Assembly: GCA_021812385.1 (NCBI GenBank) | Contig: JAKANO010000005.1 | Coordinates: 1-64,000 of the forward strand | From: Pseudomonadota bacterium | GTDB taxonomy: Bacteria > Pseudomonadota > Gammaproteobacteria > Burkholderiales > Thiobacteraceae | DNA length: 64,000 nucleotides | Reading direction: 5' to 3' | Shown here: in pieces, positions 1 through 64,000 of the stretch | Position numbering within the stretch: the first letter of the stretch is position 1 | Layout: the number at the start of each line of letters is the position of its first letter | Notes under the pieces: model-generated | The model's input: the letters and a program-made list of their open reading frames with translations, nothing else | Told to the model about the DNA's origin: nothing | The model's database searches: none | Made by a program: the position numbers and the translations under genes

Positions 1-817
1 GGGTAATCACCTTGGGATTGTTCTTCAGCGCATTCGCCGGGAAGTCGCACACATAGCCGCGCAGCTTGCCGGCGGCGATGCCTTCCACTACAGCCTTGTC
101 GTCGACGATGCCTTCACGCGCGAAATTCAGCAGCACGGTGCCCGGCTTCATCAGCGCAATGCGCACGGCGTCAATCATGTTGCGCGTCTTATCCACTAAC
201 GGCACATGCAGCGAAATGTAATCGCTGTTCTTCACCACCTCTTCCACGCTGGCCGCCTTCTTCACGCTGGAAGGCAGGCGCCATGCGGCTTCCACGGTGA
301 TTTCCGGATCGAAGCCGATGACGTTCATGCCCAGACGAATACCGGCGTCCGCCACCAAAGAACCGATAGCACCCAAGCCGATAATGCCCAAGGTGCGGTT
401 CGGTAATTCGATACCGCCATAATTTTTCTTGCCAGCCTCGACCGCCTTGGAAATTTCGGCATCTTCACCGGTTAGGCTGTCGGCGAATTTCCAAGCCGGC
501 ATCAGGTTGCGCGAGGCGATCAGCATGCCGGCGATCACCAGTTCCTTCACCGCGTTGGCATTGGCGCCGGGCGCGTTGAACACCGGCACGCCGCGCTCGC
601 TCATTGCCGCCACCGGCACGTTATTGGTACCGGCGCCGGCGCGCGCAATCGCCTTCACGCTGGACGGGATCACCATGTCGTGCATCTTGGTGGAGCGCAC
701 CAGGATGGCATCCGGATCTGCAACGTCATTGCCGATGGTGTAGCGCTCGGAAGGCAGGCGCGACAAGCCCAGCGGCGAGATATTATTCAGCGTTTGGATC
801 TTGGTTTTTTCAGCCAT
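1..817 (-). CDS. serA: 3-phosphoglycerate dehydrogenase, C-terminal part beyond window edge (partial)
   Basis: Reverse-strand translation [26 protein letters not shown]...[11 protein letters not shown]...[22 protein letters not shown]...; Rossmann GLGAIG motif; next to serC. Confidence 0.85.
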
Positions 818-1892
818 TTTTTTGCTCGAACGCTTTCATGTAGTCGACTAATATTTTCACGCCCTCGATCGGCATCGCGTTATAAATGGAAGCGCGCATG
901 CCGCCCACCGAACGGTGGCCTTTGAGCTGCACCAGGCCGCGCTCTTTCGCGCCCTTGAGGAATGCCTCATCCAGCGCCGCGTCCTTCAGCGTGAACGGAA
1001 TATTCATGCGCGAACGGTTTTCCTTGGCCGTCGGGCAGTGGTAGAACAACGTGGTGTCGAGATAGCCGTACAACACATTCGCCTTGGCGATGTTGTGGCT
1101 TTCCATGGCGCCCAAACCGCCGTTGTGCTTGAGCCACTTGAACACCAGCCCGGCGATGTAGATGCCGTAGGTGGGTGGCGTGTTGTACATGGACTCGGCT
1201 TCGGCATGAATCTTGTAGTCCATCATGGTCGGCGTGCCGGCCACGGTCTGGCCGATCAGGTCCTCGCGCACGATGACGATGGTGAGGCCCGCCGGCCCGA
1301 TGTTTTTCTGCGCACCGGCGTAGATCAGGCCGAATTTCGACACATCGACCGGGCGCGACAGAATGGTGGACGACATGTCCGCCACCAGCGGCACGTCGCC
1401 GGTCTGCGGCGTCCAGAAAATTTCCACGCCGCCGATGGTTTCGTTCGGCGTGTAATGCACGTAGGCGGCGTCCGGTTTCAGGGCCCACTTGTCCTGGGTC
1501 GGCGCGTAGGAAAAATTCTTGTCCTCGGAAGTCGCGACCACGTTCACCGCGCAATATTTCTTGGCTTCCTTGATCGCCTTCTTCGACCACTCGCCGGTGT
1601 TCAGGTAATCTGCGCCGGCTTTGCCGCGCAGCAGATTCATCGGCACCATGGCGAATTGCGCGGAGGCGCCGCCTTGCAGGAACAAGACTTTGTAGTTGGC
1701 AGGAATCGCCATCAATTCGCGCAGATCGGCCTCGGCTTGGGCGGCGATACCCATGAACTCTTTGCCGCGATGGCTCATCTCCATTACCGACATGCCGCAA
1801 CCCTGCCAGTTGACCAGTTCGTCGCGCGCCTGCTCCAGAACTTCTCTTGGCAATACCGCCGGGCCAGCGCTGAAATTGTAAATCCGTTCCAT
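810..1892 (-). CDS. serC: phosphoserine aminotransferase
   Basis: [22 protein letters not shown]...; PLP aminotransferase class V, full length 360 aa. Confidence 0.97.
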
Positions 1893-1916
1893 TTGATTTC
1901 CCTTTATTAAAATCTC

Positions 1917-1971
1917 ACCGCAGAGGCGCGGAGAAAAGCTGAAATCCTCTGCGCCTCCGCGCCTCTGCGGT
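1917..1971. repeat. inverted repeat between gyrA and serC
   Basis: 17 bp perfect arms accgcagaggcgcggag / ctccgcgcctctgcggt. Confidence 0.85.
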
Positions 1972-1981
1972 TAAGCCTTAT

Positions 1982-4549
1982 CTACTCACCTTCGGTTTCC
2001 GCATCCTCTTCCGGCTCGACGATGCGCTGCAAGCTGACCAGCTTCTCGCCTTCGCCGGTATTGATCAGCGTGACGCCCTGCGTGGCGCGACCCATCTCGC
2101 GAATCTCTTTCACGCGCGTGCGGATCAACACACCGCCAGTGGTGATCAGCATGATCTCGTCCTGCTCATCCACCAAAGTGGCGGCCACCACCAAGCCGTT
2201 GCGCGCCGTGGTTTGGATCGCCATCATGCCCTGCGTGCCGCGCCCATGGCGGGTGTATTCCGCAATCGGCGTGCGCTTGCCATAGCCGTTTTCAGTCGCC
2301 GTCAGCACGGATTGCGTATCCGATTCTGCCACCAGCATCGAAATCACGCGATGGCCAGCGGTCAGGCGCATGCCGCGCACGCCGTGCGCGCCGCGCCCCA
2401 TGGGCCGCACGTCGGTTTCCTCGAAGCGCACCGCCTTGCCATGATCGGAGAACATCATCACATCATGCTTGCCATCCGTAATCGCAGCACCGACCAAATA
2501 ATCGTTTTCGTCCAAGGTCACCGCGATGATGCCGCTGGTGCGCGGGCGGGAGAATTCGGACAGCGGCGTTTTCTTCACCGTGCCTTGAGCCGTGGCCATG
2601 AATACGAAATGATTGTCGTCGAACTCCTTCACCGGCAGTAGCGCGGTAATTTTTTCTCCTTCCTGGATCGGCAACAGATTCACGATCGGCTTGCCGCGAC
2701 TGATGCGGCTGCCCTGCGGCACCTCATACACTTTCAGCCAATACACGCGACCATGATTGGAGAAGCACAAAATATAATGGTGGGTGTTGGCGATGAAGAG
2801 ATTCTCGATGAAATCGTCTTCCTTGGTGCTCATGGCCTGCTTGCCGCGCCCACCGCGTTTTTGCGCGCTGTATTCGGCGAGCGGTTGGGATTTGATGTAG
2901 CCGCCATGGGACAGCGTCACCACCACGTCTTCCGGCGTGATCAAATCTTCCAGCGAAATATCCTGCGCGTTTTGCACGATTTCGCTGCGGCGCGCGTCGC
3001 CGTACTGCGCCTTGACCTGCCCCAACTCGTCTTGAATGATCTGGGTGATGCGCGCGGGTTTCGCCAAAATATCCAAGTAGTCGGCAATTTTTTCCAGCAC
3101 GTCCTTGAACTCGGCAACAATCTTGTCCTGCTCCAAGCCGGTCAGGCGTTGCAGGCGCAACTCCAAAATCGCTTGCGCTTGCACATCGGACAAACGGTAG
3201 CCTTGCTGGCTTAATCCGAATTCCGGGGCGAGTCCCTCGGGGCGGGTTGCCTGCACATCCGACACGGCGCGCGCCAGCATGTCTTCGACCAATTGCGAGC
3301 GCCACAGCTTGCCCATCAAGCGCTCTTTGGCGATGGCCGGGGTTTCGGAGGCTTTGATCAACGCGATGATCTCGTCCACATTGGACAAGGCGACGGCCAA
3401 GCCCTCCAAAATATGTCCGCGCTCGCGCGCTTTGCGCAATTCGAAAATGGTGCGCCGCGTCACGACTTCGCGCCGGTGGCGCAAGAACGCATCCAACATC
3501 TGCTTCAAATTCAGCAAACGCGGCTGGCCATCGACCAGCGCCACCATGTTCATGCCGAAGGTGTCTTGCATCGGCGTGAGCTTGTACAGGTTGTTCAGCA
3601 CCACCTCGGGCATTTCGCCGCGCTTCAATTCGATCGCCACACGCATGCCGGACTTATCCGACTCATCGCGCAAATCAGAAATGCCTTCGATGCGCTTCTC
3701 GCGCACCAACTCGCCGATCTTGATCAGCAAGTTCGCCTTGTTCACCTGATACGGCAACTCATCGATGATGATGGACTGGCGTGTACCGCCCTTATCCAAA
3801 TCCTCGAAATGGGTGCGCGCGCGCATCACCACCCGGCCGCGACCGGTGCGATAACCTTCCTTGATGCCGGCGGTGCCGTACAAAATACCCGCGGTGGGGA
3901 AATCCGGCGCCGGCACGATCTCGATCAAGTCGTCGATGCTCATGTCCGGCTGCGCCAGCAGCGCCAGGCAGGCATCCACTACTTCATTCAAATTATGCGG
4001 CGGGATATTCGTCGCCATGCCCACCGCGATGCCGGAGGAACCGTTGATTAAAAGATTTGGGATCCGCGTCGGCAGCACCGACGGTTCCATTTCCTTGCCA
4101 TCGTAATTGGGGACGAAATCGACCGTTTCCTTGTCGATGTCCGCCAGCAGTTCCGAAGCAATGCGCGCCAAGCGCGATTCGGTATAACGATAGGCCGCAG
4201 GCGAATCGCCATCGACCGAGCCGAAGTTGCCCTGCCCGTCGATCAGCATGTAGCGCATGGAGAAATCCTGCGCCATGCGCACCAAGGCTTCATACGTGGC
4301 AGAGTCGCCGTGCGGATGGTACTTACCGAGCACGTCACCGACGACGCGGGCGCACTTTACATACGGTCGGTTCCACACATTGTTGGATTCGTGCATGGCG
4401 AACAGCACGCGGCGATGCACTGGCTTCAGTCCATCACGCACATCGGGCAAGGCGCGCCCCACGATTACGCTCATCGCATAATCGAGGTAAGAATTGCGCA
4501 TCTCCTCTTCAAGACTGACCGGAAGTGTCTCTTTGGCGAATTGATCCAT
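1982..4549 (-). CDS. gyrA: DNA gyrase subunit A
   Basis: 855 aa; [67 protein letters not shown]. Confidence 0.98.
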
Positions 4550-4780
4550 TTTATTCAGTAAGTTATGTTATATCCGCACGACAAGCGGAGGGATTGAATC
4601 AAAGTCTTTGATTGTACCACGGTCAACCTAGCCCAGCCAGGTAGGCTATGTTGCAATAAAGCGACGCTGTTCTACAATCGTAAATAGCTGTAGTTAATAA
4701 CTATTGTATTCACTCGGGTTTGTGGTTAACATTCATCCAGATTCTCGCGAAATACCGACTTTAATAAGAAAGGTGCCACC

Positions 4781-5488
4781 ATGACGATTTCCTTCAACAC
4801 CAAGCTAGCTTCCGGCCTTATCAGCGCCCTACTCATGGGGCTAGGCGCTGGCGTCGCGCTAGCGCATGACGACAACCCTGTTTCTCAAGGCAACTGGCAA
4901 AACACTTCTAAGCATTTTTGGAAGAACAGCGTCGGTGAATGCTGGCGTGCTGGTTACTGGACACCATCCATGGCTGTCGCCGAATGCGATCCCGACTTGG
5001 TGAAAAAACCAGAGAAAAAAGAAGCCAAGAAGCAGGACACGGTTCCACCGGCAGCGTTGATACCGAACCTAGGCCCGGACGCACCAGCCCTGCGCGTAAC
5101 CATCCAAGCCGAAGCCTTATTCGATTTCGATAAAGCCATTTTGCGTACCGATGGTAAGAAGACCCTGGATGAAGAAGTTGTCGGTAAGATGAAAGCGCAT
5201 CCGGAAGTTGAAGTCTTATTGGTTACCGGTTACGCAGATCGCATCGGCTCCGAGAAATACAACCAGAAGCTGTCGGAAAAACGTGCGCATGCCGTCAAAG
5301 CCTACCTCGTCGAGCAAGGCGTAGAAGACAAACGCATCGAAGCTGTCGGCAAAGGCGAGTCCGATCCTGTGGTCGATTGCAAAAACGTCAAGGGCCGCGA
5401 AAACCGCCATAACAAGAAACTGGTGGAATGCTTGCAACCTAACCGCCGCGTGGTGGCCGAGGTTAAAGTACAGGCGCCACTCAAGTAA
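4781..5488 (+). CDS. OmpA-family outer membrane protein with C-terminal peptidoglycan-binding domain
   Basis: Signal peptide; ALFDFDKAILRTDGKKTLDE...VTGYADRIGSEKYNQKLSEKRAHAVKAYLVEQGV. Confidence 0.93.
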   Translation: MTISFNTKLASGLISALLMGLGAGVALAHDDNPVSQGNWQNTSKHFWKNSVGECWRAGYWTPSMAVAECDPDLVKKPEKKEAKKQDTVPPAALIPNLGPDAPALRVTIQAEALFDFDKAILRTDGKKTLDEEVVGKMKAHPEVEVLLVTGYADRIGSEKYNQKLSEKRAHAVKAYLVEQGVEDKRIEAVGKGESDPVVDCKNVKGRENRHNKKLVECLQPNRRVVAEVKVQAPLK

Positions 5489-5503
5489 TTTCGCAATACA
5501 AGT

Positions 5504-5536
5504 AAAAAGCCCCGCCACTGTGCGGGGCTTTTTTTT
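5504..5536 (+). terminator. Rho-independent terminator after ompA-like gene
   Basis: aaaaagccccgcc actg tgcggggctttttttt stem-loop with T tract. Confidence 0.85.
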
Positions 5537-5546
5537 GGACAAAACC

Positions 5547-6860
5547 ATGACACCCATCGACACCCTCATCAGCGCACGCTGGATTATCCCCATCGAGCCC
5601 ACCAACACGGTGCTGGAACATCACAGTATTGCCATTCAAGCCGGGCGCATTGTCGACCTTCTGCCGACCACCGAGGCCAGTGTGCGTTACGCGCCACACA
5701 CGCACACGCAACTGAATCAACAGGTGCTGCTGCCGGGATTGGTCAACCTGCATACTCATGTCGCGATGACGCTGATGCGTGGACTTGCCGACGACTTACC
5801 CTTGATGGCCTGGCTTAAAGAGCACATCTGGCCAAGCGAAGCCAAGCATGTCTCGCCGACGTTCGTCCAAGATGGCGCCTTGCTGGCCTGCGCTGAAATG
5901 CTGCGCGGCGGTACCACTTGTTTTAACGACATGTATTTTTTCCCGGAAGCGACAGCGCAAGCAGTCGACCAAGCAGGCATGCGCGCCACCCTGGGCATCA
6001 TCACGCTCGAATTTCCATCCAACTACGCCGCCGATGCCGATGACTATCTGCGCAAAGGCCTGGAAACACGCGACGCCTACCGCGACCATGAGCGCCTACG
6101 TTTTAGCATCGCACCACACGCCCCTTACACCGTGAGCGATAAAACCTTCGAGAAAATTCTCACCTTCTCCGAACAGCTGGATATCCCGATTCATCTCCAT
6201 GCGCATGAGACCCAGGACGAAATCCAGCACAGCCTGGCCGAGCATCATTTGCGCCCCTTGGCGCGCCTGCACAACTTAGGGCTGCTCAGCCCCAGCCTGA
6301 TTGCCGCGCACATGGTGCATCTCACTGCCGATGAAATGGCGCTGTGCGCCGAACGCGGTGTACAGGTCGCGCATTGCCCGGTGTCGAATTTAAAGCTCGG
6401 CAGCGGGATTGCGCCGCTGGCGCAATGGATCGCCGCCGGGATGAATGCCGGCCTCGGCACGGACGGCGCCGCCAGCAACAACCGTTTGGATATGTTCAAC
6501 GAAATGCGTATCGCCGCCCTGCTCGCCAAGGGCGCCAGCGGTGACGCCTCCGCACTGCCGGCGCATCAAGCCTTGGCCATGGCCACCTTGCACGGCGCAA
6601 AAGCCTTAGGGCTGGATCAGGAAATCGGCTCGCTCAAGATCGGCAAGGCCGCAGACATGATTGCCATCGATCTTGCAACGCCTGAAACCACGCCGTGCTA
6701 TGACGTCGCTTCACATTTGCTTTATGCCGCCGGACGCGAGCATGTGACCGATGTTTGGGTTGGTGGAAAACGCCTGCTGCAAGACCGTGCGCTCACCACG
6801 CTCGACATCCAAGCGATTAGCGCGCGCGCCGCGCATTGGCAAAACAAACTGAACGGCTAG
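5547..6860 (+). CDS. mtaD: TRZ/ATZ-family amidohydrolase (5-methylthioadenosine/S-adenosylhomocysteine deaminase-like)
   Basis: MTPIDTLISARWIIPIEP...LVNLHTHVAMTLMRGLADDLPLMAWL...; start after the terminator preferred over 5520. Confidence 0.88.
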   Translation: MTPIDTLISARWIIPIEPTNTVLEHHSIAIQAGRIVDLLPTTEASVRYAPHTHTQLNQQVLLPGLVNLHTHVAMTLMRGLADDLPLMAWLKEHIWPSEAKHVSPTFVQDGALLACAEMLRGGTTCFNDMYFFPEATAQAVDQAGMRATLGIITLEFPSNYAADADDYLRKGLETRDAYRDHERLRFSIAPHAPYTVSDKTFEKILTFSEQLDIPIHLHAHETQDEIQHSLAEHHLRPLARLHNLGLLSPSLIAAHMVHLTADEMALCAERGVQVAHCPVSNLKLGSGIAPLAQWIAAGMNAGLGTDGAASNNRLDMFNEMRIAALLAKGASGDASALPAHQALAMATLHGAKALGLDQEIGSLKIGKAADMIAIDLATPETTPCYDVASHLLYAAGREHVTDVWVGGKRLLQDRALTTLDIQAISARAAHWQNKLNG

Positions 6861-6893
6861 CCGCGCCACGCGCCAGCTTGTATCATCTCCCCC

Positions 6894-7589
6894 ATGAATG
6901 CCGACGAACTCGAACTGCAAAAATTTTCCGCGCTGGCCCACCGCTGGTGGGACCCGAACAGCGAATTCAAACCGCTGCACGACATCAATCCGCTGCGCCT
7001 GGATTACATCGATAGCCACGCCCACATCGCCGGCAAAAAAGTCATCGATGTCGGCTGCGGCGGCGGCATTTTGTCCGAGAGTATGGCAGTGCGCGGCGCC
7101 GACGTCACCGGCATCGACTTGGGCGAAAAGCCTCTCAAGGTCGCCAAGCTGCATTTGCTCGAAACCGGCCAAAAGGTCGACTACCGTTTAATCGCCGCCG
7201 AGGCCATGGCTGCGGAGCAACCGGAACAATTCGATGTCGTCACCTGCATGGAAATGCTGGAGCATGTGCCCGACCCCGCAAGCATCGTGCGCGCCTGCGC
7301 GCAAATGGTGAAGCCCGGCGGCCATCTGTTTTTCTCCACGCTCAACCGCAATCCGAAATCCTATGTGTTTGCCGTCATCGGCGCGGAATATCTGCTCAAC
7401 CTGTTGCCGCGCGGCACCCACGACTACGCGAAATTCATCAAACCCTCCGAGCTGGCGCGCTTTTGCCGCGACGCCGGCCTCAGCGTCACCGAGGTCATCG
7501 GCTTGAGCTACAACCCGCTGAGCAAAGTGTATTCGCTCGGCCCCGATACCGCCGTCAACTACATGATTGCCGCGCGCAAAGATGCCTGA
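6894..7589 (+). CDS. ubiG: bifunctional 2-polyprenyl-6-hydroxyphenol methylase / 3-demethylubiquinol 3-O-methyltransferase
   Basis: [16 protein letters not shown]...; 231 aa; [18 protein letters not shown]. Confidence 0.96.
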
Positions 7590-8238
7590 ACCCGTTGGCG
7601 CGGTCCTGTTCGATCTGGATGGCACGCTGGCCGATACCGCCTTGGATTTAGGCTTTGCGCTGAATCAGCAGCGACAGCGCCACGGACTGGCCGCCTTGCC
7701 GCACGAGCGCATCCGCCCGCAAGCTTCGCATGGCGCACGCGGCTTGCTCAAATTGGGTTTCAACGTGACGGCCGAATCGCCCAACTTTGACGCCCTGCGC
7801 AACGAGTTCTTGGAACTCTATAGGCAACATATTTGCGACCACACCGTGCTGTTTCCCGGCACCGCAGACTTGCTGCAAGCACTGGAAGCGCGCGGCATCC
7901 GCTGGGGCGTGGTCACCAACAAGCCGGCGCGCTTTACGCTGCCCTTGCTACAGGCGTTAAAGCTGGAACAGCGCGCCGCCTGCATCATCAGCGGCGACAC
8001 CACCGCGAACGCCAAACCGCATCCCGAACCGCTGCTCACCGCCGCGGCGCTGGTGCGCGTGGCGCCGGCTGCTTGTCTGTATGTGGGCGATGCCGAACGC
8101 GATGTCGAGTCCGCCGTTGCTGCGGGGATGCGCGCGCTGATTGCGAATTACGGCTATTTGGATGAAAGCGATCGCCCCGAAACCTGGGGCGCGCACGGGC
8201 GCATCGATACGCCGCAAGAAGTTCTTAAATATCTTTAA
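7582..8238 (+). CDS. gph: phosphoglycolate phosphatase, HAD superfamily
   Basis: [22 protein letters not shown]...; overlaps ubiG 3' end. Confidence 0.93.
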
Positions 8239-8620
8239 CCGGCCGTTTCTTGGCCAGGTCCGTCATTTTTTCCAGCAATAAATCTTTCTGGAACGGCTTG
8301 AAAAAATAGCTATCGACATCTTCGGAAAACGATTTATCGATGTCGTTCATATCCCGGGAACCCGTGATCATGATCAAGATAGTGTTCGGCAATTCTTTCT
8401 TGAAATGTTTCACCACATCCCAGCCATCCATCTGCGGCATGTAGATATCCAGCAGCGCATAGCGCGGATGATGCTCGCGGCCCAGCGCCAGCGCTTCGAC
8501 GCCATTGCTGGCCTCGTAAATATTTTTAAAGCCAAAGCTGGTCAGCATCGAATGCAATATCTTGCGCGAAATCGGCTCATCTTCTGCAATTAAAATTTTC
8601 GCATTCTTGTCGATTTTCAT
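8225..8620 (-). CDS. stand-alone response regulator receiver (CheY-like)
   Basis: KILIAEDEPISRKILHSML...YALLDIYMPQMDGWDVV; no output domain. Confidence 0.9.
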   Translation of the reverse strand: MKIDKNAKILIAEDEPISRKILHSMLTSFGFKNIYEASNGVEALALGREHHPRYALLDIYMPQMDGWDVVKHFKKELPNTILIMITGSRDMNDIDKSFSEDVDSYFFKPFQKDLLLEKMTDLAKKRPVKDI

Positions 8621-8694
8621 AGTGGACTTTAGTTTATAACGCGATCAATCGTGCCATGCCGAAACTTTTGCCCACATGGCTCCCGTGGTTACTT

Positions 8695-9870
8695 TTAGAA
8701 GTTTGCCACAGTTACCGCGGACTGCACAGCCGGCAACAGCGGCGGCAACAGCTTGGTCAAGGCGCTGCGCAAACTCGGCGCTTGTCCGCCCAAGGCAAAA
8801 CCCAGCAATTGCCCGGCATCTTCAAAGCGCGCCGCCAGGCATCCCTCTTGCGCTTCAACGCGCCACGCACCGCTAGCGTCAAGCGGCGCCGGGGCCACCG
8901 TCACCGGCAGCGCCGGCGTTTTCACCATGACCGGCATCGCAGGATACACCACCGCTGTCGGCTGGCCGCTGAGTGTCGCCGCCAAGGCCCGCACCTGTTG
9001 CAACAGCGGCTGCACATAAGGCAACACCAAGCCTGCCACCTCGGCGCAATCGCCGATTGCATACACGTTTTCCACGTTGGTTTGCAGCAGGCGGTCGACG
9101 ATGATGCCGCGCCCAGTCGCAATGCCCGCCGCAGCGGCCAATGCGGTGCGCGGGCGCAGACCGATGGCGGACAGCACGACATCGCTCGTGACCACCGATC
9201 CATCGTCGAGCGTCAGCGCGATGCCTTTATCGCAAGGCTCGGCCGTCAGCGCCAGCCGCTCATAGCGCCAACGCACGCCAGCTTGCTCCAATGCCGTGCC
9301 CAAAGCGTGCGCGATCTCAGTCGGCAGCAAGCGCTCCAAGGGATAAGGGCCGCGATGCACCACGGTGACCGCGTAACCGGCCGCAGCCAAGTCGTTGGCG
9401 AACTCGCAACCGATCAAGCCGCCGCCCAGAATCGTGATGCTATGCTTGCCTTCGAGCGACGCGCGGAATGCGCGGTAGTCAGCCAAATTGTTCACGCTCA
9501 ATATCCGCTGCGCCGCCGCACCCTGCACGCCATGCGCGATGGGATCGGCGCCCAAGGCCAACACCAGCCGGCTGTAGGCAATGTTGCCTTGATCCGTCGC
9601 CACCTGCCGCGCCACTACATCGAGCCCCTGCACTTGCGTGTGCGTCAAAATCCGCGCATTCAGGCTTGCGCCGATCTGCGCAGCAAGCTGGCTTTGCAAT
9701 TGCTCCGGCGTTTTTCCCGTGGCCAACGCATTCGATAGATTGGGCTTGGCATACACCGCGCCATCATCCGCCGTAATGAGCGTAACCGGCGTCTCGCGAT
9801 CCAGCTTGCGCAATTCGCGCAGCAAACCATAGCCGGCCATGCCGCTGCCGATGATGACGATAGGTTTCAT
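8695..9870 (-). CDS. FAD-dependent rubredoxin reductase
   Basis: MKPIVIIGSGMAGYGLLRELRKLD...; pyridine nucleotide-disulfide oxidoreductase fold; next to rubredoxin. Confidence 0.88.
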   Translation of the reverse strand: MKPIVIIGSGMAGYGLLRELRKLDRETPVTLITADDGAVYAKPNLSNALATGKTPEQLQSQLAAQIGASLNARILTHTQVQGLDVVARQVATDQGNIAYSRLVLALGADPIAHGVQGAAAQRILSVNNLADYRAFRASLEGKHSITILGGGLIGCEFANDLAAAGYAVTVVHRGPYPLERLLPTEIAHALGTALEQAGVRWRYERLALTAEPCDKGIALTLDDGSVVTSDVVLSAIGLRPRTALAAAAGIATGRGIIVDRLLQTNVENVYAIGDCAEVAGLVLPYVQPLLQQVRALAATLSGQPTAVVYPAMPVMVKTPALPVTVAPAPLDASGAWRVEAQEGCLAARFEDAGQLLGFALGGQAPSLRSALTKLLPPLLPAVQSAVTVANF

Positions 9871-10020
9871 GCTTTACTCCTTAAAATTAATTCAAACCGC
9901 CAAGCAAAACAAAATGACATAAGAAAATTACCCCGCGCATCTACGCTGAATTACTCGTCATCATGAACCAACCAAGACCTTGGTGTACTTGGCGTCTTGG
10001 CGGTTCAATTGACTTTTGCT

Positions 10021-10191
10021 TCATGCCGCGAGCTGCACCATTTCAAAGTCCGCCTTGGCCACGCCGCAATCGGGACAAGCCCAATCTTCGGGAATATCTT
10101 CCCAGCGTGTCCCGGGCGCAATGCCGTCTTCCGGCAAGCCTTGCGCTTCGTCATAAATAAAACCGCAAACCACACATTCCCATTTTTTCAT
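10021..10191 (-). CDS. rubredoxin (56 aa; absent from the supplied ORF track)
   Basis: Manual reverse-strand translation [56 protein letters not shown]; two CxxCG motifs. Confidence 0.96.
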
Positions 10192-10217
10192 GATGATTTC
10201 CTTTTAAGTTAAAATAA

Positions 10218-10712
10218 TTAAGCAGCTGCTTGATCTTCAGGCGTGGCCGCTACTTGCCCCGCACGCGCCTTATAGTGATTGGCGTGGCGCTCTTCCACCT
10301 TGGCCAGCGCGGCGAAGCGTTTCTCGGCCTTGGCAAGGATGGCGCGGAACATGTCCGCGTGTTCCTTCGATTCCGCAATCTGCTCGTCGAACTCGGCCAC
10401 CGCCGCCTGCTGGCCTTCCACTTGCGCCTCGTGGCGAAACTTCGGGTACATCTCGGTGTATTCGTGGGTCTCGCCGGCAATCGCGTATTCCAAGCACTTG
10501 GCCGGATGCATGTCGGCGCGCGGGAACAACAGATCGGCATGACCCAAGGCGTGCTGCACTTCCTGCACCGCGGTTACCTCGAAAATGCGCGCCGACTCGA
10601 TATCGCCCGCCTCGCGGCACACCTTGGCGAAATGCAGATACTTGATATGCGCCATGGATTCGCCGGCAAACGCGGCTTCCAAATTTTGGATGGTGATGGA
10701 TGCTTGTTTCAT
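10218..10712 (-). CDS. rubrerythrin-family protein
   Basis: MKQASITIQNLEAAFAGESMAHIKYLHFAKVCREAGD...; start moved to the ATG behind an RBS. Confidence 0.93.
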   Translation of the reverse strand: MKQASITIQNLEAAFAGESMAHIKYLHFAKVCREAGDIESARIFEVTAVQEVQHALGHADLLFPRADMHPAKCLEYAIAGETHEYTEMYPKFRHEAQVEGQQAAVAEFDEQIAESKEHADMFRAILAKAEKRFAALAKVEERHANHYKARAGQVAATPEDQAAA

Positions 10713-10845
10713 TGCAATCTCCTTTTCAGTTGAGTCCCCAAGCACCGATTGCTTGTGGACAACCCGAATTCTGAAGAAAGCCGAATAAACTATCCAATGA
10801 ATCATTTTTGTTAAATTAATTGATTTTTTCGATTACAATAAAAAC

Positions 10846-11793
10846 ATGAGCAATCTCCCCTCCCTGCGCCAACTCGCCTACCTGGTCGCACTCGCCCAGC
10901 GCCTGAATTTCACCCAGGCGGCACAGGATTGCTTCGTCACGCAGTCGACGCTCTCCGCCGGCATCATGGAACTGGAATCCACGCTCAATGCGCGCCTGGT
11001 GGAACGCGAGCGCCACCGCGTGGTGCTGACCGCGCTCGGCCTGGATATCGTGGAGCGCGCACAAGCGCTGCTCGCCGCCGCCGAAGACCTGGCGCAAACC
11101 GCCGCGCGCGCCGCCGACCCGCTGGCCGGCCGCATCCGGCTGGGCGTGATCCCGACCATCGCGCCGTTTTTGCTGCCGACCATCCTGCCGGAAATGCGCA
11201 CGCGCTATCCGGCCTTGCAATTCGCGCTGCGCGAAGACCTCACCGCGAATTTATTAACGCGCCTGGAAAACGGCCAATTGGATTTCGCGCTGATCGCCCT
11301 GCCCTTCGAGTTCGGCAATCTGATGGCGCGCGAACTGTTCAGCGAAGAATTATGGCTGGTCTCCCCGCCCGGCAAAAAACAACCACGCCGACAAAGCATC
11401 GCCAAGCTCGACGCCGAACAAATGCTGCTGCTGGAAGAAGGCCACTGCCTGCGCGGCCACACGCTCAGCGGCTGCGGCCTGACCCCGCGCGCAAGCCACG
11501 CGCCGGAAGCCACCAGCCTATTCACCCTGGTGCAGATGATCGAGGAAGGCATGGGCGTGGGCCTGTTGCCGGAAATGACCCTGCGTGCCGGCCTGCTGAA
11601 AAACAGCACCCTGATCGCCCAACCCTTCAGCGCGCCGGCGCCCAAGCGCGGCATAGCCTTGGTGGCGCGCGCTTCGACCTCGCGCCGCGAAGCCTTCGAC
11701 CAGTTGTGCGAGGTCATCGTGGCGCAACATCGGCGCAGCCAAGCCAGCAAACTATCGGCGCTTTCACGGCGTAAAAACACAGCGCAAAAATAG
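10846..11793 (+). CDS. oxyR: LysR-family hydrogen peroxide-responsive regulator OxyR-like
   Basis: MSNLPSLRQLAYLVALAQRLNFTQAAQDCFVTQSTLSAGIMELE; HCLRGHTLSGC Cys pair region; divergent from rubrerythrin. Confidence 0.87.
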   Translation: MSNLPSLRQLAYLVALAQRLNFTQAAQDCFVTQSTLSAGIMELESTLNARLVERERHRVVLTALGLDIVERAQALLAAAEDLAQTAARAADPLAGRIRLGVIPTIAPFLLPTILPEMRTRYPALQFALREDLTANLLTRLENGQLDFALIALPFEFGNLMARELFSEELWLVSPPGKKQPRRQSIAKLDAEQMLLLEEGHCLRGHTLSGCGLTPRASHAPEATSLFTLVQMIEEGMGVGLLPEMTLRAGLLKNSTLIAQPFSAPAPKRGIALVARASTSRREAFDQLCEVIVAQHRRSQASKLSALSRRKNTAQK

Positions 11794-11862
11794 CGCTATT
11801 TCTGCCTATAATAGTGATTCGCCTAGCCCGCTAATCACGCCCTTCTGCATGGAGAACGCCCT

Positions 11863-12318
11863 GTGATCGCCCTCACCGTCAACGGCAAAAAAGTTCAAGT
11901 CGATGTCGCGCCCGACACGCCCATCCTGTGGGTGTTGCGCGATCATCTTGGTCTGACCGGCACCAAATACAGCTGCGGCATTGCGCAGTGCGGCAGCTGC
12001 ACCGTGCATCTCGATGGCGAGCCGATTCGCGCTTGCGTCACGCCAATCTCCGTCGCCCAAGGTAAAAAAATCAGCACCATCGAAGGCCTGAATACCAAAG
12101 TTGGCCGTGCGGTGCAAAGCGCCTGGGAAAAACTCGAAGTGGTGCAATGCGGCTACTGCCAATCGGGCCAGATCATGTCCGCCGTCGCCCTGCTCGCCAA
12201 GAATAAAAAACCCAGCGACGCCGACATCGACAGCGCCATGCACGGCAACCTATGCCGCTGCGCGACCTATCAACGCATCCGCGCCGCGATCCACGAAGCG
12301 GCGAAACATTTAGCGTAA
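11863..12318 (+). CDS. iorA: (2Fe-2S)-binding alpha subunit of isoquinoline 1-oxidoreductase-like enzyme
   Basis: [19 protein letters not shown]...[12 protein letters not shown]...[16 protein letters not shown] start. Confidence 0.9.
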
Positions 12319-12329
12319 GGGAAGCGACC

Positions 12330-14519
12330 ATGAGCGAAATTAAAATCGTCAACGAAAGCCGCCGCCGCTTTCTGCAAGCCGGCGCCGGGCTCACCCTGGC
12401 CATCTATTTGCCTACCAGCCATGCCGCACCCGTTGCCGCTGCGACAGGGAAAATCGCCCCAGCCGCAGCCGCCTCATTCGAACCCAACGCCTTCGTGCGC
12501 ATCGGCGAGGACAATACCGTCACCGTGATCGCCAAGCATTTGGAAATGGGCCAAGGCACCTACACCGGCCTCGCCACGCTGGTGGCGGAGGAACTCGATG
12601 CCGCCTGGTCGCAAATCAAAGTGGAAGGCGCCCCGGCCGACGCCAAGCGCTACAACAACCTGCTGTGGGGCCAGACGCAAGGCACCGGCGGCAGCACCGC
12701 CATGGCCAACTCCTACGAGCAAATGCGCCGTGCCGGCGCCACCGCGCGCTACATGCTGATCGCCGCAGCCGCCGAGGCATGGTCTGTGCCGGCGAAAGAA
12801 ATCACGATCAAAAATGGCAGCGTGAGCCACGCCGCTTCCAAGCACCAGGCCAGCTTCGGCGAACTGGCCGCCAAGGCGGCGGCGCAGCCGGTGCCTGAAC
12901 CGGAAGACATTAAACTCAAGGACGCGAAAGATTTTGTCTACATCGGCAAACAAGCGCCGCGCCAGGACAGCAAGCCCAAGATCAACGGCAGCGCGCAATA
13001 CACCAGCGACGTCACGCTGCCGGGCATGCTCATCGCCGTGGTTGCACGCGCGCCGCGCTTCGGCGCCAGCGTAAAATCCTTCGACGCTTCGAAAGCGAAA
13101 GCGATACCCGGCGTGGTCGACGTGGTCGCCATTCCCCATGGTGTCGCCGTGCTGGCGAAGGATTTCTGGGCCGCCAAAAAAGGCCGCGATGCGCTGATGA
13201 TTACGTGGGATGAAAGCAAGGCATTCAATCTCAGCAGCAGCGAGCTACTGGACCGCTATAAAAATCTGGCGCGTTCGCCCGGCACGCTTGCGCATCAATC
13301 AGGCGATGCCGAAAAGGCCATGGGGCGCGCGACCAAGCGCCTGGAAGCTGCGTTCGAGTTGCCGTATCTCGCGCATGCCGCCATGGAACCCCTGAACTGC
13401 GTGGTCAAACTGAGCGGCAAGCAGTGCGAAATCTGGAACGGCGAACAATCGCAGACCAACGACCAAAACAACGTCGCGAAATTCCTCGGCATCCAGCCCG
13501 AGGACGTGAAAATCAACATGCTGTACGCCGGCGGCAGTTTCGGCCGGCGCTCCAATCCAGGCTCCGACTACGTGCTGGAGGCGGTGCAAATCGCCAAGGC
13601 CATCAACGGCCGCGCCCCGGTGAAAATGCTCTGGACGCGCGAGGACGACATGCGCGCCGGCCAATACCGCCCGCTGTTCTATCACACCCTGCGCGCCGGA
13701 CTGGACGCCCAAGGCAATCTCGTCGCCTGGCAGCACCGCTTGGTAGGCCAGTCCATCCTGGCCGCGACCGGCTTCAAAGGCGCCATCGACTTCACCTCGG
13801 TGGAAGGCGCGGCCAACTTGCCCTACGCCATCCCGAATATGCTGGTGGACCTGCACACCCCCAAATATCCGGTGCCGGTGCAATGGTGGCGCTCGGTGGG
13901 CTCGTCCCACACCGCGTTTTCCACCGAAGTATTTTTCGATGAAGTGGCGCACGCCGCCGGCAAAGATGCCGTGGCCTTGCGCCGCGCGCTGCTGCAAAAA
14001 CAGCCGCGTCACTTGGCTGTGCTGGAACTCGCCGCGCAAAAATCCGATTGGGCCAAACCCCTGGCCGCCAAGCCCGGCGTGCGGCGCGGACGCGGCATCG
14101 CGCTGCACAAATCCTTCAACAGCGTGGTGGCGCAAGTGGCGGAAGTCAGCGTAAAACCCGATGGTAGTTTCAAGGTCGATCGCGTGGTGTGCGTGGTGGA
14201 CTGCGGCGTGGCGATCAATCCCAGCATCATCAAAGCGCAGATGGAAGGCGGCATCGGCTTCGGTCTGAGCGCCGCGCTGTCCGGCGCGATCACATTCAAA
14301 GAGGGTTACGTCGAGCAATCCAATTTCAGCGACTACCCGGTGCTGCGCATGAGCGAAATGCCGCATGTGGAAGTACATATCGCGCCCTCTACCGCCAACC
14401 CCTCCGGCGTCGGCGAACCCGGCGTGCCGCCGATCGCGCCGGCCGTGGCCAATGCGCTATTCGCTGCCACCGGCAAGCGCCTGCGCCAGCTGCCGTTCCA
14501 AACCAAAGACCTGGTGTGA
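12330..14519 (+). CDS. iorB: molybdopterin-binding beta subunit of isoquinoline 1-oxidoreductase-like enzyme, Tat signal
   Basis: [28 protein letters not shown] (RRRFLQ Tat motif)...; start chosen after iorA stop. Confidence 0.9.
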
Positions 14520-14525
14520 CCGGCA

Positions 14526-15512
14526 TTGCCGCTATCCAGCACTGACCGCGAAGTCCTCGATACGCTGCTGGAATGGCAAGCGCAGGGACATGCCGCCGCG
14601 CTCGCCACCGTGGTGCGCACTTATGGCTCCAGCCCGCGCCCGGTCGGCTCGCTGGCGGCGATCCGCGCCGATGGCGCGCTGATCGGCTCGGTCTCCGGCG
14701 GCTGCGTCGAACAAGACTTGATCGAACGCGTACGCCACGCCATGCCCGCATTGCCGCAACGCCTCCACTACGGCGGCACGGCGGAAACCAATCAACGCTG
14801 GGGCATGCCTTGCGGCGGCCAATTGGAGCTCGTGCTCGAATGCGCGCCGCGCGCCGACTTGCTGCAACAAATACTCGCGGCCTTAAGCGCGCACCAGAGC
14901 ATCGCGCGTCGCCTTGATTTGGCCAGCGGCGCATCCAGTTTATTTGCGCCGGGTGCGACCACCCACACCCAGTGCGATGCACAAGCGCTGACCACTTGCC
15001 ACGGCCCGCAACTACGCTTGCTGATTATCGGTGCAGTGCAGACCGCGCGCTTTTTAGCCGAGATGGCGCTCGCGCTCGACTACAGCGTGTTGCTGTGCGA
15101 CCCGCGCCAAGAATATCGCGACACCTGGCATGTGCCCGGCAGCACCTTGCTCGAAGGCATGCCGGACGATGCCGTCACTGCAATCAAACCCGACGCGCGC
15201 AGCGCCATCGTCGCCCTGACCCACGACCCCAAGCTCGACGACCTGGCGCTGCTGGAAGCGCTGCGCTCATCGGCTTTTTACGTCGGCGCGCTCGGCTCCC
15301 GGCGCAACCATCAAAAGCGCCGCGAACGCTTGGCCCTGCTCGATCTGGCGCCGCATGAAATCGCGCGCCTGCGCGGCCCGGTCGGCTTGCCCATCGGCTC
15401 CCACACCCCGCCGGAAATCGCCGTGGCCATCTTGGCCGACCTCATCGCCGTGCGCAACGGCATCGAGTTGGTGGTGCAACGCGCGCCTAACCCATACCTC
15501 GCCCCCGCGTGA
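14526..15512 (+). CDS. XdhC-family molybdenum cofactor insertion protein
   Basis: [26 protein letters not shown]...[27 protein letters not shown]. Confidence 0.88.
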
Positions 15513-16069
15513 TCGTCGGCATCCTGCTCGCCGCCGGACGCGGCACGCGCTTTGGCTCGCACAAACTCTTGCACCGCTTGCCCGATGGCACGCCCATGGC
15601 GCTTGCCGCACTGCGCAACCTAGCGCCTAGCGTGGACAGCGTCATCGTGGTCGTGCGCCCCGACGACAGCGCATTGATTCAGCTCTTGTCGCAAGAACCA
15701 GCGCGCATTTTGCCCTGCCCCAACGCCGAGCTTGGCATGGGCGCAAGCCTCGCTTGCGGCGTGCGTGCTGCGCCGCAAGCAAATGCCTGGCTCATCGCCC
15801 TTGCCGACATGCCCTACGTGCCGCCAGCGGCCATTGCAGCGCTCACAACGCGACTCCAAGCCGGCGCCTCGCTTGTCGCACCCACTTACCAAGGCCAGCG
15901 CGGCCATCCCGTGGGCTTTAGCCGCGCGTTTTACCCTGCGCTCACCGCACTCAGCGGCGACCGCGGCGCGCGCCATCTGCTCGACCAACATGCCGAGCAA
16001 CTGCACTTAATCGCCGTAGACGAGTCCGGCATCTTGCGCGACATCGACACGCCCGCGGATTTGCCCTAG
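15509..16069 (+). CDS. molybdenum cofactor cytidylyltransferase-like (MocA) nucleotidyltransferase
   Basis: [20 protein letters not shown]...; GTG start, 4-nt overlap with XdhC gene. Confidence 0.87.
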   Translation: MIVGILLAAGRGTRFGSHKLLHRLPDGTPMALAALRNLAPSVDSVIVVVRPDDSALIQLLSQEPARILPCPNAELGMGASLACGVRAAPQANAWLIALADMPYVPPAAIAALTTRLQAGASLVAPTYQGQRGHPVGFSRAFYPALTALSGDRGARHLLDQHAEQLHLIAVDESGILRDIDTPADLP

Positions 16070-16166
16070 AAATTCATCCCCCTCTCTTGAACTTTCTCGC
16101 GTCAGCCCCATCTCATCCCGTACAATAGCGTTTCAGACTGTCGTGAGTCTGTGGCTTCACGCTAAT

Positions 16167-16532
16167 GGGGGCGACCTGGCTTCGACGTGGGTTGCGAAGC
16201 AGTGCAGTGCATACCGAGGACCAGTTACCTCGTAAATACATCTGGAAATCTATAGTTGCCAACGACGACAACTACGCTCTAGCCGCTTAATACCGGCTGG
16301 ACTCTGTACCACTTCTCCCGTGGGGTGGACCAAGCAATTGGACGCAGAGTCATATACACGGGATAGCGTTATGCAGGGTCGCTTTGCATCAACGCGAAAT
16401 TCAAGGCGACTCGCTTGAACTCAGCCTGTTCGGCCGGCGTAGTTCGGGTTAAAACCAAATGACCGAACTAAGTATGTAGATCTGTCTGTAGAGGACTTGC
16501 GGACGGGGGTTCGATCCCCCCCGCCTCCACCA
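16167..16532 (+). ncRNA. ssrA: transfer-messenger RNA
   Basis: 5' gggggcgacctggcttcgac; tag reading frame gccaacgacgacaactacgctctagccgcttaa (ANDDNYALAA*); 3' gttcgatccccccgcctccacca. Confidence 0.97.
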
Positions 16533-16540
16533 TCTAACTG

Positions 16541-16577
16541 AAAAACCCGCTGAGAGATCAGCGGGTTTTTCTTTTTT
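16541..16577 (+). terminator. Rho-independent terminator of ssrA
   Basis: aaaaacccgctgagagatcagcgggtttttctttttt. Confidence 0.88.
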
Positions 16578-16641
16578 GAGTCCCACGCATACGAAAAAAC
16601 GGCACTCTTCAGTGCCGTTTTAATTTGAGAAGGCGTTAAGG

Positions 16642-16986
16642 TCATTTAAGCTTTGCCATACCCATCCCAACAAGACCTAGCCCGAGCAAGACGAGCGTTG
16701 CAGGCTCCGGCCGGATTAAGATCGAAGAAAATCCTGGGCCATGCACACCCGTATCGACCGTGCCACCGGAGCCATGCAAGGTCAAGCTCTCGATCGAGTC
16801 GATATAAACCATGTAAAAAGGATGCGGTGGATTGGTATCCCCGACCACCGTCGTTCCGCTGTTGGCTGGTGTAAAGTTTAGCGACTGATCGCAGCCATCG
16901 GAGGTATTACACATCCCATAATTGCACTCAATCGTGGCCTGACTGGGTTCTGACACCATCGCCGCTGCAAAAAAGGAATCAGGCAC
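16642..16986 (-). pseudogene. PEP-CTERM protein fragment lacking a signal peptide
   Basis: C-terminus RPEPATLVLLGLGLVGMGMAKLK (PEP-CTERM sorting signal); TAA immediately upstream of the first possible start; no signal peptide. Confidence 0.65.
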
Positions 16987-17193
16987 TTACGGAAACACAC
17001 TTTTAAAAGTGTAACAAAACGCGACGCAGGACCAGTCTCAATCGCTCGATATCGCTCAAGCTATTGCAATCCAAGGCTCGACCCAGCATTGCAGACCGGT
17101 TGCCATCAAACGTCACCTGCAATGACCTGAATACTGCCTATACTTAAAGTGGCTTTCCCCTGTTGCGCTTGCGCCTGCTGAAAGGGGTATCTC

Positions 17194-18795
17194 ATGCGCG
17201 TATCACCCCAGCCCGATGGTGTTGAGATCCTGGGTGCCGTTTCACCTGAATACGCATCCATTCTCAGTGTCGAGGCGCTGTCGTTCCTGGCTACGCTGTC
17301 GCGTGCATTCGAGCCGGAGCGTCAGCGTCTGCTGGCCCAGCGCGCCTTGCGCCAGGCGGCGTTCGATCAGGGTATCCAACCTGATTTCCTGGAAGAGACC
17401 GCATCTATTCGTGCCGCTGACTGGGTCATTGATCCGGTGCCTGAAGAGTTGCAGGATCGCCGGGTAGAAATTACCGGCCCAGTGGAGCGCAAGATGATCA
17501 TCAACGCGCTCAATTCCGGCGCCAATGTGTTCATGGCGGATTTCGAGGATTCCCTCTCGCCGGTCTGGAGTAATTTGCTCCAGGGACAGGTCAACCTGCG
17601 TGATGCGGTGCGCCGCAGCATTTCGCTGGATACGCCCGAGGGAAAACACTATGCATTGAACCCGCAAGTCGCGGTGCTGTTCGTCAGGCCGCGCGGCTGG
17701 CATTTGCCGGAGCGGCACCTGCTGGTGGACGGCCAAGCCATCTCGGCCAGCCTGTTTGATTTTGGCCTGTTTTTCCTACATAACGCCCGCACCCAGCTGG
17801 CCAATGGCACAGGCCCATATTTTTATCTGCCCAAGATGGAAGGCCATCTTGAAGCACGGCTCTGGAACAGCGTGTTCAATGCAGCCGAGGATCAACTGGA
17901 TATTCCCCGCGGCAGCATCAAGGCCACGGTGCTGATCGAGACCCTGCCTGCGGCGTTTGAGATGGATGAAATTCTGCACGCATTAAAAACGCATTCGGCC
18001 GGGCTGAATTGCGGGCGCTGGGATTACATTTTCAGCTGCATCAAAAAATTGCATCAGCAACCCGCATTCATGCTGGCCGAGCGCGGAGCGCTGACCATGA
18101 CGACGCCTTTCATGCGCGCTTATTCGCAGCTGCTGATTAAAACCTGCCATCGGCGCCATGCGCATGCCATCGGCGGCATGGCGGCACAGATTCCCGTCAA
18201 GAACGACCCGCAAGCGAATGCCGCCGCCCTGGCCAAGGTCGGCGCCGACAAGAACCGCGAGGCGGCGGATGGCCATGACGGCACATGGGTGGCGCACCCG
18301 GCGCTGGTAGCCGTGGCGCGCGAAGCCTTTGACCGCGCAATGCACGGGCCGAACCAGATTCCGCGCAAGCGTGAAGAGGTGCAGGTCAGCCGCGAACACC
18401 TGCTGGATTTCCAGCCCCACGCGCCCATTACCGCGCAGGGATTGCGCAACAATATTCAGGTCAGCATTGCCTACATGGGCGCATGGCTGGCGGGCCAGGG
18501 CGCCGTGCCGATCCACCATCTGATGGAAGATGCGGCAACCGCGGAGATATCGCGCTCCCAGGTATGGCACTGGATGCGCAGCCCGCTGGGAGTGCTGGAT
18601 GACGGCAGGAAAGTCACGTTGGGGCTGGTACTGAATATGATCCCAGAGGAATTGCAGCACATCCGCAACGAACTGGGAGAGGCCGCATTTCTTGCCGGAG
18701 AATACCTGCTGGCTGCAGAGATCGTGCAATCCCTGGTGGCGAATGACAGCTTTGCGGATTTCATGACCTTGACGGCTTACGAATATTTGGAGTGA
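17194..18795 (+). CDS. aceB: malate synthase A
   Basis: VFMADFEDSLSPVWSNLLQGQVNLRDAV...; 533 aa. Confidence 0.96.
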   Translation: MRVSPQPDGVEILGAVSPEYASILSVEALSFLATLSRAFEPERQRLLAQRALRQAAFDQGIQPDFLEETASIRAADWVIDPVPEELQDRRVEITGPVERKMIINALNSGANVFMADFEDSLSPVWSNLLQGQVNLRDAVRRSISLDTPEGKHYALNPQVAVLFVRPRGWHLPERHLLVDGQAISASLFDFGLFFLHNARTQLANGTGPYFYLPKMEGHLEARLWNSVFNAAEDQLDIPRGSIKATVLIETLPAAFEMDEILHALKTHSAGLNCGRWDYIFSCIKKLHQQPAFMLAERGALTMTTPFMRAYSQLLIKTCHRRHAHAIGGMAAQIPVKNDPQANAAALAKVGADKNREAADGHDGTWVAHPALVAVAREAFDRAMHGPNQIPRKREEVQVSREHLLDFQPHAPITAQGLRNNIQVSIAYMGAWLAGQGAVPIHHLMEDAATAEISRSQVWHWMRSPLGVLDDGRKVTLGLVLNMIPEELQHIRNELGEAAFLAGEYLLAAEIVQSLVANDSFADFMTLTAYEYLE

Positions 18796-18933
18796 ATTTG
18801 CCGGCATGCATTTGCTAGGCACAAGTAAGAATGCGCAACGGCGCTTAATTATTTCCGCGCATGCGGGAATCCAGTATATTTGCGAAACGCTAAAGTTCCC
18901 GCCGCCGGCATAACAACCAACGAATTGCATTCC

Positions 18934-19404
18934 ATGATCAAAACCTTCACCGCAGACACGCTGAATACACTCGCCGACAAAGCCGCACAGGCGCCGCGCC
19001 TGCGCGCGCACCTGAATGTGCATGAAAGCCTGGACGCCCCGGTGCAGCGGCTATTCGTCGCTACGGAACCGGCAACCTATATGCGCCCGCATCGCCATCC
19101 CGAATCCCACAAGTGGGAATTTTTTATAGTGCTGGAAGGACAAATTGATCTGCTGATTTTCAACGATGCCGGCCAGCTGATGCAACGCACGCCTATGTCG
19201 CGCACTGCCACCCGCGCCGTGGAGATCCCGCCCAACACCTGGCACGCTTACGTGTGCATGCAATCCGGCACGCTCGCGCTGGAAGTGAAGCAAGGCCCAT
19301 ACATCCCCACCCCCGAACATGACTTCGCGCCCTGGGCGCCGGCGGAAAATACCGCGCAGGCAGCGGATTACGTGGCTTGGATGCGGCAGGCGCAACCGGC
19401 GTAG
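18934..19404 (+). CDS. WbuC-family cupin-fold metalloprotein
   Basis: MRPHRHPESHKWEFFIVLEGQIDLLIFNDAGQL...VEIPPNTWHAYVC. Confidence 0.8.
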   Translation: MIKTFTADTLNTLADKAAQAPRLRAHLNVHESLDAPVQRLFVATEPATYMRPHRHPESHKWEFFIVLEGQIDLLIFNDAGQLMQRTPMSRTATRAVEIPPNTWHAYVCMQSGTLALEVKQGPYIPTPEHDFAPWAPAENTAQAADYVAWMRQAQPA

Positions 19405-19680
19405 CGACGCGCTTTGGCGTCAGCGCGTTTTAATGTTTCTCGTCGGGATACACGGACACCCGCGCCGGTCTAAATAAATTGTCATGCACAAAGTGCCCTC
19501 AAGCTGGATAAGATAGCGCTCATCTCGCCAGGCACTTTGCGGCGACCTCCTTTCCGCATTATTTCTTCTGTCACTCAGCGCGCTTAATGTCCTTATGCTC
19601 ACTCAAACATCGCAGTGGATTTCTATTTCCGTTTCGCTAGCCGCGCCCGCGCGCAGCGGCCACCTGGGTGCGCGCCGCTG

Positions 19681-21123
19681 ATGCGCCTCTACTATCCCAA
19701 GTCATTTCTCAAGCTCATTCTCGCCGGCTTCGTCTTGGTCGCGCTGCCGCTGATCGCTTCCATCATCCATGCCGCGATCTCGGCGGATCGGCTGGCGGAA
19801 CAGAGCCAGAAAGCCGTGCGCGACGCCGTGCTGGCCACGCAATCGAGCTGGCTGCTGGTCGAGCAGCTGACGTCGATGGAGCGCAATGCACGGCAGTTCG
19901 TCGTACTGGGCGACCCGGCGCTATTCGAGGGCTACGCCAAGATGCATGGAAAGTTCCGGGAAACCGCAGACAAGCTTGCGGGCTTAAGACTCGATGCGCA
20001 CCAGCGCCGCCAATTGGATGAACTCGCGGCAAAGGAGCTGACGCTATTCGGCGTGCTGAAATCCAACGCGCCGGATTCGGGCGCGAGCCGCAGGATCGTG
20101 GATGATTTCGTGCCGCTCACGGACTTGGCGCAATCCATTTTAGACGGCAGCAGCCGCCTCATCGACCGTGAAGCGGACACCATGCAGCGCATGGCTTCAG
20201 ACGCCAAGCGCATGTTGGCGCTGGAAGCCTTGGCGGTATTTCCTATCCTGTTGCTCGCCGGCGTCTTCACCTTCCTCACCACGCACCCGATCCGGCAGAT
20301 CGATGCCGCCATCCGCAAACTCGGCAGCGGCGATATTTCTACGCCGATCGCGGTGAACGGCCCGCAAGACCTGGAAAACCTGGGCAAACGACTGGAATGG
20401 TTGCGGCTGCGCCTGATCGAGCTGGAAGCACAGCGCAATAAACTCTTGGGGCATATTTCCCATGAGCTGAAAACGCCCTTGGCGGCGCTGCGCGAAGGCT
20501 CCGAGTTGCTGGCCGACCAGGTCGCTGGCACCCTCAATGCGCAGCAGCGCGAGATCGCGGAGATTTTGCGCCAGAGCACCGCCCAGCTGCAAAAACGCAT
20601 CGAGGATTTACTAAACTTCAGCGTCGCGCATTTACGCAACGCCGCACTGCATGTCAGCCCCGTCGAATTGCGCGCCACGCTGGAAACGGTATTGCAGCAT
20701 CACAAGCTGGCGATGATGAACAAGGACCTGAAGCTGGTGCTCGATGCAGCGCCGATCACACTCCCGTGCGACGAAGAAAAAATGACGGTGGTGATCGATA
20801 ATTTGCTGTCCAACGCGATCAAATATTCGCCGCAGGGCGGCACTATCAAGATCCGTCTTGCGCAAGCGCGCGAGCAAGCGCTGCTGGATGTCGTGGACGA
20901 GGGGCCGGGGATTGCGCTCGACGAGCAGGACCAAGTGTTCAAGGGCTTCTATCTGGGCAAGGCGGCGCGCGCAGGCCAAGTCGCGGGCACCGGCCTTGGT
21001 CTCTCGATCGCGCGCGAATACATTCTGGCGCATCGCGGCACGATCAGCATCGTCAACGAAGCCGCCCAAGGTGCGCATTTGCGCATTGCGCTGCCGATCA
21101 ATTTATCCTGGGACACCCCATGA
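19681..21123 (+). CDS. membrane sensor histidine kinase (GlrK/QseE-like)
   Basis: HAMP; LLGHISHELKTPLAALREGSELLADQ; GTGLGLSIAREY; followed by lipoprotein and sigma-54 regulator. Confidence 0.88.
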   Translation: MRLYYPKSFLKLILAGFVLVALPLIASIIHAAISADRLAEQSQKAVRDAVLATQSSWLLVEQLTSMERNARQFVVLGDPALFEGYAKMHGKFRETADKLAGLRLDAHQRRQLDELAAKELTLFGVLKSNAPDSGASRRIVDDFVPLTDLAQSILDGSSRLIDREADTMQRMASDAKRMLALEALAVFPILLLAGVFTFLTTHPIRQIDAAIRKLGSGDISTPIAVNGPQDLENLGKRLEWLRLRLIELEAQRNKLLGHISHELKTPLAALREGSELLADQVAGTLNAQQREIAEILRQSTAQLQKRIEDLLNFSVAHLRNAALHVSPVELRATLETVLQHHKLAMMNKDLKLVLDAAPITLPCDEEKMTVVIDNLLSNAIKYSPQGGTIKIRLAQAREQALLDVVDEGPGIALDEQDQVFKGFYLGKAARAGQVAGTGLGLSIAREYILAHRGTISIVNEAAQGAHLRIALPINLSWDTP

Positions 21124-21686
21124 AATATTTGTCGTTTCGCACCACGTTTACCCTGCTTGCGCTGTATGCCGTGGGTCTCGGCGGCTGCGCGCAGCCCGCG
21201 CAACGCACCACCCTTTGGGACAACCTTTCCACGCTGCCTGCGTCGTTCCGCGGCGCGGATAGCGCGGAGGTGCTGGCTTATTTTCAGCATCTCAAAGCGC
21301 TCTCGGGCAATGCGCTGCTGGCGGAAAATACGGCTGCGGCGCAAGCCTTGTCCAAGCAGCGCTCCGACAGCAATCGCTTAAAGCTCGCGCTGTTGTTGCT
21401 CTTGCCCAATACCGCCTTCAAGGACGAGGGACGCGCCGCGGCCTTGGCCGACGAAGTGCTGAACAACAAGAACGCCGACGCGCCGCAGTTGAAACAGCTC
21501 GCGCTGTTGGTCGCCAGCGTCGCCAACGAACAAAAGCGCCAGGAAGAACGCTACCAACAACTCGCGCAAAAACAAAAAGACGATGAAAAGCGTGCCGATG
21601 CCTTGCAGCAAAAACTCGATGCCTTGAAGAGTATCGAGAAGGATTTAATCAAGCGCGAAGACACCAAGAGCATCAAGGTGAAATGA
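21120..21686 (+). CDS. lipoprotein between kinase and regulator (QseG/GlrX position)
   Basis: LLALYAVGLGGCAQPA lipobox; 4-nt overlaps on both sides. Confidence 0.7.
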   Translation: MKYLSFRTTFTLLALYAVGLGGCAQPAQRTTLWDNLSTLPASFRGADSAEVLAYFQHLKALSGNALLAENTAAAQALSKQRSDSNRLKLALLLLLPNTAFKDEGRAAALADEVLNNKNADAPQLKQLALLVASVANEQKRQEERYQQLAQKQKDDEKRADALQQKLDALKSIEKDLIKREDTKSIKVK

Positions 21687-23035
21687 ATACATCCCAACAT
21701 AAAATTTTACTGGTAGACGACGACCGCGATTTGCTGCGGCTGCTCTCCATCCGCTTGAATGCGGCAGGCTACCAAGTAGCGCTCGCAGAAAGCGGCGAGA
21801 AAGCCATGGCGCTGCTGGCATCCTCGTGGCCGCAGCTGGTCGTCACCGACCTGCGCATGGAGGGCATGGACGGCATGGCCTTGTTCGACGCCATCCGTAA
21901 ATCCAGCGCCACCCTGCCGGTGATTATTCTGACGGCTCATGGCTCGATTCCGGAAGCGGTCGCCGCAACCCGCCAAGGCGTGTTCGCATTCTTGACCAAG
22001 CCCTTCGACAGCAAGGTATTGCTGGAGCAAATCGAAAAAGCCTTGCACCTTTCGGGCTCCCCGCTGAACAACAACACCAACGCAGAAGAAACGGAATGGC
22101 GCCGCGCCATCGTCACGCGCAGCCCCGTCATGGAGGATTTGCTGCGCCAAGCCAAGCTGGTCGCGGCGGGCGACGCCAGCGTATTCATTCACGGCGAAAG
22201 CGGCAGCGGCAAGGAATTGCTGGCGCGCGCCATTCACTTGAGCAGCCCGCGCTGCAACCAGCCTTTCGTAGCGATCAATTGCGGCGCCATCCCCGAGGCG
22301 CTGCTCGAATCGGAACTGTTCGGCCATACCAAGGGCTCGTTCACGGGAGCGACGCAGGACTATCAAGGCCTGTTCCAGGCCGCACATCAGGGCACGCTGT
22401 TCTTGGATGAAATCGGCGATATGCCTTCCGCCCTGCAAGTCAAATTATTGCGCGTGCTGCAAGAGAAGCAGGTGCGGCCCGTCGGCTCGACGCGCAGCGT
22501 GCTGGTCGATGTGCGCATCGTCTCCGCCACGCACCGCGATGCGGCGGAAGAAATAACCGCAGGCCACTTCCGCGAAGATTTATTTTATCGGCTGAATGTC
22601 GTGACGCTGGAAATCCCTTCCCTGCCCGAACGGCGCGAGGACATCCCCTTGCTGGCCATGCACTTTCTCGCCAGCTTGGCGGATAAGTACAACAAAAAGA
22701 TCAAAGGCTTTTCCCCCGAAGCGATGGAGCTGCTGGTGGGCGCGCCTTGGCCCGGCAATGTGCGGCAGCTGCTCAATATCGTGGAGCAAACCATCGCGCT
22801 GTGCACCACCTCCATCATCTCCACCGCCTTGGTGCAAAAAGCCTTGCGCGATAAGCCGGGGCGCATACCCGCGCTGGCCGATGCGCGCCGGCAATTCGAG
22901 CGCGAGTATTTGGCGCAGTTGCTGAAAATCACCGCCGGCAATGTGACGCAAGCGGCCTTGCTGGCAAAACGCAATCGCACGGAATTTTATCGACTGCTCA
23001 ACCGGCATGAACTCGATCCGGCTTTGTTTAAATAG
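21683..23035 (+). CDS. sigma-54-dependent response regulator (GlrR/QseF-like)
   Basis: Receiver + [49 protein letters not shown] at C-terminus. Confidence 0.93.
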
Positions 23036-23279
23036 AGCCAGTCACTTTGTCGCTTTTCGCAGACACTCAAAATTCGTATCAAATCAAACGTTCTCAAATA
23101 TCAGCCAAAATTGTTGTCGCCGATCGGCGACGAATCGGCTTTGCGGTAAAACTACATCCCCTTGTTTTAATAGCGCTAATTGATATGGCACAGCACTTGC
23201 TGAAGAGAAGGCACCGCAACCTGCGGCATTTTCGAATGACTTAACCGAATGATCGGTTTGCTTGAAGGAGAAACAACCA

Positions 23280-23567
23280 ATGTTGAACACCATGAAAAAG
23301 TATGAAGACGCACTAGAATCGTTTGTCGTAACAACGTGGCGCGAAGCAGAAAGCCATGGCGATAGCGCAGCTTGGTTCAGCGCCTATGAACACCTATTCG
23401 CAGTGCAAGCGTTCTTGTCCTGCCTCCATCTTAACTCGCTGGCGCATGTGGTCAGCGATCTCAAGGTACTCGCCGGCATGCGCGGCGAGATGTGCCCAGA
23501 CTACGCCAAACGGGCGCCCTTCAATACGCGCTCGACCTCGCTGCCTTATATGATGCGTGCGTCTTAA
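23280..23567 (+). CDS. hypothetical protein
   Basis: MLNTMKKYEDALESFVVTTWREAESHGD...; RBS aaggag upstream of ATG 23280. Confidence 0.6.
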   Translation: MLNTMKKYEDALESFVVTTWREAESHGDSAAWFSAYEHLFAVQAFLSCLHLNSLAHVVSDLKVLAGMRGEMCPDYAKRAPFNTRSTSLPYMMRAS

Positions 23568-23568
23568 G

Positions 23569-23695
23569 ATAAATGAACCGACCCATCCCCCACCTAAGCT
23601 CCCCCTTGAAGGGGGAGCTTAGGTGGGGGATGGGTTTATATCCCGCGAACCACCCCTACCCATAACTCCACCCCGCCGCCTGCGCCGCCATCACA
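23569..23695. repeat. direct repeat copy 1: duplicated 3' end and downstream region of exonuclease gene
   Basis: ataaatgaaccgaccc...ccataactccaccccgccgcctgcgccgccatcaca; matches 25960-26085. Confidence 0.95.
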
Positions 23696-25172
23696 TAGAT
23701 AAATTGCGTCTCCGAAACTGCGATTGCAACAAAACCATCATACCTATAACAAACAACGCAATGCTCGAAGGTTCTGGAACGCAACTGGTGATGATGTCTA
23801 GATTACTGCTACCTGCAATAGATTTTGACCACGCACCACAAAATTGACCTTTGTAACCCGCTAAACCGATGTACTCGAGATAATTTCCACCGTATTGACT
23901 GGGTGCGGAAGCGCTCGATGAATACAGGAAATTCTTGCTGAAAGTGGCCCCGCCGTCATAACTGAATGCGCCGTATACATCTACAAGGGTATTGTTAATA
24001 TCGTTGCGCGCGTCATACCAGAGCGCACCAACCACTCCGGTAGTCGGATCCACATCGAGCCACGGTAGAAATTGGCTGTTGCTGCCGGTATCGTCGTTAA
24101 CCTTGACGCCCGTGCTCCACGTCTTACCGTTGTCGTCGGAGTATTTCACCAGAATGTCGGTGTTTTCCTTACTGCCGAACACATAGTCGCCAGTCAGATC
24201 GACGTAGGCCTCGTAAATTCGGTTTTTGAATTTTCCCGTGCTGCGGTCCGTATCCAAGGTTGGGCCGACAAATACGCCTCGATCCGGTTGCGCACGGATC
24301 TTCACAAAAGCGCCCACCGCCGAACCCGGGGCACTATTAACGAATTTCGAGTTGATATCGGCCACTTTTTGACTTGCTCCAAAGCTGGCGCCGGCATCGG
24401 TGGACGTTGCAATCCAGACGGCCTTGTCTGTCCTGCTATGCCAGCTCACATAGACCGTCCCATCTTTATTCACCGCGGGTTCCGCAAACCAATTCGCTTT
24501 CAGGTCCGAGCTTGGTGCGCTGACTTGGGTTTTGGTCCCCCAGGTTGTACCGCCGTCTTGCGAGGCAGCCAGCATAACCGGTGTCTTATACGAGCCCGCG
24601 GTGCCCGTAGGTAAGAGCCGATTCCAAGCGATATACACATTGTCTTTGGTGGGATCTTGTTTATTCGGGCCGGTAGTGAGCTGCCATTTATCGTTGCCGA
24701 CAACGGAGCCGATATTGGCTTGAGTATCTACAAGGTGCGCCGCGAATGTCTTGCCTCCGTCTGTGCTTTTCGCGACCCAGATCGAAGTATTTGTGCCGTC
24801 GTTTACGCCATAGGCCACATATAGATTACCCGCACGATCAAAGGTAATGGTCGGATCAAACCGAGTGGCCGTTGCCGGTTGCTTATCCAGTGTGTTGCCC
24901 AATGCCACTTGAGCCCAAGATTGACCGTTGTCCAGCGTGTAAAAAGTGGCCATGCTCTTCAGGTCACCACCATGAGAGATGATCACTCTGTTTTTGGGGT
25001 TGCTCGGGTTGATATCGATCGAAACCTCGCTCAAAGTCGAAGTCCCCGTGAGAGTGCTCACGTCGACATTGATCGGAACGGCTTGGCTGACCATCGAAAC
25101 ACCTAGGCCGAGCGCGAGAAGGAAAAGCACACTACAGCGATGTGAACTGGGTAAACCCTTTGAACGGCGCAT
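23691..25172 (-). CDS. exported BNR/sialidase-like beta-propeller protein with PEP-CTERM anchor
   Basis: N-terminal signal; repeated SxDxGxTW blocks (STDGGKTF, SQDGGTTW, SDDNGKTW, SYDGGATF); C-terminus VPEPSSIALFVIGMMVLLQSQFRRRN. Confidence 0.87.
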   Translation of the reverse strand: MRRSKGLPSSHRCSVLFLLALGLGVSMVSQAVPINVDVSTLTGTSTLSEVSIDINPSNPKNRVIISHGGDLKSMATFYTLDNGQSWAQVALGNTLDKQPATATRFDPTITFDRAGNLYVAYGVNDGTNTSIWVAKSTDGGKTFAAHLVDTQANIGSVVGNDKWQLTTGPNKQDPTKDNVYIAWNRLLPTGTAGSYKTPVMLAASQDGGTTWGTKTQVSAPSSDLKANWFAEPAVNKDGTVYVSWHSRTDKAVWIATSTDAGASFGASQKVADINSKFVNSAPGSAVGAFVKIRAQPDRGVFVGPTLDTDRSTGKFKNRIYEAYVDLTGDYVFGSKENTDILVKYSDDNGKTWSTGVKVNDDTGSNSQFLPWLDVDPTTGVVGALWYDARNDINNTLVDVYGAFSYDGGATFSKNFLYSSSASAPSQYGGNYLEYIGLAGYKGQFCGAWSKSIAGSSNLDIITSCVPEPSSIALFVIGMMVLLQSQFRRRNLSM

Positions 25173-25187
25173 GATAGCCTCCCTTGT

Positions 25188-25703
25188 TTATCGTGTGATT
25201 AGGAAAGAGGCGGAGTAAACATGCTGCGTTTCGCCTACCCTGCCATTCACTCGATACGTGAACACAAAACGATATTCGCCTTCTTGCAGTCGGCCGGACA
25301 AACGCGGCTGAATAGCGACCCGATAATCCTTGCCTGGGTCGATTCCCAGCTCCTGAGTTGGTTGAGTTGAGGGGCATTTTCCCAGTAGCCGCCAATCCCC
25401 ATTAGCCCGCCGCTCCAAATCAAGAACCGTGCATAGATAGCCCCGGTCGAATGCGACTACTGGATATCGCTCTCTATTGCGTATGGTCGCGACGATGTCA
25501 TCTTGGGAGCCGTAGCTTTTCCGGTTCGTCGATACCGACACTAAGGAATTCGACTGTGGCTCTGCTCCGTGTCCCACCTCCGAGTTGCTTGCAGCAACCG
25601 TGGGTAAGCAGTGGATACTTCCGATCAATATCAACGCTAGCATCACCCCACGCCGAATCGCGAGACAAGATCGCAGCTTTTCTCGAACAAACTGCCCGCT
25701 CAT
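25188..25703 (-). CDS. exported hypothetical protein, Ig-like/BsuPI-like fold suspected
   Basis: Hydrophobic N-terminus; VSTNRKSYGSQDDIVATIRNRERYPV...EGEYRFVFTYRVNGRVGE. Confidence 0.6.
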   Translation of the reverse strand: MSGQFVREKLRSCLAIRRGVMLALILIGSIHCLPTVAASNSEVGHGAEPQSNSLVSVSTNRKSYGSQDDIVATIRNRERYPVVAFDRGYLCTVLDLERRANGDWRLLGKCPSTQPTQELGIDPGKDYRVAIQPRLSGRLQEGEYRFVFTYRVNGRVGETQHVYSASFLITR

Positions 25704-25959
25704 GGCTCATCTAATACAAACATGCTTACGCAAAAAGTGAAGCTATCCCTGTTCATATTGCTCTTTCCTCGCGATCGCCAACGACGCGCTTATCTTTAAA
25801 AGATAGGCTGTAGGTGGCGAAAGACAACCCCCTCTCTGCGCAAAATTATTGCGCGATGCATTTGAGGGACTAGGCAAGCCCGTCAGTAGCAGCGGCCACG
25901 TCGGATTCATTGCGGCCCTATTTTGACTACCCCTAATAAGCCACAAATCAACAGCGCAA

Positions 25960-26085
25960 ATAAATGAACCGACCCATCCCCCACCTAAGCTCCCCCTTCA
26001 AGGGGAGGGCTGGGGTGGGGATGGGTTTATATCCTACGAAAACAACTAGCCATAACTCCACCCCGCCGCCTGCGCCGCCATCACA
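25960..26085. repeat. direct repeat copy 2 (inside and downstream of intact exonuclease gene 3' end)
   Basis: See copy 1; identical at both ends, differing mainly in the right arm of a central palindrome. Confidence 0.95.
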
Positions 26086-26549
26086 ATGCGCGCACAAGCT
26101 TCTGCATCCGAATCCGCCTGATGGTGGCGCAGATCGATGCCTAAATAATTGCACACATCCGGCAGCTTAGTCGGGCGAAGCTCCCACTGCCGCCGCGCCA
26201 ACTGCACCGTGCACACAAAAGGCTGCGCAGGCGCAGCCAGGCCATAAGATGCACAACAAGCGCCCAACACACCCTTATCGAAAGGCGCATTGTGCGCCGC
26301 GAGAAACGCCACACCTGCCAGCTCGCGCGCCATCTCCGTCCACACCGCATCGAAGCGCTGCGCGCCCTGCACGTCCTCCCACGCCAAGCCATGAATATGC
26401 GTAAACAAAAACTCGCGCGTCGGTGGGCGAATCAATTCATACAAACGCTCGACAATGCGTCCGCGCTCGACAATCACCACGCCCAACGCGCAAGCGCTAT
26501 CGCGGGCGTTGTTCGCGGTTTCGAAATCGATGGCGGCGAAGCGGGTCAT
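26046..26549 (-). CDS. 3'-5' exonuclease, DnaQ/DEDD family
   Basis: MTRFAAIDFETANNARDSACALGVVIVERG...HNAPFDKGVL...HHQADSDAEACARI (DEDDh). Confidence 0.9.
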   Translation of the reverse strand: MTRFAAIDFETANNARDSACALGVVIVERGRIVERLYELIRPPTREFLFTHIHGLAWEDVQGAQRFDAVWTEMARELAGVAFLAAHNAPFDKGVLGACCASYGLAAPAQPFVCTVQLARRQWELRPTKLPDVCNYLGIDLRHHQADSDAEACARIVMAAQAAGWSYG

Positions 26550-27259
26550 GGTAAATCGGCAAGTGCGCGCAGCTTTCGCGCAAGATCAGGCAGGCGTGCC
26601 TGGCTTGCATTGTCACCCGGCAGATGGGCAGCCAGCGCATTTAGAAAAGCATCGATATTAAGAAGCGCGCTGAATTCTTCAGCCAAGTAGCGGCGCAACT
26701 TCTCCGGTGCTTGTTGCGCCTCTGCGATCAACTCGGCACGGCCATCCACAACCGTCGTGATGTCCTCCAGATCATGGCTTAACAGAAAGTCGCTATTGCC
26801 ACGATCCTTGAATGCCTCCAGCTTAGTGCCAAGAAATACTGGCGCCGCAATCAACCGAATGATCTGCCCATTTTCCAGCGTCACATTTTGCGCGGTTTCA
26901 ATTGCCAGTGGATACCAGCGATTATGAAAACCCAAAATGCCCGCTTCTGAGGGCATGAGATCAACTTCGATACCTTGGCAACGCCAGCGGCAGATGGGTG
27001 CTTGCGGCGACACATCATGCTTAAAACCGCGTGCCTGTAGTCGTGCCTCTACCTGATGATATTCGCGTACTGTTGCCACTTGAGCGACCAAGTCGACATC
27101 TTCCGTCACACGTATCGTCTGCGCCCGCACTGAAGTGACCAACAATCCCGTCGCACAACCGCCGACAAACACGAGCTCGTCGCATAAGTCTCCCAAGGCA
27201 TGCGCCACCAAGGACAGAATAGCGCGGTTCGGATCGGCAGAATCGTGCGCCGTATTCAT
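26546..27259 (-). CDS. nucleotidyltransferase-fold protein (AbiEii-like toxin suspected)
   Basis: LVFVGGCATGLLVTS...RVTEDVDLVAQV; 4-nt overlaps with both neighbours. Confidence 0.7.
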   Translation of the reverse strand: MNTAHDSADPNRAILSLVAHALGDLCDELVFVGGCATGLLVTSVRAQTIRVTEDVDLVAQVATVREYHQVEARLQARGFKHDVSPQAPICRWRCQGIEVDLMPSEAGILGFHNRWYPLAIETAQNVTLENGQIIRLIAAPVFLGTKLEAFKDRGNSDFLLSHDLEDITTVVDGRAELIAEAQQAPEKLRRYLAEEFSALLNIDAFLNALAAHLPGDNASQARLPDLARKLRALADLP

Positions 27260-27831
27260 TGCAATCGCTCCACTAACAGCTTCGAGGCCAGTTCACGCTC
27301 ACGCGCCTGGCCCATGCGCAGCGCGTCGAACAGCGCTAACAACTCATACAAATTCGTATCTTCGAGCGCGGCGAGCGGAAGCTTCTCATACAAGGGTAGC
27401 AGCGCCGTGCCGCGAACCGGCCCCTCGGGGTGCGGCCAGACGGGCGGCATTTCTTGGGAAAACAAAATCAACTCTTTCAGTGGAGAAACCGCGTACGCGG
27501 TGGGAAAACCGATGGTCACCTCTCCACGTACAGCCGGGTAGCAATACGCCGCCCCATACAAGACAAAGTTGCGCAGCGCCGCCAATACAGGGCGCGGCCC
27601 CTCTTCCATGCCCACCACCAGCCGCGCGGCGATCAGTCGTTGCACGGCGGCATGCGCTTCAAAAGGCGAAAGGCGCATCCGCTTCCCGAGTTCGGCATAT
27701 GGGAGCCTTCGTCCGCTTAGCGTGACGAGTTTCAGCGCCACTGCTAAATCCTGCGGTTTAAGCACCCACTGCCGGTTTCCGGCCCGACGCATAACTGCGG
27801 ATTTGTCGGAAGAAGAACCATCTATTTTCAT
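27256..27831 (-). CDS. winged-HTH regulator, partner/antitoxin candidate of the nucleotidyltransferase
   Basis: LAVALKLVTLSGRRLPYAELGKRMRLSPFEAHAAVQRLIAARLV; MarR/wHTH-like. Confidence 0.65.
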   Translation of the reverse strand: MKIDGSSSDKSAVMRRAGNRQWVLKPQDLAVALKLVTLSGRRLPYAELGKRMRLSPFEAHAAVQRLIAARLVVGMEEGPRPVLAALRNFVLYGAAYCYPAVRGEVTIGFPTAYAVSPLKELILFSQEMPPVWPHPEGPVRGTALLPLYEKLPLAALEDTNLYELLALFDALRMGQARERELASKLLVERLQ

Positions 27832-27844
27832 CTAGCTACACCAA

Positions 27845-27947
27845 TATGTTGTTCGCGAACAGCATATACAATCATATTAAATATTTCAATAAATAAAAAC
27901 ATTTAATTAATAATATGTTATCAATTAACTGCTATTTGCGTATAGCA
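27845..27947. promoter_or_regulatory. AT-rich promoter region with two palindromic operator candidates upstream of wHTH operon
   Basis: tatgttgttcg/cgaacagcata (27845-27866) and tgctatttgcgtatagca (27930-27947). Confidence 0.55.
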
Positions 27948-28023
27948 TATAACAATTGGCAAGCACTTCATATGCGACTTATGGCGATGCAAAGGATTTC
28001 AAAATCAATAGCGACGACGCGGG

Positions 28024-28695
28024 TCATGGAAGCAACACTGGAAAGCAAACGCAGTCAGCACCGGGCGCCCACTTTGCATACTTGGTCATAATGTTGGCAA
28101 AGCTGGGCGCGTTGACAATCGACGCCAGCCACGCACGCAGGGCGGGCCAGGGCTGTTGATTGAACCAATCCACATCGGTCTGCGCGAACTGCCGCACAAA
28201 GGGCGCAATCGCCATGTCGGCGAGCGCGGGTTGCTGACCAAACAGATAAGGGTGCTGATGCAGCCGCGCATCGAGTTGCGCTAAAAATTCTGCGCCTGCA
28301 GTGCGGTGAATCAGGGCATCCACCCCGTCGTAGCGCCCCGGATATTTGTAGCGATCCAGATGGTATTTAAAGTCACCGTCGCATTGCGCAATCAGCGCCA
28401 GCATCACTTCCAGGCTATCCGTCTCGGGCACCAGCCAGTGCGCTGGGTCATGCTGCCGCAACGCCCACAACATGATATCCAAGCTTTCCTCCAGTACTCG
28501 GCCGTTGCCATCGACCAGCACCGGCACAGTCCCTTTTGGCGAGGCTTGCAGCATCGCAGCGGGCTTGTCTTTCAGCTCCACCTCGCGCAGCTCCACCACC
28601 AGGCCGCTCGCGGCCAGCGCCAGACGGGCACGCATCGCATAGGGGCAACGGCGAAAGGAATACAAAACAGGGAGGGTCGGTGCAGCCGTATTCAT
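28024..28695 (-). CDS. glutathione S-transferase family protein
   Basis: LPVLYSFRRCPYAMRARLALAASGLVVELREVELKDKP. Confidence 0.93.
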   Translation of the reverse strand: MNTAAPTLPVLYSFRRCPYAMRARLALAASGLVVELREVELKDKPAAMLQASPKGTVPVLVDGNGRVLEESLDIMLWALRQHDPAHWLVPETDSLEVMLALIAQCDGDFKYHLDRYKYPGRYDGVDALIHRTAGAEFLAQLDARLHQHPYLFGQQPALADMAIAPFVRQFAQTDVDWFNQQPWPALRAWLASIVNAPSFANIMTKYAKWAPGADCVCFPVLLP

Positions 28696-28777
28696 GCGCA
28701 GGTAATTTCCGAAGTTAGGGACTCCAAAGCCCGCCTCTTGCGGGGAGATGACCCCGCATGCTCAGCCAATGCCCCGC

Positions 28778-29908
28778 TCACCAACTACCCGAAGCGCCGC
28801 CGCCACCCGAGCTACCGCCACCTGAAGAGGAGGATGATGAACTCGATCCGAAAGAGGAGCTGGAGCTACTCGATTCGCGCCGCGTGCCGCCTTGGCTCAC
28901 GCTGACATCGCTCGGGTCGAACATGACGCCGAAAATCTTGCGCGCCTTTTTCGAGCGCTTGCGGATGCGCAACAAACGCGCCTGCGCCAGGTAGCGCCGA
29001 AAGCCCGCATCGCTCATGAATTGGCGTGCTTTGATCCCATAAGGAATCACGATAAAACTGGCGAACACCGCATTCACCAGCGCTAGAATCAGCACCACCT
29101 CGGGAGCCTCGGAAGCAAACGCCGCGCCGAACAACGCAAGAAATATCCCAAAAAACACGCCCAAAAAACCACCAAAAATAAACGGCACGCGCACGCTCTG
29201 CCACAGCGACTCCGACGCGCGCCGGCCCTTGCTGCGTCCATACAACAGCGCTCCGAGAAACCAGAAGCCCGGCAACAAGTTCAAACCGAAGGTGAGCGCA
29301 AAATTGCGCGGCGCGATGCTCCAATCGATTTCCGGCTGCGGCGGCAGCGCGGGCAGCGCCTCGGGTGCATTCGCCATCGGCTCGCCGCCGGCCATCTTCG
29401 CCATCGCATCGAAGCCTTGCAACAAGCCGTCCGCAAAACGCTTCTCGCGAAACGCCGGCTTGTAGATTTCATCGATCACGCGCTTGCTGAAGGCATCGGT
29501 GATGAAGCCTTCGAGGCCATAGCCCACCTCGATGCGCATCTTTCTTTCGCTGGGTACGATCATCACCAACAAACCATTGTCCTTGCCGGCCTGGCCCAAC
29601 TTCCATTTTGCGAAAGTGGTGACGGCCGCATTCTCGATCACATCCTGCTGCAAACTGCGCGCCACATACACCGCCGCCCAGATACCGCTGTTATCGCGCA
29701 GCGCGCGAATGCGCTGCTGCAGCGCATCCTGATCCGCAGCGCTGAGGATCCCCGCCTCATCCAGCACATCCCCCTGAAACGCCGGCGCATCGAAAGCCCA
29801 GGCCGATTTGCCCGACAGCACGAATGCCAACAACAGCAAAACACAACGCAGAGACTGCACAGCACTTTGCGGAAGTGGGCGTATACGCATCGGAAGGGTC
29901 AGGATCAT
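28778..29908 (-). CDS. TPM domain (YgcG-type) membrane protein with poly-Ser/Gly tail
   Basis: FQGDVLDEAGILSAADQDALQQRI...MRIEVGYGLEGFITDAFSKRVID; SSGGGGASGSW terminus. Confidence 0.85.
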   Translation of the reverse strand: MILTLPMRIRPLPQSAVQSLRCVLLLLAFVLSGKSAWAFDAPAFQGDVLDEAGILSAADQDALQQRIRALRDNSGIWAAVYVARSLQQDVIENAAVTTFAKWKLGQAGKDNGLLVMIVPSERKMRIEVGYGLEGFITDAFSKRVIDEIYKPAFREKRFADGLLQGFDAMAKMAGGEPMANAPEALPALPPQPEIDWSIAPRNFALTFGLNLLPGFWFLGALLYGRSKGRRASESLWQSVRVPFIFGGFLGVFFGIFLALFGAAFASEAPEVVLILALVNAVFASFIVIPYGIKARQFMSDAGFRRYLAQARLLRIRKRSKKARKIFGVMFDPSDVSVSQGGTRRESSSSSSSFGSSSSSSSSGGGSSGGGGASGSW

Positions 29909-30058
29909 TATTGTTCTCAGAAGATCATTGCAGCGAAGTTTAGTGTTTATCGAAGCTTTAACCAAAAACTTTATGGCGCGAAGATGGCCGACACACAACC
30001 CGCAGCAATCCATCGCCATCCCGTACTATGCTGCAAATACATCCCCCAGGAAATCGCC

Positions 30059-30469
30059 ATGACGCCATCCGACGCAAAAGAGCTGATCGGCCTGCTTGCG
30101 GAACGCTCTGCTGCGTGGCAAGCGCTATGGACCGTTTTTTACACCGTCAGCGCAGCCATCGTGACGCTCATCGCCAGCGGCAAGCTTTTGCCAAAATATC
30201 GGTGGGTTGCATCATCCATCGCCGTCGCTGGATTCTTGCTCTTCGCCGCAGGCAACTACCGCGCGCTCGACGAGCTGCGCAAGCAACGCGAAGCCGTAGT
30301 GCAATTCGTTACAGACAAGGCGCAGGACACCCCGTCCATCATCGCGGTAGCAGCGGCATCCGCACCGCCGTCCTTATCTGATTTGCAGTTGTATCATTGG
30401 GGCTTGTGCGGATTCGTGGTGGTTTTATTGGTCGCCATCCCGGCACTTCAAAAGGCGCCAGAGGCGTAG
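30059..30469 (+). CDS. small membrane protein, hypothetical
   Basis: MTPSDAKELIGLLAERSAAWQALWTVFYTVSAAIVTLIASG...; two or three TM segments. Confidence 0.65.
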   Translation: MTPSDAKELIGLLAERSAAWQALWTVFYTVSAAIVTLIASGKLLPKYRWVASSIAVAGFLLFAAGNYRALDELRKQREAVVQFVTDKAQDTPSIIAVAAASAPPSLSDLQLYHWGLCGFVVVLLVAIPALQKAPEA

Positions 30470-30505
30470 CGCTTGCGCAATCTGCACTGCATTATTTGGC
30501 CCTAC

Positions 30506-31219
30506 TTATTGCAGATGCATCTGCCGGATTTCCAGCAGCATCTCCCCCAGCACCTTGATGCTTTCCGGTTTGTGCGCATGCCCGTGCTGCGTGTAGCCGA
30601 CATGCTCGTCATCGATGTCCAGAAAATGTATTCCCGCCGCATCCAGCGCATGGCGCAATTCTTCCAGCGCCGGGTCCGCAGTGCTTGGGTCGGCCAGCAG
30701 CCGGATCACTTCCAGCACAGCCTTGAGATCGCAGCGCCCGCTGTGCGCGGCAATCAAAGCCAGCGCCTTCCACAACGGCGGTTCGTGGGCATGCTTATGT
30801 AAAGACACCGCCTCCGGGCCGTGCAGCAGCGCGGCCATGCGCGCCGCGATCTGCGCCCCCGCCGCTTCCGACTCGAACGCCATCATCGGCTCATGCGCCA
30901 AGCGCGCGCCTTCCGCATTCCCGCGCCCAATCTCCGCCAGCGCCAGCAAGGCCAGCCCCCACCCCGGCCGGTACCCTTGCAGCGCATCCGCCAGCCGCGC
31001 GTCGCGCGCGGTATACAAGTCTGCGAACAAATCAGCGAGCGGCGGCGTCACCGACCACAGCGCAGTCGCCAGCGGCGTTGTCGGCTGAGCCCCGCGCAAC
31101 TCCAGCCAATGCGCCTCGCACAAATCGATCAGCGCCTGCTGCAACGCAAGCCGCCCTGACTCGAGCAAGTGCCCGAGCAAGCGTTCGGCTTCGGCGGCGA
31201 TGAGAGAAAGTTTGGGCAT
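30506..31219 (-). CDS. conserved hypothetical protein
   Basis: 237 aa, MPKLSLIAAEAERLLGHLLESGRLALQQALIDLCEAHW. Confidence 0.65.
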   Translation of the reverse strand: MPKLSLIAAEAERLLGHLLESGRLALQQALIDLCEAHWLELRGAQPTTPLATALWSVTPPLADLFADLYTARDARLADALQGYRPGWGLALLALAEIGRGNAEGARLAHEPMMAFESEAAGAQIAARMAALLHGPEAVSLHKHAHEPPLWKALALIAAHSGRCDLKAVLEVIRLLADPSTADPALEELRHALDAAGIHFLDIDDEHVGYTQHGHAHKPESIKVLGEMLLEIRQMHLQ

Positions 31220-31285
31220 GATTTATTCGACTCTGACCCTAATTATTTCTTAACCGAGCGCCATAAGACCCTGACCCGAATTATT

Positions 31286-31945
31286 CTAGCGATGGTCCTG
31301 CCCGCGCTCGTCGCGCTTTTTCTGCTGGCCGGGCGCTCCGCCTTGCGGGTGCTGCTTTTGATAATGCTTCTGCGTCACGGCTTCGCGCGGCTCATAGCGG
31401 TAACGCTCGGTGCGGATGCTGCGTTGTTGCTCCAGCTCGCGCGGATAGCTCTTGCCGGAATATTTGCGCTGATAACTCGGCAAGGGCGCGGGCGGCGGCG
31501 CCACGCGGCGGTCGGGGTGCTCCCAATCTTTGCGGCGGTCTTGCCACTCGCGTCCCCAATGCGTATCCCAACGCGGCGGCGCATCCACGCGCCAGCCATG
31601 AAAATACGGCGGCGGCACGCGGTAGTAGCGCACCGGAACCAGCAAGATATACGCCGGCACATCATACGGGTCCACCAAATCCCACGGGCCGTTATACCAA
31701 CTGCTCACGTACCAGCGGTCGCTCTGAAACACCCAATACAAGCCATCGTAAAAAAACAAATTCAAACGAATGGCCGGATCGTAATACACCGGATAACCCG
31801 GCACCCGCACCAAGCGCGGATACGCCGGCACATTGATGCCGATGCTGACACCCGGAATTGCAATCGCGACACTGACATTGACATCCGCGCGCGCTGAAGT
31901 CGCGGGGAGCAGCAGCATCGACAACACAAGCAGCAGATAACGCAT
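31286..31945 (-). CDS. exported aromatic-rich hypothetical protein
   Basis: Signal peptide; YPVYYDPAIRLNLFFYDGLYWVFQSDRWYVSSWYNGPWDLV. Confidence 0.75.
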   Translation of the reverse strand: MRYLLLVLSMLLLPATSARADVNVSVAIAIPGVSIGINVPAYPRLVRVPGYPVYYDPAIRLNLFFYDGLYWVFQSDRWYVSSWYNGPWDLVDPYDVPAYILLVPVRYYRVPPPYFHGWRVDAPPRWDTHWGREWQDRRKDWEHPDRRVAPPPAPLPSYQRKYSGKSYPRELEQQRSIRTERYRYEPREAVTQKHYQKQHPQGGAPGQQKKRDERGQDHR

Positions 31946-32156
31946 GATGATCTCCTAAAGAAAGCTCGCTGTAATTCATCATAGTTAAGGATTCGGCGGA
32001 AGATTGATTCGACGCAGCCCCCCCGATGCATTACAACCGGGGGCATTACAACCCGGGGCATTGCAAATAGTTGTAGGGAATCGCCGCAATGCGCGACCAA
32101 TGCATGATAATTCTGTGAAACAGCCATCAACTGCAAGCCAACACGAGTAAAAAACC

Positions 32157-33482
32157 ATGTTTTCAAACCGAATACTGCGCGCCCTCCTCCTTGCCCTTAG
32201 CCTGGGCGCCCTGGTCAGCGCCTGCGCCAAGGAAACGCCCACCGCGTCCAACCCGGCCTTGAGCGATCCGCATGCCCAGCTCGACAGCATCGTGCTGGGC
32301 ATGGGTTGCTTCTGGGGCGCGGAAAAGCGCATGTCCGAAACGCCGGGCGTGGTCGATGTGGAAAGCGGCTATGCCAATGGCGATATCGCGGGCAGCTACA
32401 AAGCCATCATCGCCCAAGAGTACGCCCTGCGTAGCGGCCAGAGCAATCTGCGCAACCACGCGGAAGTGGTCAAGGTCAGCTTCGACCCCGCCAAGACCAC
32501 ACTGGAAACCATCCTGATCAAATTTTGGGAAAGCCATAACCCCACCCAGGGCAACCGCCAGGGCAACGACGTCGGCACCAACTATCGCAGCGCCATCTAC
32601 ACCCATGGCCCGGCGCAACAAGAAGTCGCGCTCAAAACCCGCGCGGTCTACCAACAAGCGCTGACCAAGGCCGGGCTGGGCGCCATCACCACCGAAATTG
32701 CTCCGCTTAAAAACTACTACCCCGCAGAGGACTACCATCAGGACTACCTCAAGAAACATCCCGATGGCTACTGCGGCCTGGGCGGCACCGGCGTGCACTA
32801 CCCCGGCTCAAAAAATGTTGCGCAAGCCAAACCAGCGGCGCCCCAACTCGATGGCAAGGCGCTGCATTTTGCGCGCCAGCTGGTGGTGTTCGAAGCGGAA
32901 GACTGCCCGTTCTGCAAACAATTCAAAGCCGAAATTCTCGACCATTGGCAATCGCCCGTGGCCATCCAGAGCACGCTCAACCCCAACGCCCCCAGCGGCT
33001 GGAAACTGGAAATAGACTTGTTCGCCACGCCCACCATCGTGCTGTTCGAAAAAGGCAAAGAAGTCTCGCGCTACACCGGCTACAGCGGCCAAGCAGCCTT
33101 CTGGAAGTGGCTGGGCTTTCAGCTGCTGACACCCGCGCAACAACAGATCGCCTTCGAGCAAGGCACCGAGCGCCCCGGCACCGGATCAAACCTCGACGAA
33201 CATCGCCCCGGCACCTTTGTCGACCCGATCAGCGGCGCGGCTCTATTCCGCAGCGACACCAAGTTCGAAAGCGGCACCGGCTGGCCCAGCTTTTTCAACC
33301 CGGTACCGGGCGCCATCGTCCTGCATGAAGACGACGCGTATGGCATGAAGCGCGTCGAAGTGCGCAGCGCCAGCTCCGGCATCCACCTCGGCCACGTCTT
33401 CGACGACGGCCCAGCGCCCACCCACAAGCGCTACTGCATCAATGGCAATGTGCTGAAGTTCGTGCCTGATGCAGGAAAATGA
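32157..33482 (+). CDS. msrAB: trifunctional MsrA - thioredoxin-like - MsrB peptide methionine sulfoxide reductase
   Basis: VLGMGCFWGAEKRMSETPGVVDVESGYANG (MsrA); CPFCKQF (Trx/Grx-like); SGTGWPSFFNPV...HLGHVFDDGPAPTHKRYCINGNVLKFVP (MsrB). Confidence 0.93.
   Translation: MFSNRILRALLLALSLGALVSACAKETPTASNPALSDPHAQLDSIVLGMGCFWGAEKRMSETPGVVDVESGYANGDIAGSYKAIIAQEYALRSGQSNLRNHAEVVKVSFDPAKTTLETILIKFWESHNPTQGNRQGNDVGTNYRSAIYTHGPAQQEVALKTRAVYQQALTKAGLGAITTEIAPLKNYYPAEDYHQDYLKKHPDGYCGLGGTGVHYPGSKNVAQAKPAAPQLDGKALHFARQLVVFEAEDCPFCKQFKAEILDHWQSPVAIQSTLNPNAPSGWKLEIDLFATPTIVLFEKGKEVSRYTGYSGQAAFWKWLGFQLLTPAQQQIAFEQGTERPGTGSNLDEHRPGTFVDPISGAALFRSDTKFESGTGWPSFFNPVPGAIVLHEDDAYGMKRVEVRSASSGIHLGHVFDDGPAPTHKRYCINGNVLKFVPDAGK
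33243..33482 (+). repeat. msrB 3'-end direct repeat, copy 1
   Basis: 240 bp aligned to 35661-35900 with about 14 differences by manual count. Confidence 0.93.
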
Positions 33483-33564
33483 GGATGATCGGTGGAATCA
33501 GTTTTTTTCGACGTAACCATACAAGATGTGAGCGGTGACCTTGCGATTGCAAGCGCACGTAGCG

Positions 33565-34062
33565 TCAAGCTCCGAGCAGTTTGAGCAACTCATCGATAAT
33601 CGGCTCGCTTTGCCTGCCAGCTTCGAGACACGCCTTTCCGAAATGCTCCGCATAGTTTTGCTGCTCCGTAGGATCGTTATTCAAGTACGGCGCCAGCAGT
33701 TTCTTAAATGCTGCCGGATCGCCGACAGGGTGTTTCCCCAGCATCCGTAACATGAGCGCATCGAAACATGGCTCCGACGGTAGTACTTGGATTCTTTTTA
33801 CCTTCGCCTGCTTCGCGAGCGCCGGCGACCAATCAGTATCCGTATCCAGCATCACAGCCACGTTATCGTAAGCCGTGTTGGCAATTTGTCGCACGGTCCA
33901 TTCAATGATGTGCTTAGCACTTTTTCCACCCGCACTCTTCACGGTCACGGACAACCCACAGCGGCGCGGCACATAAAGCTGCTTCAGATGATTCAGAAAC
34001 GCTTTTTCGTGATATCCCTCGCCCACCAACAAAAGGGTGCGCTGCGCTTTCCAGATTGCCAT
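33565..34062 (-). CDS. TOPRIM-like/RloB-like small protein (partner of ATPase)
   Basis: TLLLVGEGYHEKAFLNHLKQLY...VAVMLDTDTDWSPAL (GE...E / DxDxD layout). Confidence 0.7.
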   Translation of the reverse strand: MAIWKAQRTLLLVGEGYHEKAFLNHLKQLYVPRRCGLSVTVKSAGGKSAKHIIEWTVRQIANTAYDNVAVMLDTDTDWSPALAKQAKVKRIQVLPSEPCFDALMLRMLGKHPVGDPAAFKKLLAPYLNNDPTEQQNYAEHFGKACLEAGRQSEPIIDELLKLLGA

Positions 34063-34073
34063 GTGCGCGCCGA

Positions 34074-35255
34074 TCAGAACGAAGGCACAGCGCCATAGGC
34101 GCCCGCCATGTACTTGGCGTAGAAGTTATCGTCAGCCCGGATACCTTCCACTGCATCCATACGGCTCGCCGAGCTTTCGCAGTCGGGATTCTTCTCGACC
34201 AGCATCACCTGCGATTTGTGAATCAGATTCAGAACTTCCATCGCATGACAGGTGAACAGCAGTTGCGCCCGAAGCGGGTTAGTAGCTGGGTTGGCGAACA
34301 AATCCAAAATCGGCTCCAACATATGCGGGTGTAGGTCATTCTCGAATTCGTCGATCACCGCAAGGCCACCGAGTTCAAGCACTGGCAGCAGCTTCGAAAG
34401 AAGCACAAATGCGCCCTGTGTTCCACTGGACTCCAGCGCAAACGGCAAACGATACTCTTGCTCGTGGTTCACATGCTTGCCGAACGGAACCCAGACTTTT
34501 TTGCTTGGTTCCTGCGGGTCATTGGCCGGGAGCTCCTGCAAATCTACGCCCGACAAGCCGAGATCCCACGATGCAAGTAGCCGATCCATCCGAGCGCGTT
34601 GCGCTGGATGCGCGGAAAAATGTTGCGCGGCGGCCAATACAGCCTGATCACCCATGGGCACTCGGCCAAGAATATTCACATTCGTCACCACATACGCCGC
34701 AGCCATGCGCTTGGCCAGCGGCACATCGTATTGCGCGGCCCAGGAAATCAGCGAAACATTCGGCCGCACCTTGCGCGCTTCTTGCGCCGCAAGGCCGAAA
34801 TCCTGCTGCTTGACCACATAGGCACCCTTATTCGGATCCCAGTCCCGCACAAACACATAGCCGAAACGTTCGCGCTTCTGGTACAACGCTTCATGCAGCA
34901 CGCGCTCAGGCGTGCAACGCAACACATAGCGCCAAAGCTTGCCATCGAAATCCACAACACATTCGAACTCGGAAGGCTCGCCGGTGGCAGCGAAATGCGG
35001 CGCAATCGGAATACCCGCGTCCGTAGGGTGCCGGAACGAATGACCAAGAAACCACGCCAAAAAAACGACCGGTTTTAACAGGGCGGTCTTGCCGCTACCA
35101 TTCGGGCCAATAACAGCCATCAGCTTCGATGTTCGCTCGCCCGTTTCCACCTCGGCCATCCAATTGGTCAGAACGACCTTACGGCTCACACTCAGGTCAA
35201 CCTCGGCCCGGTCGCGAAACGACTGAAAGTTGGAGAAAGCATAGCTATGAAGCAC
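34074..35255 (-). CDS. AAA15/OLD-like ATPase (RloA/AbiLi/AriA-like)
   Basis: Walker A MAVIGPNGSGKTALL; Walker B LGGLAVIDEFENDLHPHMLEPILDLF; GTG start at 35255 preferred (aggagg RBS in frame just upstream) over TTG 35276. Confidence 0.82.
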   Translation of the reverse strand: MLHSYAFSNFQSFRDRAEVDLSVSRKVVLTNWMAEVETGERTSKLMAVIGPNGSGKTALLKPVVFLAWFLGHSFRHPTDAGIPIAPHFAATGEPSEFECVVDFDGKLWRYVLRCTPERVLHEALYQKRERFGYVFVRDWDPNKGAYVVKQQDFGLAAQEARKVRPNVSLISWAAQYDVPLAKRMAAAYVVTNVNILGRVPMGDQAVLAAAQHFSAHPAQRARMDRLLASWDLGLSGVDLQELPANDPQEPSKKVWVPFGKHVNHEQEYRLPFALESSGTQGAFVLLSKLLPVLELGGLAVIDEFENDLHPHMLEPILDLFANPATNPLRAQLLFTCHAMEVLNLIHKSQVMLVEKNPDCESSASRMDAVEGIRADDNFYAKYMAGAYGAVPSF

Positions 35256-35660
35256 AAAACCTCCTATTAATGACAACTATCAACATACATTTGTTAATTA
35301 TGGCATTTATTATAAAAACTTCAAGCATTAATCCAGGCAAGGGGAAAAGCGCGGGCACCCCCGCTAGCGCAGAACCGCGACTGCCTCCAGCATCGCCTTT
35401 TCGGCCCCATGCATCGCGGGTCGGCCTTTGAGCCGTCAGGACACCGCCAGGGGATCCAAACCCATCACCTTCGGCACCCAATACAGCCATACCTCCAGAT
35501 CCAGCTTCTTGTTCCGCTCATTGACGAACTACCGAGGTCTCCTCGGTAGTTACGGCCTTCATTGGCAGTAAGTGCAAATTTTGCACAATCCAATTTTCAG
35601 CAGACAGTGTTTCCATATTGGAAACAGTTGCAACTTCACCTCGCCACACAGAAATGCCCC

Positions 35661-35900
35661 CTATTCCGCAGCGACACCAAGTTCGAAAGCGGCACCGGCT
35701 GGCCCAGCTTTTTCAACCCAGTGCCGGGCGCCATCGTCCTGCACGAAGATGACGCGTATGGCATGAAGCGCGTAGAAGTGCGCAGCGCCAGCTCCGGCAT
35801 CCACCTCGGCCATGTCTTCGACGACGGCCCAGCGCCCACCCACAAGCGCTACTGCATCAATGGGAATGTGCTGAAGTTCGTGCCCGACGCGGCGAAGTAA
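35661..35900 (+). pseudogene. msrB 3'-end fragment (displaced copy)
   Basis: CPLFRSDTKFESGTGWPSFFNPVPGAIVLHEDDAYGMKRVEV...KFVPDAAK; no N-terminal part of MsrB or start context. Confidence 0.9.
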
Positions 35901-36023
35901 GGGGCGCCGCAAGCGATACCGTGCGCCGTTTCTTCCCCGATTATTGGGCCTGTTGTGTTGGGCTTGATGAGGGCGTTTGTTCCGGGTAGGCTGGCGTTTT
36001 CTTAACGTTTCGTTAAAGGTTTC

Positions 36024-36590
36024 ATGCGTTACCGCACCCTGCTTCTGCTCGCTTACACCCTATTGCCCGGCGCAGCCCTGGCAAAAGTCCATGAAGATCT
36101 TGTGTACTCGTACTACGAAGTAAAAGCGCGTTCTGATCAGCCGCTTTACGCACAACTGTACGCAGCATCGCCCATCAAAGAGGAAGGGCAGACCTTTCAC
36201 AGTTTCACGAACTGGGATCTCCAGTGGACACTCAAATTGAACGCCGATAAATCCGGATTTTGCCGTATAGCGCGGGCCACGACGAAATTGCACGCCATGA
36301 TGATTCTGCCAAAGTTAGATGGCGCGAATACACAACAACTCACCAGCTTTGATCATTACATTGCAGCGCTTCGGCAACATGAGTTGGGCCATTACAAAAT
36401 TGCGGAACAGGCCGCGCAAGCCATCGAATATAAATTACACGCTGTTAAAGGAATGCGCAATTGCAGAACTTTGCAGGCATACGCCGATAAAAACGCTCGG
36501 CGCACGCTGGAATACTTCAACGAAAAAAACCGCCAATATGATAGAGATACAAACCATGGCAAGACGCAAGGTGCATGGCTTGATAATTAG
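36024..36590 (+). CDS. DUF922-like exported putative zinc protease
   Basis: Signal peptide; AALRQHELGHYKIAEQAAQAIE (HExxH-type HELGH). Confidence 0.78.
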   Translation: MRYRTLLLLAYTLLPGAALAKVHEDLVYSYYEVKARSDQPLYAQLYAASPIKEEGQTFHSFTNWDLQWTLKLNADKSGFCRIARATTKLHAMMILPKLDGANTQQLTSFDHYIAALRQHELGHYKIAEQAAQAIEYKLHAVKGMRNCRTLQAYADKNARRTLEYFNEKNRQYDRDTNHGKTQGAWLDN

Positions 36591-36721
36591 GCCTTTAATC
36601 TAGATCGCTGCGCTTAATTCGATTCACTAATTACTCAGCCAATAAACTAGCCTGCCCACAAGCGTTACTGCATCAACATGTGTGACGGATCTTTGGGGAT
36701 GTAGATTTCTGTGATGTCATA

Positions 36722-37435
36722 ATGCAAGACGCGACCACATGCATACCGCGAGTTGAAACGCTACTGGAGGGACAACACATGCACGAGCTAGAAGAACTAG
36801 AACGCATCCGAAAAATCGCAAGAAAGTGCTCTCGCCGACAAGTCGTCTGGGGAAGTCTAACAACCTCGTCCACCGTGCGTGGTGGCCTTTGGCTTTCCTT
36901 GGGCCTAAGCACGTCTCTTGTCGTTCTCGGAGGCATATATTCTGAGCCAGTCAGCTTGATATTCGGCTCATTGGGATTTCTGATTTCACGGGTTGTTTTC
37001 CGAGAGGCGCTTAAGCAAATTCACAAGGATCGATTCGAGAAACACCCCCACCTACTCGATGCGTACTGGTCCGATTTCAGATGGCTTAGATTTATGCAAT
37101 TCAAGCAGCTTTTGCAAGATAGCGGCTTTTCTTCCGAACGAGCAGCCATCCTGCGCACCTATGCAAAGCAAGAGCATAATCTCATTCGGCACCGTAGCCT
37201 ATTGTCTCGTCCAATTGTTACTGGATCAGCCACATTAATTGTCGCAGTTAGTGCGACACTACTTGGAATCGAGCCAGTCTGGAAGAGTGGGTGGCCCGCG
37301 CTCGTATTAGGTGTTCTTGGCGTCATATTCGCCTACTCAGTTCTGTTGTCCGATCTGTTCCCATCTACAACCTTCTGGAACAAAGAATTGGAGCTATTCC
37401 TAAGCTGGTATGCAGGCATGCCCGACGACAGGTAG
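36722..37435 (+). CDS. hypothetical membrane protein
   Basis: 237 aa with paired hydrophobic segments; ELEELERIRKIARKCSRRQ. Confidence 0.6.
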   Translation: MQDATTCIPRVETLLEGQHMHELEELERIRKIARKCSRRQVVWGSLTTSSTVRGGLWLSLGLSTSLVVLGGIYSEPVSLIFGSLGFLISRVVFREALKQIHKDRFEKHPHLLDAYWSDFRWLRFMQFKQLLQDSGFSSERAAILRTYAKQEHNLIRHRSLLSRPIVTGSATLIVAVSATLLGIEPVWKSGWPALVLGVLGVIFAYSVLLSDLFPSTTFWNKELELFLSWYAGMPDDR

Positions 37436-37489
37436 CGCCTCTAACCCTACGCCTAAAGGTGATTCGCCAGATTAACCGCGCGGCAGTAC

Positions 37490-40400
37490 TCAGACCTTTG
37501 TTTCCCCACGCCCACGCAATGCCTCATACAACCGTGCCGGCCCAAGCAGTACATCCTTCAGCCCATCGCGTACACGTTCGGAATCCAACGCTTGCTTGCT
37601 CATCGTGCTGTGTGCGGAGAGCGCATCCATAATGGCGTTCATCAGCTCGTTGGCGAAGTCGGGCGAGTTGGAGAACTGCTCCTTGGTATTGTTGCTCGCC
37701 TGCCGCACCAGGATGTCCGATTCCAGCAGCTTGCCTTTCAACACATGGTTCACGTACACCAGCTTGTCGTCGTCGCTCAGTTCACCATCAAACAGCGTGT
37801 TCACCTTCTCGATGATTTCCGCGAGAAGCGCCTTTTCCTTCTCCTGTAATTGACCACTACCCGGATCTGTCAGTGGCGGCAATGGCTCGCCCACGCCCAG
37901 CGGCAAGGCGCGCTTGCCCTGATTTTTCAGCTTGTGGTGGGTCAGCACCACCTTCGACAAATCCACGCCCTCGCGCTCGCGTCCGAACTCCAATAGCGGC
38001 AGCAAGCGCCGGAAAAAGATCGCGCGCTTCTCGATGGCAGTATTGCCGTAATCGAAAATCTGCGACAGGAAGGCATACACGCGCTGGAAGCTGCCTAAGT
38101 CACGCTTGAATAGTTGTAACGCATTCATCTCGTCCTGCGCCGCCTGTGTAGCCCTGGCATCCTTCAGCGCCTGCGCATCCTGCCATGCCTTGCGCGCCGC
38201 TTGGTAGCGCTTGAGCAATCGGTCTGCCACCGGTTCCAGCGCCGCATTCAATTCGTATTGCGCTCCATTCGGGTTCATCTCCACCGCCACCACGCGCTCC
38301 ACCTCAAACTCGTCGTAATAGCCTGCCGCGTCCAACTTGGCGCGCAAGTCATACACCAGATGCGGATCGGTCACGCCCGCCAGCTCTGCCGTGGCGTAGT
38401 AGGTCTTGAACGCATCCAGCACTTCTTCCGCTGCGTTCACGAAGTCGAGGATGTAAGTCGTGTCCTTGCCGGGATAGGCGCGGTTCAGGCGCGAAAGGGT
38501 CTGCACCGCCTGGATACCCGCCAAGCGCTTGTCCACATACATGCCGCACAATAGCGGCTGGTCGAAGCCGGTCTGGAACTTGTTCGCCACCAGCAGTATC
38601 TGGTATTCGTCCGTGGCGAACGCCTCGCGCATGTCGCGCCCGCGCAGGTTCGGGTTCAGCGCCTTGCTGTTCTCGGTGAAGGGATCGGGCCCGGATTCTT
38701 TATCGTGTACCTCGCCGGAGAAAGCCACCAGCGTGCCGATCTTGTAGTTCTGCGATTTCACGTACTGGTCTATCGCCAGTTGCCAGCGCACCGCCTCCAG
38801 GCGGCTGCCGACTACCACCATCGCCTTGGCGCGGCCTTCCAGCAGCGGCGCGACATTCTCGCGGAAATGCTCCACCACCACCTGCACCTTCTGGCTGATG
38901 TTGTAGGGATGCAGGCGCACCCAGCGCATGATGCCCTTCATCGCCGCGCCGCGTTCCACCTCCGTCTCGTCCCACTCGCGGTCCTCGCTGGCGAGCTTGA
39001 AAGCCAGGCTGTAGGGCGTGTAGTTCTTCAGCACGTCGAGGATGAAACCCTCCTCGATCGCCTGTCGCATCGAATACACATGAAACGGCGCAGGCAGGTT
39101 GTCCGGCCCGGCGGGCAGCGCCGGATTCGGGCGGCGGCCAAACAGCTCCAGCGTCTTGGACTTGGGCGTAGCGGTAAACGCCACATAGGTAATACCTGCG
39201 TCGTTAGCGCGCGCCGCCATCTGCGCGGCCAGCAAATCTTCCGTGCTCACCTCGCCGCCATCGGCCAACTCTTCCAATTCTTCGGCCGACAACACCGCTT
39301 TTAGGTTGGCCGCCGCCGAGCCGGTCTGCGAGCTATGCGCCTCGTCGGCGATCACCGCGAAGCGCTTGCCCTGCGTCGCCGCCAGCTCCTGCACCGCCTT
39401 CAGCGCGAAGGGAAAAGTCTGGATGGTGCACACCACGATCTTCTTGCCGCCGGAAAGCGCCTCGGCCAGCTCCTTGCTCTTGCTGGCGCTCTCGCCCTTG
39501 ATCGTCGCCACCACGCCCGATGTGCGCTCGAAATCGAAAATCGCCTCCTGCAACTGCGCGTCCAGCACATTACGATCCGACACCACCAGCACCGAGTCGA
39601 ACAGTTTCTTATGCTGTGCATCGTGCAAATCCGCGAGGAAGTGCGACGACCAAGCAATGGAATTGGTCTTGCCGGAGCCGGCGGAATGCTGGATCAGGTA
39701 TTTCTGCCCCGCGCCCTCGGCCAGCACAGTCGCCAGCAGTTTGCGCGTCGCATCGAGCTGATGATAGCGCGGGAAAATAATCGAGGTGATCTGCTTCTTG
39801 CTGTCGCGCTTGGTGACGATATAGCGGCCGATGATCTCCAGCCAGCTATCGCGCGCCCACACTTCTTCCCACAGGTAGGCGGTGCGGTGGCCGTGCGGAT
39901 TCACCGGATTGCCCGCCGCGCCGTTGTCGCCCCGGTTGAACGGCAGGAAAGTCGTCCCCGCGCCCAGCAGGCGCGTGCTCATCATCGCCGCGCTGTTGCT
40001 CACCGCGAAATGCACCAGCGCCCCGCGTGGGAAATCCAGCAGCGGCTCGGCGGCAGGCTGCCCCTTCGGCCTCGGGTGGCGGTCGAAGCGGTACTGATCC
40101 ACCGCGTCTTCCACAGATTGGGTGAAATCGCTTTTCAGCTCCACCGTCGCCACCGGGATGCCGTTGAGGAACAGCACCAGGTCGATGGCGTTCTCGTTGT
40201 GCAGCGAATAGCGCACCTGCCGCACCACACGCAGCCGATTGGCGGCGTACTTGGCCTGCAACTCCGGATTCATTGCCAGCGCGGGCTTGAACTGCGCGAG
40301 GCTCACCGGCTGGCGCAGCCCCAGCAACTCCACCCCGTGGCGCAGCACATCCAGCATACCCCGGTCGTCCAGTTGCTTGCGGATGCGGTCGAGCAACACT

Positions 40401-40603
40401 GCTTCCGCCGCCGCGCCGTGGTTTTTGTTCAAGGTCTCCCATGCCTGCGGCTGCGTCGCCTGCACCCAGGTCGCAACATCAGCGGGGATCAAGGCGCGGG
40501 CGCGATCATAGGCGGCATAGTCGCCCTCGACATACAGCCAGCCGTGCGCCGCGAGGTGCGCGCAGATGTCGTTCTCGAATTCGATTTCCTTGTGCAGGCT
40601 CAT
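37490..40603 (-). CDS. hsdR: type I restriction enzyme endonuclease subunit
   Basis: MSLHKEIEFENDICAHLAAHGW...; QHSAGSGKTNSIAW; VIADEAHSSQTG; start 40603 preferred over 40897. Confidence 0.95.
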   Translation of the reverse strand: MSLHKEIEFENDICAHLAAHGWLYVEGDYAAYDRARALIPADVATWVQATQPQAWETLNKNHGAAAEAVLLDRIRKQLDDRGMLDVLRHGVELLGLRQPVSLAQFKPALAMNPELQAKYAANRLRVVRQVRYSLHNENAIDLVLFLNGIPVATVELKSDFTQSVEDAVDQYRFDRHPRPKGQPAAEPLLDFPRGALVHFAVSNSAAMMSTRLLGAGTTFLPFNRGDNGAAGNPVNPHGHRTAYLWEEVWARDSWLEIIGRYIVTKRDSKKQITSIIFPRYHQLDATRKLLATVLAEGAGQKYLIQHSAGSGKTNSIAWSSHFLADLHDAQHKKLFDSVLVVSDRNVLDAQLQEAIFDFERTSGVVATIKGESASKSKELAEALSGGKKIVVCTIQTFPFALKAVQELAATQGKRFAVIADEAHSSQTGSAAANLKAVLSAEELEELADGGEVSTEDLLAAQMAARANDAGITYVAFTATPKSKTLELFGRRPNPALPAGPDNLPAPFHVYSMRQAIEEGFILDVLKNYTPYSLAFKLASEDREWDETEVERGAAMKGIMRWVRLHPYNISQKVQVVVEHFRENVAPLLEGRAKAMVVVGSRLEAVRWQLAIDQYVKSQNYKIGTLVAFSGEVHDKESGPDPFTENSKALNPNLRGRDMREAFATDEYQILLVANKFQTGFDQPLLCGMYVDKRLAGIQAVQTLSRLNRAYPGKDTTYILDFVNAAEEVLDAFKTYYATAELAGVTDPHLVYDLRAKLDAAGYYDEFEVERVVAVEMNPNGAQYELNAALEPVADRLLKRYQAARKAWQDAQALKDARATQAAQDEMNALQLFKRDLGSFQRVYAFLSQIFDYGNTAIEKRAIFFRRLLPLLEFGREREGVDLSKVVLTHHKLKNQGKRALPLGVGEPLPPLTDPGSGQLQEKEKALLAEIIEKVNTLFDGELSDDDKLVYVNHVLKGKLLESDILVRQASNNTKEQFSNSPDFANELMNAIMDALSAHSTMSKQALDSERVRDGLKDVLLGPARLYEALRGRGETKV

Positions 40604-40884
40604 GGCTGACCATACACCGCATCGTGGTCGCCGACATTGACCGGGATGATCTGCTCGCCCTGAATCAACAGTTCCAGCGTAATGCGGTAAGACAGGTTGA
40701 TCGAAACGGAATGCAGGCCCTGCAACTTGCCGCTCAGGGCATGCAGGCGCAGCGAGGGGTGGAAGGGATTGGCTTCCAGCAGTTGCAGGGTCTTCAGGTA
40801 TTGCTGGCGGAGGTCTGGATGCCTTTTCAGCCAGCGCGCGGCGCGGCGGTTGTAGGCATCGGTGAATACCAGCGCATAGCTCAT
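40600..40884 (-). CDS. RelE/ParE-superfamily toxin
   Basis: MSYALVFTDAYNRRAARWLKRHPDLRQQYLKTLQLLEANPFHPSLRLHALSG...YRITLELLI. Confidence 0.85.
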   Translation of the reverse strand: MSYALVFTDAYNRRAARWLKRHPDLRQQYLKTLQLLEANPFHPSLRLHALSGKLQGLHSVSINLSYRITLELLIQGEQIIPVNVGDHDAVYGQP

Positions 40885-41138
40885 GCCTGTTTTTCAAGCC
40901 TTGCCAGATGCGCGTCGGCGGATTCGCTCACCGCACGGCCGGCGGTCAGGTCGGCGCGCGTTTCCGCCAATGCGGCTTCCAGTTCGCATTCGCGCAGATA
41001 GTGGTATTGCGCCAGCTCCATCACCACGAAGCGATCCTTGCCGCGCACCGAAATCACCGCCTCCGGCTGCTGCTCCAGCATCGCCTCGATGGCTGCCACG
41101 CCCTTGGTCTTGAGGTCATTCGCGCTGATAGATGCCAT
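40881..41138 (-). CDS. Phd/YefM-like antitoxin
   Basis: ASISANDLKTKGVAAIEAMLEQQPEAVISVRGKDRFVVMELAQYHYLRE; 4-nt overlap with toxin. Confidence 0.85.
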   Translation of the reverse strand: MASISANDLKTKGVAAIEAMLEQQPEAVISVRGKDRFVVMELAQYHYLRECELEAALAETRADLTAGRAVSESADAHLARLEKQA

Positions 41139-41207
41139 TTTGTTACTCCTTCAAACTCGGTGGAGCACATTAAATCACCCTTCACATGGTACTGTCAATC
41201 GTATTGT

Positions 41208-42575
41208 TTATAGTGCGATTAACGCTTTCCGCACATCGATCTTGCCCGTGACCGCCGCCGAAATCAGGGCGCTTCGGCGCTCCTTCAGCAATTCGATAGC
41301 CTTTTCAGCTTCGGTAGTGAGCGCATCGAGCTTGGCGGTTTCATCGGCCAAAAATTGCATGATCGCATCTTGCTCCGCGAGCGGCGGCACGGGGATGATC
41401 ACGGACGCAATCGTATATGAGTAAATAACCTCGATTGTGGTGGCATTGCTCAGATAACTCAGCTGGGTCTTCATCAAGTCGCTGTCTTGAATCAGCGCCT
41501 TTAAGAACGTCGTGTCGATGCGCGAGTTGTCCGGCTGAAGACGCAGCAAACACGGATGGAGAATCCCTCGTTCGGCATTCTCTGGGAGGATCGCGGCTCT
41601 GCCTATCGTTCCACGGGTCGTAATCAACAGGTCACCTGGAAATGTCTCAAAACCGGCCAACTCCGCAAACTTTTTTTCCGAGATGAAGTTGTCGCCAGAA
41701 TCGAAATCGCCATCAATGACGCTTCGCTGATTGTAGACCTTGAACGTGCCGGACTGCATGTCAGACGAGACTAAGTGGCTGCCGAACGGCCCCGTTTTTA
41801 TGGCGCCGTTTTTTTCGAGGACGAAATACTTGATCGCGCCAACTCGCCAATGCGCCGGCACCTCGCCCAGCCATTCGATGCCGGAATCCTTCATCGGCGC
41901 GGCGGGGTTGAGACCCTTGGTGACGGCGTGGGAGATGACGGCCTGACGCTTTTCCTTGAGCAGCGCGATCAGCTTCTCCTGCTCCGCCACCAGCGCGTCG
42001 ATCTTCCCCGTTTCGCGGTCGAGGAAGGTGGCGATGGTGGATTGTTCTTCGTAAGGTGGGAATGCGATAGAAAAATTGCGGACAAAATCATCTGGCATTC
42101 GTTTCTGCCCACCAGCTCCGTACATTGAAGCTTCACCAAGCTTACGGAATGGCGTCGAGATAAACAGCCAGTGCAGATATTCACTCGTACTCTGATTCTT
42201 GCATGGCCTTGCCACAACCAATTCTGTTGTGCCAAACCCAATGCCGCCCACCAAACCCCGCATCACTGCACCTTTGCCATTTTCAAAGCATGGTGTGATC
42301 TTGGCTATCGTCACGTCGCCTTCGCGAAAATATGTGTAGCCAGTTTCAACCTCACCAATGGAACGAGTTCTGTCCAGAATTAACGAGCCATCATCACCAA
42401 CTGCATCCATTGGCAAGAAAGAAACCTCAGTATCTCGGCCGAGCTCTGCTATTTCGCTTTTCGATGGATTCAGTTCAGCAACAAATCGCAAGCGCTTCAC
42501 GTCCCAATGCCCCGGCACCTCACCCAGCCAAGCCACGCCGCTGTCCTTGTATTCCGGGTAACGCGGCAGGCTCAT
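41208..42575 (-). CDS. hsdS: type I restriction-modification specificity subunit
   Basis: YKDSGVAWLGEVPGHWDVKRL...DSGIEWLGEVPAHWRVGAIKY; two TRDs with conserved repeats. Confidence 0.95.
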   Translation of the reverse strand: MSLPRYPEYKDSGVAWLGEVPGHWDVKRLRFVAELNPSKSEIAELGRDTEVSFLPMDAVGDDGSLILDRTRSIGEVETGYTYFREGDVTIAKITPCFENGKGAVMRGLVGGIGFGTTELVVARPCKNQSTSEYLHWLFISTPFRKLGEASMYGAGGQKRMPDDFVRNFSIAFPPYEEQSTIATFLDRETGKIDALVAEQEKLIALLKEKRQAVISHAVTKGLNPAAPMKDSGIEWLGEVPAHWRVGAIKYFVLEKNGAIKTGPFGSHLVSSDMQSGTFKVYNQRSVIDGDFDSGDNFISEKKFAELAGFETFPGDLLITTRGTIGRAAILPENAERGILHPCLLRLQPDNSRIDTTFLKALIQDSDLMKTQLSYLSNATTIEVIYSYTIASVIIPVPPLAEQDAIMQFLADETAKLDALTTEAEKAIELLKERRSALISAAVTGKIDVRKALIAL

Positions 42576-43027
42576 GCGTCGTCACCTTTCTGGATTCCCG
42601 CCTGCGCGGGAATGACGGGGGTTGGTGGAATGACGGAGGTGGGTGGAATGACGGGGGTTTGCGGGTGACGATCACGTATGCCACTTTCGTCATTCCCGCG
42701 AAGGCGGGAATCCAGTGGGCGGCGGAAATCGGGCATCTCTCCGGTTATCACAAACCAAAGGTCAGCCCAGTCTGGGTTGGTCTTTTCGATCAAGGCCAGT
42801 TTCCATGCGCGATTCCATTTCTTGATGGCCTTTTCTCTGGTGATCGCCGATTCCATTGTTTCGTGCTGTTCAAACCACACCAGCAAGTCGATGCCGTATT
42901 TATCGGTAAATCCTTCCACGACATGGTTCTTGTGTTGCCACACTCGCTTGATGAGGTCGCTGGTTACTCCGACATAAAGAGTACCATTGCGCTGACTAGC
43001 CATGAGATACACCGCTGGCTGCCTCAT
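42572..43027 (-). CDS. GIY-YIG (URI/COG2827-type) endonuclease with repeat-derived C-terminus
   Basis: AVYLMASQRNGTLYVGVTSDLIKRVWQHK...; tail DSRLRGND...VIPAQAGIQ encoded by dRS3-like repeats. Confidence 0.87.
   Translation of the reverse strand: MRQPAVYLMASQRNGTLYVGVTSDLIKRVWQHKNHVVEGFTDKYGIDLLVWFEQHETMESAITREKAIKKWNRAWKLALIEKTNPDWADLWFVITGEMPDFRRPLDSRLRGNDESGIRDRHPQTPVIPPTSVIPPTPVIPAQAGIQKGDDA
42594..42613. repeat. dRS3-like repeat ATTCCC-N8-GGGAAT
   Basis: attcccgcctgcgcgggaat. Confidence 0.9.
42692..42711. repeat. dRS3-like repeat ATTCCC-N8-GGGAAT
   Basis: attcccgcgaaggcgggaat. Confidence 0.9.
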
Positions 43028-43743
43028 GCCATGCAGCCATTTCTGGATTCCCGCCTTCGCGGGAATGACGGCGTAGATACCTGCACGCGGACTTTTTCGC
43101 CGACGAAGGCAAAGCCATCGCCGAGTTCCATCAGGAAACGCCGCAGGTTGGGCAACAGCGTGGTTTGCAGGTCGGCTTCGTTGTAGCGGTCGGGCGGGTC
43201 AAGGAATTCAACCAAATAGCTGTCCTTGAAGATGCTCAGCGCCTCCGGCTGTATTTGTCTCAGCGCTGCTGAGACTTTTGTGGGACTGAGCACGGTGCGC
43301 TCGAACAGGGCTGCTTTGAATTGACGCTCCAGCTCGCGGCTGGACCATTTCTCCCGGATGGCCATGCGCAGGTAAAACTCGCGCTCTTCCGGGTGCTTGC
43401 TCTGGCTGAGGATGATGAGATTGTGGGTCCACGGCAATTGTGTCAGCAGTGCTGACACTTTTTTATCTGCCTGATAAGTCTCGTAAAACTGGCGCATGCG
43501 GAACAGATTGGGGCGGGTGAAGCCACGCAACCCCGGCTGGGTACGCGCGAGATAGTCGGCCAGTTGCATGACCACGCCGTCGCCCCATTCTGCGGCCTCG
43601 ATCTTGCGGCTGATGTATTCGCCCACCTGCCAATACAGCTCGATCAGCGTGGTGTTGACGCTCTGCACGGCGCGTTGGCGCGCGGCGGCAATGAGTTTTG
43701 CCACCTCGGCGAAGTGGGTGTCGGGGGCGAGATTGGCGCTCAT
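43024..43743 (-). CDS. DUF1016/YhcG N-terminal domain protein, truncated (PDDEXK nuclease part missing)
   Basis: [45 protein letters not shown]...; ends [33 protein letters not shown]. Confidence 0.82.
43047..43066. repeat. dRS3-like repeat ATTCCC-N8-GGGAAT
   Basis: attcccgccttcgcgggaat. Confidence 0.9.
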
Positions 43744-45485
43744 GCGCTCAGCCCTTCGATCATCGCCTTGATGCGGTCGGTGGTCTGCTTGAGTTCGGCA
43801 TCGATCTCGGCCAAGGCGCGCGGCGGCTTGAAGACGTAGAAGTGGCGGTTGAAGGGGATTTCGTAGCCGACCTTGGTTTTGTCGTGGTCGATCCAGGCAT
43901 CCGGCGCGTGGGGCAGCACTTCGCGCTTGAAGTAGGTTTGCACATCCTCGTTCAGCGGCACGTTTTCGGTGTCGCGCAGGCTGCTGTCCGGCTGCGGCTT
44001 GCCTTTGGCTTTGCCCTTTTCGCCGAGAACCGGTTTGCCCTTGGCGTCTTTCAGTGGGCGCTCGACGGTGATGGTGCGGTAACCGAAGTCGCTGTTGTTG
44101 AAGATGCGGCTGATGGGCGCGCCATCCTTCTCGGCTTCGATACAATCGCCGAACAGGCGGGTGATTTCGGCGATGTGTTCGTCGGAAAGCTCCTTGCGCT
44201 TGCTGCCGAGGCTCTTGCGCATCTTCTGCCAGAATCCAGAGGCGTCGATGAGCTGCAACTTGCCTTTGCGCTGTTTCGGCTTGCGGTTGGAGAGTATCCA
44301 GACGTAGGTGCTGATGCCGGTGTTGTAGAACATGTCGGTGGGCAGGCCGATGATGGCTTCGACCAGGTCGTTTTCCAACACGTAGCGGCGGATTTCGCTC
44401 TCGCCGCTGCCCGCGCCGCCGGTAAACAGCGGCGAGCCGTTGAGCACGATGCCGAAGCGGCTGCCGCCTTGCTTGAGCGGGCGCATCTTGGAAACGAGGT
44501 GCAGCAGGAACAGCATGGAGCCATCGGACACGCGCGGCAGGCCGGGGCCGAAACGGCCGTTGTAGCCTTGAGTTTCGTATTCCTTGCGGACTTCCTTCTC
44601 GACCTTTTTCCACTCCACGCCGAAGGGCGGATTGGAGAGCATGTAGTCGAATTTTTTGTGCGGGTGGCCGTCGTCGGAAAGCGTGTTGCCGAAGGTGATG
44701 TTGGCGACATCCTGCCCCTTGATGAGCATGTCGGCCTTGCAGATGGCGTAGGACTCGGGGTTGAGTTCCTGGCCGAACATGGTAAGCCGCGCCTCGGGGT
44801 TGTGCTCTTCGAGGTATTCCCCGGCGATGGACAGCATGCCGCCGGTGCCCGCCGTGGGATCGTAAATGGTGCGTACCACGCCGGGCTTGGAGAGCACGTC
44901 GTCGTCTTCGATGAACAGCAGATTGACCATCAGGCGGATGACTTCGCGCGGGGTGAAGTGCTCACCGGCAGTCTCGTTGGAGATTTCCGCGAACTTGCGG
45001 ATCAGCTCTTCGAACACCAGGCCCATCTGGTTGTTGCTGACCGCTTCGGGGTGCAGGTCGATCAAGGTGAATTTCTCGGTGACCTGATACAGCAAACCGG
45101 ACTTGGCCAGCCGCTCGACCTGGATGTGAAATTCGAAATGCTCGAAGATGTCGCGCACCGCGGGAGAGAACGCCTGAACGTAACTGAACAGATTCTCGCG
45201 GATGTGATCCTGATCGCCCATCAGCTTCTTCATGTCCAGCGGCGAGGTATTGTAGAAACCCTGCTTCGCCTTGCGCAACAGGAACGGCTCGGGGTTCAGC
45301 CCAGCCTTTTGTTGTTTGGCATATTCGGCAAGCACGGCGGGCTTGGTCGCTTCCAGCACGCAGTCCAGGCGGCGCAGCACGGTAAACGGCAAGATCACTT
45401 TGCCGTACTCGGATTGCTTGTAGTCGCCGCGCAACAGGTCGGCGACAGACCAGATGAAGGAAGAGAGTGCTTGTTGGTTCATCAA
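43740..45485 (-). CDS. hsdM: type I restriction-modification DNA methyltransferase subunit
   Basis: 581 aa; [27 protein letters not shown] (NPPF). Confidence 0.96.
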
Positions 45486-45827
45486 TAAACCTGGAATTGT
45501 TCTTCGTATGACATGGATTATGCCTGGCCGCTTTCCTGATTTGCCCCACCACCCTCTCCCGCAGAAAATGTATATAGCGGCAGTTAGGTTTTCTATGGTG
45601 TGTTGTTTTGGTTGAGGTTACACGATTATTTGTCGCGCTAAATGAAGGATGGTCAGGAGCAACTATTGGCCAGGCGCATGGCGTCGAGCACGGGGCTTCC
45701 CATTTTTTTGTTCTTCTCCATCGCCTTGCCTTTGGCTTTTTATCGTTAGCGGCAGAATCGTACCACAGGCAAAGGGAGTAGCTGGCTTGGCTTGTCCCCA
45801 AGCGCCGACTTGGTCTATCGTTCCAGC

Positions 45828-46070
45828 ATGAGCCAATTCCACCAAGACGCGATTTCCGCCGCCCTCGCCGGCGACTGGCAGCGCGCGCACAACATTGTGA
45901 AGGACTATGACGATCCGCTCGCGTGCTGGATTCACGCGGTGTTGCACAAGATCGAGGGCGATGCCGGCAATAGCCGTTATTGGTATGCGCAGACGGCGCA
46001 TGACTACGCCGATTTTTCTGACCCGCGCGCGGAGTTGGCGGCGATTCGGCAGGCGTTGGAGGAAGGCTAA
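45828..46070 (+). CDS. conserved hypothetical protein
   Basis: MSQFHQDAISAALAGDWQRAHNIVKDYDDPLACWIHAVLHKIEGDAGNSRYWYAQ. Confidence 0.75.
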   Translation: MSQFHQDAISAALAGDWQRAHNIVKDYDDPLACWIHAVLHKIEGDAGNSRYWYAQTAHDYADFSDPRAELAAIRQALEEG

Positions 46071-46131
46071 AAAGCCTTTTTCTTTTATTACTGGGCACCC
46101 ATTTGCACGGGTGCGACGAGGTAATACTGTC

Positions 46132-46198
46132 GTTCCCGCGTATGCGGGAATCCAGGGACTTGCTGGTATTGCTGCTGGATTCCCGCCTACGCGGGAAT
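46132..46198. repeat. pair of dRS3-like repeats in inverted orientation
   Basis: gttcccgcgtatgcgggaatccag ... ctggattcccgcctacgcgggaat. Confidence 0.88.
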
Positions 46199-46253
46199 GA
46201 CGGAAGGGTGCGAGGACGACGAATCTTTGTAGGGCTAACCTGATAGAGGGCAA

Positions 46254-47030
46254 ATGAGACCATTAATTCAGCGTCACCACTTGGTCGCTCGCATGCGCGC
46301 CAATCTTGAGCGGCAGGGATTTCCGCGCTTGCAGATGATGTTGTTGGTGAACCTGACGGGGGCGGTGGGTTTTCTGGTGTCTTATACGCTGCTGGGGATG
46401 GGGCTGACGCAAATGTGGCTGCGTTATCTGCTGGCGTTTGGTTTTGCGTATTTAGCATTTCTAGGTTTGCTGTGGTTGTGGCTGCGTACACGGGCCGAGG
46501 ACTATTGCGATATCTCCGATGTGAGCGATGTGTTTACGCCGCGCGGCGAGGGGCATGATTGCGCCAGCTTTCAGGGCGGTGGTGGTTCGGGTGGCGGCGG
46601 TGGCGCGAGCGGTAGTTTCGATGCGCCATCGTTGCAGCCTGCTTCTGTCGATATGGGGAACGATGGCATGAGCGATGCGCTCGGCGTGGTGGGCGATGCG
46701 GCGAGTGGCGCGGACGAGTTGGCGCTGCCTTTGATGGTGATTTTGTTTGTGGCGGTGTTACTGCTGTCTTCGTTATGGGTGGTGTATAGCGCGCCGGTGT
46801 TGTTTGCCGAGCTGCTTGTGGATGGCGTGCTCGCGGCCAGTTTGTATCGCCGCTTGCGCGGCTTGGAATCGCAACACTGGCTGGAGACGGCGCTCAAGCG
46901 TACGGTGTGGCCGTTTGTGGTGACGTGTTTGTTATTGGTTGCGATGGGCTGGGGCATGCAGGCCTATGCGCCTGGGGCGCATTCGATCGGCGAGGTGATG
47001 CGGCATGTGGGGGCGGCGGAGGTGAAATAA
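46254..47030 (+). CDS. membrane protein with Gly-rich linker, hypothetical
   Basis: Several TM segments; FQGGGGSGGGGGASGSFDAP. Confidence 0.65.
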   Translation: MRPLIQRHHLVARMRANLERQGFPRLQMMLLVNLTGAVGFLVSYTLLGMGLTQMWLRYLLAFGFAYLAFLGLLWLWLRTRAEDYCDISDVSDVFTPRGEGHDCASFQGGGGSGGGGGASGSFDAPSLQPASVDMGNDGMSDALGVVGDAASGADELALPLMVILFVAVLLLSSLWVVYSAPVLFAELLVDGVLAASLYRRLRGLESQHWLETALKRTVWPFVVTCLLLVAMGWGMQAYAPGAHSIGEVMRHVGAAEVK

Positions 47031-47177
47031 GTTTGCTATTTCCCCCTCTCCCCCACCCCTCTCCCCGCTGGGGCGAGGGGTAAATGAGTAGGTTATTGGT
47101 GGCGATTGATGCCGGCGCTACGAGTGGTGGCTTGATTGCGCAAGAATGCGCAATAAGACTGCAAAGCACTTGCACTG

Positions 47178-47255
47178 TTAAAGACTTCTTTAATTGTTGT
47201 GATTAATATTAAAGAGTGCTTTAATATGAAGAAGACCAGTTAAAGATAGCTTTCA
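47178..47255. promoter_or_regulatory. three 16 bp palindromic operator candidates spaced 31 bp upstream of fic
   Basis: TTAAAGacttCTTTAA (47178), TTAAAGagtgCTTTAA (47209), TTAAAGatagCTTTCA (47240). Confidence 0.8.
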
Positions 47256-47256
47256 T

Positions 47257-48405
47257 ATGAAACGTGGCTCCGGCACTTACGTCATCTCCACCACCCTGGG
47301 TGAGTCTGTCCAGGCCTTTGTCCCGCATCCGCTCCCGCCCACCGACCCCGCGCTCGATGTGGATGCATTCGTCGAGCAGAATCGGCAAGCAGAGTTGGCG
47401 CTTGCCCGGCTGTCCGGGGTATCGGGGCTGGTGCCATCGGTAGATTGGTTACTGTATAGCGCGATCCGCAAGGAGGCGTTGCTCACCTCGCAAATAGAAG
47501 GTACGCAGGCCACGTTAACCGACCTGTTCGACGACGAGGCCGGCTTTGCAGTCGGCAATACGGATGACGTGGAAGAAGTCACGAACTACCTGCGCGCCTT
47601 CCGGCTGGTACAAGATAATCTGCGCTCGCCCAAGGGCTTGCCCATCAGCGTGCGCCTCCTTTGCGATGCGCATCGCTTGTTGCTGGATGGGGTGCGGGGT
47701 GCTGGAAAACAACCAGGCGAATTGCGCCGTTCGCAAAACTGGATTGGCGGCACCCGTCCGGGCAACGCCGCCTATGTGCCGCCGCCGGCGGATCGGATAG
47801 CCAGCCTGATGGGGGATCTGGAACGATTCATCCACGACACTTCATCTACGCTTCCGCCGCTGATCAAGATTGCGCTGGCGCATGCCCAGTTCGAGACTAT
47901 TCACCCCTTCCTGGATGGCAACGGGCGCATCGGCCGCCTGTTGATTGCCGCGCTTTTGGAGGATTGGGGCTTGTTGCCCCAGCCGCTGATGTATCTGAGC
48001 GGCTATTTGAAGCAGCATCAGATGGAGTATTACCGACAGCTTTCCATCATCCGCACCGATGGCGATTGGGAGTCTTGGATCGCGTTCTTCCTGGAAGGCG
48101 TGGCAACAGCAGCGGCCGGCGCGGAGCGCGGCATCCTTTCCATCGCCAGCATGGTAGCGGCAGACCGCCGCCGCTTGCTCGAATCGCCCAAGGCCGGCCC
48201 TGCTAGCTATCGTTTGTTCGAGTTATTGCCGATGATGCCGCGCTTCACCATTGAGCGCGTGCGGCGCGAGCTGGACACGAGTTTTCCGACGGCGAATGCG
48301 GCGGTCAAAGTGCTCGAAGATCTCGGCATTGTGAACGAGTTGACCGGGCAGAAAAAGAATCGCAGTTATAGCTACCAGCAATACATCGAGTTGCTGACGA
48401 GATAA
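47257..48405 (+). CDS. Fic-family protein (class II, N-terminal inhibitory helix) with C-terminal winged HTH
   Basis: HPFLDGNGRIGR; inhibitory-type TSQIEGTQ; wHTH-like C-terminus FTIERVRRELDTSFPTANAAVKVLEDLGIVNE. Confidence 0.94.
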   Translation: MKRGSGTYVISTTLGESVQAFVPHPLPPTDPALDVDAFVEQNRQAELALARLSGVSGLVPSVDWLLYSAIRKEALLTSQIEGTQATLTDLFDDEAGFAVGNTDDVEEVTNYLRAFRLVQDNLRSPKGLPISVRLLCDAHRLLLDGVRGAGKQPGELRRSQNWIGGTRPGNAAYVPPPADRIASLMGDLERFIHDTSSTLPPLIKIALAHAQFETIHPFLDGNGRIGRLLIAALLEDWGLLPQPLMYLSGYLKQHQMEYYRQLSIIRTDGDWESWIAFFLEGVATAAAGAERGILSIASMVAADRRRLLESPKAGPASYRLFELLPMMPRFTIERVRRELDTSFPTANAAVKVLEDLGIVNELTGQKKNRSYSYQQYIELLTR

Positions 48406-48420
48406 TTTCAGGACACCGCG

Positions 48421-48684
48421 ATGGATATGAAAAAGATCAATTCCGGCAAGCTGCGCGCTATCGGCTACGATGCGCGCGCCCGGCTGCTGCAAGTGCAGCT
48501 CGACGATTGCAGCATGCTGCAATACAGCGGCGTGGGCGAGGAAGCCTGGCGCCGCTTGAGCAGCTCGGGGTCGGCGTGGAGCTACTATCGCGACAATATT
48601 GAAGATGAATTTACGGCGAAGCGGGTTTCGGCCAATGCGCCTAGCGGTAAGAATCCGCCGGATGATTTGTTTGGGAAGGATTGA
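48421..48684 (+). CDS. KTSC domain-containing protein
   Basis: SGKLRAIGYDARARLLQVQLDDCSMLQYSGVGEEAWRRLSSS. Confidence 0.8.
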   Translation: MDMKKINSGKLRAIGYDARARLLQVQLDDCSMLQYSGVGEEAWRRLSSSGSAWSYYRDNIEDEFTAKRVSANAPSGKNPPDDLFGKD

Positions 48685-48758
48685 GATCTTTAATCACTTT
48701 CTCTGTGGAAAAGCTTCTGGATTTCCGCCTCTCTGTCTTTCCCGTACACCCCTTAGGC

Positions 48759-48778
48759 ATTCCCGCGTTCGCGGGAAT
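48759..48778. repeat. dRS3-like repeat ATTCCC-N8-GGGAAT
   Basis: attcccgcgttcgcgggaat. Confidence 0.88.
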
Positions 48779-48783
48779 GCCGA

Positions 48784-49089
48784 TCAAGCAGTCTCTACCC
48801 ACACCTGCCCATCAGCCACGCTCACCGGATAAGTACGCAGCGGGCAATCCGCCGGTTCGTTCAGCGGCTGGCCGCTGGCGAGGTCGAAGTAGCTGCCGTG
48901 CAAGGAGCACTTGATGCGCTTGCCCTGGATGCAGCCGAAGTACAGCGAGTAGTCTTCGTGGCTGCACATCTCGTCCACGCAAAAGTATTGCCCTTCGGCG
49001 TTGGCGAGCAGCAGGCGCTTGCCGTCGAGGCTGACGCGCTTCATTTCGCCGGGCTTGAGTTCGTTGTCGGCGGCGACGGCGATGCGCAT
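48784..49089 (-). CDS. Rieske (2Fe-2S) protein
   Basis: CVDEMCSHEDYSLYFGCIQGKRIKCSLHGSYFDLASG (CxH...CxxH). Confidence 0.92.
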   Translation of the reverse strand: MRIAVAADNELKPGEMKRVSLDGKRLLLANAEGQYFCVDEMCSHEDYSLYFGCIQGKRIKCSLHGSYFDLASGQPLNEPADCPLRTYPVSVADGQVWVETA

Positions 49090-50207
49090 TATTTAACGCG
49101 TGCCGCGGCGCGGCCGGAATCGAGCGCGGCGCGCACTCGCTCGCCCGCCTCGGCCATGGTTTTGGCGCGGCCCAGGTGGTGCAGGATCAGCGCTGCGCCC
49201 AACAAGAGCGAATCGTAGGTCGCGCCTTTTGCGCCGCCGAGTGCTGCCATGCCGGCCTCAGCTGCGGCCTTGGCGGTGGCGGGGATGTCTGCGGCCATGG
49301 CCACTTCGTCATCTGTGCCCTTGGTGGGCAGGCCACCGGGCAGCGGCACGGCGCGCGCTTCTTGCACGATGCCCAGCTCAGCCGGGCTGATGTCGCGCTC
49401 GGCTTCCGCGCCTTTGTCGTGATACGCGAAGGCCTTGCCCGGCTGGCGCAGCGATGGGATGACGCCGCCTTCCACGCCGCGGATGATGAGCGCGGAATCG
49501 AAGCCGGCTTCGCGCGCGAGCATGGCGTACACCGGCGGGTAGGGTTTGTGCACATAGCCGGTAACGAAGTGCGTGCGCAGGCGCCCGGCGATGGGCTTGG
49601 CCAATACTTCCACGGTGGTGAGGACTTGGCGCTTGATCATGCGCGCGCGAACCTCGACCAGATCGTGCAGCTTGGGGCAGAACTGCGCTTGATCGATGTA
49701 AGTCCAGCCGAGCGCCGGGTCGGACAAACGCCGTGCGGCGGATGCCGGATCGAGATCGACATTCACGCCGGCGGCGCGCAGCACGTGGCGCGCGGTCACG
49801 CCGTATTTCGGGCCGACGGCTTCCAGCGCGTGGGTAACGGCGGGCACGCCGAGCTCGGCCAACAGCGGCGCGAGAAAAGGCGCGGCAGGCAGGCAGCGGT
49901 TGTAGCCGTCGTAGGGGTCGGCGATGTCGACTACATCATCCACATCGGCCGTCACGCGCCGCGTGGCTTCCAGAACGGCATCCAGTACGCCTTGGTTTTC
50001 GTCTGCGGTTTCGCGCTTCATGCGCAGCGCGATGAAAAAGATGCCGACCTGGATCGGGTCGATCTGGCCATCCAGGATCGCCTTCATGCCCAGATAGGCT
50101 TCTTCGCGCGAAATGTTTTTCGACAGCTCCGGCCCAGTGGCGATGCGCTGGATGATCGAATGCATGATGCGTTTTGGATCTTGGTTTGCGAGTGAGAGAT
50201 CAGACAT
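49089..50207 (-). CDS. anthranilate phosphoribosyltransferase-like protein (TrpD2/YbiB)
   Basis: MSDLSLANQDPKRIMHSIIQRIATGPELSKNISREEAYLGMKAILDG. Confidence 0.82.
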   Translation of the reverse strand: MSDLSLANQDPKRIMHSIIQRIATGPELSKNISREEAYLGMKAILDGQIDPIQVGIFFIALRMKRETADENQGVLDAVLEATRRVTADVDDVVDIADPYDGYNRCLPAAPFLAPLLAELGVPAVTHALEAVGPKYGVTARHVLRAAGVNVDLDPASAARRLSDPALGWTYIDQAQFCPKLHDLVEVRARMIKRQVLTTVEVLAKPIAGRLRTHFVTGYVHKPYPPVYAMLAREAGFDSALIIRGVEGGVIPSLRQPGKAFAYHDKGAEAERDISPAELGIVQEARAVPLPGGLPTKGTDDEVAMAADIPATAKAAAEAGMAALGGAKGATYDSLLLGAALILHHLGRAKTMAEAGERVRAALDSGRAAARVK

Positions 50208-50475
50208 GGCGGCTCCTTGAGAAGAGAAGCAGGCTAATGCTTCGGGAGCAGCGGCGCAACTACTCAAATAGGTAAGGCCGCAATGTAGGGTTTGCTACAA
50301 AATTTATTCGACTCTGACTCTCATGGCACTCGGTTAAGCCCCTCGCCCCAGCGGGGAGAGGGGTTGGGGACTGCTTTTTCGCGGCGCTTTCACCCTCTCC
50401 CCAGCCCTCTCCCATCGAGGGAGAGGGAGCTTGTTCTTGGCTTAGCCAGGAGACATAGCGCTTAACCGGCCCCAA

Positions 50476-51189
50476 TTAAACAAGCGGGCGCTGCAATAAA
50501 TCCACACGAATCGGCATCAAAAAGTGCGCGCCATCATCCTGGAGATGCTGTTCGAAACGCTGTTTCACCAGCTGATAAATTTTTTCATCGAGCGAATGAT
50601 TGGTATGCGAGACATTCAGCACTTTATCTTCAAACGCCGCGAAGTTTTTAAATTTCATCGGCGAATTAAAAAACGTTTCTTCGACCAAGCTGAACAAGCC
50701 TGCATCCACCGCTTTTTTGACCGCGTTAAACGCGGCTGCGCGTACTTTTTGTTCGTCGTGGAATAAGCGCAGTATTTCATTGAAGTCGCCGGCAAACAGC
50801 GGCTCGGATATGTACGCGAAACCACCCGGCTTCAACACCCGGCTGATTTCCCGCAGCGATGGGTCCATGAGCTCGATCGGTACGTGGTGCAGGGACTTGA
50901 ACATGAACACCACATCCACCGAGGCATCCGCCAGCGGGATTTCCTGCGCGCCGGCGATGGCGAATGTCACATTGGGCAAATCGGCGATCTGCAAGTTTTT
51001 GGCATGAGCGATTTCGTCGACTTCGAGTGCGGTAATCTTACGACCGGCGCCGGCGGTCGCGATGTTGCGGGTGATTTCCGCGCTGCCGCAGCCCAGTTCC
51101 AGAATGTGTTTGTGATCCAGCGCGAGCAAGCGATTGTAGATTTCCGTTTCAGGGCAGACGACGTCGATTTGTTCTACAGCGATTTTCAT
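50476..51189 (-). CDS. class I SAM-dependent methyltransferase
   Basis: HILELGCGSAEITRNIATAGAGRKITALEVDE; SLHHVP. Confidence 0.9.
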   Translation of the reverse strand: MKIAVEQIDVVCPETEIYNRLLALDHKHILELGCGSAEITRNIATAGAGRKITALEVDEIAHAKNLQIADLPNVTFAIAGAQEIPLADASVDVVFMFKSLHHVPIELMDPSLREISRVLKPGGFAYISEPLFAGDFNEILRLFHDEQKVRAAAFNAVKKAVDAGLFSLVEETFFNSPMKFKNFAAFEDKVLNVSHTNHSLDEKIYQLVKQRFEQHLQDDGAHFLMPIRVDLLQRPLV

Positions 51190-51244
51190 GGGTTGAACTC
51201 TGGTTTAAGTCGCTAACGCGGCCTGCATCGGCCATGCCAAAAAA

Positions 51245-51613
51245 TCAGTCATTCTCATACGCCAGCGCCATAGCGTCGGCCACTGTTCGCAGGCGCTTGT
51301 CCCGTGTCCAGATTTTCGTTTCACCGCACAATGTCACTGCAGCCAGCAAGTGGGCATCGACATAACCAATACCGCGCCCCATGAGCTCATGCTTCTCGAT
51401 GAAGAACAGCGCCTCATCATCCTTGGCGAGTGCCGCCTGAGGTAAATCTTTCAGCAGCGCCAGCACTTCGCTCCGGTTGCGCAAGTTGCCGCATGCCAAC
51501 TCGCCGAGTACGAAGGGATGCATCAGTACTTGGCTGGTATTCAGCAACGTCGCCAACGCCGCGTCACCGATGCGCAGGTGATCAATCCAGACCGAGGTAT
51601 CGACCAGGATCAT
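51245..51613 (-). CDS. vapC: PIN-domain ribonuclease toxin VapC
   Basis: MILVDTSVWIDHLR...; VDAHLLAAVTL. Confidence 0.92.
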   Translation of the reverse strand: MILVDTSVWIDHLRIGDAALATLLNTSQVLMHPFVLGELACGNLRNRSEVLALLKDLPQAALAKDDEALFFIEKHELMGRGIGYVDAHLLAAVTLCGETKIWTRDKRLRTVADAMALAYEND

Positions 51614-51810
51614 GCTTTAGGAGCGGAGCGCCGGCGAGGTATCGCTTCTAATTGTGGCTCACTGCCGCCAAGCCGCGCCAGTCGCCGCGCGCTCTCGCGT
51701 TCGATCAGTGCACGCAGCCCCTCCCGCACCAAACTGGCCTTCTCAGACACGCCCGTAATGCGCTGGGCTTCATCCAGCAATTGGTCATCAATATTCAGGG
51801 TTGTACGCAT
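51610..51810 (-). CDS. vapB: VapB-type antitoxin
   Basis: MRTTLNIDDQLLDEAQRITGVSEKASLVREGLRALIERESARRLARLGG; 4-nt overlap with vapC. Confidence 0.92.
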   Translation of the reverse strand: MRTTLNIDDQLLDEAQRITGVSEKASLVREGLRALIERESARRLARLGGSEPQLEAIPRRRSAPKA

Positions 51811-51951
51811 GGAACACCTCACTCAGAGACTAGATGCACTAAATAATACATCACATGATGTCAATTGTCGTGCCTATAGTTTGCTGTCGGTGGCATTAGA
51901 CAGGCTGGCCGGCGGTTCGCCCTCTCCCGCTTGCGGGAGGGGAAACAGGTT

Positions 51952-53031
51952 TCATCCACCCAACGTCGGATAATCGGTATACCCCTTAGCCCCAGGCGTA
52001 TAGAACGTATCCATGTCTGGCGCATTCACCACGGCGCCGCCCTTCCAGCGCGCAACCAGGTCTGGATTAGCTAAAAACTGTCGCCCCACGGCGATCAGGT
52101 CGCATTTACCGGCAAGCAAATCGCGCTCGGCGCGCGCGGCATCGTAGCCGCCGGAGAGGATGAGCTTGCCTTTGAATTCGCGGCGAAACATTTGTTTGAT
52201 GGCGTCGGGCACCTCGGGCGCGCCCTGCGGCGAGTGGTCGACCAGGTGGATGTAGACCAGTCCGCGCGCATTGAGCTGTTGCGCCAGATAGGTGTAGTCG
52301 GCTGCCATGGCGTCGTACAGGGGCATGTCGTTGAACACGCCGTAGGGCGAGAGGCGGATGCCGACTTTGTCTTTGCCGATGGCCTTGATCGCGGCCTCGG
52401 CAACTTCGAGCACGAAGCGTGCACGACCTTCGATTGCACCGCCATAGGCATCGCTGCGCTGATTCGAGTTGGGGCGGATGAATTGTTCCAGCAGGTAACC
52501 GTTCGCACTGTGTAATTCGATGCCATCGAATCCTGCGGCCACAGCGTTCTTCGCGGCTTGTGCATATTCTGCGATGGCGATTTTGATGTCGGCCTCGCTC
52601 ATGGCTTGCGGCGTGGGATGTGGTTTCATTCCTTCGGCATCGGTGTACATCTCGCCCGCTGCGGCCACGGCCGATGGCGCCAGTATGCGCGCGCCTGCCG
52701 GCAGATTGAGCGGATGGCCGATACGCCCGCAGTGCATGAGCTGCATGAACAGCTTCGCGCCCTTGGGGTGAACGGCATCGGAGACGAGTTTCCACCCCGC
52801 GATCTGCGCCTCGGAAAAGATGCCCGGTATGCGCGCATAGCCCAAGCCATTCGGCGACGGCGAGGTGCCCTCAGAGATGGTGAGCCCGGCTGTGCCGCGC
52901 TGCGCGTAATACTCCGCCATGAGTGCGTTCGGAATATTGCCAGTGGCACGGCAGCGCGTCAGCGGCGCCATGACTAGATGATTTTGCAGGGTGAGCGTTC
53001 CCAGTGTGGCGGGGGAAAATAGCTGTGACAT
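51952..53031 (-). CDS. alkene reductase, old yellow enzyme family
   Basis: MSQLFSPATLGTLTLQNHLVMAPLTRCRA...; FDGIELHSANGYLLEQFIRPNSNQRSDAYGG. Confidence 0.94.
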   Translation of the reverse strand: MSQLFSPATLGTLTLQNHLVMAPLTRCRATGNIPNALMAEYYAQRGTAGLTISEGTSPSPNGLGYARIPGIFSEAQIAGWKLVSDAVHPKGAKLFMQLMHCGRIGHPLNLPAGARILAPSAVAAAGEMYTDAEGMKPHPTPQAMSEADIKIAIAEYAQAAKNAVAAGFDGIELHSANGYLLEQFIRPNSNQRSDAYGGAIEGRARFVLEVAEAAIKAIGKDKVGIRLSPYGVFNDMPLYDAMAADYTYLAQQLNARGLVYIHLVDHSPQGAPEVPDAIKQMFRREFKGKLILSGGYDAARAERDLLAGKCDLIAVGRQFLANPDLVARWKGGAVVNAPDMDTFYTPGAKGYTDYPTLGG

Positions 53032-53169
53032 GAGGGGGCCTTTCTTGGCGGGGAAAGCGGTCAAGATATATGGAATCAAAATTACGGTGGAAGTTCAAAA
53101 CTTGTCACGCCTCACGGCGGAGAATCTTTTAACTCATTCCCGCTGCCAGGGGTAGAGAAGGTGCTTAGG

Positions 53170-53709
53170 TTAAGCTGCGCGCCGCCCGCATTTCTGCAAT
53201 TTCCACCCCCGCGCGCCCTTTTGGAGGTGCGCAATGGCCAGCGGGTGCGGCTTGCCGCAGCCGCAGGTGCCCGGCCCGATTTTCTCGTGTTTCAGGTTTG
53301 GATTAAGCGCCGCCAAGTAAACCTTGCAGTCTTCTTGAATGCGCGCATTCACCACCACGGTCTGACCGACATCGCCCGTACTGCCAATGACGGGAATGGG
53401 GGTGGTCTGTATTTCGCAATATTCCACCACCACATAGCATTCGCTTGCGCCCTTGAGGACGGCGATGTCTACGCAGCCGCGCAGATAGATTTCATTGCCG
53501 GCGCAGTCGATGGCCACGCCTGGCTCCACATGCACTTTGCCGCCCATGATCGAGACATCGAGTCCCGCCACCACGCCCCAGCCGTGCAGATAGCGGTTGT
53601 GCAGGCGCTGTTTGTCGATGAAGTAAGCTTGCTCGAGATTGAAATCATCCGCGCTCAAGATGCGGCCATTGAAATAATTCAGGCGTTCTAGCTTGGGAAA
53701 TTTATTCAC
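53170..53709 (-). CDS. tail-fibre/eCIS-like hypothetical protein
   Basis: LERLNYFNGRILSADDFNLEQAYFIDKQRLHNRYLHGWGVVAGL; GTG start overlapping upstream stop. Confidence 0.6.
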   Translation of the reverse strand: MNKFPKLERLNYFNGRILSADDFNLEQAYFIDKQRLHNRYLHGWGVVAGLDVSIMGGKVHVEPGVAIDCAGNEIYLRGCVDIAVLKGASECYVVVEYCEIQTTPIPVIGSTGDVGQTVVVNARIQEDCKVYLAALNPNLKHEKIGPGTCGCGKPHPLAIAHLQKGARGWKLQKCGRRAA

Positions 53710-54527
53710 GGCGTGAACTCCACACACAGATTAGGCAGTGCAATGCCCTGAATTTCCATGCACCAAGTTTCGCCGGCGTGCAGCAGCTGCGCGTTGGTGA
53801 TGGTGCCGGTAGTAACCAGTTCGTTTGCCTGGAGCGGCAGGGTCTGCGGCTGCTTGGCCAGCACCGCCATGAGCTGCGCGATGGCCGCCAATGGGCTGCC
53901 CAACACGGCGGCGCCGGTGCCGGACTCGCGCAGCGTGCCGTTGCACGACAAGGCCAGGGAAAAGCGCTCTAGCGCTGCGATGAAATCCGCGCCCAGCCGA
54001 TCAACAGGCTGGGGATCGCCCACCAGCAGCATGGCATGCAGCGTGCCGTCGGCGAGCGCGTCGGCAACCTGTAATTTCCAATCCGGATAATGCGCGTGCA
54101 CGATCTCGAATCCGGGGGCGACCCAGTCTACGCACGCGAGTATTTCCGCGAGGCTGCCGTTCGGCGGTGGCGCTGCGTGAAAGTGAAATACGATCTCCGG
54201 CTCGATCTTGGGTGCGAGCAGTTTTCCGATGCTGCAAGTTTGCGCTTGGCCGCGCACGTGCACCACGGTGTGGTTATACACATGCGCCCACACCGGATCG
54301 CTGATGCCAAAGCGCGGCCATAAATCGGGATTGGTGTAGCCGATCTTGCGCCCGACGGAAACGGCGCCAGCCTGACCCCGCGCTTGGTGAATCAAATCCG
54401 CAACGGCGTACCCGGCGGCGACATCGAAATCACTATGTTGCGATGTAAACGGTGTGATCTGGCGCGACTCATCTTGCGCCTGCTGTATCTGGCGTGCGAA
54501 GGCATGAAGATCGGTTGCTGCTGGCAT
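53706..54527 (-). CDS. 2-keto-4-pentenoate hydratase / fumarylacetoacetate hydrolase family
   Basis: AVSVGRKIGYTNPDLWPRFGISDPVWAHVYNHTV; KIEPEIVFHF. Confidence 0.85.
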   Translation of the reverse strand: MPAATDLHAFARQIQQAQDESRQITPFTSQHSDFDVAAGYAVADLIHQARGQAGAVSVGRKIGYTNPDLWPRFGISDPVWAHVYNHTVVHVRGQAQTCSIGKLLAPKIEPEIVFHFHAAPPPNGSLAEILACVDWVAPGFEIVHAHYPDWKLQVADALADGTLHAMLLVGDPQPVDRLGADFIAALERFSLALSCNGTLRESGTGAAVLGSPLAAIAQLMAVLAKQPQTLPLQANELVTTGTITNAQLLHAGETWCMEIQGIALPNLCVEFTP

Positions 54528-54763
54528 GCGTGCTACTCCGAATGGCATTAGATTTTGTAGGGCCCATGCGAGCAGCCCGATCCCTATGCTATAGCAAGCG
54601 CCGTCGAGACATCAACGACAGCGCCGACAGTTCCAACACAAAGGCTGCGACGGCTCATCATGCCCCATTTAAAGTGGAGCGCAATCAATCAATTAGCACG
54701 ACTTCTATACATGGCATGGCGCTTGCAAAAGAGCAGACAAGCCCTTCATTTTGGATGCGCAAC

Positions 54764-55012
54764 ATGCGCCACTATCAACTCACCCCAAACTTAGCCCTGA
54801 CCATCAATCCCTGCCACCCGGCGTTTCGCTGGTTCGCGGGCAAGACCAACCGGCTTGCGCTGTACAACCTGAGCCTATGCGGCGTGGAAATGAATCTCTA
54901 TATCGCACGCCACTGGGATTATCCGGCTTGGGAACCAGATGGGGAAGAAGAGGATGCCGAGTTTGTAGAAGGCAGCGCGCTGGACGCAGAAGCAAGCACC
55001 AACAATTCCTAG
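54764..55012 (+). CDS. hypothetical protein (start uncertain)
   Basis: MRHYQLTPNLALTINPCHPAFRWFAGKTNRLALYNLSLCGVEMNLYIARHWDYPAWEPDGEEEDAEF. Confidence 0.45.
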   Translation: MRHYQLTPNLALTINPCHPAFRWFAGKTNRLALYNLSLCGVEMNLYIARHWDYPAWEPDGEEEDAEFVEGSALDAEASTNNS

Positions 55013-55959
55013 GCCACGCGATTGCACGGGCTGCCCGCAACGTAGGCTTCAATATTGTCCAACAACTGATCCGCCAGAATCTGCATCGCCTCGCGGCTCG
55101 ACCAAGCCACGTGCGGCGTGAGAATGAAATTCGGCAGGTTCAAATCCAGCAAGCGGTTGCCCTGGCGTGGCGGCTCCTCCGCCAGCACGTCGAAGCCAGC
55201 GCCGGCGATGCGCCCGGTTTTCAATGCAGCCTCCAAGGCCGCTTCGTCCACCAGATTGCCGCGCGCGGTATTGATCAGCAAAGCCGTTGGCTTCATGAGA
55301 TTGAATTCGCGCTCGGCGATCAGGTGGCGCGTGACATCGGTGAGCGGCGCATGCAGCGTCAGCACATCGGCTGCGCGCAGCACAGCATCGAATGCGCTGT
55401 AGCCTGCGCGCATCGTCCCCGCGCCCTTGTGCTCCGCGAGCAATACGTGCATGCCGAAGGCTTCGGCGAGCTTGCGCACCGCCTGCCCCAACACACCGGA
55501 ACCGACAATACCCAGGGTGCTGCCGTGCAGATCGTTCATCGGTTGGGTAAATAAACAAAACTGCTCGGCTTGCTGCCACAAACCATTCTGCAAATCTTGG
55601 CGCCACCCCAGCAAATTGCGCCGCAACGCCAGCATCAGCATGAACACATGCTCTGGCACGGTGTGCACGGCATAGTTGCGGATATTGGAAACGACGATGC
55701 CCTGTTCGCGGCAGTAGGCGAGATCGATGTTGTCGGTGCCGGTCGCGGCGGCGGCGATCATTTTCACCTGCGGCGTCTGCGCCAGAATTTCGCCCGACAG
55801 CTTCACCTTATTCGACACCACGATCTGCGCATCTGCAATGCGCGCGACGACTTCGTCTGGCTGAGTTTGGTCGTAGTCCTGCCAGGCATGCGCGAATTTG
55901 GGCGCGCGCAGCGTCGCCACCAAGCTGGCGCGATCGAGGAAGACGATTTTGTGATTCAT
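55009..55959 (-). CDS. D-2-hydroxyacid dehydrogenase (glycerate/hydroxypyruvate type)
   Basis: GSTLGIVGSGVLGQAVRKLAEAFGMHVLLAEHKG; 316 aa. Confidence 0.9.
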   Translation of the reverse strand: MNHKIVFLDRASLVATLRAPKFAHAWQDYDQTQPDEVVARIADAQIVVSNKVKLSGEILAQTPQVKMIAAAATGTDNIDLAYCREQGIVVSNIRNYAVHTVPEHVFMLMLALRRNLLGWRQDLQNGLWQQAEQFCLFTQPMNDLHGSTLGIVGSGVLGQAVRKLAEAFGMHVLLAEHKGAGTMRAGYSAFDAVLRAADVLTLHAPLTDVTRHLIAEREFNLMKPTALLINTARGNLVDEAALEAALKTGRIAGAGFDVLAEEPPRQGNRLLDLNLPNFILTPHVAWSSREAMQILADQLLDNIEAYVAGSPCNRVA

Positions 55960-55974
55960 GTAAATCCTTTTTTC

Positions 55975-56145
55975 ACCACGGAGTACACAGAGTACACGGA
56001 GTAAAGCAGAAGCATTTCACCGCGAAGGACGCAAAGGATCGCGAAGGAAACCCGGTCTTGATTTTCCTTTGCGATCCTTTGCGTCCTTCGCGGTCAGCGC
56101 TTTTTGCTCTTGGGTTTCCTCCGTGTCCTCCGCGTACTCCGTGGT
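55975..56145. repeat. nested inverted-repeat element
   Basis: Inner arms accgcgaaggacgcaaaggatcgcgaaggaaa / ttttcctttgcgatcctttgcgtccttcgcggt; outer arms accacggagt / actccgtggt. Confidence 0.85.
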
Positions 56146-56159
56146 TCAAGCTTGTTGCA

Positions 56160-57044
56160 TCAACGCTCCACGCCCGACATGCGCTCGATGATTTTCATCA
56201 CCGCCGCCGAATCCAATTCGGCATCGCCGGTGCCCATCAGCGCATTCATGTGCTGCATCACCAGCGCCGCGGCGGGCAGCGCCAAGCCCATCTCTTTTGC
56301 CGTCTGCATCACGATATTCATGTCCTTCTGATGCAGCTTGGTCTTGAAGCCGGGTTGGTAATTGTTGTCCAGCATGCGCTTGCCGTGCACTTCCAAAATG
56401 CGGCTGCCGGCGAAACCGCCCAGCAGCGCATCGCGCACCTTGGCCGGGTCCACGCCGCTTTTGCGCGCGAAGGTGAGCGCTTCGGCGACCGCTTCGATGG
56501 TCACCGCCACTACGATCTGGTTGCAGGCTTTGGCCACTTGCCCCGCGCCGTTGTCGCCCACCAACACGATATTTTTTCCCATGGCCTCGAACAGCGGCTT
56601 TACGCGCTCGAACACGGCCGGCTTGCCGCCGACCATGATGGACAGGGTGCCGTTGATGGCGCCGACATCGCCGCCGGAAACCGGCGCATCCAGCATCTCA
56701 AGGCCGCGCGCCTGCAAGTCCTTGGCAAAGCGCCGCGTTGCGGTGGGCGAGATCGTGCTCATGTCCACCACCACCGCGCCCGGCTTCGCGCCGTGGATCA
56801 CGCCGTTTTCTTGGAAGATGACCTGCTCCACATCCGGCGTATCGGCCACCATGATGAAAATCACATCGGCTGACGCCGCCACCGCAGCCGCCGTATCGCA
56901 GGCAATGCAGCCCGCCTGCGCCAGCGGCGCCATGGATGCTGGGCGCCGCGCATGCACGAAGACTTGATGCCCGGCTTTATGCAAATTAAGCGCCATGGGA
57001 TGGCCCATGATGCCGAGGCCAATGAATCCTACTTGTGTTGTCAT
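56160..57044 (-). CDS. 2-hydroxy-3-oxopropionate (tartronate semialdehyde) reductase
   Basis: MTTQVGFIGLGIMGHPMALNLHKAGHQV...; start 57044 preferred. Confidence 0.9.
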   Translation of the reverse strand: MTTQVGFIGLGIMGHPMALNLHKAGHQVFVHARRPASMAPLAQAGCIACDTAAAVAASADVIFIMVADTPDVEQVIFQENGVIHGAKPGAVVVDMSTISPTATRRFAKDLQARGLEMLDAPVSGGDVGAINGTLSIMVGGKPAVFERVKPLFEAMGKNIVLVGDNGAGQVAKACNQIVVAVTIEAVAEALTFARKSGVDPAKVRDALLGGFAGSRILEVHGKRMLDNNYQPGFKTKLHQKDMNIVMQTAKEMGLALPAAALVMQHMNALMGTGDAELDSAAVMKIIERMSGVER

Positions 57045-57353
57045 CGTATTGCCTTCCTTGTTTCGCGCATCACTAAACAGCCACCAGTCAGCCCGCTCCT
57101 CCCAGGGGGGTGTTGGCTCTAATTTTTCTTTCCACACGACCGCCGCAAAAGTCAAACCTGGGTGAATCTCCCGGCAGAGCCTGGGGTTTACCTCACAGAA
57201 TTATTTTAATTAAGTCGCCCGGCAATACCTACAAAAATTATTTTCTCCGGGGAATAAAACCCAAGCCCGCCTGTTTACCCCGTGAAGGAACAGCATCCGC
57301 TGTTTCCAGCGTAGGTAGCGACAGCAACAATCACACTCATTTCTGGAGGAAAT

Positions 57354-58007
57354 ATGTTCAAAGCAACAACACGCGCTTTCACCCTATCCGCCGCCCTCAT
57401 CGCCCTGGCCAGCGCCTTTAGCAGCAGTGTTTCGGCCATGGACGTGGATGATGACAACGACGGCGACGATATCGCCCATATCCAAATTTTCGCCCCCGGC
57501 AAAGGGGATGTGGCAGGCATTGGCAGCCGCGCTTTTCTGGTCGATATGGCGATTCAATTCAGCACGAACCTGGCCGCGACCGGCGTGACGCCGGAATTGA
57601 CGGGGCCCGGCCCCTTGCAAGGTGCCGGTCCATTTCCCGGCACCTTCGGTCCTGGCGCCAATGCGGATCATTTTCCCGGCTTAGTGGTGCTGTTGAGCTC
57701 CACCACCATCGGCGCCGGCCCGGGGCAGAATGTGGCCAATCTGTTCAACATCAATACGGTCACCAACCAGGATGCCAAGGGCACCGAAATTTGGTCTACC
57801 TGGATCGTGGGTGCGCCCAACAGTTTTGGCAAAGTGGGCGAAAAGACGCCGTCACGCCTGATGGTCGCCGTGGTGGAAGGCGCGGCGCCGAATGTCGTGC
57901 TCGACATGGATAACAATGGCGTCATCAACAAGAAGGATCTGAAGTTGATGGGTTATAAGGTGATCTCCAATACGCCGAAAGTGGATTTCACCGTTAACGG
58001 GTTTTAA
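57354..58007 (+). CDS. exported hypothetical protein
   Basis: Signal peptide ending SSSVSA; acidic DVDDDNDGDD; EF-hand-like DMDNNGVINKKDL. Confidence 0.75.
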   Translation: MFKATTRAFTLSAALIALASAFSSSVSAMDVDDDNDGDDIAHIQIFAPGKGDVAGIGSRAFLVDMAIQFSTNLAATGVTPELTGPGPLQGAGPFPGTFGPGANADHFPGLVVLLSSTTIGAGPGQNVANLFNINTVTNQDAKGTEIWSTWIVGAPNSFGKVGEKTPSRLMVAVVEGAAPNVVLDMDNNGVINKKDLKLMGYKVISNTPKVDFTVNGF

Positions 58008-58176
58008 TTTGTTGTGGTTGGGGCAGATACATTCGCGTGTATCTGCCCATTTTTTTGTCCAGGCGACCCTACCGCAATAAATTTTTCACGCAGCGGAATA
58101 TTTGTGCACCCGGACTGTTCATGTCGTAAGCGGCCCATTACGGGAAGCCAAGCCGACAACCTAACTGGAGAGAACA

Positions 58177-58605
58177 ATGAAGATCAGTACAATGCTGTTA
58201 AGCGTGGCGATGTTGGCCACCACCTGTGGCGTATTTGCGGCGGGTGCAAGCGATGAAGCCACCGAGCATGTGAACGCCGTTGCCGCCGGCGACGTCGATA
58301 AGATCATGTCGAATTACGCTGACAACGCGCTGTTCCAATGGGTCGGCGGCCCGTTGGATGGCGCCTATAGCGGCAGCGAGGCGATTCGCGGCGTGTGGGG
58401 CAAATTCGCTAAAGGCAATGCGCCGTTGACCGCTAAGATTGAGCAAGTCTCGGAAAACGCCAATCCCAAAGGCGCGACGGTGTCCGCCAATGTGACGTTC
58501 ACGGGCAAGACCACCATCAAGGTGCGCTACGTCATGGTTTACCGTGAAGGCAAGCTGGTGAATGAAATTTGGCAGATCGACCCGAAGCTCGCGGCCAGTT
58601 ATTAA
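58177..58605 (+). CDS. exported NTF2/SnoaL-like protein
   Basis: Signal peptide; NAVAAGDVDKIMSNYADNALFQWVGGPLDGAYSGSEAIRGVWGKFA. Confidence 0.8.
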   Translation: MKISTMLLSVAMLATTCGVFAAGASDEATEHVNAVAAGDVDKIMSNYADNALFQWVGGPLDGAYSGSEAIRGVWGKFAKGNAPLTAKIEQVSENANPKGATVSANVTFTGKTTIKVRYVMVYREGKLVNEIWQIDPKLAASY

Positions 58606-58687
58606 TATTTTTTTGAGCAACGCACACCGGCCGCTGCATTGGGGCGGCCGGTGTCTTGGAATCAGCAACCCTTGCCGGATTGATTGA

Positions 58688-59182
58688 ATGGCGCAACACC
58701 CTTTTACCGAACACATCCCGAGCTTGCGGCGTTACGCGATTGCCTTGTTGCGGGATCGGGCGCTCGCCGACGATCTGGTGCAAGACACGCTGGAACGCGG
58801 CTTGCATAAATTTTCACTGTTTCAGCGCGGCAGCGATGTACGCGCCTGGCTGTTTACCATCATGCATAACCTGTTCGTGAACCAGCTGCCGAACGCGCGC
58901 AGGTGGCTGCACAACGCACCCCCGGAAGATATCCCCAGCGGCGATGAGCTGGCCGAAGAGATGGTGACGGCGCGCGACTTTATGCAAGCCTTGCAATTAC
59001 TCAGCGTGGAACAGCGCACCATTATTTTATTGATCGGCTTGGAACAGCTATCCTACGAGCAAGCCGCAACCGTATTAAACTTACCCGTGGGCACGGTGAT
59101 GTCGCGCTTGGCGCGCGCCCGCGAACGCTTACGGGTGCTGATGCATGGCGAAACCGGCCCCCAATTGCGGAGAGTCAAATGA
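58688..59182 (+). CDS. ECF-subfamily RNA polymerase sigma factor
   Basis: LRRYAIALLRDRALADDLVQDTLERGL...LSYEQAATVLNLPVGTVMSRLARARERLR. Confidence 0.94.
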   Translation: MAQHPFTEHIPSLRRYAIALLRDRALADDLVQDTLERGLHKFSLFQRGSDVRAWLFTIMHNLFVNQLPNARRWLHNAPPEDIPSGDELAEEMVTARDFMQALQLLSVEQRTIILLIGLEQLSYEQAATVLNLPVGTVMSRLARARERLRVLMHGETGPQLRRVK

Positions 59183-59940
59183 CGCAAACAACCCCATTAT
59201 CCGAAGACGACATTCAGGCCTATGTCGATGGCCGCTTGGCGCCGCCACGCCGAGCCGAGGTCGACGCCTATCTGGCCATGAATCCCGACGAGGCAGAGCG
59301 GGTTCGCGCCTACCAGAATCAAAATCAAATGCTGCATGGCTTGTTCGACCGGGTGTTAGACGAACCGCTCCCGGAACAACTCGCTGCGGTCACCGCGGCC
59401 AAAGCGCCGCGCCAACTGTATCGTGTCGCCGCCATGCTCGCCTGGGTCGTCGTCGGCGGTCTGGGCGGTTATCTGCTGCGCGGCGAAGTGACCACCACCG
59501 TCATGGTGGCCGAGCCATTTACCGAACGCGCCGCCGTCGCGCACGTGGTGTACACCGCGGAAATGCTGCACCCGGTGGAAGTCGGCGCGGACCAAGAGGC
59601 GCACCTGGTGCAATGGCTGTCCAAGCGGCTGGGGCATCCGCTGCACACGCCGGACTTGGCGAAGTTTGGCTATCAACTGGTCGGGGGCCGCTTGCTGCCC
59701 GGTGAAAAAGGTGCGGCGGCGCAGTTCATGTACCAAACCAAAACCGGCACGCGCTTGACCTTGTATGTCTCGGTCAAGGACAGCGAAATGGAACAAACCG
59801 CGTTTCGCATCGAGGAAGAAAACGGGCAACCGGTGATGTACTGGGTGGATAACAACCTGGGCTTTGCCTTGGTCGGCGAAAAAGATCGCAAGAAGATGCT
59901 GGAGATCGCGCGTGTCGCGTATCAGTCGATGAGCTTTTAG
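59179..59940 (+). CDS. transmembrane anti-sigma factor
   Basis: LSEDDIQAYVDGRLAPPRRAEVDAYLAMNPDEAERV; single TM; 4-nt overlap with sigma gene. Confidence 0.9.
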   Translation: MTQTTPLSEDDIQAYVDGRLAPPRRAEVDAYLAMNPDEAERVRAYQNQNQMLHGLFDRVLDEPLPEQLAAVTAAKAPRQLYRVAAMLAWVVVGGLGGYLLRGEVTTTVMVAEPFTERAAVAHVVYTAEMLHPVEVGADQEAHLVQWLSKRLGHPLHTPDLAKFGYQLVGGRLLPGEKGAAAQFMYQTKTGTRLTLYVSVKDSEMEQTAFRIEEENGQPVMYWVDNNLGFALVGEKDRKKMLEIARVAYQSMSF

Positions 59941-59992
59941 GTTTACTGTCGGGCATCGCCTCCGGCAGTTACATGCGCGCCCTATTCATCCC

Positions 59993-60523
59993 CTATTCAT
60001 CTAGGCGCCCGTGTCGCCAAACCCAGGGCGGCGTTGGATTCTTGCTGTTCCAAAGTCCTAGCCGGTGGATTTTTGCGTTGAACTCCGCTTGCCGATAGTC
60101 GCTTTGCGCCTGCACTGTCAGCGCGGCAGCATTCTGCTGATACCACCACGCCATGCCGGCATTAATTTGCGCCAGCCCAATATCCTTGCCGCCGACGCGC
60201 ACAACACAGATCACCGGCTGATTTGGGCCTTGTTGATTGGAATCGGCCTGCTTGCACTCCGCCGTGGCTGGCTGGTTGAGCGCCAAATTCGCGAGACCGC
60301 TCTTTGCCTGCTGTCCGAAATCCTGCGGCAGTTCCGGCGCGTCTATTCCCGCTAACCGTATCGCGTGCTGCCGATGCTGCGCATCTTGCAGCGTCAGGCT
60401 ATCGCCGTCGGCAATGTCAGTGACCCGGCCCATCATGCTTTCGGCCTGCGCCTGTAGCAAAAATAGCCCGCAGAATGCGAGGGCGGCCATTTTGGCAAGT
60501 GGATTTAGGCGCGGGTTTTGCAT
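59993..60523 (-). CDS. thermonuclease (SNase)-family protein
   Basis: GRVTDIADGDSLTLQDAQHRQHAIRLAGIDAPELPQDFGQQAK. Confidence 0.9.
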   Translation of the reverse strand: MQNPRLNPLAKMAALAFCGLFLLQAQAESMMGRVTDIADGDSLTLQDAQHRQHAIRLAGIDAPELPQDFGQQAKSGLANLALNQPATAECKQADSNQQGPNQPVICVVRVGGKDIGLAQINAGMAWWYQQNAAALTVQAQSDYRQAEFNAKIHRLGLWNSKNPTPPWVWRHGRLDE

Positions 60524-60742
60524 ATCGGGTTTTTCGTCATGTCCAGGCTGTCGACATTTGAACCATACTACAAACTGGCCAATAGGCGCATCAAGCACTG
60601 CACCCCTGACACCTGGTTGTCCACACTGCCACCCACGCTTGGCGATTAGGCTTTGCAGCGCATCCTGGTGTCATTCCAGTGTCACAAGAATTTCAGAGTA
60701 TGCCCGTTGCAATTGTGTGTCACTCCAAGAAGGAATATCGCT

Positions 60743-61375
60743 ATGACTAAATCCAGTCAAATCAGTATGCATAAACCTTTCTCCATGATTCGCGAGTTCC
60801 ATCTTGCCGACTGGTTCACGCTCGCCAATGCGGCCTGCGGCACGGGGGCATTGTTCTCCATGATGACCTACCTGCAAACGACCGATGTCCGGCATATCTA
60901 CTATGCGTGCGGCTTGGTGCTTGCCGCTTTAATCTTCGATGTATTGGATGGACGGATTGCGCGGTGGCGACAGCATGATTCTGTTTTGGGTCGTGAGCTC
61001 GACTCTCTGGCCGACATCATCTCCTTCGGCGTAGCGCCCGCCGTGATTGGCTACGGTTGCGGCATGCAGGGTTTATACGACCGGATGGTCTTGGTCTATT
61101 TTGTGGCTTGCGGCGTTTCGCGCTTAGCGCGCTACAACGTGACGGCAGAGGCGCTGTCCGAGGAAGGTAAAGTGAAATACTTCGAAGGGACGCCGATTCC
61201 AACATCGCTGCTGCTGGTGATGTTGCTGTTCACCGCGGCCTTGCAGGGCGCATTGGGCGATTCCCTCTGGTTAGGACAGATTAAATTTGCCGACTTCACG
61301 CTGCATCCCTTGGTGCTGTTGTTTGCAGTCTCCGGCTCTCTGATGGTCAGCCGTATTCGCTTCCCCAAGCTCTGA
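60743..61375 (+). CDS. pssA: CDP-diacylglycerol-serine O-phosphatidyltransferase
   Basis: FHLADWFTLANAACGTGALF...DVLDGRIARWRQHDSVLGRELDSLADIISFGVAP (CDP-OH-P motif). Confidence 0.93.
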   Translation: MTKSSQISMHKPFSMIREFHLADWFTLANAACGTGALFSMMTYLQTTDVRHIYYACGLVLAALIFDVLDGRIARWRQHDSVLGRELDSLADIISFGVAPAVIGYGCGMQGLYDRMVLVYFVACGVSRLARYNVTAEALSEEGKVKYFEGTPIPTSLLLVMLLFTAALQGALGDSLWLGQIKFADFTLHPLVLLFAVSGSLMVSRIRFPKL

Positions 61376-61384
61376 GTCGCCGCC

Positions 61385-62251
61385 ATGACCATGGCCGTGC
61401 ACATTTGGTGGGTTGTTTTGTGTGCCGTGGCGCTATTGAACATCCTGGCATGGGGCGTATCCGCTAGGGTGTTGGCGCGCCGTCACGCGCACTTTTTTTC
61501 CGCGCCCCAGCACCGACAACGGCGCTGGCTGCTGTGGCTGTCAGCCGCCTATGTTGCGGGATGCGCCTTTCGCTCATTCCTGCCAAGGATCGACTTGGAA
61601 CGCATTTGCCTGGCGCAGTCGGGCTTGTCCAACATGATGGTGGGCCGCAGTGTCGCCACCGTGGCTGAACTGTGTTTCATCGCGCAGTGCGCGCTGCTGC
61701 TGCACCAAGCCGGCAGCAGGACGGAAAGTCGGTTTGTGGTGATGGTTTCCTGGCTGCTGATCCCGATCATCCTAGTGGCCGAAGGCGCATCTTGGTACGC
61801 GATTTTGTCGACGAATTATTTCGGCCATGTTTTGGAAAATTCCATCTGGACGTTTTCCGCGGCGCTATTGCTTGCGAGTTTCATTTTCCTGTGGCCGCAT
61901 AGCGACCGCCCACAACGTCACTTCTTGGCTGCCATGATGATTTTTGCTATTGGCTATATCGCATTCATGACTAACATCGACGTGCCGATGTACTGGTCGC
62001 GTTGGAGCGCGGATCTGGCGGCTGGGACAAAATACTTATCCTTGAGCCAGGGGATTGTGGACGCCTCGCAGCCCTGTGTTGTGAATTTCAACTGGGCAAT
62101 TTGGCGCGAGGAAATCCCCTGGATGACGCTCTATTTCACCGTCGCAGTGTGGGTGAGCATTGCGCTCGCCCATGTGCCGGGTTGGGTTAACGGATCGAGC
62201 AAAAGGCCTATGGATCAGCATGGTGCGAAATTCAACAAGCCTCTAAAGTAA
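61385..62251 (+). CDS. multi-pass membrane protein, hypothetical
   Basis: About seven hydrophobic segments; 288 aa. Confidence 0.75.
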   Translation: MTMAVHIWWVVLCAVALLNILAWGVSARVLARRHAHFFSAPQHRQRRWLLWLSAAYVAGCAFRSFLPRIDLERICLAQSGLSNMMVGRSVATVAELCFIAQCALLLHQAGSRTESRFVVMVSWLLIPIILVAEGASWYAILSTNYFGHVLENSIWTFSAALLLASFIFLWPHSDRPQRHFLAAMMIFAIGYIAFMTNIDVPMYWSRWSADLAAGTKYLSLSQGIVDASQPCVVNFNWAIWREEIPWMTLYFTVAVWVSIALAHVPGWVNGSSKRPMDQHGAKFNKPLK

Positions 62252-62391
62252 GTAAGCGATTTGCCGATAAATAATTGTTAAAGCCGTGCGCAAGAAATTC
62301 AAGCTTTCTATTTCTTGACTACTTTACGGTGCAAAATAGGCAATATGACAAGCTTAGCGCGCCAACTAAATTGATCAAAGCTCAGTAAAAA

Positions 62392-64000
62392 ATGGCGACA
62401 CGCGACAATCTCACCCCACTCGAGCAAGCCCCCTCCTCTAGAACTTCCTTTTCGCAGTTGCTCCGGAAATGGTTTTTCGGCTTTATTGCATTGGGCATCC
62501 TGTTGCTGGCTGCATTAAGCATCAAAAGCTGGAAAGAGGAAAACCTAGATATGCAGAAAAATCTTGCCATTCAGGCAGGATTTGCCGCCAAAAACAGCCA
62601 GGCCGTTTTCGAAAATATCGGCATCAGCATGGAAATGCTCGGGCGGATGTTGGCAAAGATGGATGTCGCCAAGCATCCAGAGCAAGCGCGCTCAGCCTTA
62701 ATGGAATACAAATCCAATCGCCCGGAACTCGTAGCCGTGACATTGGTCAGCCCGAATGGCGTGACGCTGCTGAGTACCAATGCTGCGCCGGGCGAGGCTC
62801 TGCCCGATTTCCGGCGAGACCCAACTTATTTACGCGCATTCCTGTTCGATCTGAACAATACCTACTCTTACAATATTGGGCCCAATCAATTCGGGATGGG
62901 GGTGAATCAATGGCATTTCCCCTTTCGCCATACCGTTCAAGACAGCAGCGGCGTGCCGCTGTTCGTAATCCAAGCCGCCGTTTCGGTGGAAAGCGCGGGT
63001 TTCTTGTGGTCGGATCTTCCGCTCTATCCGGAAAGCCGTGTCGGCTTGATCCGCAACGATGGCTTTATGCAATTACTCTATCCCATTACTCAACCCGAGA
63101 AAGTGTTCGAAAAGCCACAAACGGGGGGGATGATAGAAAGTCTTCGCGCACGCCCCGGTTTGATTGCCGGCTTTTACGATGTTACGTCCAGCATCGATGG
63201 CATCGTGCGCTTAGGCGCCTTTTCCCATCTTCCCAATGCCAACATGGCGGCATTTGTTTCGGTACCGAAAAGCCTCGTCTTGATTCGCTGGTGGGAACAC
63301 AACTACCCAATATTGCTAGGCTTCCTGGTGTTTCTGGTAGCGATCAGTGCAGCCGGGTTCAAGTTGTCCGCGATGGAACGGCAGCATATGCAAAAACTAG
63401 AAGCACTGGCCGCATTCCCGGAGGGTACCCCGGATATAGTGTTGAGCATGGATGCCGATGCAAAGGTCACGTACATGAACCCGCATGGTCGGCACACGCT
63501 TGCCGAGCTGGGGCTGAGGGCAGATGAAATCGAGTTGCTACTGCCCCGTGATTACCGAGTGCTTGTTGCGCGCTGTCTATCGGATGACGCAACCGCCGAA
63601 GCGATTGAAATTGAGTTTAAGCAGCGTACCCTGCTTTGGACATTCGCCCCTCTCCAGAGCCAAGGCATTGTTCACTGCTATGCACACGAAATAACGAAAA
63701 AGCTAAAAGCGGAAGAATACGCGCGAAATGTGCTGGTAGAAAAACAGGCGGCGGAAGTAGCCAATCAGGCCAAGAGTTTATTTCTCGCCAACATGAGCCA
63801 TGAAATCCGCACCCCGCTGACAGCCATTATCGGCTTCTCGGAATCGCTGCTCGATGGCCAGCAATCCATGTCAGACAGGGTAGATGCGATTCAAACCGTC
63901 ATACGCAGCAGCAAGCATTTGCTCACCATCATCAATGACATTCTCGATCTTTCCAAAGTCGAAGCCGGCAAGCTGGAAGTGGAATCGCTTGATGTATCGC
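62392..64000 (+). CDS. membrane hybrid-type sensor histidine kinase, partial (runs off window)
   Basis: Manual translation [35 protein letters not shown]...; PAS-like segment; [27 protein letters not shown]; not in the ORF track because it is open-ended. Confidence 0.9.

Follow-up and report, generated by a model that had tools for sequence, protein, structure and literature searches.

A conserved 31-bp array of palindromes is the probable autorepression operator of a SoFic-type class II fic gene

We report here an array of three palindromes, termed P1 to P3, directly upstream of the fic gene in a 64,000-nucleotide stretch of DNA (the window) from a Pseudomonadota bacterium of the Thiobacteraceae (GenBank assembly GCA_021812385.1, contig JAKANO010000005.1, positions 1 to 64,000). 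We consider it likely, with a probability of roughly 0.86, that this array is the operator of fic and is bound by the C-terminal winged helix-turn-helix (wHTH) of the Fic protein itself for autorepression. An autorepression array read by Fic had been proposed in a sequence-only reading of the window; the operator, its recognition by Fic's own wHTH and autorepression are upheld here as predictions, based on conservation, on co-variation and on the precedent of CccR, a Fic protein of Yersinia pseudotuberculosis.

The palindromes start at positions 47178, 47209 and 47240, in two steps of 31 bp, and share the consensus TTAAAG-N4-CTTTAA with spacers of 4 nt. P1 (TTAAAG-ACTT-CTTTAA; TTAAAGACTTCTTTAA) extends from 47178 to 47193, P2 (TTAAAG-AGTG-CTTTAA; TTAAAGAGTGCTTTAA) from 47209 to 47224, and P3 (TTAAAG-ATAG-CTTTCA; TTAAAGATAGCTTTCA) from 47240 to 47255, which leaves a single base, 47256, between P3 and the ATG of fic at 47257. 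The earlier description of three 16-bp palindromes with N4 spacers, at 31-bp intervals and ending one base before the ATG, was thus exact in its coordinates. No equally spaced triple of like palindromes arose in 20,000 dinucleotide shuffles of positions 47031 to 47256. In the organism's own genome (3.29 Mb), TTAAAG-N4-CTTTAA with at most one mismatch is present at eight places, three of which are the array, as opposed to 12 places for a reversed control motif, so that single sites outside the array are background. Together, the shuffles and the genome counts mark the array as special and give no sign of a wider regulon, and we rejected a regulon beyond fic given the background level of the other single motif sites. 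An extra perfect palindrome, ATTGCGCA-AGAA-TGCGCAAT, is located just 5' of the array at 47135 to 47154 and is absent as a conserved feature in orthologues.

The fic gene (47257 to 48405, plus strand) encodes a protein of 382 amino acids, which Pfam (Fic_N, 7e-22; Fic, 3e-20), PADLOC and fold matches identify as a SoFic-type class II Fic protein with a C-terminal wHTH. The protein matches the PADLOC model of the SoFic anti-phage defence system (E = 9.6e-112); its score against the NCBIfam SoFic equivalog NF046030 is 146.8 bits, under the curated cut-off of 550. According to the translation, the N-terminal inhibitory motif of class II Fic proteins is present as TSQIEG at residues 77 to 82 (47485 to 47502, plus strand), which fits the pattern (S/T)xxxE(G/N), and E81 and G82 show no variation across 36 homologues. 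The catalytic motif HPFLDGNGRIGR (47902 to 47937, plus strand) fits HPFxxGNGRxxR, and H216, D220, G221, R224 and R227 are invariant in the homologue alignment. An AlphaFold model (pLDDT 90.5) places a wHTH at residues 315 to 381 (48199 to 48399, plus strand), and this agrees both with the best full-length fold matches, 7cb8 (Mycobacterium marinum Fic) and SoFic 3zcn/3eqx, and with the wHTH-like C terminus read earlier from the sequence. The model, together with a comparison of relatives, predicts a recognition helix at residues 343 to 355 (48283 to 48321, plus strand) with F343 as its first residue.

Palindromes are positioned directly 5' of nearly all orthologous fic genes, the encoded proteins being 58-83% identical to the Fic protein of the window. 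Among 49 orthologues, blocks of high information content coincide precisely with P1, P2 and P3, whereas the DNA between and outside the palindromes carries mostly near-zero information. P2 is the most highly conserved of the three, its two halves reaching 1.70 and 1.72 bits per position; P1 is found in approximately 41 of the 49 orthologues, and its half nearest to P2 is the better conserved one. Among 41 scored P1-P2 pairs, 34 are spaced by 31 bp and 5 by 30 bp, and among 44 scored P2-P3 pairs, 33 are spaced by 31 bp and 9 by 30 bp. The orthologue scan, which the sequence-only reading had named as a check on its proposal, thus revealed strong conservation of the array with a dominant period of 31 bp.

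The array is also tied to fic when searched for by itself. We scanned 400 genomes of the order Burkholderiales for the tandem-array pattern alone, allowing up to three mismatches and making no reference to fic, and obtained matches in 20 genomes, compared with one genome for the reversed control. All 20 array loci that were fetched adjoin fic or a remnant of it (17 full-length or frameshifted genes and 3 remnants), and no bacterial array without fic was seen in the 400 genomes. The remnants differ in what they retain: part of the N-terminal region in one (L131), only the N-terminal stretch LGESVQAFVPH in another (L135), and two palindromes fused to nothing but the wHTH in the third (L137/L029). 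At the latter site, in a genome of the same genus (L029, positions 1485 to 1707, G005; the same site as L137), two palindromes are directly joined to an intact wHTH-only remnant. Its wHTH differs from that of the window by 2 amino acids over 54 residues, and the DNA changes are mostly silent, 17 silent ones having been counted over 183 bp of compared sequence. It could result from a recent deletion, or it could be a solo DNA-binding domain that is still in use. A Fic form of 63% identity is carried by plasmids of Citrobacter and Enterobacter, and the one that was read has the same array spacing. Two genomes contain two fic genes each, every gene with its own 31-bp array (G014:C3, 221989 to 243774, and G131, contigs C23 and C41); the genes of one such pair are only about 20 kb apart, and cross-repression is possible.

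No gene downstream of fic is conserved among the orthologues examined, and the unit therefore consists of array plus fic. In the window, a KTSC-domain gene (87 amino acids, 48421 to 48684) begins 15 nt 3' of fic and is possibly co-transcribed with it; in the other orthologues that were examined, the 1 kb following fic contained no KTSC match. A downstream partner antitoxin was rejected because this sole close downstream gene is not conserved. PADLOC identified a type I restriction-modification locus about 1.8 kb from fic. Other features of the neighbourhood are inverted repeats on TTCCCGCG...CGCGGGAAT at 46133 to 46205 and 48757 to 48780, which resemble dRS3-type repeats, and an SFPRRRESR-like stretch at the end of a neighbouring open reading frame, at 43024. 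Exact arrays of two palindromes at 31 bp also occur on four viral contigs that lack fic beside them (L178, 718 to 764; L180, 8147 to 8193; L181, 3833 to 3879; L179, 1157 to 1203). Three of them belong to related phages, in which the array adjoins a conserved intergenic element, and Rfam and tRNA searches of the array-bearing viral contigs gave no match. A control palindrome likewise gave four matches, and a 36-bp spacing gave one; control patterns being about equally frequent, the viral arrays are probably background, and we rejected a phage link.

The same spacing recurs in distant relatives. A sequence-agnostic search for any pair of 8-N4-8 palindromes spaced by 28 to 36 bp identified a spacing of exactly 31 bp in seven of these (L074, L077, L082, L088, L091, L093 and L096), from Planctomycetota, Myxococcota, Bdellovibrionota and Gammaproteobacteria, which form a single clade with the gene of the window (support 100/100). 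Their half-sites are TAGT(A/C)AAG or TGGTCAAG, compared to TATTAAAG in the window's group. Residue 343, which is the start of the modelled recognition helix, where a DNA contact is expected, is F in combination with half-site TATTAAAG and K in combination with TAGT(A/C)AAG; at one and the same half-site position there is T where the protein has F343 and G where it has K343. This suggests that the T/G identity of the half-site follows the F/K identity of residue 343. Two changes on the tree suffice to explain the F/K switch, so that the co-variation rests on few independent events, and a dedicated search returned few near K-type relatives in the window's phylum. Upstream of two other relatives (L081 and L089) there is a different candidate operator, AATAAGCG...CGCTTATT, at about 32-35 bp from centre to centre; their recognition helix contains SRPAA, another class for a recognition code.

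Read from the sequence, a putative -35 element (TTGTGA, 47197 to 47202, plus strand) is situated in the interval between P1 and P2, and a putative -10 element (TTTAAT, 47220 to 47225, plus strand) follows after a gap of 17 bp and coincides with the right half of P2. A strict scan called no sigma-70 promoter upstream of fic, and the candidate hexamers are weak; the TTG of the putative -35 element is moderately conserved at the same offset among orthologues. P2 probably overlaps the -10 region of the fic promoter, and with this placement P1 would lie just 5' of the candidate -35 element and P3 over the ribosome binding region. We propose that the wHTH of Fic binds the three palindromes 5' of its own gene, that Fic dimers on the array would cover the promoter, with P1 beside -35 and P2 over -10, and that dimers at P3 would cover the ribosome binding region. 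By repressing its own gene, Fic would keep a potentially toxic AMPylase at a low level. The period of 31 bp sets all half-sites on a single face of the helix.

Three other explanations of the array were considered. That Fic itself binds the array is what we infer, and some other host regulator could instead bind it and control fic. We regard this as improbable, given that the array accompanies fic into many genomes and plasmids, is absent elsewhere in its own genome, and has a half-site that varies along with the recognition helix of Fic; moreover, a single host factor would be needed across phyla. The position of P3 over the ribosome binding region, where a small hairpin could form, would suit repeats that act not as DNA sites but as RNA, in hairpins that mask the ribosome binding site. 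This is very improbable, and we rejected it on the folding of the leader, which is no better than that of shuffled sequence (z = +0.87). In addition, P1 is upstream of the likely promoter, and an exact 31-bp phase would be meaningless for RNA hairpins. Equally improbable is an origin of the array as the end of a mobile element, an integration site or a chance AT-rich repeat. It is true that fic and its array are clearly horizontally mobile and that remnants of both co-occur, but the array invariably has a fixed spacing and flanks fic on its promoter side, and chance is excluded by the shuffles and the reversed-pattern control.

Within the favoured reading, autorepression by Fic, it is necessary to consider how Fic dimers would be arranged. 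From the left half of P1 to the right half of P3, the 6-mer half-sites of the array follow one another in steps of 10, 21, 10, 21 and 10 bp, the 10-bp steps running from a left to a right half and the 21-bp steps from a right to a left half. Dimers could bridge half-sites 21 bp apart at two possible sites, one composed of the right half of P1 and the left half of P2 (CTTTAA-N15-TTAAAG, 47188 to 47214), and the other of the right half of P2 and the left half of P3 (47219 to 47245). In a sister clade with half-sites TTATTAAAG and CTTTAATAA, the left-to-right distance is 20 bp, compared to 10 bp in the array of the window, whereas the right-to-left distance of 21 bp is maintained (8 pairs; two further counted values are overlapping weak matches). 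The DNA-binding helices of the CccR dimer are 70.2 Å apart (PMC9755527), and 21 bp of DNA correspond to about 71 Å. Because the 21-bp step is common to both clades and matches the CccR dimer, we favour a dimer joining neighbouring palindromes, and one Fic dimer probably spans each 21-bp step. The array would then constitute a short chain, with two bridges over three palindromes.

An arrangement with one Fic dimer on each 16-bp palindrome and three dimers cooperating side by side at 31 bp, which would fit the cooperative array of the sequence-only reading, is possible but somewhat doubtful. Each palindrome is nearly perfect, P2 especially, and the outer halves P1-left and P3-right are conserved well above background, which would be superfluous under pure bridging; one dimer per palindrome therefore is still a serious rival. 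Against it, the step within the palindrome shifts from 10 to 20 bp in the sister clade while the 21-bp step is kept, the 70-Å helix separation of CccR misfits a 10-bp step (PMC9755527), and the inner halves tend to be closer to the consensus than the outer ones (26 to 12 for P1 and 20 to 12 for P3 among orthologues, a modest difference between related sequences). It is conceivable, though unlikely, that bridging Fic dimers form a short DNA-templated filament which sets the catalytic state, with the same contacts silencing the gene and holding or releasing the AMPylase. If so, loss of DNA occupancy, for example upon phage takeover, would trigger expression and activity together.

Class II is the largest class of Fic proteins and includes anti-phage proteins, and the array bears on how the solo enzymes of this class are restrained. 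A cis-element of fixed spacing across several phyla, with a half-site that tracks one helix residue, leads to predictions of the DNA that each protein reads. The array also provides a sequence tag for finding functional Fic members and remnants, and it brings autorepression within reach of a simple reporter assay. The 10/21-bp rhythm of half-sites predicts an unusual dimer that spans two palindromes. As far as we found, Fic autorepression is known as a class of mechanism, and the architecture, phylogenetic depth and likely recognition code are new; our literature search, with most subscription journals outside its reach, returned no description of a 31-bp tandem array.

In Doc/Phd and other autoregulated toxin-antitoxin operons, a toxic module is kept low via palindromic operators in its own promoter, and these are bound by a separate antitoxin. 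By contrast, the predicted repressor, the autoinhibitor and the enzyme are one polypeptide in the Fic protein of the window. Domain layout, fold and PADLOC model are shared with the SoFic anti-phage proteins (3eqx, 3zcn, EcSofic). EcSofic dimerizes via helix 1 and is followed by the gene of an antitoxin, AS1, and the passages of that paper searched here make no mention of an operator array (PMC12249575); unlike the Sofic-AS1 pair with its small downstream antitoxin, fic of the window and its orthologues have no conserved equivalent. Coxiella burnetii CbFic2, also a class II Fic protein with a wHTH, acts on host histones and binds DNA via the wHTH, examined with random DNA only; it differs in having no known operator (PMC10628234). 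The closest parallel in mechanism is CccR, a class II Fic protein with an HTH, whose C-terminal half binds palindromes and represses its own gene (PMC9755527). Mutation of the palindrome abolished binding, a dimer mutant lost repression, dimerization is required for binding, and the binding of DNA was reported as separable from, and independent of, toxicity (PMC9755527). Control of the array by AMPylation of Fic, which the sequence-only reading had raised as a possibility, gained no support here. CccR differs in being described as a T6SS-secreted effector (PMC9755527), and it is only distantly related in sequence to Fic of the window. The operator reported for CccR consists of one wide inverted repeat, AGATAATCAT-N26-ATGATAATCT, with 10-bp half-sites, as opposed to three N4 palindromes at 31 bp here. 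Both proteins have an N-terminal inhibitory helix, the Fic motif and a C-terminal HTH, and the palindromic DNA near -35 and -10 of CccR has its likely counterpart in the conserved palindromes upstream of fic, at the predicted position of the promoter.
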